Virus record (IMG/VR): IMGVR_UViG_3300035034_001804
Location: 1 to 30,359 of that record
Strand: one strand, 5' to 3'
Length of the DNA stretch: 30,359 bases
Source of the DNA: a virus
Part shown: piece by piece, positions 1-30,359 of the stretch
How the letters are laid out: each line of letters opens with the position of its first letter
How positions within the stretch are numbered: the stretch's first letter is position 1
Notes under the pieces: generated by a model
Databases searched by the model: none
Seen by the model: the letters and a program-made list of their open reading frames with translations, nothing else
Told to the model about the DNA's origin: nothing
Translations under genes and position numbers: made by a program

Positions 1-971
1 TCAACACCTACATAACCATCGTATGTTGACGTTCCGTTAGCTTCTACTGGGTGAGTTAAATCTAATTCTAAGTAGATAACACCAGCGTCATCACACACAT
101 CATTATATTCAACAATACCTTTACCGTATTTTTGAGTTACTAATCTGAAAGGAATTTCACCCCCTTGACCAAAAATTACATTACCATCTTGGTCATTTAA
201 ATCACCAGACGCGTTGTTAGTAAGTTTTAAAGATGCCATGAAAGATTCAGTGTCCATTGGGTTACCATCTGGTCCAGTTAATCTTCCTTTGTTCTCTGAA
301 CTAAATCCAGAAACTTGAACAATGACATTCCTTAAAGAACCATCAGTTCCAGTTGGAAGTTCATTTACATTACTTGCAGCTTCAAACTTACCGCTTTCAT
401 TTAACGTTACTAGGTTAAGAGAACCTGTTTGAATTGTTATTTCACCTTTTGATGCATCAAATAATCCATCATTGTAATAAAGGTCATATAGGTTTTTCTC
501 TTGGTATTTTGTTGGAGTATATCCATCAACACCTTTTACAACTGGTAAACCATCTGAACCCATTGAAGTGTGAGCAGAGAATTCAGGACCGTCTTTGTAA
601 GGGTCACCGTAGCTACCACTAGCAGAGTCATATCTAGATGATGTTTGTGGTACAAAGAAGAATAATTTACCAATTGGCATATTCATAGCTTGTACAGATA
701 CAATATCATTAGCTAATAACTTTGAGAATACTCTTCTTACGATAGGGAACACAACAGTTTCGAATGAACCTGAACTTCCAGCGTCAGTAGACTCGTTTAA
801 CAAGTGAGAAGCTTCGTTTTCATATAACTGAGCGATGTTCTCTTTAACGTGACCTTTAAGACCATCTAAGAATCCTAAAGAATTCCATTTGTTGATAGTG
901 TTTTCACGAATTGTTTTCATGTGGTTAAGACCTACATTACCAACTTTACCTGAGGTTAAAAAATTTGACAT
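1..971 (-). CDS. 23: Major capsid protein, T4 gp23-like (3' part cut by window edge)
   Basis: This gene starts at ATG 969-971 and stays open to base 1, giving 323 codons; the C-terminal part lies outside the window. The product would be the hexamer-forming head subunit. The clearest match to T4 gp23 is around residues 70-105, where FPIVRRVF and VQAMNMPIGKLFFF correspond to T4 segments MGMVRRAIPNL and GVQPMNSPTGQVFAL. Just before this, residues 57-60 read LLNE followed by STDAG. T4 gp23 is cleaved after FLTE at residue 65, so E60 is the likely maturation site for the gp21 protease, removing about 60 residues. It follows the gp22-like scaffold by 30 nt, as in T4. The identity comes from recalled family motifs plus gene order. 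Confidence 0.9.
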   Translation of the reverse strand, partial: MSNFLTSGKVGNVGLNHMKTIRENTINKWNSLGFLDGLKGHVKENIAQLYENEASHLLNESTDAGSSGSFETVVFPIVRRVFSKLLANDIVSVQAMNMPIGKLFFFVPQTSSRYDSASGSYGDPYKDGPEFSAHTSMGSDGLPVVKGVDGYTPTKYQEKNLYDLYYNDGLFDASKGEITIQTGSLNLVTLNESGKFEAASNVNELPTGTDGSLRNVIVQVSGFSSENKGRLTGPDGNPMDTESFMASLKLTNNASGDLNDQDGNVIFGQGGEIPFRLVTQKYGKGIVEYNDVCDDAGVIYLELDLTHPVEANGTSTYDGYVGV

Positions 972-1001
972 AATTTATTTATTTAATTTTAATTTACTTT
1001 A

Positions 1002-2612
1002 TTATTTATTTGTTCTTTTCATTAAGTCAAGAACTCTTTTTTGTGCTGGGTCAACATAAGCTGTCGTCTCATTTAATTGATTTGACTGACTTGTACTTTT
1101 CTCAGAACCTAATTTATTTTCAATTGACTCTGTGATAGGAGTTTTTTCACCTAATTGAGAGCTTATTGATTTATACAATTTCTTTGACTCTCCGATTGTA
1201 CTAACCTCTTCATCAAATCTACTTAAGATATTTTGTTTTTCTTCTGAAGTAGTTGAGTGCTCTAAAAATAATTTAGTAGCATAAGTTAAGTTAGTATTAA
1301 ATACGGCAGTCTCAGTAATTGACTTTCTAAAATCTTTAAGAGAGTTTCTGAACATTTCGTTCTCTTCCTTAATCTTTTTAGCTTCACCTAAAAGTGTGTT
1401 ATATTTTGAAATTGCTGTAGCTAATTTCTTTTCTGCAACACTTTCACCTTTAACACCTTTAACATTCTTAGCTCCCGCTCCAACTGGCTGACCAATGTCA
1501 GCTTTTGCTGGTGCTCTGTGCGCTTCACCTTTAGCTTTTGGAATATGCTCTTCAATTGATTCTTCCTCATCCATTTCTGAATTTTTAGATAGACCCATTA
1601 AAGCATTTTTAGCTCTTTGACCGACAGCTCCACCCATTTCCATAAGTTTTTTAAGACCATCGATTATTTCGCCTAATCCAGCTGCGGCTCCTTCGACATC
1701 ACTTCCACCGCCATTGAAACTATCCATTTCCATAACGTGTTCTGCGTGAGCGTCACCACTACCGTTTTGTCCTTCTTCATCAAATCCACCTTCAAGATTA
1801 TCACCTGAAGTTTCAGTGTCAGTAGATGCTTTTTGGTTGTCAATATCTCCTGTGTTAACAGCAGCTACATCTGAACCTTTATTTACATCACTTACTTGTG
1901 GATTATTACTGTTTCCAGCGGTAGCTCCAATTTTAGTTTCTTCATTTACGTCATCTTCTTCTTCTGATAACTCAATTTCGTAAACTACACCCTCATCTTC
2001 TTCTTCTTGCATTTTGTGGTCACCATCTTCCATTTCAGAATTTTCTTCTTCCATTTTATCGTAACCTTCAGCTTCTAAACTAGAAGCTTCCATTTCGCCT
2101 TGGTCGATAAGACTATCACCCTTATCCATCTTCACATTATATTGTGAACCTGATTCTGGGTCTGTAATTACTACCTCATTTGATGATACAACTTCAATTT
2201 CATCATCTCCGCTTAATTTTTTGTAAACTGAGATAACTTCTTCGTCTGATGCACCTGTCATGTCCATTCCGTAGTCTTCGCTACCTTCTCCGTCAAGGCT
2301 TTCACCTTCTTCCTCAGAGTCCATATCCATGTCATCAAGTTCTAGTTCTTCTGAGCCACTTTCTTCAGTGGCATCATCAACTGGTAATTCATCAACGTCA
2401 ACATCAACATCACTGTCAGTGTCAGCATCAACATCTTCGATATCTTCGATATCATAATCATCCTCATTCAAGGATTCTTTTAGCGAACCTGTAATTTCTT
2501 CTTTCGCAACCGAACGAAGTATTTCTTTGGTATTCGAATTTATATTCTCTTCAATAAGATTAAATTCCGCTAAGGCTTCTTCTATAATAGACTTGTTTTT
2601 TTCGTCTTTCAT
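1002..2612 (-). CDS. 22: Prohead scaffold (core) protein, gp22-like, strongly acidic
   Basis: This 536-residue protein lies between the protease and the major capsid gene, the position of T4 gene 22, and is probably the internal scaffold that is degraded during head maturation. Residues about 50-240 are extremely rich in Asp and Glu. Residues about 385-500 look helical and coiled-coil-like with many Lys and Glu. The protein is about twice the length of T4 gp22 (269 residues) because of the acidic and Gly/Asn-rich regions. Possible gp21-type cleavage motifs are SLNE (ending at residue 50), PITE and QLNE near the C-terminus. The leader is about 50 nt from the late-type box at 2670-2678. The assignment rests mainly on position and composition, since scaffolds diverge quickly. 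Confidence 0.75.
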   Translation of the reverse strand: MKDEKNKSIIEEALAEFNLIEENINSNTKEILRSVAKEEITGSLKESLNEDDYDIEDIEDVDADTDSDVDVDVDELPVDDATEESGSEELELDDMDMDSEEEGESLDGEGSEDYGMDMTGASDEEVISVYKKLSGDDEIEVVSSNEVVITDPESGSQYNVKMDKGDSLIDQGEMEASSLEAEGYDKMEEENSEMEDGDHKMQEEEDEGVVYEIELSEEEDDVNEETKIGATAGNSNNPQVSDVNKGSDVAAVNTGDIDNQKASTDTETSGDNLEGGFDEEGQNGSGDAHAEHVMEMDSFNGGGSDVEGAAAGLGEIIDGLKKLMEMGGAVGQRAKNALMGLSKNSEMDEEESIEEHIPKAKGEAHRAPAKADIGQPVGAGAKNVKGVKGESVAEKKLATAISKYNTLLGEAKKIKEENEMFRNSLKDFRKSITETAVFNTNLTYATKLFLEHSTTSEEKQNILSRFDEEVSTIGESKKLYKSISSQLGEKTPITESIENKLGSEKSTSQSNQLNETTAYVDPAQKRVLDLMKRTNK

Positions 2613-2669
2613 TTGGTTATAATTTTTTATAATTTAAATTATTACACAGTAAATTTTGTGTGTTTACTT

Positions 2670-2678
2670 AATAAATAT
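2670..2678 (-). promoter_or_regulatory. Putative late promoter box upstream of scaffold gene
   Basis: On the minus strand this reads ATATTTATT, one of about ten copies of ATATTTAT(A/T) ahead of late-type genes. It lies 57 nt before the gp22-like start, inside the 134-nt intergenic space after the protease gene. That space is otherwise AT-rich and shows no ORF. Confidence 0.5.
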
Positions 2679-2746
2679 GTATTATTTCTACAAAACACAT
2701 GATTTTAGTAAAAAAAATTATTATTAAGTATTTAAGCTATTAAAAT

Positions 2747-4558
2747 CTAAATTAAAAACTTGTTTAATTTATCAATTAATAGATTGTCTTTCTTCATTTT
2801 AGATTCCATAAATGGCTGTGCGTCAGACTTATTGTTGAACATATAAGAACCTGGCGTACTAGGACTAGTTACTATATCCCAACATATGATTTCGAAATCA
2901 TCTTGTACAATTAATTTACCATTTATATTATCTAACGAACCAACACCCCTAGAAGATACACCTACACGGATTCCCTTTCTTAACATGTTAGCTATTTGGT
3001 CACCCTCACAAGATATTATACCTTGGTTAATAAAACCAGGTGACATGATGATTTCGACTTCACCAACTAAGGTTGTACCTTCCCACCATATTTTTTTAAT
3101 TTCATGTGATACATTTCTATTTGAAATAACAGATGACTCTGGGTGGTCACTATTGTGTGTCCAAGAAATTTTACCATTATGTCTCATTAACCAAGTTCCA
3201 TTATCAACAGTAACACAATAAACATTATCATTAAATGGTATTTTTTCTGCTTTAGTAAAACGTGTATCTAGTGAAATCCCCTTAGAACGTCTTTCAGAAA
3301 TGATATGCAATGGTTTAGAATTAGACGCTTCTATTAATCGCTTAGTTTTAACTTTACGTTTAACTAATTCTAACATCCCATCAGTTTCAACCTCTTCATT
3401 AATTATTTTAGTATCTGTAATATACCTATCTTCTGGTATGCGGGTATTAAAAGTTGCGCCATTAGAAATCTTAAGCATAATTTCAAAAACGTCTTCTGAT
3501 AATTTATCTGAAATAGTATAATATTCTTTCATTAATTTACCATTTTTATCACTTCTATTTCTACCATCCCCTAAAAGCATCCAATCTAATAAAATATTCA
3601 ATAAATTAACATTCCAATTTTTTGCGTAATTAGGTATATATTTTTCTTCGGAATTTCCTAAATCAAATAGAAAATTATATAATGGTTTATCATAAATTAT
3701 GAATTGTCTATCATCACTAATCGAATATTCAAATGGTAACTCATTTAATAAGTTTATTATTTTTTCTGAAGATTCTTTTTTAACCTGAGTAATAGTAACC
3801 GAATTTTTATTTTTACCCCCTCTAGTTCCAGAGCAATGACCATCAGCGATAAATATACCTAGAAATCTAGCCCATAATTCAGAATCTATTTCATAATTCG
3901 AATTCGGGATATTTATTTTTTTAGAATCCTCACCAACCCACTCACCTGAATTTTTAATATATGAATGTGAAACTTTAGAATCACCATTATTAATTTTATC
4001 ATATAATTCTTCAGCTGTTAAAATATATGGCTTGTCATTCCTATCCCATAAAACAATTTTATGTTTTTTGGTTACTAACATATCTAATGATGAAGAGTTG
4101 TATATATGAATCATATCATCATTATATTTTTTATCTGTGGTTCTAGAAACTGATTGTACTTCTAATTCATTAGTGTTAGTATTTAAAGTGAATATCTCAT
4201 CACCAATAACCATATCTTGAATTTCCCTCCAACCGTCTTTAGTAAATATTTCAGTACCTCTTGGTACGCATTCACCAATAGATAATCTTTGGTCAATTAA
4301 CTCTTGATATCTGTTCGCTTCTCTCCTTAAAATGTCTTCTGGATATATCCTACCATTTCTGTTTTCAATACCATATTTTTGTAGAATTACAAATAGAACT
4401 AACGGTTCAGCCATAACAGGGCCATTACCAACTTTATTAACTTCTGAAATAAAAGATTTATTTCTAATGTCACTAGGTTCAATAAAACCAGCGTCACCTT
4501 CAATCAATAAACCGCTACCAGTTTTTCCACCTCTTAATATTTTATAATCATTGGTCAT
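2747..4558 (-). CDS. 21: Prohead maturation protease, gp21-like, interrupted by an intein
   Basis: This is the head maturation serine protease that cleaves scaffold and capsid proteins. The 603-residue precursor splits into extein residues 1-96 and 470-603 (230 residues together, close to T4 gp21 at 212) and a 373-residue intein. After splicing the junction reads SIGE-SDHPESS, restoring the GExDHP motif that holds the catalytic His in phage prohead proteases. The catalytic Ser is probably in GVSSRG, about residues 533-538. Both halves look intact. The gene begins 16 nt after a late-type box and directly follows a terminator, so it starts its own late unit. The function is well supported by motif, size and position; splicing activity is inferred from intact intein motifs. 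Confidence 0.9.
   Translation of the reverse strand: MTNDYKILRGGKTGSGLLIEGDAGFIEPSDIRNKSFISEVNKVGNGPVMAEPLVLFVILQKYGIENRNGRIYPEDILRREANRYQELIDQRLSIGECVPRGTEIFTKDGWREIQDMVIGDEIFTLNTNTNELEVQSVSRTTDKKYNDDMIHIYNSSSLDMLVTKKHKIVLWDRNDKPYILTAEELYDKINNGDSKVSHSYIKNSGEWVGEDSKKINIPNSNYEIDSELWARFLGIFIADGHCSGTRGGKNKNSVTITQVKKESSEKIINLLNELPFEYSISDDRQFIIYDKPLYNFLFDLGNSEEKYIPNYAKNWNVNLLNILLDWMLLGDGRNRSDKNGKLMKEYYTISDKLSEDVFEIMLKISNGATFNTRIPEDRYITDTKIINEEVETDGMLELVKRKVKTKRLIEASNSKPLHIISERRSKGISLDTRFTKAEKIPFNDNVYCVTVDNGTWLMRHNGKISWTHNSDHPESSVISNRNVSHEIKKIWWEGTTLVGEVEIIMSPGFINQGIISCEGDQIANMLRKGIRVGVSSRGVGSLDNINGKLIVQDDFEIICWDIVTSPSTPGSYMFNNKSDAQPFMESKMKKDNLLIDKLNKFLI
3152..4270 (-). mobile_element. Intein with LAGLIDADG endonuclease inside gp21 protease
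   Basis: This is a 373-residue in-frame insertion, precursor residues 97-469. It starts with Cys (TGC at 4268-4270) followed by PRGTEIFTKDGW (block A). It has a TKKH block B and two LAGLIDADG-type helices, LGIFIADG and LLDWMLLGDG. It ends in WTHN followed by Ser (the Asn codon is 3152-3154). It therefore has a standard class 1 layout: Cys1, penultimate His, terminal Asn and Ser +1. Both homing helices keep an acidic residue, so the endonuclease may be active. The insertion lies one residue before the Asp of the DHP catalytic motif, a site where errors would be lethal. Confidence 0.92.
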
Positions 4559-4574
4559 CTTTAAATGCTTTGTC

Positions 4575-4583
4575 TATAAATAT
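4575..4583 (-). promoter_or_regulatory. Putative late promoter box upstream of protease gene
   Basis: The minus strand reads ATATTTATA, 16 nt before the gp21 start and immediately downstream of the terminator at 4594-4624. This places the start of a new late unit here. Confidence 0.55.
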
Positions 4584-4593
4584 GTTAATAAAA

Positions 4594-4624
4594 TAAAAAA
4601 AGCCTAATCTTAAACGATTAGGCT
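4594..4624 (-). terminator. Rho-independent terminator with the stop codon in its loop
   Basis: A perfect 9-bp stem (AGCCTAATC with GATTAGGCT, 4601-4609 and 4616-4624) encloses a 6-nt loop and, on the minus strand, is followed by a run of T. The TAA stop of the 159-residue gene (4610-4612) is in the loop, so coding sequence and terminator overlap. It separates the cupin/membrane-protein unit from the protease unit. Confidence 0.85.
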
Positions 4625-5089
4625 TTCATTTGCTACTTTTAGTGCTTCTTCCTTATGTTTATAAAACTCGAAATGTCGATGTCTATTAAATATCTCTTTA
4701 CATGCGGTTTCACTTAACTTATTCATTTCATCCAACAACGTATTATTATTCAGTTTATAATTACCTCTTTGATATAGAGTCACTTCGCAACTCATGAAAC
4801 TAGGTTTATCACCTGATATCCCAGACTCTCTCATATCCATATCCACGATAACTATATCGTTATGGAATATATCTGTGTTTATATCTCTATATAAATAACT
4901 TTTAATTTTTTTAGTTAGGTCAGTAATAATCCTCTTATAATTATTACTTTCATCATAACTAATCGTGTTGGACCACGAACTAAATTTGATATATATGCTC
5001 TTTGGGTCGTTTTTGTCTACGGAACCAAAATGTGTATTTAAGTTATTATCGATTTGTATTTCTTTCTCTGTACCTCTGCTTTTTTTCAT
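4610..5089 (-). CDS. Hypothetical protein (159 aa), last gene before terminator
   Basis: I do not recognise this protein. It is soluble and mixed charge, with no membrane segment. The middle (about residues 70-115) alternates hydrophobic and polar residues, for example DIVIVDMDM and SCEVTLYQRG, as in beta strands. The C-terminal 40 residues look helical. It lies 49 nt downstream of the cupin gene and ends inside a terminator, so it is the last gene of the unit that starts at 6734. This unit occupies the place of T4 genes 67 and 68, but I see no similarity to them. Confidence 0.75.
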   Translation of the reverse strand: MKKSRGTEKEIQIDNNLNTHFGSVDKNDPKSIYIKFSSWSNTISYDESNNYKRIITDLTKKIKSYLYRDINTDIFHNDIVIVDMDMRESGISGDKPSFMSCEVTLYQRGNYKLNNNTLLDEMNKLSETACKEIFNRHRHFEFYKHKEEALKVANESLIV

Positions 5090-5138
5090 ACTTCAAGTAT
5101 AATGGAAAAAAATGGATTAGTCAATATTTGGTAAAACT

Positions 5139-5663
5139 TTATTTTAATATCTCTAAATTATTAAGCGATTTTAATGCTTTGTCTATCTGGATAGGTGAAA
5201 GTAAATCATCTAAATTTGACTTCTTAGAGTGTAAAGAATAAACTAAAGCTTTTTTTGGGCCAGAAACCAAGTAATGCATCTCGTTAGGTCCAAATTTATA
5301 AACATCACCTTTTTTATATTCACAACCAATGGTTTCATTAATTATAGTACCTTCTAATATTAACCCATATTCATATCTTTCGTCATGCTTATGTGGTATC
5401 ACATAAGAGTATGGGTCATAGCTAGTAATAAAAGCTTTGCATTCACTCATATTCGTTTTAAGAATCATGACTTCAACCCCTTTAGAAATCTCTTTAGGTA
5501 ATTTTTGCCATGTGTCTGTAACTAAAACAATCTCTATTGGAGTAACGTCAGGGAAGGACATAATTAAACCATCAAACTTATCTTTGATTTTCTTTAGACC
5601 ATCAACGGCCTTATTGTAATTTTCATTTTTCTTTCCAAAAATGTTATCTATAAAACTGTTCAT
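5139..5663 (-). CDS. Cupin-domain protein
   Basis: This is a 174-residue protein whose centre carries a cupin metal-binding signature. PHKHDERYEYG (about residues 90-100) supplies two His and a Glu, and GPNEMHYL (about 127-134) supplies the third His, with the glycine-rich GDVYKFGP turn between them. This is the ChrR/anti-sigma or sugar-isomerase-like single-domain cupin pattern. The substrate is unknown. The first 60 residues are helical and not part of the fold. The start overlaps the stop of the 99-residue gene in an ATGA arrangement, so translation is probably coupled. A cupin inside the head-gene cluster is unusual. The fold is well supported; any role is not. Confidence 0.8.
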   Translation of the reverse strand: MNSFIDNIFGKKNENYNKAVDGLKKIKDKFDGLIMSFPDVTPIEIVLVTDTWQKLPKEISKGVEVMILKTNMSECKAFITSYDPYSYVIPHKHDERYEYGLILEGTIINETIGCEYKKGDVYKFGPNEMHYLVSGPKKALVYSLHSKKSNLDDLLSPIQIDKALKSLNNLEILK

Positions 5664-5959
5664 AAACCTCTTTCAGTAACTATCATCTTTATTTCCCTTA
5701 ATAAAACTAAAATTTCTTCGTTAACTTTAGTGCTTTTCTCACCTAACTTTTCGTTCCTAACGTCTAACTTATCACTCTTTTCTTCCCATAGGGTTGTAAG
5801 TTTGATGACGTCTTTAGCTAACTCGTCTTTATCATTTTCAGCTTTCTTTAATCTATCAGCCAACCAGTATATAGCAGCACCCATAACAACCACCACTGGC
5901 GCTTGCTGCAATAACCAATTAATTATGTTTACATCTGCTTGAAATAGTATATGAGTCAT
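5660..5959 (-). CDS. Small membrane-anchored coiled-coil protein
   Basis: The 99-residue product has one hydrophobic segment at about residues 13-33 (IINWLLQQAPVVVVMGAAIYWL). From about residue 36 to the end it is a charged helix rich in Lys, Glu, Asp and Leu, consistent with a coiled coil. A short N-terminus, one membrane span and a long cytoplasmic or periplasmic helix are common in phage holin-like, spanin-like and superinfection-exclusion proteins, but no specific family is recognised. It starts 1 nt after the stop of the 257-residue gene and shares ATGA with the cupin gene, so the three are one translational unit. Confidence 0.75.
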   Translation of the reverse strand: MTHILFQADVNIINWLLQQAPVVVVMGAAIYWLADRLKKAENDKDELAKDVIKLTTLWEEKSDKLDVRNEKLGEKSTKVNEEILVLLREIKMIVTERGL

Positions 5960-5960
5960 T

Positions 5961-6734
5961 TTAATTTAATGTTTCTTTTAAATAACTAAGCTCAGTCATT
6001 TCACTAATAAAAGTCTCTGGGTTATAGTCGTACCTTAGTACTTTATCTTTAACTCTTAAAAAAGTATCTTTTTCTTCAATTGAACATTCCTCTTTCAATT
6101 TAGTATTTATAACATCTAAACATTCTCTTATTGTTGTTTTGTAAAGGTCTTTCTTTTGAGATTCATCACCGTTAATAATGGTTCTAATAACTTTCTTTTC
6201 ACTTTCTGAAACAGTAGAGTATTTTTTATTGAACTTCTCAATCATTATTGGAGCCAAGAATTTATTAGTGTAAGGTTCAACCTTAGTGTTCTCAGTCATA
6301 ATCTTTTTACCTGTGAAATTATTCAGGTACATTCTAGATTCAACAATAGATGATAAATTCTTAGCAGACCTAGGTGTTACGGTTAACCTATAGATGTGCT
6401 CATGTAACTCTTTATTGTCATAATCCTCAATTAACATATAACCGTTCTTATTTAAAAACTTAGTTAGTTTATTGTTACATTCATTAACCTTATTAACATC
6501 TAATTTACTCAATAGAGATAAACATTCATCAACAAATAGTTTAGAATTTTCCAAGTCTTCATTTACTTTATTCTCTAAACTATCATAAACTTCAAATTGT
6601 ACTCTTAGTGTTGAATTCTCTTTAAGGGTTTTAGCGTAGGCTTTAAAAACTTTTCTGTTTTTATTATTACCTTCGACGATTCCATCTATTAAAATATCCT
6701 TAAAAGTTTCATGTATTTGACCAAAATTTTGCAT
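5961..6734 (-). CDS. Hypothetical protein between portal and protease genes (257 aa)
   Basis: This is an unrecognised, predominantly helical and charged protein with no membrane segment. It is the first gene of the unit 6734-4610 and starts 13 nt after a late-type box. Its place between portal and protease corresponds to T4 genes 67/68, which encode internal head core proteins, so a core or head-assembly role is possible by position only. It contains KVNE motifs that could be cleaved by the gp21-like protease, but also long unbroken charged stretches, so this is weak. Confidence 0.75.
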   Translation of the reverse strand: MQNFGQIHETFKDILIDGIVEGNNKNRKVFKAYAKTLKENSTLRVQFEVYDSLENKVNEDLENSKLFVDECLSLLSKLDVNKVNECNNKLTKFLNKNGYMLIEDYDNKELHEHIYRLTVTPRSAKNLSSIVESRMYLNNFTGKKIMTENTKVEPYTNKFLAPIMIEKFNKKYSTVSESEKKVIRTIINGDESQKKDLYKTTIRECLDVINTKLKEECSIEEKDTFLRVKDKVLRYDYNPETFISEMTELSYLKETLN

Positions 6735-6747
6735 TGTTCTTTTTTAT

Positions 6748-6756
6748 TATAAATAT
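6748..6756 (-). promoter_or_regulatory. Putative late promoter box
   Basis: The minus strand reads ATATTTATA, 13 nt before the ATG of the 257-residue gene and inside the 47-nt gap after the portal gene. Confidence 0.55.
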
Positions 6757-6781
6757 GGTCAATATGCAATAAAAAACAACT

Positions 6782-8800
6782 TTACTCATTAATATCTTCA
6801 GTCTCGCCCAATTTATCATCAATTTCATTTATCATAGAATCCATTGTTTTGTTAAATTTAACTGATTTATCATAAAATTTAGTTACCTCATTTTTCTTTT
6901 TCTTTTCAGCCTTTTTACTCTCATCTAACATGTTAATGAATTTATTAACTGAACTATTTTTAGGGTTACGTTTTAAATTTTCGTTAATTATCTTACCTTT
7001 CTTTTTCTTAGACTCATCAGTGGTGTCTTCAGTATCTACATCGGCATTATCCGCACCAGCGTCATCTAAAGGTTCGGTATCACCAAAACCACCGTCTTCA
7101 ACGTCAGTATCATCTAAGTCTAAACCATTATCGTCAAAGCCACCACCAAAGCCACCGCCGACACTACCAGTGTTACCACCACCATCGGGTCCGTCACCTT
7201 CCTCATCAACAACACCACCTAGTCTGGCCATTTCCATATCACCATAAACTCTATCAACGTTATCAAACACACCTGTATTCTTAATAACATTACCTGTGTT
7301 TTCTAACTCTTGAGCCGCAGCCTTTTCAATTCTTTGTTCAAGTAAATCCTGTTTTATTTCTTCATCACTCCAACCTAATATCTCTCTTTTAGCCCTAGTC
7401 ATAGACATTGCACCAAAACCATTTCCAGAATCAGCAACTGCATCTTTATATAGATTAACCTTGGCCGCTGTATGTTCAACTTTAAGCATTTCAGCTTGTG
7501 TAGATGGGTTATTTAATGTAAGTGTAAAATTATCTAAATCATCAGTAAAACCTAATAAATGTAAGTGAATTATAGCAATTTTATTCAGCTCGTGTAAAAG
7601 GGCTTGTTGTATTCTATTGATTGTTCTAGAAAATCTAATATCTAGCAATGCTAAATTCTTACCCTCACCTTGAGCTTCTTCAAAACCTAAGAAGGTTTTA
7701 GGTACCCTTAACGCCGTAAATAACTTTCTTTGTAGGTATTCAATATCAGCAATCTGGTCTAAGTTCTGAGCACCAGGTAAGGTATCAATAGGGGTTTGAG
7801 CATTTTCATCCCTAACTGGTATAAAAATATCTTGGTCAATACCTAATTGATTATACCTGACATCCATTTGACCTGTTTGAGGGTCAATAAGTGGGGTACG
7901 CTTAAATCTATTAGCAATATCATCAACATAACCACTAACGTCTTCATTATCTATGTTACCAACATAAACTTTATAGACACGTCTTTCTGGTGCCCTAGTT
8001 ACCCTATAAACTAACATAGCATCCTCAGCCAGTATCAATTGTTTCCATATACGCCTAGCTTTCTCTAAAAATGAAGTACCATAAGGTAATTTCCTATCAT
8101 CACCTAATAGTCTAAAGTGACCTATTTGCCATGATTGAAATGTCATCTCATTTCTCTTCCAATAAAATTGTGTTTTATTTCTAGCCTCATCTTGATTTAC
8201 ATCAGATAGTTGCGATGGGGATATAACACCTCTAATGTCATTCTCTCTTCTTTCGATTTCAAAGTTAGGTAGCTGTCTAACACCAACAACACCAGCTTTA
8301 CTATTAATGTTTAGGTGTACAAAGTTGTCGCCATACTTACATAAATTCCTAGACCACATAGGTAGTGAAGTGTGTATGTCTAATCTATTAATGAATAAAT
8401 CCTGCAATATTCTTTTAACCCTCTTACTACCAGAGTATATGTTTATTACATCACCCTTATCATTAGGGGTTGTAGACTCTTCCATGAATATATCCAATGT
8501 GGCAGAAATCTCTGGATAGAATTCCATTGTTTCAAAATCCGAATATGACCCAACTCTAGTTGTTTCATAGTGTATTGCTTGTTGATAAAGCTCACCATCT
8601 ACTTTAGTCCACTGACCTTGTAAGTACTTATCTTGTTGAGCTTGCAACTTAGCAGTCTCGTATTCCTCTTTTGATTTAGTTTTTAGTAATTCAGTACCAT
8701 TACCCAATGAATATCTATTGGTTTTTTTAACCTCTGGATTTATCCCCTCTTTACCGAAGACATTGCTTAATTTTTGAAATACTGTTGGTTTTTCTGCCAT
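6782..8800 (-). CDS. 20: Portal vertex protein, gp20-like, with long acidic C-terminal tail
   Basis: This is the dodecameric head-tail connector through which DNA is packaged. The 672-residue protein is longer than T4 gp20 (524). Residues 1 to about 500 form the portal core, including the GYVDDIANRFKR, YLQRKLFTALRVPKTFLGF and QALLHELNKIAIIHLHLLGF regions typical of T4-like portals. From about 530 a Gly/Asp-rich linker leads into a basic tail with DESKKKKG, IINE and SMINE motifs, which may be cleaved or bind scaffold. The gene is followed by gp21/22/23 homologues and preceded by terminase. It starts 31 nt after an ATATTTACA box. Family assignment is confident; the role of the tail is not known. 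Confidence 0.88.
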   Translation of the reverse strand: MAEKPTVFQKLSNVFGKEGINPEVKKTNRYSLGNGTELLKTKSKEEYETAKLQAQQDKYLQGQWTKVDGELYQQAIHYETTRVGSYSDFETMEFYPEISATLDIFMEESTTPNDKGDVINIYSGSKRVKRILQDLFINRLDIHTSLPMWSRNLCKYGDNFVHLNINSKAGVVGVRQLPNFEIERRENDIRGVISPSQLSDVNQDEARNKTQFYWKRNEMTFQSWQIGHFRLLGDDRKLPYGTSFLEKARRIWKQLILAEDAMLVYRVTRAPERRVYKVYVGNIDNEDVSGYVDDIANRFKRTPLIDPQTGQMDVRYNQLGIDQDIFIPVRDENAQTPIDTLPGAQNLDQIADIEYLQRKLFTALRVPKTFLGFEEAQGEGKNLALLDIRFSRTINRIQQALLHELNKIAIIHLHLLGFTDDLDNFTLTLNNPSTQAEMLKVEHTAAKVNLYKDAVADSGNGFGAMSMTRAKREILGWSDEEIKQDLLEQRIEKAAAQELENTGNVIKNTGVFDNVDRVYGDMEMARLGGVVDEEGDGPDGGGNTGSVGGGFGGGFDDNGLDLDDTDVEDGGFGDTEPLDDAGADNADVDTEDTTDESKKKKGKIINENLKRNPKNSSVNKFINMLDESKKAEKKKKNEVTKFYDKSVKFNKTMDSMINEIDDKLGETEDINE

Positions 8801-8831
8801 TTTAATTTATTTTATTAATGATACTATATAT

Positions 8832-8840
8832 TGTAAATAT
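8832..8840 (-). promoter_or_regulatory. Putative late promoter box (variant) upstream of portal
   Basis: The minus strand reads ATATTTACA, with one difference from the shared ATATTTATA, 31 nt before the portal start. It follows the terminase stop by under 30 nt. Confidence 0.4.
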
Positions 8841-8858
8841 GTCAAGTTATTGACTTGT

Positions 8859-11800
8859 TTATCTTGAACCACTAAATAACCACATATACTTACCCTTAGG
8901 GTCTTGCATATTCTTAGCTACAGTGTGACTAAAGTTAGGTTGTTTCGTGGTTAATTTCTTCCTTCTATCTTTTTTTGATGTAAAACCATTACGTCTATAT
9001 TCCTCATTACTAACTTCACCCTTATTAACCATCCAACCAGATAACATAGCCTTACTTTTCTCTTTAGATTCGTTTAATTTTTTAAATGAGTATTCAGCAA
9101 CCCATAAAGCATAAGCTAGAGCCATAAGTAAATCATCATGATACCCATCCATGTGGTCGGCCCTACCGTTTTTAAATACAAACGTTCTCATCTCTGAGGT
9201 TAGTCTTCTAGACCTAACTTTTACGCCATTCATCCTGACCATCATTTCTAGATGACTTACAATAGGCGCTCTGAGACCAGCGCCTACATTAAAACCTGGG
9301 AATTTACCTTCATCAGAATAATTCTTTGGGGTTCTACTCTTCTTTTCTAGAGGTTTGCTTGAACTGTCGGCGTAGTATAAATTAGGTGTACCCAAATCTA
9401 ATAAACGGTTAATAGTACCAACACCCCAACCACCAGTAATATCTACAACCACCAATGCATCATATATTCTACCATATTCATTAACCAAATCACCTAATAA
9501 GTCTGGTCTCAATTTACCTTTATATTCCATAACTTGAGTCATGGTATTAAAATCTATAATGACTATAGTTGAAGAATCTTCTCCATCACCTCTAGCAACA
9601 TCAGCAGATAAAATATATTGACGTCCCTCTTTAGGTTCCTCCCATATCCAAATTTCTTTTTCATCACCAGAAATAAATTCAGGTTCAATAACATTCTCCT
9701 TTTCTTGCATTGTGATGTATTTATCGTCAATAACAGCACCACCAGAACCAATAAAAGATACATCAAGCTCTTGAGCAATCATCTTTTTATCGTTGTTCAT
9801 ACCACGACACATTTCACGATACCAACTAGATTCAGGTTTATAACCTTTCTGTAACATTTTGTCGTAGTGTTCGTGGATAGCTCTAACACTTTCCTCAGAA
9901 TCACCCTCTTTCGTAAACTTAACCTCTTCTATAATATCATCATCATCATCTTCATTAATCCAACGCAGGTCTTTGTTATATCTAGGGTCTTGATACCACT
10001 TCATTTCAATAACATGAAAATCGTTATCACCACTCATAGCCTGTTCATAGGTTTTGTAGTATAACGAATCCATACCGTTAGGTGTAGAAACCAAAGAAGC
10101 TCTACCACCAGTGTTGTGACTAATAAGACCATTAGAAATAAATGAATTTGTTTCAGGTACGTGTAAATCGTAAGTATAATCTTCAGATTTTTCAATATCC
10201 ACTATCTCATCAATATAAAATGATTCGTTATATTTAACTTGGGATAATAGATAAGTTAATAAATCACTATTTGGTATTATTTCTATTAATTTATATAATG
10301 AATGATAAGTTAACCTTTCATATTTAGACTCCCAAAACCTATCTAAAAATCTAACTTTATATTTAGGTAGATTATGTTCCTTAAGTAAATTAGAAATTAA
10401 CTCTTTATTTATTAATACATACCTACTATTATCAACTTTATTTAGTAAATATTCATAGTTATTTTGTTTTCTACCCATTCTAAACCCAATTTCCTCATAA
10501 AATCTAAGGGCGTTTATAGAATAGATTTTTAAATTGTAAATAATACAAACGTGGTCTTTATTTTTGATTATTGAAGATTCACTTGTTTTATATTTATTTT
10601 TCTTTACATGAGAAATTATACCAAAATTCAATAATAATGTATGTAATGTTTTAATTAATTTTTTAGATGTGCTAGAATATTTAATATCTTTAATAGTTGA
10701 CATTCCATCACTATCAAACATACCTTGTAAAAAGGCTTTAATAACACTCTTGGGCATCTTCAATAAAGCTAAGGGGATTTCTTTATCCCTAGCGTTATGT
10801 TTATTTAATCCAAACGATTCAAACCAAGAAACTAATTCAGTTGAATAAAATTGAAAATGTCTATCATCAACTTGAGTGAAACCATTACCTAAATCAGCTT
10901 CATCATTTAATAAAAACTCTTGAATTCTTTTATCTGTATTAGTTATTGTAATACCTCTAGAAGTGAAGTTACCTTCAGCTACAAACAACCCTAATAAATA
11001 ACAAAAATTTAAATTAGATTCCAAATTTGTTGGAATATTCACAGGTTTATTATTAGGTGTTTTTTCAAAGTTGAACTCAAACTTACTTGACTTACCAAAA
11101 TAATTTTGATTATATTGTATAATCGGTTTATCGCCAACTTCCAATTTATTCATTCTAACCCATTTTTCAGAATTGTTTCTATTAACTAGAATAGGGTGTT
11201 TCCAACTACCTTCCAATTCAATACCTAATTTAGTTTTTATTTTAAATGTTTCCCCATATTCACTAACGAATGTTTGTGTAGCGTCTACAATTACACCATC
11301 TTTATTACAAACTCTATGAGGTGTTTTTAAATCACTAAACCCTAATATATCTTTCTCAGTTACTAACTCATCCATACTTACTAACCCACCTTCGGTTAAT
11401 ATTAAACTATCTTTCTTAAGACAACCTAAAGCCGTCAAAGCTGTACCAAAAACAATAGCACCGTTTTCGATAAACGCCGCCTCATCCATAATTAACCAAG
11501 TAGGTGTAAACCCCCTTAATGCGTTTTTAGATGTAGCAACAGCCCTAATTCTACTACCATTAGGTAATTTAAGTTCTTTTTTAGACTCAGTTGAATAAAT
11601 CTTTTTATTTTCTTTTTCTTCAGTACCATAATACTCAGACCCCCATGCCCATCTAGGGAATTGATTAACAAAATCTTTAATCTTATCAAGGAATTCAAAG
11701 GCCATATCTTGCTTATTTGCAAGAATTAGAATAGCCTCTGGGTTATTAGGGTCAGCGAATATAGCTTTTACTGCGGCATAAGCAGCTGTTGTTGTAGATA

Positions 11801-12002
11801 CACCAGCCTGTCTAGGTTTAGTAACCATAGTGAACCTGTGATTTTTATAGGCTTTTATAATATCTCTTTGTTTAGGGAATAGTTTGAACGGAACAAACCC
11901 TTCTTTTGTTTTATCAAAGGTTTTTAAATATTCGGTAATTGCATAACATGGGTCGACTAAACACTTAGTATACTCACTTAAAATTTCATTTCCAGTTAAC
12001 AT
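8859..12002 (-). CDS. 17: Terminase large subunit, gp17-like, interrupted by an intein
   Basis: This is the DNA-packaging motor ATPase and nuclease. The 1047-residue precursor has extein residues 1-193 and 631-1047, together 610 residues, the same length as T4 gp17. The ATPase shows a Walker A-like KPRQAGVST (62-70), Walker B LIMDEA (170-175) and, after splicing, motif III in STPNG (639-643). The RNase H-fold nuclease shows SADVARGDGEDS near residue 800, VVVDITGGWG near 850 and HDDLLMALAYALW near 957, supplying the metal-binding Asp residues. The intein lies between Walker B and motif III. The start is 11 nt from a late-type box and follows the terminator at 12041-12066. All core motifs are intact. 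Confidence 0.95.
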   Translation of the reverse strand: MLTGNEILSEYTKCLVDPCYAITEYLKTFDKTKEGFVPFKLFPKQRDIIKAYKNHRFTMVTKPRQAGVSTTTAAYAAVKAIFADPNNPEAILILANKQDMAFEFLDKIKDFVNQFPRWAWGSEYYGTEEKENKKIYSTESKKELKLPNGSRIRAVATSKNALRGFTPTWLIMDEAAFIENGAIVFGTALTALGCLKKDSLILTEGGLVSMDELVTEKDILGFSDLKTPHRVCNKDGVIVDATQTFVSEYGETFKIKTKLGIELEGSWKHPILVNRNNSEKWVRMNKLEVGDKPIIQYNQNYFGKSSKFEFNFEKTPNNKPVNIPTNLESNLNFCYLLGLFVAEGNFTSRGITITNTDKRIQEFLLNDEADLGNGFTQVDDRHFQFYSTELVSWFESFGLNKHNARDKEIPLALLKMPKSVIKAFLQGMFDSDGMSTIKDIKYSSTSKKLIKTLHTLLLNFGIISHVKKNKYKTSESSIIKNKDHVCIIYNLKIYSINALRFYEEIGFRMGRKQNNYEYLLNKVDNSRYVLINKELISNLLKEHNLPKYKVRFLDRFWESKYERLTYHSLYKLIEIIPNSDLLTYLLSQVKYNESFYIDEIVDIEKSEDYTYDLHVPETNSFISNGLISHNTGGRASLVSTPNGMDSLYYKTYEQAMSGDNDFHVIEMKWYQDPRYNKDLRWINEDDDDDIIEEVKFTKEGDSEESVRAIHEHYDKMLQKGYKPESSWYREMCRGMNNDKKMIAQELDVSFIGSGGAVIDDKYITMQEKENVIEPEFISGDEKEIWIWEEPKEGRQYILSADVARGDGEDSSTIVIIDFNTMTQVMEYKGKLRPDLLGDLVNEYGRIYDALVVVDITGGWGVGTINRLLDLGTPNLYYADSSSKPLEKKSRTPKNYSDEGKFPGFNVGAGLRAPIVSHLEMMVRMNGVKVRSRRLTSEMRTFVFKNGRADHMDGYHDDLLMALAYALWVAEYSFKKLNESKEKSKAMLSGWMVNKGEVSNEEYRRNGFTSKKDRRKKLTTKQPNFSHTVAKNMQDPKGKYMWLFSGSR
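10113..11423 (-). mobile_element. Intein with LAGLIDADG endonuclease inside terminase
   Basis: This is a 437-residue insertion, precursor residues 194-630. It begins with Cys (TGT at 11421-11423) in CLKKDSLILTEGG. It has a block B-like GSWKHPI and two LAGLIDADG helices, LLGLFVAEG and LQGMFDSDG. It ends LISHN (Asn codon 10113-10115) before Thr +1. The spliced host junction reads TALG-TGGRASLVSTPNG, continuous with gp17 motif III. The C-terminal splicing block is EDYTYDLHVPETNSFISNG. It is a class 1 intein and looks functional. Confidence 0.93.
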
Positions 12003-12013
12003 CTATCTTTCTA

Positions 12014-12022
12014 TATAAATAT
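12014..12022 (-). promoter_or_regulatory. Putative late promoter box upstream of terminase
   Basis: The minus strand reads ATATTTATA, 11 nt from the terminase ATG and just after the terminator of the preceding operon. Confidence 0.55.
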
Positions 12023-12040
12023 GCTAAACTTATCTAAAAT

Positions 12041-12066
12041 AAAAAGAGCGCTTATTAGCGCCCTTT
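12041..12066 (-). terminator. Rho-independent terminator ending the 16236-12087 operon
   Basis: On the minus strand AAAGGGCGCT pairs with AGCGCTCTTT (one G-T pair) around an AATA loop and is followed by T5. It sits about 20 nt after the stop of the 410-residue gene. Confidence 0.85.
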
Positions 12067-12086
12067 ATTCTTAATTTTATAGAACT

Positions 12087-13319
12087 TTAGTTATTAAACC
12101 AAGTTCCACTATCTAAATTATCTAAATCCTCTGGACCTAAAAATTCATCATCACTTATTCTATCTACCACATTGTCGAACTCGTCATCTCTTAATTCGTC
12201 TTTAACATCATTCAACATATCATTGACAATAGCCTTACCCTTTCTTGAACCCATAAGGATTTCTCTGAAACAATCATTAAACTTCTCAGGTGGTAATGAG
12301 ACCAAATCAACAAACACGTGATGCTTTAATTTATAGTCGTCACTAGGTAACGCATCCAAGAATTTTTCCCATAAAGGTGGACCTAATCTCATATCCCAAG
12401 TCTCAGCAGACATAAAGTCGGCTTTATCGATAACAAACTGGGCTATCTTAGGGTCTTTAGGTAGGCTGTGATAAGCTAACACTTCCATTAGACCCTTGAC
12501 CATCTCATGTATCAATACAGGTAAGCAAATGGCTTGAGCTTTTATCTTTGGTACATCATTTTCAGTCTTAGGGAATTCAACATTAACTAAACCACCTATC
12601 ATTCTAGGTTTAGTATCATCTTGAACCATATACATGTAATCTGCACTAGACATTAATTTAGAATATAAACTAGGTAGTACAGGTTCCATATCTTGTAGGT
12701 CCTCGTCAATAAGATTAAACATATGATTAACCTTCTTGGCTGAACCTTGTATTAAAGCATTAACCATTCTACGTTTGTAAACTTCTTTATTAGCTTGGAC
12801 TAACTCATCATGGCTATCAAATTCAATGTCAGTTGATGGGTTCATCTTAATCTTAGTTTTATCGAGATTTAAAGTGAAATCTGTTGTTAAATCAGCTTCA
12901 ATAACTAAATCACCTTCATCAACGTCAAAGTCTTCCATAATCATCTCCTTAGCTTTTTGAATTAACTCATCTTTGTGAGACTCTTCTAAATCGATTATTT
13001 TCAACATCAAATCTCTTTGACCTTTAGTAACCTCATTGACATTAATTTCATCTACGCCATGGTGTCTTTTAAACCTTTTTAAAACATCAGAAAATCTCTT
13101 AGACATCATCTTTTCTTCAAAATGCATTTCATCATCTTCTGGAAAAGCTGGGTGATTACCCAAAGAATGTTTACGCTCCCTAAGTTGCTTAGCTAGAGTA
13201 GGGTCCATTCTTTCATTATGATTATCATCATATTTTATACGACTCTCATTTAACTTACTTTCACCGTCAGCTTTTTTTAAAGACCTGATAGCTAAAAGTT
13301 TTATCCTTTTATTATCCAT
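12087..13319 (-). CDS. Hypothetical, probably virion-associated protein (410 aa)
   Basis: This is an unrecognised soluble protein. The N-terminal 100 residues are charged and contain SKLNES and EINVNE motifs. The middle (about 200-330) is more globular and hydrophobic, with LPVLIHEMVKGLMEVLAYHS, which resembles a buried helix pair. It has HExxK but not the HExxH of zinc proteases, so a peptidase is not supported. The C-terminus is acidic. Its ATG overlaps the preceding stop (TAATG), so it is translationally coupled to the 119-residue gene. It is the last gene before the terminator and the terminase unit. Confidence 0.8.
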   Translation of the reverse strand: MDNKRIKLLAIRSLKKADGESKLNESRIKYDDNHNERMDPTLAKQLRERKHSLGNHPAFPEDDEMHFEEKMMSKRFSDVLKRFKRHHGVDEINVNEVTKGQRDLMLKIIDLEESHKDELIQKAKEMIMEDFDVDEGDLVIEADLTTDFTLNLDKTKIKMNPSTDIEFDSHDELVQANKEVYKRRMVNALIQGSAKKVNHMFNLIDEDLQDMEPVLPSLYSKLMSSADYMYMVQDDTKPRMIGGLVNVEFPKTENDVPKIKAQAICLPVLIHEMVKGLMEVLAYHSLPKDPKIAQFVIDKADFMSAETWDMRLGPPLWEKFLDALPSDDYKLKHHVFVDLVSLPPEKFNDCFREILMGSRKGKAIVNDMLNDVKDELRDDEFDNVVDRISDDEFLGPEDLDNLDSGTWFNN

Positions 13320-13678
13320 TATTTTTTGTTTTTAAAGTAGTTTATTAATTCACTCTTTTTTATTCTAGGGTTAACAGATTCAGAAATATTTTCATTTATA
13401 TTAACCTTAGGTGATGTGCTTTGACCTAAACTTTCTAAGAACTTATTAAAAGCTTCATTTTTAACGCCGTACTCAATGGCCCTATCATCAGCATCTGAAT
13501 ATAATGAATCCACTTCATTATCTTCGTTTTCTTCACCCTTACTTTCGTTTTGAGTTACCTTAACAGTGTCACCGTCTTCAACAGCTTTTTCTAATTCTGG
13601 GCTAATATCTTCTAAGCTATCTTTAGTAACTGAGTATGTAACACCCTCTTCTTCAATTTTTTTTCTTAATTTATTCAT
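13319..13678 (-). CDS. Hypothetical acidic protein (119 aa)
   Basis: This small protein is rich in Glu, Asp, Ser and Asn with a Lys-rich C-terminus (RIKKSELINYFKNKK). It contains NINENISES and QNESKGE, matching the NE-S motif seen in several neighbours, so it may be a processed internal protein. It overlaps both neighbours (8 nt upstream, TAATG downstream), which fixes it in the operon. No domain is recognised. Confidence 0.75.
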   Translation of the reverse strand: MNKLRKKIEEEGVTYSVTKDSLEDISPELEKAVEDGDTVKVTQNESKGEENEDNEVDSLYSDADDRAIEYGVKNEAFNKFLESLGQSTSPKVNINENISESVNPRIKKSELINYFKNKK

Positions 13679-14078
13679 CGTCGTCTGTATTTTCTAATTC
13701 CATTTCGACATCTTTCTCGTAAAGCTTGTCTACTACGTCTTTTATTGGCATCCCAAATGGGAATATTACTCTATCTTCTGGGTACTCGTCTAGGCCGTCA
13801 ATATTTTGCCAACCTAAAGGTATTATACCATCCATAGAGTCGTACATTGAGAATAGTTCGTTGTCTTGTGCTACATGTAACTCAAAATCAACGGCTATTT
13901 TACCTACTTTCAATATCATACCATCAAATGGTGGTTTTGGATTACCGTTTGCTGGGTAAGAATCCCATTCCTCACCGTCCACTGATTCTATATCGTCACT
14001 AAATATAAATTCATAGAAAAACATGTCCCTATAACTGGCACCTATTTTATGTATGTATATTAGATATAACTCTTCCAT
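13671..14078 (-). CDS. Hypothetical acidic protein (135 aa)
   Basis: This is an unrecognised compact acidic protein. It starts with hydrophobic EELYLIYIHKIG. About residues 60-80 (GMILKVGKIAVDFELHVAQ) look like beta strands. It ends in an acidic tail (ELENTDDDE). Its ATG overlaps the preceding stop as TAATG, and its end overlaps the 119-residue gene by 8 nt. It lacks the NE-S motifs of its neighbours. Confidence 0.75.
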   Translation of the reverse strand: MEELYLIYIHKIGASYRDMFFYEFIFSDDIESVDGEEWDSYPANGNPKPPFDGMILKVGKIAVDFELHVAQDNELFSMYDSMDGIIPLGWQNIDGLDEYPEDRVIFPFGMPIKDVVDKLYEKDVEMELENTDDDE

Positions 14079-15082
14079 TAAAATTCTTTAATCTCTGGTT
14101 TATTACCGTTAGTAAAACTAGGGTTACTGTGGTTATCTGGTTCACCATATTTAGAAACGTTAATCATATATTGTTTACCGTTATCTAAAATATCTGTTGT
14201 GTACAAGTAAACATAAGGTTCATCTTCTTCTGATGGTTTACTAACAACTTGACCGCTATTCGTAAAGTTAACGCCGTTAAATCTTTTACCTTTAATATCA
14301 AAGGTTAAAGTAACACTATTACCATCACTACTAAAATTACTAGAATCTATGAATTTAACACTAGTTGCATCAGCCTTTGGTTGAGGGTCTGGTAACTGTT
14401 CAGGGATTATTCTCCAAGGTTTAGACCTTCTGTTAGGCTTAGTCTTAGGTTCGGTTTTAGGCTTAGTTTGAGGCTCAGGTTGAGTTGTCATCATCTCAAA
14501 CTCATCTATAAAATTTTCTTTTAACATATTTTTAATTTTATCTTTAAAAACATCGGTTCCTTTCTTAGACTCATTAGTTGAGTACTTATTTTCTTCCATA
14601 CCACCGTTACCAACACCTAAAGTAGAATCGGCAAAAACAGTTTTCTTGTTATCACCTTCTTCCATATCTATATCGTCTAAATCTAACCCACCTTCACTAT
14701 CGACATCATCATCTTCTACTTCAGGTTCATTATCATCATCAGACTCATCATCAATTGTATCAGTAGACGATGATTTTACTTTTTGAATGATATCAGATTG
14801 GTCCTCACTATCCATTTTACCTGAATTAGTAGCCGATAAAACAGAGTTTATTGCAAACTTCTCTAAATCATAATCAGGTTCAGCTAGGTCATCCGTATAA
14901 CTTCTAAGGCTTTGACCTAATTTACCAGATAACTGTTGTATGTATTTTTCAGGGTTTTCATCTTCGTCAGCTTCAACACCCGCATCAAAAGGTTCTTCAT
15001 CAAAAGGTTTATCAGAAGGTTCTTCTGCGCTAGGTTCTGGCATCTCTTCAGAAGAGCTATCGTCAGGAATAGAAGAACCCAT
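14078..15082 (-). CDS. Acidic low-complexity protein (334 aa), probably the C-terminal part of a frameshift fusion
   Basis: From the ATG at 15080-15082 the product is 334 residues. Residues 1-160 are Ser/Asp/Glu-rich, with a STNESKKG motif near 170 and a PEPQTKPKTEPKTKP Pro/Lys/Thr linker near 205. The last 110 residues look like a beta-sandwich (TSVKFIDSSN, SVTLTFDIKGKRF, YVYLYTTDI). The frame is open upstream of this ATG, back through the A10 run at 15148-15157, where it is -1 relative to the 282-residue gene. A fused product would be about 637 residues. No clear ribosome site precedes the internal ATG. Function unknown; a virion or decoration role is plausible from its late operon. Confidence 0.75.
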   Translation of the reverse strand: MGSSIPDDSSSEEMPEPSAEEPSDKPFDEEPFDAGVEADEDENPEKYIQQLSGKLGQSLRSYTDDLAEPDYDLEKFAINSVLSATNSGKMDSEDQSDIIQKVKSSSTDTIDDESDDDNEPEVEDDDVDSEGGLDLDDIDMEEGDNKKTVFADSTLGVGNGGMEENKYSTNESKKGTDVFKDKIKNMLKENFIDEFEMMTTQPEPQTKPKTEPKTKPNRRSKPWRIIPEQLPDPQPKADATSVKFIDSSNFSSDGNSVTLTFDIKGKRFNGVNFTNSGQVVSKPSEEDEPYVYLYTTDILDNGKQYMINVSKYGEPDNHSNPSFTNGNKPEIKEF

Positions 15083-15141
15083 CTCATTAGCTTCTGGCTC
15101 AGGAGATGGGTCATCAAGTTTTAACTTATATTTAGTTTCAG

Positions 15142-15990
15142 CTATGCTTTTTTTTTTGAATTACCTTCACCTTTAATAATGTTATTAATAGCTGTAGTAA
15201 TCTTAAGGCCATTTGTAGACTCACCTATCATTTCAAGAATGATAGCGTCAATAGCTTTTTCACTTTCACTTAATTCAACATTTTCCTCTGCGTCAGAATC
15301 AGAGTATTTTTTTTCTTTATCAGAATCCCACTTTTTATCAAGCGTATCAAATAAATCTTTTTTCTCTTTATCAGAAAGCTTACCAAAGTCTTCTGGTTCG
15401 TGACCCATTTTCTTTAGCTCAGCGTTGAATAGTTTTTTATACTCATCATCTTTTTCAGCTTTTTCATTGATGCTGTCACCATATTCTTTAACGGTGTCAT
15501 TATCAGAAGCAATTTCTTCGTCATGACCTTCATTACCACCCATAGTCTTAACAGTACCAAGTGGCGTGTCAGGTTGACTAGGTTTAGGGCTTTCCGAATA
15601 ACAATCAGAGTTTTCGTTTAGTAAGCTGTCATTTTTTAATACGTTGATAGAATCTTTTTTACCTAAAGCTTCGTTAAGACTGATAAACTTAAGGTTTAAT
15701 TGTTTAGTCGCTTGAGAGTAACTATCATAAGCCTTATCAGTTTTATTCTTTAGACCACCGATGTAATTAAAATCCTCGGCGATTAAGTTTTCAGATTTAT
15801 CAGTTACTTTAATAAAATATTTATGGTTCTCTCTAACAATACCATAAATTTTACCATCAGGACCTTTCTTAGTTAATTCAACGACAGAAGTTTTAGTGTC
15901 TTCATTAATAGGTGCCATTCCCATTAACCCTCTCATTCTTTTTATTTGGTCATTACCTTTTAAACTAGTTGGTCTAATATTATTTTTCAT
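15142..15990 (-). CDS. Hypothetical virion-associated protein (282 aa), upstream partner of A10 frameshift
   Basis: Residues 1-110 seem globular (YGIVRENHKYFIKVTD and EDFNYIGGLKNKTDKAYDSY). The remainder is acidic and low in complexity, with a helical patch, AIDAIILEMIGES, near 255. It carries four NE motifs (PINE, SLNE, LLNE, SINE). It ends NSKKKA-stop, with the three Lys codons and part of the next codon forming an A10 run. Slipping -1 there enters the open frame of the next gene. It starts 15 nt after the 76-residue gene. Confidence 0.78.
   Translation of the reverse strand: MKNNIRPTSLKGNDQIKRMRGLMGMAPINEDTKTSVVELTKKGPDGKIYGIVRENHKYFIKVTDKSENLIAEDFNYIGGLKNKTDKAYDSYSQATKQLNLKFISLNEALGKKDSINVLKNDSLLNENSDCYSESPKPSQPDTPLGTVKTMGGNEGHDEEIASDNDTVKEYGDSINEKAEKDDEYKKLFNAELKKMGHEPEDFGKLSDKEKKDLFDTLDKKWDSDKEKKYSDSDAEENVELSESEKAIDAIILEMIGESTNGLKITTAINNIIKGEGNSKKKA
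15148..15157 (-). promoter_or_regulatory. A10 slippery run joining two frames
   Basis: The minus strand reads TCA AAA AAA AAA GCA TAG in the upstream frame. A -1 shift gives AAA-AGC-ATA-GCT and stays open for 356 codons to 14078. In the downstream frame a stop (15161-15163) lies just before the run, so that frame only becomes open at the A10. Confidence 0.6.
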
Positions 15991-16005
15991 TATTTGTTTT
16001 GTTTT

Positions 16006-16236
16006 TTATCCGTTTATTACTTTAGGTGGTATCATTTTCTTATAACCTATTACAAAAGTATTAGCCGTTGAACTTATTGTTTTGACTAATATATCTAAAG
16101 TTACACCTGCAATCAATCCGACTTCTGTGCCATTAATAGTAGGCGTAGTAGCGCTAGATGCGTACACTTTAATATAAACATACTCATCAAAATTAGCATC
16201 AGCCGCAGGGTGAATTACTTGCTCAAGATTTCTCAT
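16006..16236 (-). CDS. Small hypothetical protein (76 aa), first gene of late operon
   Basis: This is an unrecognised 76-residue protein, hydrophobic and beta-rich in character (YVYIKVYASSATTP, LIAGVTLDILVKT, TFVIGYKKM), with no signal peptide. Size and composition would suit a head decoration or neck protein, but there is no sequence support for that. It starts 17 nt from a late-type box. Its codons 4-8 form one arm of a 13-bp inverted repeat whose other arm is upstream of the promoter. Confidence 0.75.
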   Translation of the reverse strand: MRNLEQVIHPAADANFDEYVYIKVYASSATTPTINGTEVGLIAGVTLDILVKTISSTANTFVIGYKKMIPPKVING

Positions 16237-16300
16237 TATTATACCTTTTACTATATAAATATATGAAAATATATTAAAATCAATATTTTGAGCAAGTAAT
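16214..16300. repeat. 13-bp inverted repeat enclosing a late promoter and a start codon
   Basis: The + strand arms ATTACTTGCTCAA (16214-16226) and TTGAGCAAGTAAT (16288-16300) are exact reverse complements, 61 nt apart. The promoter box at 16254-16262 and the ATG at 16234-16236 lie between them. RNA that reads through from thymidylate synthase would contain both arms. RNA from the late box would contain only the coding arm. Confidence 0.7.
16254..16262 (-). promoter_or_regulatory. Putative late promoter box of the virion-protein operon
   Basis: The minus strand reads ATATTTATA, 17 nt before the ATG of the 76-residue gene. It drives the coupled operon that ends at the 12041-12066 terminator. 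Confidence 0.55.
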
Positions 16301-16325
16301 GTAACCTTAGACCCTTATAATTGTA

Positions 16326-17387
16326 TTAATTGGATAAAGGAGCTTTAATTGTAGAATGACTTTCGTAACCATTTAGAGTAAAATCTCCAAACCCTAAATT
16401 GTCAATATCAAATGAGTCGTTTATTGTGACACTAGGTAAATCGAAAGGGATTCTTGTTACCAACTCATTTGCTTGAGTAATGTGGTTACTATATAAATGG
16501 ACATCACCTAAGCTACCAATCAACTCTTCAGGTACCATATTAACTTCCTTACTTAATAGAAGTAATAATAATGCATAAGAAGCAATATTAAAGGGTAAGC
16601 CCAAAAATGTATCAACTGAACGTTGATTCCATTTTAATGAAATTGCTCTAGTAGGAACGTTATTCTCGTCACAAAACCTAATCAAGTCCTCAACTGGCGC
16701 AAGATTAATGTCTGCTACATTATTACCAAGGTACCCTATCCTCTCTTTATCACTTAATTCTCTAGTATACGCTTGAAAACCATAATGACATGGCGGTAAT
16801 GTCATATCACCAATATCACTTACATTCCAAGCGTTAACCATAAGCCTCCTAGAGTCTGGGTTTGTTTTAAGATTATGTATTAAATCTTTTATTTGGTCAA
16901 TGTTTTCATCACCCCACTTTCTCCACTGGCCACCATATATGGGTCCTAACTCTCCATATTTCTTAGCGAAATCATTGTCCGTTTTTATTTTATTAAGAAA
17001 CTCTTTCTGAGTTAATAAAAAGGACGGTGCTTTACCGTCACCTTTTAAAAAACAGTCAATTTCCCTTAGTTCAGATTTTTCAGTATAGGTGTCTTTAATG
17101 CCTCTAACCCATCCTTTGTAGGCATCGCCGTTCCAAATATTACAACCGTTATCAACTAAATACCTTATGTTAGTATCACCCTTTAGGAACCATATTAACT
17201 CTGTTACTAAAATCCTAAATGGCATTTTCTTGGTTGTCAACAGAGGGAAACCGTCAGCCATATTATGCCTTATCTCTCGACCAAAAACAGACTTGGTTCC
17301 AGTTCCAGTTCTATCACCTTTTTCTCTACCGTTAACGAAAATGTCATTAATTAAGTCTATGTATTCGTAATCTATTCTATTGTTCAT
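16326..17387 (-). CDS. thyA: Thymidylate synthase (ThyA type)
   Basis: This enzyme makes dTMP from dUMP with methylene-tetrahydrofolate, supplying nucleotides for phage DNA replication. The 353 residues contain the folate/dUMP site GDRTGTGTKS near 24-33, LGPIYGGQWRKWG, the catalytic Cys in LPPCHYGFQ near residue 200, the DSRRLMVNAWN Arg motif, QRSVDTFLGLPFNIASYALLL and GDVHLYSNHI. It is longer than bacterial ThyA (264 in E. coli) because of an insert at about 85-140, as seen in many ThyA proteins, and extra residues after the Cys loop. All catalytic residues are present. It is the last of three genes transcribed from the host-type promoter at 18009-18039, so it is probably expressed early or in the middle period. 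No clear terminator follows. Confidence 0.97.
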   Translation of the reverse strand: MNNRIDYEYIDLINDIFVNGREKGDRTGTGTKSVFGREIRHNMADGFPLLTTKKMPFRILVTELIWFLKGDTNIRYLVDNGCNIWNGDAYKGWVRGIKDTYTEKSELREIDCFLKGDGKAPSFLLTQKEFLNKIKTDNDFAKKYGELGPIYGGQWRKWGDENIDQIKDLIHNLKTNPDSRRLMVNAWNVSDIGDMTLPPCHYGFQAYTRELSDKERIGYLGNNVADINLAPVEDLIRFCDENNVPTRAISLKWNQRSVDTFLGLPFNIASYALLLLLLSKEVNMVPEELIGSLGDVHLYSNHITQANELVTRIPFDLPSVTINDSFDIDNLGFGDFTLNGYESHSTIKAPLSN

Positions 17388-17391
17388 ATTT

Positions 17392-17556
17392 CTATTTTAA
17401 TGTAACTGGTATGTTATACTTCTCAACATAATGGTCTATCTCAGCAAAAGTATTGAAATAAAATTCACTAACAACCCCATCATATGGGTCGTGCTGAGTT
17501 AAATAATGTAAAGATTCTTCTTCTAAATATTGATATAACCATTCCGTATCTATCAT
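17392..17556 (-). CDS. Small hypothetical protein (54 aa)
   Basis: This small ORF starts with ATG at 17554-17556, overlapping the TGA of the KTSC gene as ATGA, and ends with TAG 4 nt before the ThyA start. The protein is acidic and aromatic-rich (MIDTEWLYQYLEEESLHY, then EFYFNTFAEIDHYVEKY). The tight packing on both sides supports it as a real gene. No family recognised. Confidence 0.65.
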   Translation of the reverse strand: MIDTEWLYQYLEEESLHYLTQHDPYDGVVSEFYFNTFAEIDHYVEKYNIPVTLK

Positions 17557-17990
17557 GAATTTATTTTTTCTTTATACTTTTCAATAAATTTAACAACCTT
17601 ATCAAGTTTAGCGTCTGAGAATTCTTCATCATTATCATCCCAATCTTGAATCATACCTTTCATTGCAGATATCACAACACCTTGATATTCTTTCTTTTCT
17701 TCGTTATCAACCTTGTTAATTTCTTCAATCATCAATGATACATCAACCTTACCAAGATTTTCAAATTTATAATTAGGTTTTATTTTTGAATTCAGAACCT
17801 TACCTTGACTGTCAGCCAATTCAAAACGCATATAATCAGTAGGTGATACATCTATGTATTTATACTGACCACCGTTTTTAAATGTAATGGTTAAATCCTT
17901 GTTAGTCTGGTCGTATTCAGAGACCAGCAAATTAGATGACTTGTAATGACTTCTTACAATATCACCACCCACTTTCTTTTTTATTAACAT
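17553..17990 (-). CDS. KTSC-domain protein
   Basis: Residues about 15-75 fit the KTSC domain: SSNLLVSEYDQTNKDL, ITFKNGGQYKYIDVS, ADSQGKVLNSKIKPNY. This is a short beta domain first noted at the C-terminus of some lysyl-tRNA synthetases and common in phages; its biochemical role is not settled. The remaining 70 residues are an acidic helical tail. It is the first gene of the KTSC-54aa-thyA operon, and its promoter is back to back with that of clpC. Confidence 0.8.
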   Translation of the reverse strand: MLIKKKVGGDIVRSHYKSSNLLVSEYDQTNKDLTITFKNGGQYKYIDVSPTDYMRFELADSQGKVLNSKIKPNYKFENLGKVDVSLMIEEINKVDNEEKKEYQGVVISAMKGMIQDWDDNDEEFSDAKLDKVVKFIEKYKEKINS

Positions 17991-18008
17991 ATTATTTCTA
18001 TTTTAAAT

Positions 18009-18039
18009 CAAATATACTATAAAATGAAAGAGAAAACAA
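18009..18039 (-). promoter_or_regulatory. Host-type (Bacteroidetes) promoter for KTSC-thyA operon
   Basis: On the minus strand a TTG (18037-18039) is followed by a 20-nt spacer and TATATTTG (18009-18016), matching the Bacteroidetes consensus TTTG-N19-TANNTTTG. The -33 element is 1 nt from the -33 element of the clpC promoter on the other strand. Confidence 0.7.
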
Positions 18040-18040
18040 C

Positions 18041-18070
18041 TTGTTTTTTGGAATAATTTATGTATCTTTG
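18041..18070 (+). promoter_or_regulatory. Host-type (Bacteroidetes) promoter for clpC-like gene
   Basis: TTG (18041-18043), a 19-nt spacer and TATCTTTG (18063-18070) match the Bacteroidetes primary-sigma consensus. The start codon is 23 nt downstream. This supports a Bacteroidetes host and early expression. Confidence 0.75.
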
Positions 18071-18093
18071 CCTTGAACAAATAACATATATAG

Positions 18094-21000
18094 ATGAAAT
18101 TCAATAAAACGTTAAGTGAAATTATGAGAGGTGCTATGAGTAGTGCTAAAGATTATGAAGACAATAAAATAAGACCAGAGCACATAACCTTATCGATTAT
18201 TTTACATGCCGACAATGCTGTTTATCAAATATTGATGAATGCGAATTTCAATATTGAAAGTTTATTTGACCAAGTTGATTCACTCTTAACTAATAGTGTT
18301 ATAAATACAAATAAAGCTTATAGTTCTTCACCAGAGATATTACCTAGTGAGTCTACTAAGTTTTTAATCAATCAAATGAAGAAAGAGTGTGATAATATGA
18401 ATGAGAATCTTATCTCAGAAAAGCATTTGATGTTAGCGCTACTTAAAACGAAGTGTGATGCACAAAAATCGTTCAATAAACTTAAAATGAATTATAAAAC
18501 TTTTAAACAATTACTAATGGAACCCGAAAACAACATAAATGAACCAACCGATAGTGAGTTTGAGAACATTCCACTTAATAACCCTAAAAAAAGAAAATCC
18601 AAAAACTCTTCTAAAACTGAAGTACTAGATAATTTTTGTAGAGATATCTCTAGAGCAGCATCCGAAAACAGAATCGACCCAGTTGTGGGCAGAGGTGATG
18701 AGATTAGAAGAGTCACAGCAATATTATCTAGAAGAAAGAAAAATAACCCAGTGCTGATTGGTGAAGCTGGTGTGGGTAAGGCACAACCTCTAACAGCTAA
18801 AATACTTACACCTAATGGTTGGACTACTATGGGTGAAATAGAAGTTGGTGATGATGTTTTAACACCTAATGGTGACGTAACTAAGGTAATTGGTACCTAT
18901 CCACAAGGTGAGAAAGATATTTATCAAATAACATTTAAAGATGGTAGGAGTACTGAAGCATGTGGTGAACATTTATGGCAAGTATATGGAATTCCAAAAG
19001 GCGAAAATAGAAACCACACATGGTCAACTATCAATACCCTTGATATAAAGGATAAAATCGAAAACACTAATTATGAACTGAAAATTCCTTTAGTATCAAA
19101 TCAACTCTTTTCTAAAATTGAAAATAATAAGAATTATGTAATTGACCCATATTTAATGGGGTTATTATTGGGTGATGGTCATTTTGGTAAAAGTGAATTA
19201 TCATTTACAAGTGCTGATATTGAAATCCCTGAGTTAGTAAGTGAAATAATTGGTGAGGATTATCAATTAAACTTAAATAAAGTTAAAAATAAAACAAATT
19301 CTTATAGATTAGGTTTAAGTGATTCTAAATATTTAGAGGTTAGAACTAGACATTATAAGAATGATAGGGTACATCCATTATTAAAAGAAACAGATTCATT
19401 AAATTTGACTGAAACAAAATCTGAAACCAAATTTATACCAGAAAAATATAAAAATGGTTCTTTTAATCAAAAAATTAGTTTATTACAAGGGTTGTTAGAT
19501 TCAGATGGTACGGTAACAGAAACAGGTACAATTCAATATTCTAGTGTTAGTCAACAATTAATAAAAGATATTCAAGAATTAATTTGGTCTATAGGTGGTG
19601 TAGCAAAAATTAAAGAAAAACAAACTTTTTTCACTTATAAAGATGAACGTAAAAAAGGGCAATTATCTTACGTTTTAACAATTAGGTATAAAACCCCTAG
19701 AAATTTATTTAGGTTACAAAGAAAAATAGAGCGACTTCCATTAAATTATCAATATTCAGACACTCTTAAAAATAATATTACCGATATTAATTTTATTGGT
19801 GTTAAAGAGGCTAAGTGTATTAAAATTGAAGATGAGAACCACTTATATGTCACGGATAATTATGTTGTGACTCATAACACATCAATAGTAGAAGGTTTGG
19901 CCTTATTAATAAACAGTGGTGACGCACCTAAACCATTATTAGGTAAGCGCATATTCTCATTAGATTTAGCTTCTATTGTTGCAGGTACTAAGTACCGTGG
20001 TCAATTTGAAGAGAGAATGAAAGCTATTTTAGAAGAACTTAAAGACAACACTGATGTTGTTTTGTTTATTGATGAGTTACACACCATAGTAGGTGCTGGT
20101 GGCGCATCAGGAGCGCTAGACGCATCTAATATTTTTAAACCAGCTTTAGCTAGAGGTGAAATTCAAATCATAGGTGCTACAACATTGGATGAATATCGTG
20201 AAAATATTGAAACTGACGGTGCTTTAACAAGAAGGTTTCAAGAAGTTCTAGTTAGAGAACCATCTTTAGACGAGACTAAAGATATTCTAACCAACATAAA
20301 AGATAATTACGAAAATTATCATAAAGTTAAGTATAGTGATGAGGTCATTGACCTAATTATTAAGTTAGCTGACAGGTATGTGTCTGATAGAGCTATGCCA
20401 GACAAGGCCATTGATATAATGGATGAAACTGGTGCGTTTACCAACATAGACGTTAAGCTACCTAAAAAAATAAAAACTATAAAGGATAAGATAGTTGATA
20501 TTCAAGAAGAGATGAAAGCTGTCATCAAACAGCAAGACTTTGAAGATGCCGCTAAGCTTAAAAACGATAGATTAAAGTTAGAGACAGAGCTTGAAAACAT
20601 GATGTTTGAGTGGGAAAATAATAATGAAGTTAACTTTACGGAGATAACTAGTGAAATGGTAGAAACTGTAATATCAACTATGACAGGTATCCCATTAACC
20701 AAATTGACGTCAGTAGAGGCCAACACTCTTAAGAACCTTGAGAAAGACTTGAAAGATATCGTTATCGGTCAAGATAAGGCAGTTAGTAAGATATCTAAAT
20801 GTATTAGAAGAAGTAGATTAGGTATTAGAAACGCAGATAAACCAATGGGTTCCTTTATCTTCTTAGGCCCAACAGGTGTAGGTAAAACACACCTATCTAA
20901 AGTTATTGCTAAACAGGTATTCGGTGATAAAGAATCCTTAATTAAGGTAGATATGTCAGAGTACATGGAAAAATTCTCTATGACTAAATTAATTGGAGCA

Positions 21001-21672
21001 CCTCCAGGTTATGTTGGATACGGAGAAGGGGGTAAACTTACTGAAGCAGTTAGACGTAGACCTTATTCTGTAATCTTATTTGATGAAATTGAGAAAGCCC
21101 ATGAAGACATCTTCAACTTAATGTTACAGCTTCTAGATGAAGGTTATTTAACTGACAGTAATGATAGGAAGGTAGACTTTAAGAATACAATCATTATTAT
21201 GACTTCTAACATTGGTGTTAAAGAGTTAAGTAATTTTGGTAAGGGTATTGGTTTTGAGACCAAGAACTCTATTATAAACGAGGAAGAACGTGCTAAATCA
21301 ATAATTCAAAAGGCTTTAAAAGATAAATTTAAACCTGAATTTTTAAATAGGATAGATGAAACAATCATCTTTAATTCACTTAAACAAACAGATATCAATG
21401 AAATAATTAAAAACGAAATTGATATTGTTAAAAGTAGGGTAAGCGAGTTAAATTATTACTTGCAAGTGAATAAGAGTGCTATGGATTACATTGCTAAAGA
21501 GGGGTATCATAAAGAATATGGTGCTAGACCACTTAAGAAAGCAATTCAGAAGTACGTTGAGGACCCTATAACTGATGAGGTTATGGATGGTAACCTAAAA
21601 GAAGGTGGTAATATTAAACTATCTTACACCGCCAAGAGTGGCATTAAGACAAAGGTTAGTAATCCTAAATAA
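18094..21672 (+). CDS. clpC: ClpC-type AAA+ unfoldase, interrupted by a class 3 intein
   Basis: This ATP-driven protein unfoldase or disaggregase has an N-terminal Clp repeat domain (about 1-140), first AAA+ domain, a UVR-like middle segment (about 810-835, QQDFEDAAKLKNDR) and second AAA+ domain. Motifs are Walker A GEAGVGK-T (split by the intein), Walker B LFIDELH near 658, second Walker A GPTGVGKTH near 925, Walker B LFDEIEKA near 995 and the C-terminal YGARPLKKAIQ. The extein is 826 residues, ClpC size. The UVR-like segment and a GIGF loop near 1052, at the place where ClpC and ClpA carry the ClpP-docking tripeptide, favour ClpC over ClpB. It may recruit host ClpP; no phage ClpP is in the window. 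Host-type promoter upstream, terminator downstream. Confidence 0.93.
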   Translation: MKFNKTLSEIMRGAMSSAKDYEDNKIRPEHITLSIILHADNAVYQILMNANFNIESLFDQVDSLLTNSVINTNKAYSSSPEILPSESTKFLINQMKKECDNMNENLISEKHLMLALLKTKCDAQKSFNKLKMNYKTFKQLLMEPENNINEPTDSEFENIPLNNPKKRKSKNSSKTEVLDNFCRDISRAASENRIDPVVGRGDEIRRVTAILSRRKKNNPVLIGEAGVGKAQPLTAKILTPNGWTTMGEIEVGDDVLTPNGDVTKVIGTYPQGEKDIYQITFKDGRSTEACGEHLWQVYGIPKGENRNHTWSTINTLDIKDKIENTNYELKIPLVSNQLFSKIENNKNYVIDPYLMGLLLGDGHFGKSELSFTSADIEIPELVSEIIGEDYQLNLNKVKNKTNSYRLGLSDSKYLEVRTRHYKNDRVHPLLKETDSLNLTETKSETKFIPEKYKNGSFNQKISLLQGLLDSDGTVTETGTIQYSSVSQQLIKDIQELIWSIGGVAKIKEKQTFFTYKDERKKGQLSYVLTIRYKTPRNLFRLQRKIERLPLNYQYSDTLKNNITDINFIGVKEAKCIKIEDENHLYVTDNYVVTHNTSIVEGLALLINSGDAPKPLLGKRIFSLDLASIVAGTKYRGQFEERMKAILEELKDNTDVVLFIDELHTIVGAGGASGALDASNIFKPALARGEIQIIGATTLDEYRENIETDGALTRRFQEVLVREPSLDETKDILTNIKDNYENYHKVKYSDEVIDLIIKLADRYVSDRAMPDKAIDIMDETGAFTNIDVKLPKKIKTIKDKIVDIQEEMKAVIKQQDFEDAAKLKNDRLKLETELENMMFEWENNNEVNFTEITSEMVETVISTMTGIPLTKLTSVEANTLKNLEKDLKDIVIGQDKAVSKISKCIRRSRLGIRNADKPMGSFIFLGPTGVGKTHLSKVIAKQVFGDKESLIKVDMSEYMEKFSMTKLIGAPPGYVGYGEGGKLTEAVRRRPYSVILFDEIEKAHEDIFNLMLQLLDEGYLTDSNDRKVDFKNTIIIMTSNIGVKELSNFGKGIGFETKNSIINEEERAKSIIQKALKDKFKPEFLNRIDETIIFNSLKQTDINEIIKNEIDIVKSRVSELNYYLQVNKSAMDYIAKEGYHKEYGARPLKKAIQKYVEDPITDEVMDGNLKEGGNIKLSYTAKSGIKTKVSNPK
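18781..19878 (+). mobile_element. Class 3 intein with LAGLIDADG endonuclease inside ClpC Walker A
   Basis: This is a 366-residue insertion, precursor residues 230-595, between Lys and Thr of GEAGVGKT. It starts with Ala (AQPLTAKILTPNGW), not Cys or Ser, so class 1 splicing is impossible. It carries the class 3 WCT set: Trp in block B (GEHLWQV), Cys in block F (AKCIKIED) and Thr in VVTHN, with Thr as the +1 residue. LAGLIDADG helices are LMGLLLGDG and LLQGLLDSDG. Without splicing the first ATPase site is destroyed. Confidence 0.9.
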
Positions 21673-21684
21673 ATACTTTAAAAC

Positions 21685-21710
21685 AAAAACCCGCTTTTAG
21701 CGGGTTTTTT
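21685..21710 (+). terminator. Rho-independent terminator after clpC-like gene
   Basis: ACCCGC and GCGGGT (21689-21694 and 21700-21705) form a stem around TTTTA, extended by A/T pairs and followed by a T run. It lies 12 nt after the stop. Confidence 0.9.
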
Positions 21711-21711
21711 A

Positions 21712-21720
21712 GTATTTATT
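21712..21720 (+). promoter_or_regulatory. Putative late promoter box on the plus strand
   Basis: GTATTTATT reads in the same sense as the gene that starts 29 nt downstream. It shows that the motif follows gene direction on both strands. It abuts the terminator, like the boxes at 4575 and 12014. Confidence 0.45.
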
Positions 21721-21749
21721 AATGTGATAAAGAATTAAAAGTATATATT

Positions 21750-22475
21750 ATGAAAAACGAAAGTAAATCTAAGGACATAAATAACCTACCAACCGATAAA
21801 CCAGTTAAAGATAAAGAATCTAAAAACAATATAATCGGTGGCGGCCCTAACAAAAAGCCTATTCAAGATAAAGGTGAGGATGACCCTAAGGATAAAAATA
21901 AAGTCATAGGTGGTTTGGCCGATAATTTACCAGTTCAAGATATTGCTAAGAAACACCAAGTACCAGTAAACGTAATCAACGATGAAATTAAAGCTGGCGT
22001 TAAGGTAGAAATGGAACACACTTCAGATAAAAACGTTGCATACGAGATAGCAAAAGACCACATATTTGAAGACCCTAAGTACTATACCAAACTTAAAAAG
22101 ATGGAAGAAGCTACAAATGAATCCACAAAGAAAGTCATTAAAAAGTTTCTTAGAGAAGATGTTGACCTAAAGGTGGTTGACGAAAATCCAGAATCTATAA
22201 ACGTTTTAGTTAATTATAACGGTAGGAAAGCTGGTTTAATAGTAGTATCTCCGTCGCCTACTAAAAAGGATGTCATAGAAATCACAGGTATTAAATTTAA
22301 AAAGGAGTACGAGGAATTACACATAATATCTCAAGCGGTAAATGAACTATGGCCTTTATTTAAGGATGCTAACTCTATCCTTGTAGCCCCTAAGTCAGCA
22401 AGCATTGAATTCTGGAACAAACTAGGGTTCAGTAGAATATCACCAAACTACCTAATTTCAAACAGAGGTCACTAA
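21750..22475 (+). CDS. DUF5661-type protein with a GNAT-like C-terminal half
   Basis: Residues 1-65 are repetitive and basic/acidic, with three similar units (NNLPTDKPVKDK, GGGPNKKPIQDK, GGLADNLPVQDI). Residues about 75-115 contain VKVEMEHTSDKNVAYEIAKDH and PKYYTKLKKME, the signature of the phage family DUF5661. After an EATNESTKK linker, residues about 130-241 have the beta-strand pattern of an acetyltransferase and end with SASIEFWNKLGFSRI, like the last GNAT motif. No acetyl-CoA binding loop is obvious, so activity is doubtful. The late-type promoter and NES motif suggest a virion protein. Confidence 0.7.
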   Translation: MKNESKSKDINNLPTDKPVKDKESKNNIIGGGPNKKPIQDKGEDDPKDKNKVIGGLADNLPVQDIAKKHQVPVNVINDEIKAGVKVEMEHTSDKNVAYEIAKDHIFEDPKYYTKLKKMEEATNESTKKVIKKFLREDVDLKVVDENPESINVLVNYNGRKAGLIVVSPSPTKKDVIEITGIKFKKEYEELHIISQAVNELWPLFKDANSILVAPKSASIEFWNKLGFSRISPNYLISNRGH

Positions 22476-22479
22476 AAAC

Positions 22480-22510
22480 TTGTTTAATTAATTTATTTTC
22501 GATATATTTG
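22480..22510 (+). promoter_or_regulatory. Host-type (Bacteroidetes) promoter of six-gene operon
   Basis: TTG (22480-22482), 20-nt spacer, TATATTTG (22503-22510). It lies 14 nt before the first small ORF. The surrounding ACTTGTTT also occurs at the clpC promoter. Confidence 0.7.
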
Positions 22511-22523
22511 TTTAAAATAATAT

Positions 22524-22673
22524 ATGGAAAGTTTAGCTGAGAAGATATACGTGGCCTTGATTAATAACCCAAATATAACTGACACAACAAGGATACTAAA
22601 AAACCCTGATTCAAGAAAAGGGTTAGTAAACCTATCAAATACTTTAGCTAAAAGTTTCATAAATAACAAATAA
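22524..22673 (+). CDS. Small hypothetical protein (49 aa)
   Basis: This short ORF (MESLAEKIYVALINNPNITD...) runs from ATG 22524 to TAA 22671-22673. It begins 14 nt after a good host-type promoter and ends 1 nt before the next ATG, so it is probably the first gene of the operon. The sequence is helical with no recognised domain. Confidence 0.65.
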   Translation: MESLAEKIYVALINNPNITDTTRILKNPDSRKGLVNLSNTLAKSFINNK

Positions 22674-22674
22674 T

Positions 22675-22893
22675 ATGGAGAATAAGAATGAAATTAAAAA
22701 AGATTTATATAAACAAAAACCTAAAGCCAGACTTAGATTTATTAGGAAAGGTGTTGCATATTACTACGCCGACCTAAAAGAACAAACAGTTAATTTCGAG
22801 GTACCTGTAGATGATATGGGTGACGCTGATTTTAATGTAGAGATGGAAGGTAAATTATTAATCAGATGGATTAGTGATTCATCAAAACAATAG
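22675..22893 (+). CDS. Small hypothetical protein (72 aa)
   Basis: This is a small protein with a basic N-terminal third (KNEIKKDLYKQKPKARLRF) and a probable beta-rich remainder (GVAYYYADLKEQTVNFEVPV). It starts 1 nt after the 49-residue ORF. No family recognised; likely an early small phage protein. Confidence 0.7.
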   Translation: MENKNEIKKDLYKQKPKARLRFIRKGVAYYYADLKEQTVNFEVPVDDMGDADFNVEMEGKLLIRWISDSSKQ

Positions 22894-23302
22894 TATCGTG
22901 AAAGACGTTTTACTGTGGCTTGATGATTATCGAGACCCAAAAGATACTGAATTCTTAACTAAATTCTGTCCTGAGTTTGAAGCCCATAGAAAGGGTGTTA
23001 TATGGGTCAAAAACTATAATGAGTTCAAGAATTGGATAGAAACTAATGGTTTACCAGATAAAATATCTTTTGACCATGATTTAGCTGATGAACACTACAC
23101 ACCTGTTGAAAGATACGGTGATTATAGTAAATGGTCTTCCGAAATGAACTTCAAAGAGAAAACTGGAATGGACTGTGCAAAATACTTAGTAGATTATTGT
23201 TTAGATAATGACGTAACGTTACCAAAGTGGACCGTACATAGTGCAAATCCAGAAGGTGCCAAAAACATAACTAAGTATTTAATTAATTTTATGAGACAAT
23301 AA
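22874..23302 (+). CDS. Cyclic-phosphate-processing receiver-like (cREC) domain protein
   Basis: The protein has the receiver-like signature LLWLDDYRDP near the N-terminus, ISFDHDLADEH in the middle, and KTGMDCAKYLVDYC followed by WTVHSANPEGAKNI. These are the conserved features of the cREC family, predicted from domain context to act in nucleotide cyclic-phosphate processing; I recall no direct biochemical proof. Asp-Asp and HD residues are intact. The ATG at 22874 overlaps the preceding gene by 20 nt. A GTG at 22898, 4 nt after that gene's stop, matches the spacing of the other genes in the operon and may be the true start. Confidence 0.8.
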   Translation: MIHQNNSIVKDVLLWLDDYRDPKDTEFLTKFCPEFEAHRKGVIWVKNYNEFKNWIETNGLPDKISFDHDLADEHYTPVERYGDYSKWSSEMNFKEKTGMDCAKYLVDYCLDNDVTLPKWTVHSANPEGAKNITKYLINFMRQ

Positions 23303-23303
23303 T

Positions 23304-23633
23304 ATGGTACTATTTTTAAGAAATGATAATAATAAAACCTTATTTGAAGTTGAGGTATGGGTTAATAGCAATGATGAACGTAGTGATTTTGTTGAATTAT
23401 CAGCAACCGTTCACATACTGAACTATTCTAACCACCTCCTTAATGAGGTTAAGAATAAAAAAGAGTTCATAAATACTTTTGAAATGTTAAGTGAACTAAG
23501 AGGTTGGTTATGGGAAAGATATTTCATGACTGATGATAATGATGGTTCAAAAATAGATGATGTAGTATCAAAGTTAAGGGTCGCACTAACTAAGGTGGCC
23601 AGTACGTATAACTTAAATTTAATAGACGATTAA
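23304..23633 (+). CDS. Hypothetical protein (109 aa)
   Basis: This is an unrecognised small acidic protein with beta-like N-terminal strands (TLFEVEVWVN, FVELSATVHIL) and a helical C-terminus (KIDDVVSKLRVALTKVAS). It starts 1 nt after the cREC stop and ends 2 nt before the next gene. Confidence 0.72.
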   Translation: MVLFLRNDNNKTLFEVEVWVNSNDERSDFVELSATVHILNYSNHLLNEVKNKKEFINTFEMLSELRGWLWERYFMTDDNDGSKIDDVVSKLRVALTKVASTYNLNLIDD

Positions 23634-23635
23634 AT

Positions 23636-24079
23636 ATGAGTAATGAAATAGAAAAAATACTTATTAAATTAAATAATAAGTTACAAGACTACAACGATTC
23701 AAAGTCAAGTAAAGAATTTGAGCTTATGTCTCATTTTACATATGTTACCAACTATTACTATGAGGTTATTATGTTTGGTGATGAAATTTTATGGTCATCT
23801 GAAGACGACCTTAGAGAGTATGTCGATGAAGACGGTATGGAGCAAGAAGATTTAGGGTTATTTGTTGAGAAAGCGTTTAATAAATACGTAAATTCACTAA
23901 AAAAACTTAGGTTTGACACACCCGTTGATGAAAAAGTAGGTGGTTTCGAGGTTGCATCAGAACTAATAGAAGAACTAACATCAAGAAAAGGATTTGATGG
24001 TATATGGAATTCAATGGACGATGAGGTTAGAGATGAGATGTTTCAAAAATGGGTTAATATTGTTGAAAAATACAACTAA
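23636..24079 (+). CDS. Hypothetical acidic protein (147 aa)
   Basis: This is an unrecognised, mostly helical protein with strong acidity (EDDLREYVDEDGMEQED in the middle). It has no membrane segment and no motif. It is the fifth gene of the operon, followed after 12 nt by the 82-residue gene. An acidic small early protein could mimic DNA or bind a basic host factor, but nothing specific supports that. Confidence 0.72.
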   Translation: MSNEIEKILIKLNNKLQDYNDSKSSKEFELMSHFTYVTNYYYEVIMFGDEILWSSEDDLREYVDEDGMEQEDLGLFVEKAFNKYVNSLKKLRFDTPVDEKVGGFEVASELIEELTSRKGFDGIWNSMDDEVRDEMFQKWVNIVEKYN

Positions 24080-24091
24080 ATCCAATATCAT

Positions 24092-24340
24092 ATGAAAACT
24101 ATAACAAAACAATTAGAAGAAAAGTATGGTGGTAAGTGGAAGTATATTAGGAACCGATTTGCTGGAGGGACATGGTTTTGTAAAGAATTAGATGCTATGG
24201 CATATTATGTGGCCCATGGAGGTTACGATGTTAATGGCGAATATGTACCACCAATATTACAAAACATTTTTGTATATGGTATAGGTGTACCTAAACGTTT
24301 TGTGCCAAAGCAAAGTTATAATAAATTATTAAACAAGTGA
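24092..24340 (+). CDS. Hypothetical protein (82 aa), end of operon
   Basis: This small protein is rich in aromatic residues and Gly (KYGGKWKYIRNRFAGGTWF, then AYYVAHGGYDVNG) and basic at its C-terminus. No family recognised. It ends 4 nt from the convergent stop of the GNAT gene; no obvious hairpin terminator lies between them. Confidence 0.7.
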   Translation: MKTITKQLEEKYGGKWKYIRNRFAGGTWFCKELDAMAYYVAHGGYDVNGEYVPPILQNIFVYGIGVPKRFVPKQSYNKLLNK

Positions 24341-24344
24341 ACTA

Positions 24345-24758
24345 CTACTCTCCGATATATTCGTGACTAAAGCAAACTCTTTTGTTGTCGATATAATGGT
24401 CGTTAAACATGTTGATATGTTTAACATCTGTTCTTAATTTCTTGTTCTTAGACGTTAGCTTCCATAAGGGTGAGTTTTCTCTATAAAAGCCCATGCGTGG
24501 GTGTGCAGTTCTAGAGAAATATCGCTTACCGTCATCAAGATGCAACTGAGCAATAGCGTTAGAAAACCTAACACCAATACCCATACCCTGATAATCTGGT
24601 AATACAACGGTTCTATGACCTCTCCAAGCGTTTTTAATACTACCACTAGGCATGGCCATACTAGCACCGAAACAAACTATATTACCATTCCAAACTCCTA
24701 TCCAACATCTAGTAGCTTTTGAAATTTTATCATCTAAATAATGATGGTTTTTGAACAT
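24345..24758 (-). CDS. GNAT acetyltransferase domain, downstream half of a frameshift ATPase-GNAT fusion
   Basis: From the ATG at 24756-24758 this is 137 residues. WRGHRTVVLPDYQGMGIGVRF is a typical GNAT acetyl-CoA-binding core (V-x-LPxxQGxGIG), followed by SRTAHPRMGFYREN. The reading frame is open upstream of the ATG back to 24825, and the added sequence, YSRPDIVIEIYRTKYSVWP then MFKNHHYL, looks like the natural N-terminus of this GNAT family. The full domain thus seems to be made by a -1 frameshift from the ATPase frame (signal at 24760-24821), giving a protein of about 360 residues. The architecture resembles COG2401, ABC-type ATPase fused to predicted acetyltransferase (from memory). Substrate unknown; Mom-like DNA modification is one possibility. 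Confidence 0.85.
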   Translation of the reverse strand: MFKNHHYLDDKISKATRCWIGVWNGNIVCFGASMAMPSGSIKNAWRGHRTVVLPDYQGMGIGVRFSNAIAQLHLDDGKRYFSRTAHPRMGFYRENSPLWKLTSKNKKLRTDVKHINMFNDHYIDNKRVCFSHEYIGE

Positions 24759-25426
24759 TGGCCAGACACTGTATTTTGTTCGATATATCTCGATAACAAT
24801 GTCTGGCCTAGAGTAAAATTTCCGTTAAAGACTTCACCTGTATTCGTATTAATAACCCAATCTGGTTCCAACCACTCTAAAATATCCTCATGACAAGTAG
24901 ATAACACAACATTTTTAATGTTATGTGATTTAATATACTTAGATAAGGACACTGAAGCTGCTTTAGCTACGTTCCTATCGACTACAGAGGTAAATTCATC
25001 TATACATCCGTCATTTTTAATTGAGCGGCTTAAATCGGCTCTAAACTTCTCTCCATTAGAAAGAACATGATAAGGTTTATACCAAGTAGGTATAGAATTT
25101 AACCCTACAGCACTTAATCTATTAATTCCATCATCTGGTGAATTGAAATGAGATATGATTGCCTCATTTAATTTCCATTTGTGGGTCTCGACATCACCAA
25201 ATTGCTTCAATAAAGTCGTCTTACCAGTACCAGAGGCGCCTACTATTACACCAATACCATATTCTTCAGGTAAAAAATTAGGTTTAACCCATGGATTAAA
25301 TTTATTGACACCGTCAAACTTACAATCAAACGCTTTCTCACTAGTCTTTATGAATAAATCAGGGTCTACGTATGAAACTAAAGGGGTTTCAGACTTATCT
25401 AGATAGCCAAGTATTTGTTTTTTCAT
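24734..25426 (-). CDS. ABC-type ATPase, upstream half of a frameshift ATPase-GNAT fusion
   Basis: This is a 230-residue soluble ABC ATPase. Walker A GASGTGKTT is near residue 62-70, the signature-like LSNGEKFRADLSRS near 121-134, and Walker B with catalytic Glu in CIDEFTSVVD near 140-149, followed by a switch-like STCHEDI. There is no transmembrane partner nearby, so transport is unlikely. In frame 0 the last 26 residues (after NGNF) are unlike any domain and end at 24734. A -1 shift at AAATTTT (24815-24821) instead continues into the GNAT domain. A plausible host-type promoter lies at 25432-25462. Confidence 0.88.
   Translation of the reverse strand: MKKQILGYLDKSETPLVSYVDPDLFIKTSEKAFDCKFDGVNKFNPWVKPNFLPEEYGIGVIVGASGTGKTTLLKQFGDVETHKWKLNEAIISHFNSPDDGINRLSAVGLNSIPTWYKPYHVLSNGEKFRADLSRSIKNDGCIDEFTSVVDRNVAKAASVSLSKYIKSHNIKNVVLSTCHEDILEWLEPDWVINTNTGEVFNGNFTLGQTLLSRYIEQNTVSGQCSKTIII
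24760..24821 (-). promoter_or_regulatory. -1 programmed ribosomal frameshift signal
   Basis: On the minus strand the heptamer A-AAT-TTT (24821 to 24815) is in the zero-frame register required for -1 slippage (X-XXY-YYZ). A 6-nt spacer (ACTCTA) follows, then a perfect 9-bp stem, GGCCAGACA (24808-24800) with TGTCTGGCC (24768-24760). The 31-nt loop can fold further through TCGA repeats. Slipping converts NGNF-TLG into NGNF-YSRPD, entering the GNAT frame. The elements and spacing match known viral frameshift signals. Confidence 0.75.
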
Positions 25427-25431
25427 ACTAT

Positions 25432-25462
25432 AATATATAAAACATTCACATTAAGTAAACAA
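25432..25462 (-). promoter_or_regulatory. Possible host-type promoter for ATPase-GNAT gene
   Basis: The minus strand shows TTG (25460-25462), 20-nt spacer and TATATATT (25432-25439), only a partial match to TANNTTTG. It lies immediately after the preceding terminator and 6 nt before the start codon, so the leader would be very short. Confidence 0.35.
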
Positions 25463-25487
25463 AAAAGACGCTCAGTGAGCGTCTTTT
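25461..25487 (-). terminator. Rho-independent terminator (works in both orientations by sequence)
   Basis: AAAAGACGCTC and GAGCGTCTTTT form a perfect 11-bp stem around a 3-nt loop, followed on the minus strand by T6. It lies 13 nt after the stop of the -1 frame ORF at 25501, so that ORF, rather than the shorter frame ending at 25707, defines the end of the transcription unit. Confidence 0.88.
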
Positions 25488-25500
25488 AATACTTTTAGTC

Positions 25501-25713
25501 TTACATTTGTTCTTTAAAAGCTTGCCAATTATTGTTCAGTTGGTCAACTAACTTATCTACTAATTCTAGGGCCGTCTCATTACCAAATAAAGTTGGTTTA
25601 TAATCATTATTGGTAGACAAGATTCTAGCTATGTCTTCGGCTGAATCTTGAACTGAACCACTAGAACCGTTTAATAGTTCATGACTTGGGATAGAGTTAT
25701 TCTCGTTTAACTT
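25501..25713 (-). CDS. Downstream -1 frame of the A10 frameshift pair (no start codon of its own)
   Basis: This is an open frame of 70 codons from the A10 run to TAA at 25501-25503. It reads KLNENNSIPSHELLNGSSG, then a helical section with DSAEDIARIL and ALELVDKLVDQLNNNWQAF. There is no in-frame ATG until the last codon, and the normal codon character continues. It is therefore made only if ribosome or polymerase slips at the A10, or if the A10 length is wrong. Joined to the 70-residue ORF it gives about 139 residues. Function unknown. Confidence 0.6.
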   Translation of the reverse strand, partial: KLNENNSIPSHELLNGSSGSVQDSAEDIARILSTNNDYKPTLFGNETALELVDKLVDQLNNNWQAFKEQM

Positions 25714-25919
25714 TTTTTTTTAGTAATGTTACTTATTTTAATACCTTTTTTTTGTAATTCCTTTAACTGAGATTCAGTAACAGTTACTTTATTAGTCTTA
25801 GGTTTACTCTCAGCGGGTACCAAGTTTCTTTCAACGATTGCTTCTTCAACAAGGTCGTTGATTAGATTAATTAATTTAGATTCTTGTATCTTAACTATTT
25901 TAGGATTTTTATCTGCCAT
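25707..25919 (-). CDS. Hypothetical protein (70 aa), upstream partner of second A10 frameshift
   Basis: This small basic protein has two similar motifs, IQESKLINLINDLVEEAI and VTESQLKELQKKGI, also resembling INEKQLKVIESHI in the 111-residue protein at 28499. It ends ITKKKS-stop, where the Lys codons are part of an A10 run. A -1 slip continues for 70 more codons. It starts 16 nt from a late-type box. The repeated ESQLK motif may be a binding segment for a common virion partner (speculative). Confidence 0.7.
   Translation of the reverse strand: MADKNPKIVKIQESKLINLINDLVEEAIVERNLVPAESKPKTNKVTVTESQLKELQKKGIKISNITKKKS
25712..25721 (-). promoter_or_regulatory. Second A10 slippery run joining two frames
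   Basis: The minus strand reads ACT AAA AAA AAA AGT TAA in the upstream frame. A -1 shift gives AAG TTA AAC GAG and an open frame to 25501. The run length and shift direction are the same as at 15148-15157. Confidence 0.6.
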
Positions 25920-25935
25920 GGTTTTAATGTTTTAT

Positions 25936-25944
25936 TATAAATAT
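25936..25944 (-). promoter_or_regulatory. Putative late promoter box
   Basis: The minus strand reads ATATTTATA, 16 nt before the ATG of the 70-residue gene, in the gap after the YkuK-like gene. Confidence 0.5.
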
Positions 25945-25971
25945 AACCAAAACAGATAAAAATCTAAAAAA

Positions 25972-26508
25972 TTAGGAACCACTGTTACACAGCTTGTCTG
26001 CGCCACTTGAGGCTGCGTACGCATTCGGTTTTACTCTATAAGTTAACTGCATACCTTTACAGAAACCTACAACCTCACTAAAAGCAACATTAGATGCCCA
26101 TAATGGGTTAGGGTTTACGTCGGCATGTATTTCCAAATCAATGTCATACAGCTCAACTAAATCAAGTATGTGGAAACATACGTTGATAGATAATTGAACC
26201 TCTTTCAACATTCTTTCCCTAATAGTTGGTCTGTATTTTTCTTGAAACACTCCTGAAATTACTTTAGCACCTAAACCTTTGTAAATAGTTTCATTATTTA
26301 CTTTACCCATAGGCTTTTTCATTTCAACAATTATAGCAACAGCATACTTAAAACCCTTCCCTCTTTTTTGGGAATCAGTACCTACACAAATATTAAGTTT
26401 ATTACCTAATTCGTGTTGCTCATCAATCATTTTTTCTAAATAATCGATTAATGGTTCGTTAATTGAACCATGGTTTACTCTTTTCCAAGTAATGTCTTTT
26501 AATTCCAT
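25972..26508 (-). CDS. YkuK-like (DUF458) RNase H-fold protein
   Basis: This is a 178-residue protein of the YkuK/DUF458 family, predicted RNase H-like nucleases. It shows ICVGTDSQKRGKGFKYAVAI (first strand with metal-binding Asp), IHADVNPNP (second acidic strand) and GFCKGMQLTYRVKPNAYAASSGADKLC at the end, the most conserved part of the family. Length matches the family. The substrate is unknown; homologues occur in Firmicutes and in phages. The C-terminus ends shortly after the conserved motif, so it is complete. No clear promoter box of either class is seen upstream. Confidence 0.88.
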   Translation of the reverse strand: MELKDITWKRVNHGSINEPLIDYLEKMIDEQHELGNKLNICVGTDSQKRGKGFKYAVAIIVEMKKPMGKVNNETIYKGLGAKVISGVFQEKYRPTIRERMLKEVQLSINVCFHILDLVELYDIDLEIHADVNPNPLWASNVAFSEVVGFCKGMQLTYRVKPNAYAASSGADKLCNSGS

Positions 26509-26564
26509 TTCATTTAATTTATTTACTTATTATTAATAACAAATAAACATAAAGAGGGTAATGT

Positions 26565-27977
26565 TTACTTGTTAATTTCTACACTAGGTAACAAAGCTTG
26601 GGCCATGTCAACTAAATCATTATTAATACTCAAAAATCTTAATGAACCACCATTAGACTCATCTAACATTTTAATTTCTTCTGGCAGCTCCTTTAATTCA
26701 TTTCCAAACAAATTTAAAAATTTTAACTCATTTAATTTACCTATTGTTTTAGGTAAAGTAGCCAACTTATTATGCGGCAAAGACAAAATACTCAATTTAT
26801 CAAGGCCACCTATACTAGGGTGTAATTCTGTCAACCCAGTATTATACAGATAAAAGAACACAGTGTTTTTTAATCTACTAAGGTTTGGTGTAGTACCAAT
26901 ATTATAATCGATGTATTTAATAGTACTAGTGTCACTAGGCAATATATCAAATAAAATATCCGTAAATCCAAAACCATATAGAATATCTACATATTTTCGC
27001 TCTTCTTTACCAGCTTTTACCGCCATTTTATATAAAATGTCATAGAAAAACTTACTTAACCCATCATTACCCTCAATCAACTTACCTACATTCTGAATAC
27101 GCCTATCCTTTCGGTCCATAAACATATAAGTTTCAAAATGAAGTTGATATAATTCATGAGTCTTATTAGGGTCAGTATCTTCTAAAAAATACGTCTTAAA
27201 TATGACTATATATAACTTACTTTTAGTGTTAAAAGGTGTTTTTTGATTAACATAATGATTATAACTGTCTTTACTAGCAGTTGTACACCAATTAGTTAAT
27301 CCACCAAATAACCTACTAGATTTTACACTCAATGGTGTAAAAACCATAACTTTTCTATCTTCATAAGGTATGTCACCTAACTTTAGCGTGACCATATTCC
27401 TTAAATCCTTCTCTAACTTACTTACGTCCTTTTCAATATGAGGGTCAACAGCATCAAACAACTGAGATAAACTCTTATAGTTGTTAATGTTAGATGGGTC
27501 CGATATATCTTTAAATGCTCGATTCCTAGAACATAACTCTTTAAATATAGGCTTGTTCTTCTGCTTATGAAACACTTTAAGATATTCAGTGGCCATCCAC
27601 AAATCTTCTTTTACAAACATTAAAGCGGAAGTATAATCCGATTCTTTAATAAATCTAGTAAAGGTAGTCAACATCCATTGAACATACTCCTTATGTTCAG
27701 TCGGGTCCGTCCTCACAATATCCATAAAGACAAAATCAGCCACTCTTATGTTTTTAGGTACCTTGATACCCTCATTAGCTAATTTACGCTCATTAAAACT
27801 ATGTAAAGCATATATTGAGTTATCCTCATCACCATCATCACGAACTTCAACGTAATGAATACCATCATCTGATATATTATCATTCTCAGATAAACTCTCG
27901 ATGTCTTCTAAATCAAACACATTGAATCTCTTCGCAAGAAATTCTATACGTTTAATTGGATTCTTATTTTTACCCAA
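26565..27977 (-). CDS. Leucine-rich-repeat protein with a TNWCT-motif N-terminal region (470 aa)
   Basis: The last 110 residues contain about four leucine-rich repeats of the LxxLxLxxNxLxxLPxxI type (LSILSLPHNKLATLPKTI, LKFLNLFGNELKELPEEI). Residues about 225-270 hold GGLTNWCTTASKDSYNHY followed by LYIVIF. A similar T-x-WCT motif occurs, as I recall, in uncharacterised proteins of large phages. The rest is helical and charged. The start is TTG at 27977: no in-frame ATG exists after the upstream stop (27987-27989). LRRs are protein-binding surfaces and unusual in phages, so a host-protein-binding role is plausible. No signal peptide. Confidence 0.78.
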   Translation of the reverse strand: MGKNKNPIKRIEFLAKRFNVFDLEDIESLSENDNISDDGIHYVEVRDDGDEDNSIYALHSFNERKLANEGIKVPKNIRVADFVFMDIVRTDPTEHKEYVQWMLTTFTRFIKESDYTSALMFVKEDLWMATEYLKVFHKQKNKPIFKELCSRNRAFKDISDPSNINNYKSLSQLFDAVDPHIEKDVSKLEKDLRNMVTLKLGDIPYEDRKVMVFTPLSVKSSRLFGGLTNWCTTASKDSYNHYVNQKTPFNTKSKLYIVIFKTYFLEDTDPNKTHELYQLHFETYMFMDRKDRRIQNVGKLIEGNDGLSKFFYDILYKMAVKAGKEERKYVDILYGFGFTDILFDILPSDTSTIKYIDYNIGTTPNLSRLKNTVFFYLYNTGLTELHPSIGGLDKLSILSLPHNKLATLPKTIGKLNELKFLNLFGNELKELPEEIKMLDESNGGSLRFLSINNDLVDMAQALLPSVEINK

Positions 27978-28028
27978 AACTATGTTTTAATAGACAAATA
28001 TAAACGAAAAAATCTAAATAAGTAAGTT

Positions 28029-28361
28029 TTATTTGAAAAATTCCATTAAATCTTTATCAATAAAATATTCAATCTGGCTTAATAGATACCCTAAGGTCGA
28101 CTTATACTCATCATTTTTGGTTATCAATGATTTTAAAATTAAATTAGGGCACTCACCCAAACAAATTCTAGTTTCAAACTCATTATATAATTCTTGGTAA
28201 CCTAAATCTATAAATTCCCCAAGAATTTCGTTATACGTTATTATACGGTCAATTTCAATATCAGAATATAATTTATTTAATGAACTCTTTTTAAAAGCCT
28301 CGTGTATTTTACCTGAAAATTTATCTCCCAACGTACTAAAACTCTGGTTTGTATTTCTCAT
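28029..28361 (-). CDS. Hypothetical protein (110 aa)
   Basis: This is an unrecognised small helical acidic protein. The N-terminus has KFSGKIHEAFKKSSLNKLYSD, weakly like QIHETFKDILID in the 257-residue protein at 5961. It starts 22 nt from a late-type box and lies 52 nt upstream of the LRR gene. Possible late structural protein by promoter type only. Confidence 0.7.
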   Translation of the reverse strand: MRNTNQSFSTLGDKFSGKIHEAFKKSSLNKLYSDIEIDRIITYNEILGEFIDLGYQELYNEFETRICLGECPNLILKSLITKNDEYKSTLGYLLSQIEYFIDKDLMEFFK

Positions 28362-28383
28362 AATCTTACGTTTATGTCTTTAT

Positions 28384-28392
28384 AATAAATAT
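28384..28392 (-). promoter_or_regulatory. Putative late promoter box
   Basis: The minus strand reads ATATTTATT, 22 nt before the ATG of the 110-residue gene and downstream of the terminator at 28435-28473. Confidence 0.5.
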
Positions 28393-28434
28393 AAAATCTA
28401 CCAGCTAAATCATAATTACACCACCATTAATTTC

Positions 28435-28473
28435 AAAAAAAAAACCTATCTTTTACGTTCTGTGTAAGATAGG
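28435..28473 (-). terminator. Rho-independent terminator with U10 tail
   Basis: On the minus strand CCTATCTT (28473-28466) pairs with AAGATAGG (28452-28445), with further imperfect pairing inside, followed by T10 (28444-28435). It ends the 111-residue gene, which stops at 28499. Confidence 0.88.
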
Positions 28474-28498
28474 GTTTAACTTTTATCGAAAAAAAAAA

Positions 28499-28834
28499 CT
28501 ATTTCTTTCTTCGCATACCTATCTCCCTATCGTAATCGCCATAATACCACCCTTTGATGTTATCATTTATCTGCGATACAGGTAATCCAGCAAACTTATG
28601 TTGTAGATACTCAGATAAGGCCTTAGGGGTTATAGAACTACCGTCTATTTTCTTCTTAATTAATGGTTGATTATAAAATTCGTTGGCAACCTGCTTAACA
28701 CCAACACTAGGTTCATAATCAGCCTCAAGAAAATCCTGAATCCTATTATTCAACTTAACATTGGCCACCGTCTCATTAATATGCGACTCGATAACCTTCA
28801 ACTGCTTTTCATTTATAATTAACTTCTTACTCAT
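28499..28834 (-). CDS. Hypothetical protein (111 aa)
   Basis: This unrecognised small basic protein begins KKLIINEKQLKVIESHINE, a segment resembling the ESQLK repeats of the 70-residue gene at 25707. The middle shows SSITPKALSEYLQHKFAG, like a helix-turn-helix or winged-helix segment, but this is weak. The C-terminus (GMRRKK) is basic. It stands alone between two terminators (28855-28881 and 28435-28473), so it has its own promoter. ATATTTAAT lies 3 nt from the ATG, probably too close to serve. Confidence 0.72.
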   Translation of the reverse strand: MSKKLIINEKQLKVIESHINETVANVKLNNRIQDFLEADYEPSVGVKQVANEFYNQPLIKKKIDGSSITPKALSEYLQHKFAGLPVSQINDNIKGWYYGDYDREIGMRRKK

Positions 28835-28854
28835 ACTATTAAATATCTTAATAA

Positions 28855-28881
28855 AATAAAAAACCCCTCTAGCAGAGGGGG
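28855..28881 (-). terminator. Rho-independent terminator after thioredoxin gene
   Basis: The minus strand has CCCCTCT, loop GCT, AGAGGGG, then T6. It lies 9 nt after the thioredoxin stop. Confidence 0.9.
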
Positions 28882-28889
28882 TAAGTACA

Positions 28890-29207
28890 TTATTTAAGGC
28901 CTTTTATAATCTCTTCTATCTCATCTTTGGATTTAACCCCCACTGTACGGTCTACAACCACACCCTCTTTATTAAATACTATTGTAGGTATACTCCTAAC
29001 ACCATAAGTCCTAGCCAACGCACTGTCGTTATCAACATTTACCTTAGTAATAGCAACATTTTCATCAGTGTTACTCTCAGCAACATCCTCTACGATAGGA
29101 CCTAACGTCTTACAAGGACCACACCAAGGTGCCCAAAAGTCAATTACTACAATTTCTTTATCTGATAATAACTTATCTAGTCCATCACTGTTAATTTCTA
29201 ATTCCAT
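28890..29207 (-). CDS. trxA: Thioredoxin
   Basis: This is a complete 105-residue thioredoxin. It has the redox site WCGPC at residues 28-32 within DFWAPWCGPCK, the cis-proline motif SIPTIVF near residue 76 and the full beta-alpha length. It could supply reducing power to ribonucleotide reductase or act as a cofactor of a phage enzyme, as T7 uses host thioredoxin; neither partner is in the window. It is a single-gene unit with a promoter resembling the host type and a strong terminator, so it is probably expressed early and independently. Confidence 0.96.
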   Translation of the reverse strand: MELEINSDGLDKLLSDKEIVVIDFWAPWCGPCKTLGPIVEDVAESNTDENVAITKVNVDNDSALARTYGVRSIPTIVFNKEGVVVDRTVGVKSKDEIEEIIKGLK

Positions 29208-29228
29208 AAATTTTAATTTTTTAGTTTA

Positions 29229-29263
29229 TTGCCTAATATACTACTTTTTTAAATATTTGGCAA
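29229..29263. promoter_or_regulatory. Overlapping divergent host-type promoters (trxA and the 90-aa gene)
   Basis: For trxA on the minus strand: TTG (29261-29263), 20-nt spacer, TATATTAG (29233-29240). For the plus-strand gene at 29276: TTG (29229-29231), 20-nt spacer, AATATTTG (29252-29259). Each -7 box has one mismatch to TANNTTTG. The two promoters occupy the same 35 bp, so they cannot both be bound at once. Confidence 0.5.
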
Positions 29264-29275
29264 GTATTTATAACT

Positions 29276-29548
29276 ATGCGAGAAACAATAGAAGATATAA
29301 TAACCGATTTTATTTCAAAAGAATTTAAAATAAAAAGAATTCGAAATGAAAAACGTAAGTGGCGTAGCGCTATAATAATACCCAAAGGTTACATACGTCA
29401 AACTAAGAAGTATTATAAAACTAGCAATACACTAAACCATGCAATGGTATCAGCTGATATCATAGCAGCCATAACTAACGTATTCAATATCGATACCGAT
29501 TTAGCTAAAAAACTAACGGAACGACATTTATCGAATTTTAAATTTTAA
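29276..29548 (+). CDS. Hypothetical basic protein (90 aa)
   Basis: This is an unrecognised small basic protein (KRIRNEKRKWRSAIIIP, GYIRQTKKYYKT). The high Arg/Lys content suggests nucleic-acid binding, but there is no motif. It is divergent from trxA and its stop is 1 nt from the convergent 84-residue membrane protein gene. Confidence 0.68.
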   Translation: MRETIEDIITDFISKEFKIKRIRNEKRKWRSAIIIPKGYIRQTKKYYKTSNTLNHAMVSADIIAAITNVFNIDTDLAKKLTERHLSNFKF

Positions 29549-29549
29549 T

Positions 29550-29804
29550 TTACTCAGACTCCTTATCACAGCCCTCGCAATAGGTCTCAATCAAACGTAT
29601 TACGCTCTTATTTATCTTATCTGTATTCTCACATAATTTATGTAATAGGTAAAACCTAAAACTTAAATATACTATCAAAACAAGATTGGTTAATATCGTG
29701 AATAAATTAACAACAGGGAATATCAGTAAATATATCTGAGATAATATCAACACTATCATGAATAACTTATAAATAAACGCCACTATCCTTTTTTTATCTT
29801 TCAT
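29550..29804 (-). CDS. Small membrane protein with two membrane segments (84 aa)
   Basis: Two hydrophobic helices are visible at about residues 8-31 and 33-53, after a basic start (MKDKKR), so the N-terminus is probably cytoplasmic. The C-terminal 30 residues are soluble and contain CEGCDKE, with two Cys that could bind metal. The pattern fits phage holin-like or exclusion proteins but no family is recognised. A late-type box lies 24 nt upstream. Confidence 0.7.
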   Translation of the reverse strand: MKDKKRIVAFIYKLFMIVLILSQIYLLIFPVVNLFTILTNLVLIVYLSFRFYLLHKLCENTDKINKSVIRLIETYCEGCDKESE

Positions 29805-29828
29805 TGTCTTTTATTGTTTGCTTACTAC

Positions 29829-29837
29829 TATAAATAT
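29829..29837 (-). promoter_or_regulatory. Putative late promoter box of the 84-aa membrane protein gene
   Basis: The minus strand reads ATATTTATA, 24 nt before the ATG. It abuts the divergent plus-strand host-type promoter at 29839-29869. Confidence 0.5.
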
Positions 29838-29838
29838 C

Positions 29839-29869
29839 TTGATTTTTTTATAAAAAAGGGTTATCTTTA
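29839..29869 (+). promoter_or_regulatory. Host-type promoter of nuclease-like gene
   Basis: TTG (29839-29841), 20-nt spacer, TATCTTTA (29862-29869), one mismatch to TANNTTTG. The ATG is 13 nt downstream. Confidence 0.5.
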
Positions 29870-29882
29870 AATAAAATTTCTT

Positions 29883-30359
29883 ATGGCGAACTACAGTTTT
29901 AGAGAAGACCTCAGTGAGGGGAAGGAAGGGGAAGACTTTGTCATCAATCACCTTAAAAAACTTGGTGGTGAACTGATATCTAAAAATGATGATAATCGAT
30001 ATGATGCCATTATACGAAGGAAAGGTAAAAATATAAAATACGAAATAAAGACAGATTTATTCTGCAAACCAACATGGGATACTGGTAATATTTTTGTAGA
30101 GGTGCAATGTAGAGGTAAAAAATCTGGTATCATGGTTAGCGAAGCCGAATGGTTTGTAACTTATTTCATAAACCTTAACGAAATCTGGTATATAAGAAAG
30201 AATAAACTACTCGATATCATAGAAAAATATAAACAAAATTTTATCTTTAAAGATAATGCTGGTGACCCAGCGTCAGAAACAAAAGGATGGATGGTCCCAA
30301 GATATAAATTTACTAAAGACTTTTTAGTATACAACTCAAACACTTTACAGAGAATACAA
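29883..30359 (+). CDS. PD-(D/E)XK nuclease-like protein (C-terminus at or beyond window edge)
   Basis: The ORF starts at ATG 29883 and is open for 159 codons to the last base, so at least the stop codon is missing. The fold signature is SEGKEGEDFVINHLKKLG (helix with Glu), NRYDAIIRRKGKNIKYEIKTD (Asp, then E-x-K) and IFVEVQCRG. This is the usual D...ExK arrangement of PD-(D/E)XK nucleases. KPTWDTGNIFVE and the later segment also resemble small nuclease-like proteins of Bacteroidetes phages, from memory. It may degrade host DNA or process replication intermediates. A host-type promoter implies early expression. Confidence 0.8.
   Translation, partial: MANYSFREDLSEGKEGEDFVINHLKKLGGELISKNDDNRYDAIIRRKGKNIKYEIKTDLFCKPTWDTGNIFVEVQCRGKKSGIMVSEAEWFVTYFINLNEIWYIRKNKLLDIIEKYKQNFIFKDNAGDPASETKGWMVPRYKFTKDFLVYNSNTLQRIQ

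Follow-up and report, generated by a model that had tools for sequence, protein, structure and literature searches.

The window analysed here, a whole viral contig of 30,359 bases, carries on its minus strand an ATPase-GNAT gene whose two parts lie in different reading frames (Table 1). The upstream part is an ABC-type ATPase ORF with what we take to be a P-loop (GASGTGKT), a signature motif (LSNGE), a Walker B/D-loop (IDEFTSVVD), and an H-loop (CHEDIL); the downstream part, a GNAT acetyltransferase, is read in the -1 frame as TAC TCT AGG CCA GAC and onward to a TAG at 24347-24345. Both halves match a single PHROG family profile, phrog_11143 (357 positions), in order: the ATPase half over profile positions 34-194 (3.4e-61) and the GNAT half over positions 199-351 (1.8e-39). 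Pfam matches to the GNAT half include Acetyltransf_1 above the cut-off and Acetyltransf_7 below it, those to the ATPase half (AAA/ABC_tran) are weak and below the cut-off, and PADLOC matches were weak, mostly short, and located at the P-loop. This architecture, an ATPase and an acetyltransferase in a single protein, is presumably the one that goes under the name COG2401, a term that our open-access literature search did not find.

Table 1. Features of the ATPase-GNAT gene in the window
Feature	Positions	Strand	Remarks
0-frame ORF: ABC-type ATPase plus 26-residue tail past the shift site	24734..25426	-	230 aa
-1-frame GNAT acetyltransferase part	24345..24815	-	156 aa after TTT
Candidate slippery heptamer A-AAT-TTT, in the ATPase frame	24815..24821	-	Same heptamer in L013 and L047
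Spacer ACTCTA, 6 nt	24809..24814	-	
Predicted stimulator stem, 5' arm GGCCAGACATTGT	24796..24808	-	Fold z -6.81
Predicted stimulator stem, 3' arm ACAGTGTCTGGCC	24760..24772	-	Fold and pair comparison
TAA closing the -1 frame upstream	24825..24827	-	Shift confined to after this stop
0-frame stop TAG, inside the DNA of the GNAT His-His-Tyr-Leu motif	24734..24736	-	Would end the ATPase-alone product

The shift signal that the earlier note had picked out holds up, with one correction. The heptamer A-AAT-TTT stands in the slippery register of the ATPase frame, in the X_XXY_YYZ pattern, and is followed after the 6-nt spacer by the stem; the perfect 9-bp stem first described (GGCCAGACA/TGTCTGGCC) is confirmed letter for letter and can be lengthened to 13 bp, one of the pairs being G-U. 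The 60 nt 3' of the heptamer fold at -25.5 kcal/mol, and 0 of 200 dinucleotide shuffles folded as well. The correction concerns the upstream limit of the -1 frame, placed at seven codons before the new codon TAC: the frame is closed by a TAA followed by CGG AAA TTT, three codons before TAC, and the shift must therefore occur after that stop.

We consider it very probable, on sequence grounds, that programmed -1 ribosomal frameshifting connects the two halves of one ATPase-GNAT gene in the window. On arriving at A-AAT-TTT, a ribosome would pause on the 13-bp stem 6 nt downstream, and in some cases the paired tRNAs would slip back by one base, so that the GNAT domain is translated and a fusion of 360 aa results, matching the size of about 360 residues anticipated earlier. 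Ribosomes that do not slip would read 26 more codons and stop in the stretch coding for HHYL, giving a 230-aa product in which the ATPase gains a tail, as had been proposed. An unshifted GNAT was likewise expected to lose its N-terminal piece, and the ORF beginning at ATG 24758 indeed lacks RPDIVIEIYR, a stretch conserved in relatives.

We collected relatives from four single-protein scans, two profile scans (best 80 matches each), and 12 phage-record loci, and added the window. Both domains occur in 230 of the 235 sequences examined, which include 148 distinct ones (that is, differing in a 280-nt GNAT stretch), the window and the 12 phage-record loci among them; being drawn from the best 80 matches per profile scan, the sample leans towards the query. 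Among the matches listed, 89 of the 148 distinct two-domain sequences hold both domains in one frame, in agreement with the idea that an ABC ATPase and a GNAT domain are here linked by a recoding signal; in 58 the GNAT lies in the -1 frame, which argues against an indel error or two complete genes. The remaining one, Javan420, which belongs to the phage-record loci, was assigned to the +1 frame and has a further frame change inside the GNAT. A DNA pattern scan for the heptamer-stem type returned 35 loci, of which only four (L236, L246, L266, and L269, on contigs already known) matched the family, and genome contigs first scanned with a Streptococcus-type profile yielded no relatives. A further recoding site in a neighbouring gene was seen in the window only and was absent from all other loci examined.

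For one natural single-ORF relative of 362 aa (L116), a structure model built with a 19-row alignment reached a mean pLDDT of 84 and a pTM of 0.53, with confidence falling to 63 at residues 201-210, the domain junction. Foldseek matched this model to GNAT and ABC-cassette structures, and at an E value of 0.001 Pfam recognised Acetyltransf_1 in 16 and ABC_tran in 15 of the 19 alignment rows.

The site could be aligned with that of the window in 52 of the 58 members with a -1 layout; the other six belong to other lineages and are treated apart below. In a quick LG+G4 tree, unrooted and with several long branches, from which Javan420 and two short T9 rows were omitted, the window-type clade comprises 52 rows (SH-aLRT 99), 2 of them natural one-frame genes and 50 in the -1 layout (45 T9, 3 A3T4, 1 T8, and 1 G). 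The other clade members share 53-80% GNAT identity with the window. Upstream of the site in the aligned 52, entropies at 0-frame codon positions 1, 2, and 3 are 0.61, 0.20, and 1.25; downstream, position 2 of the -1 frame is the least variable (0.46), position 3 the most (0.82), and position 1 intermediate in value (0.75). This pattern of codon-position variation shows that the reading frame switches at the site.

Past the site, all 52 members keep the ATPase frame free of stops as far as the HHYL motif, against 16.5 expected from synonymous recoding, an expectation that assumes the post-site stretch to code for GNAT alone, and the third frame is open in 1 of 52 against 0.7 expected; both frames therefore look translated, and the overlap is conserved with selection on the new frame. 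These counts take related sequences as separate, a kinship effect that the positional control and synonymous recoding reduce and do not remove. The same 52 members bear on whether a sequencing or assembly indel, or a dying gene, produced the layout. Indels are common in metagenome contigs such as the one the window comes from, and the A-run group described below includes variants with A11 and A12. Against this, the layout is common to 52 distinct members with signs of selection on both frames, which rules out sequencing error for the clade, and near-identical genes come from separate metagenomes (L002 and L003 differ once in 1073 nt); we regard an error or a decaying gene as highly improbable.

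The start codons bear on a layout of two overlapping separate genes, with the ATPase ending at 24734 and the GNAT starting at ATG 24758, independently or coupled to ATPase termination. An ATG stands at this codon in the window and in 48 of 52 members, and the accessible part of a frameshift survey called ABC-transporter clusters translational coupling (PMC3711429). However, the conserved GNAT stretch RPxIxIxIYR lies upstream of ATG 24758, and for this reason an internal GNAT start was dismissed as the principal route. In 47 of 52 members the GNAT frame has no start codon from the upstream stop to W-x-M-F, and in those a full-length GNAT therefore needs the shift; a start lies before RP in 4 and between the two motifs in 1, leaving 48 of 52 aligned-site members with none up to the R-P motif, contrary to what two complete genes would look like. 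The ATG codon is replaced by ATC or CTG in two members, and a Met at this position occurs in single-ORF relatives too. We therefore hold separate genes to be very unlikely. A short GNAT from the internal ATG, present at W-x-M-F in 48 of 52, may be an extra product.

The outcome, an ATPase with a tail plus a fusion, seems conserved across the family while the signal changes, apparently among an RF2-like +1 motif, a T9 run, an A9/A10 run, and a slippery site with a stem. Within the aligned 52, the site is GG-T9 in 47, T8 followed by C in 1 (L091), AAATTTT in 3 (the window, L013, and L047), and GGATTTT in 1 (L049). The site of L049 reads GGGGATTTT in place of AAATTTT and the -1 layout is kept, which suggests that this heptamer is not strictly needed for the layout. 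Of the two patterns for which relatives were to be checked, a single continuous ORF was found (89 of 148), and retention of the heptamer with the stem proved confined to 3 of 52, with the stem beside an altered slip site in 2 more.

Downstream structure follows the site. The 47 T9 members are without it (mean z -0.15; 1 of 47 below -2), and on this value one stem common to the whole clade was rejected. All five of the 52 lacking T9, namely four related sequences (the window, L013, L047, and L049) plus L091, have strong stems (z -6.7, -7.0, -5.6, -4.2, and -5.9; 100 shuffles each). The heptamer group is nested among T9 members, with support of 99 for its four members and 90 for a group of seven, and L091 branches at another point of the clade; absence of T9 and presence of a stem therefore coincide at two places in the tree. 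The distance from the seven-base site to the stem is 6 nt in the window, L013, L047, and L091 (where the site is T-TTT-TTT) and 5 nt in L049. Standard pairs number 13 of 13 in the window, 11 in L013, 11 in L047, and 10 in L049. Both sides have changed with pairing kept at 4 of the 13 pairs (pair 2 in L047, pairs 8 and 11 in L049, and pair 12 in L013 and L047), and at each of pairs 7, 11, 12, and 13 at least one of L013, L047, and L049 lacks the pairing. Sequence comparison thus establishes, in its own terms, a conserved frame relation, an alternative frame kept open, the geometry of the signal, and conservation of the stem. From these we infer ribosomal slippage, its efficiency, and a use for two products.

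We read the window and L091 as candidates for ribosomal -1 frameshifting. In the T9 members ribosomal and polymerase slippage are inseparable, and the unbroken run and missing stem make us lean towards the polymerase; the mechanism in these 47 stemless members may be transcriptional, and the clade may lack one common mechanism. Transcriptional slippage generally takes runs of about 8-9 or more A or T, a length reached at the shift site in 48 of 52 clade members; the window, with A3T4, falls short of it. RNA polymerase slippage could thus produce a fusion mRNA mainly in the T9 relatives, the window form being a recent replacement. Several observations agree with this: the GG-T9 run is uninterrupted in 47 of 47 members despite possible synonymous breaks at Gly, Phe, and Leu codons and has no stem, runs of 9 or more occur elsewhere in the same ATPase in 1 of the 47, members with T10 are in-frame fusions, and a separate group has A10 at the junction in all 23 in-frame members. 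There is a precedent in dnaX, decoded by ribosomal shifting in E. coli and by transcriptional slippage in Thermus according to the portion of the paper available (PMC5009743). The absence of a long homopolymer makes polymerase slippage improbable in the window, however, and T-TTT-TTT and T-TTT-TTG fit the ribosomal heptamer pattern as well; as an account of the gene we consider it unlikely.

Run lengths also speak to phase variation, in which DNA slippage in the homopolymer would act as a contingency switch rather than as recoding. T9 and T10 alleles do occur in sister lineages, the natural fusions inside the clade having T10 (L116) or T10 followed by A4 (L134), and A10, A11, and A12 occur in another group. 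A phase switch predicts a mixture, though, and the 50 distinct T-run members comprise 47 with T9, 2 with T10, and 1 with T8 then C; the window-type site, moreover, has no homopolymer at all. Phase variation is accordingly disfavoured, and we give it hardly any weight beside programmed frameshifting.

At the domain junction of the one-frame members plain sequence had been expected, and this is not what we found. Leaving out the T10 rows L116 and L134 gives 87 such members, and leaving out L068 as well gives 86. A purine-rich hexamer followed by T is present in 73 of the 87 (AGGGGG in 34), with CTT three bases after the hexamer in 48 of those 73 and a next codon of AGG in 32 and CGG in 17. The junction residue pair varies despite the DNA motif (RG, GR, RR, RE, GG, ER, and KE). 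Under a slightly different definition, a Shine-Dalgarno (SD)-like hexamer lies at the junction in 81 of 86 viral one-frame genes against 13.6 expected from synonymous recoding, and up to HHYL 85 of 86 have an open +1 frame, where 37.3 were expected, and 17 an open -1 frame, where 13.4 were expected. Relatives on genome contigs, taken as the best 80 of 397 matches, come mostly from Planctomycetota, with some actinobacteria and archaeal MAGs, and are all one-frame; these 80 show the hexamer in 75 (7.7 expected), an open +1 frame in 80 (60.0 expected), and an open -1 frame in 35 (36.9 expected). The exact spacing of SD hexamer, 3 nt, and CTT is found in 50 of 86 viral genes and 65 of the 80 best genome-contig genes, and in any other 66-nt stretch tested in at most 1 gene.

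We infer from these sequences that a +1 shift in the single-ORF genes would yield, in addition to the full-length enzyme, an ATPase ending in a tail. Relative to the GNAT, such a shift would enter the frame that the unshifted tail of the window uses; from 24 codons before HYL this frame runs for 26 codons in 39 of 86 genes and for 38-70 codons in 46, and meets a stop immediately in 1. The CTT-AGG junction is similar to the yeast Ty1 site CUU-AGG-C. Inspection by eye of 13 named-host records found the hexamer in six (two Gordonia, Leptospira, Pasteurella, Pseudoalteromonas, and Aeromonas), a near form of it in three (Rhodococcus, Arthrobacter, and Pseudomonas), CTT-AGG-C with no hexamer in Vibrio phage vB_VmeM-32, and no hexamer in three records with Bacteroidota hosts (Porphyromonas, Tenacibaculum, and Nonlabens). 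In the clade of the window, the window included, the RF2-like motif occurs in 0 of 52 members and the SD hexamer alone in 2.

The six members of other lineages with the GNAT in the -1 frame carry further candidate sites, some with predicted stems. Streptococcus phage MismyG, a Streptococcus agalactiae phage, and Lactococcus phage P335 have in common GTTTTTC, a site outside the X_XXY_YYZ pattern, and after it a stem built around CCCCAC/GTGGGG; Enterococcus phage 9184 has A-AAA-AAG with a stem 7 nt on, and Oenococcus phage vB_OeS_unk162 has A-AAG-GGC with a weak stem. Thomasclavelia phage TR-TP1 has no heptamer and a possible TTG start, and may therefore consist of two genes. A further viral scan (67 loci) was the source of an A-run group, in which A10 is found at the junction in 23 of 23 in-frame members, L066 and L075 being in frame as well but lying elsewhere, without the run. 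Its other members have A11 (L294 and L319), A12 (L296), or A9 with the GNAT in -1 (L293 and L331); some of these length differences could be assembly errors.

The choice of signal can be set beside SD use. Among ORF starts near the site, an SD-like tetramer precedes 7 of 343 in the clade of the window (4-8% in shuffles), 0 of 27 in the window itself, and 152 of 401 in the single-ORF group (19% in shuffles). A ribosome blind to SD pairing could not use an RF2-like signal, and the accessible text of a prfB study describes, for Flavobacterium johnsoniae, both rare SD use and low prfB-motif frameshifting (PMC12421855). The hosts of the window clade may be Bacteroidota-like. SD blindness is not the sole cause, because two groups that carry other signals do show SD use: the tetramer precedes 33 of 58 ORFs in the Streptococcus-type one (27% in shuffles) and 36 of 146 in the one with A9-A12 (10% in shuffles).

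Taken together, we think it probable that this is an ancient recoded ABC ATPase-GNAT family of phages and bacterial (perhaps archaeal) genomes, in which the two-protein output is conserved and the decoding trick is interchangeable. As part of this reading, the commonest form would be the RF2-like +1 motif, giving the full-length enzyme and the ATPase with a tail; T9 would replace that motif in the SD-less clade of the window, where two lineages would have swapped T9 for a slippery site plus stem; and other phages would have converged on A10/A9, GTTTTTC plus stem, A-AAA-AAG plus stem, or A-AAG-GGC. The order in which the signals arose is suggested by their distribution, the tree being unrooted. 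If right, this would add a widespread family in which recoding signals of several types have taken each other's place at one homologous site, and would offer a natural experiment: is the SD-dependent signal missing where SD is unused, and are stems limited to sites that have lost the homopolymer? The P335, MismyG, and 9184 records annotate the halves as separate genes, and a fusion product may thus be missed.

The ABC ATPase-GNAT domain pair was reportedly introduced in a 2013 paper. In several phages a ParB-like gene precedes the ATPase, and in two a formyltransferase gene follows it. A 2021 survey, in the part available, describes the pair, names Tenacibaculum phage pT24, and recalls an earlier prediction that a GNAT coupled with an ABC ATPase performs acyl modification of a DNA base (PMC7824862); that biochemical role is a prediction, and the whole word "frameshift" is absent from the main text. 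Proteins of the phrog_11143/pT24 type have the same two domains in the same order as the window gene, and pT24 is among the family matches. A search of the open-access literature, part of it made without a frameshift term, returned no report of frameshifting in the ABC ATPase-GNAT family. If our reading is right, the recoding hints at the subunit composition of a phage enzyme predicted to modify DNA.

Programmed frameshifting in bacterial cells is classically known from dnaX and prfB. In phages, tail assembly chaperone genes use -1 frameshifts to make both a short protein and an extended one, as proposed for the window gene; their product, however, is a structural assembly factor of unrelated fold. 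These chaperone frameshifts are also named in the accessible part of PMC10885494. For prfB (RF2), the available text of a 2025 study gives an SD consensus approaching AGGGGG with CTTT three nt downstream (PMC12421855). The single-ORF relatives resemble it in their SD-like hexamer, 3 nt, and CTT at the domain junction; they differ in that no stop follows the CTT, so that normal reading would yield the full-length protein and shifting a shorter one, and the window itself is without an RF2-like motif. The dnaX gene (tau/gamma) is similar in that one gene gives a short, ATPase-only product and a longer one with an extra C-terminal domain. By analogy with dnaX, the two products probably serve to build a mixed complex with more ATPase subunits than catalytic GNAT subunits. 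The proteins are unrelated, however, and whereas the shorter product needs the shift in E. coli dnaX, in the window it is the longer one, the short product there carrying a 26-codon tail whose frame is kept open.

Genome contigs whose labels name Planctomycetota, Nonomuraea, and archaea carry homologues of the recoded gene, which joins an ABC ATPase to a GNAT domain (single-frame loci L348-L427, the best 80 of 397). The enzyme may therefore extend beyond phages, and the contig homologues may be either chromosomal or prophage. Among the phages themselves, the ATPase start is overlapped by ParB-like genes in L067 (Streptococcus phage MismyG), L075, L339, L344, and L347, and formyltransferase-like genes follow the ATPase gene in Porphyromonas and Pseudomonas phages (L338 and L342).

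The adenine run at the ATPase-GNAT junction is 11 or 12 nucleotides long in L294, L296, and L319, which belong to a separate viral group, compared with 10 in 23 relatives, and the longer runs represent either real variation or assembly error. Near the recoded gene of the window, a 70-residue ORF on the minus strand (25919..25707) stops just past an A10 run; beyond that point the -1 frame stays open for ~70 residues, to about 25505. The N-terminal part of this ORF has relatives and the -1-frame extension has none among the loci compared, which leaves two readings, a second slippage site or one indel.

Three other genes of the window, all long, show intein or LAGLIDADG signatures.

Long window genes with intein or LAGLIDADG signatures
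Gene	Position	Strand	Signature
Prohead protease	2747-4558	minus	Intein_splicing match, below its cut-off
Large terminase	8859-12002	minus	Intein_splicing match
ClpB/C-like AAA protein	18094-21672	plus	Intein or LAGLIDADG signature, without Intein_splicing match

On the contig shared with L013, ~1.08 kb (449-1527 of L266) splits the ATPase coding match at residue 66/67, within the P-loop, and is perhaps an intein or intron inside the same recoded gene. In L003 (4053-4993), a second, partial GNAT C terminus (79% identity over 52 residues) lies beyond the gene, separated from it by a 242-residue ORF on the opposite strand.

In Tenacibaculum phage pT24 (L068), annotated with two "ABC transporter ATP-binding" genes, an in-frame TGA at about 2116 breaks the GNAT part and is an error, a pseudogene mutation, or a readthrough site. 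Streptococcus phage Javan420 (L065, 2049-2143) has, on top of the -1 junction, an extra frame change within the GNAT that is absent from phage MismyG, Lactococcus phage P335 (L069), and a Streptococcus agalactiae phage (L071).
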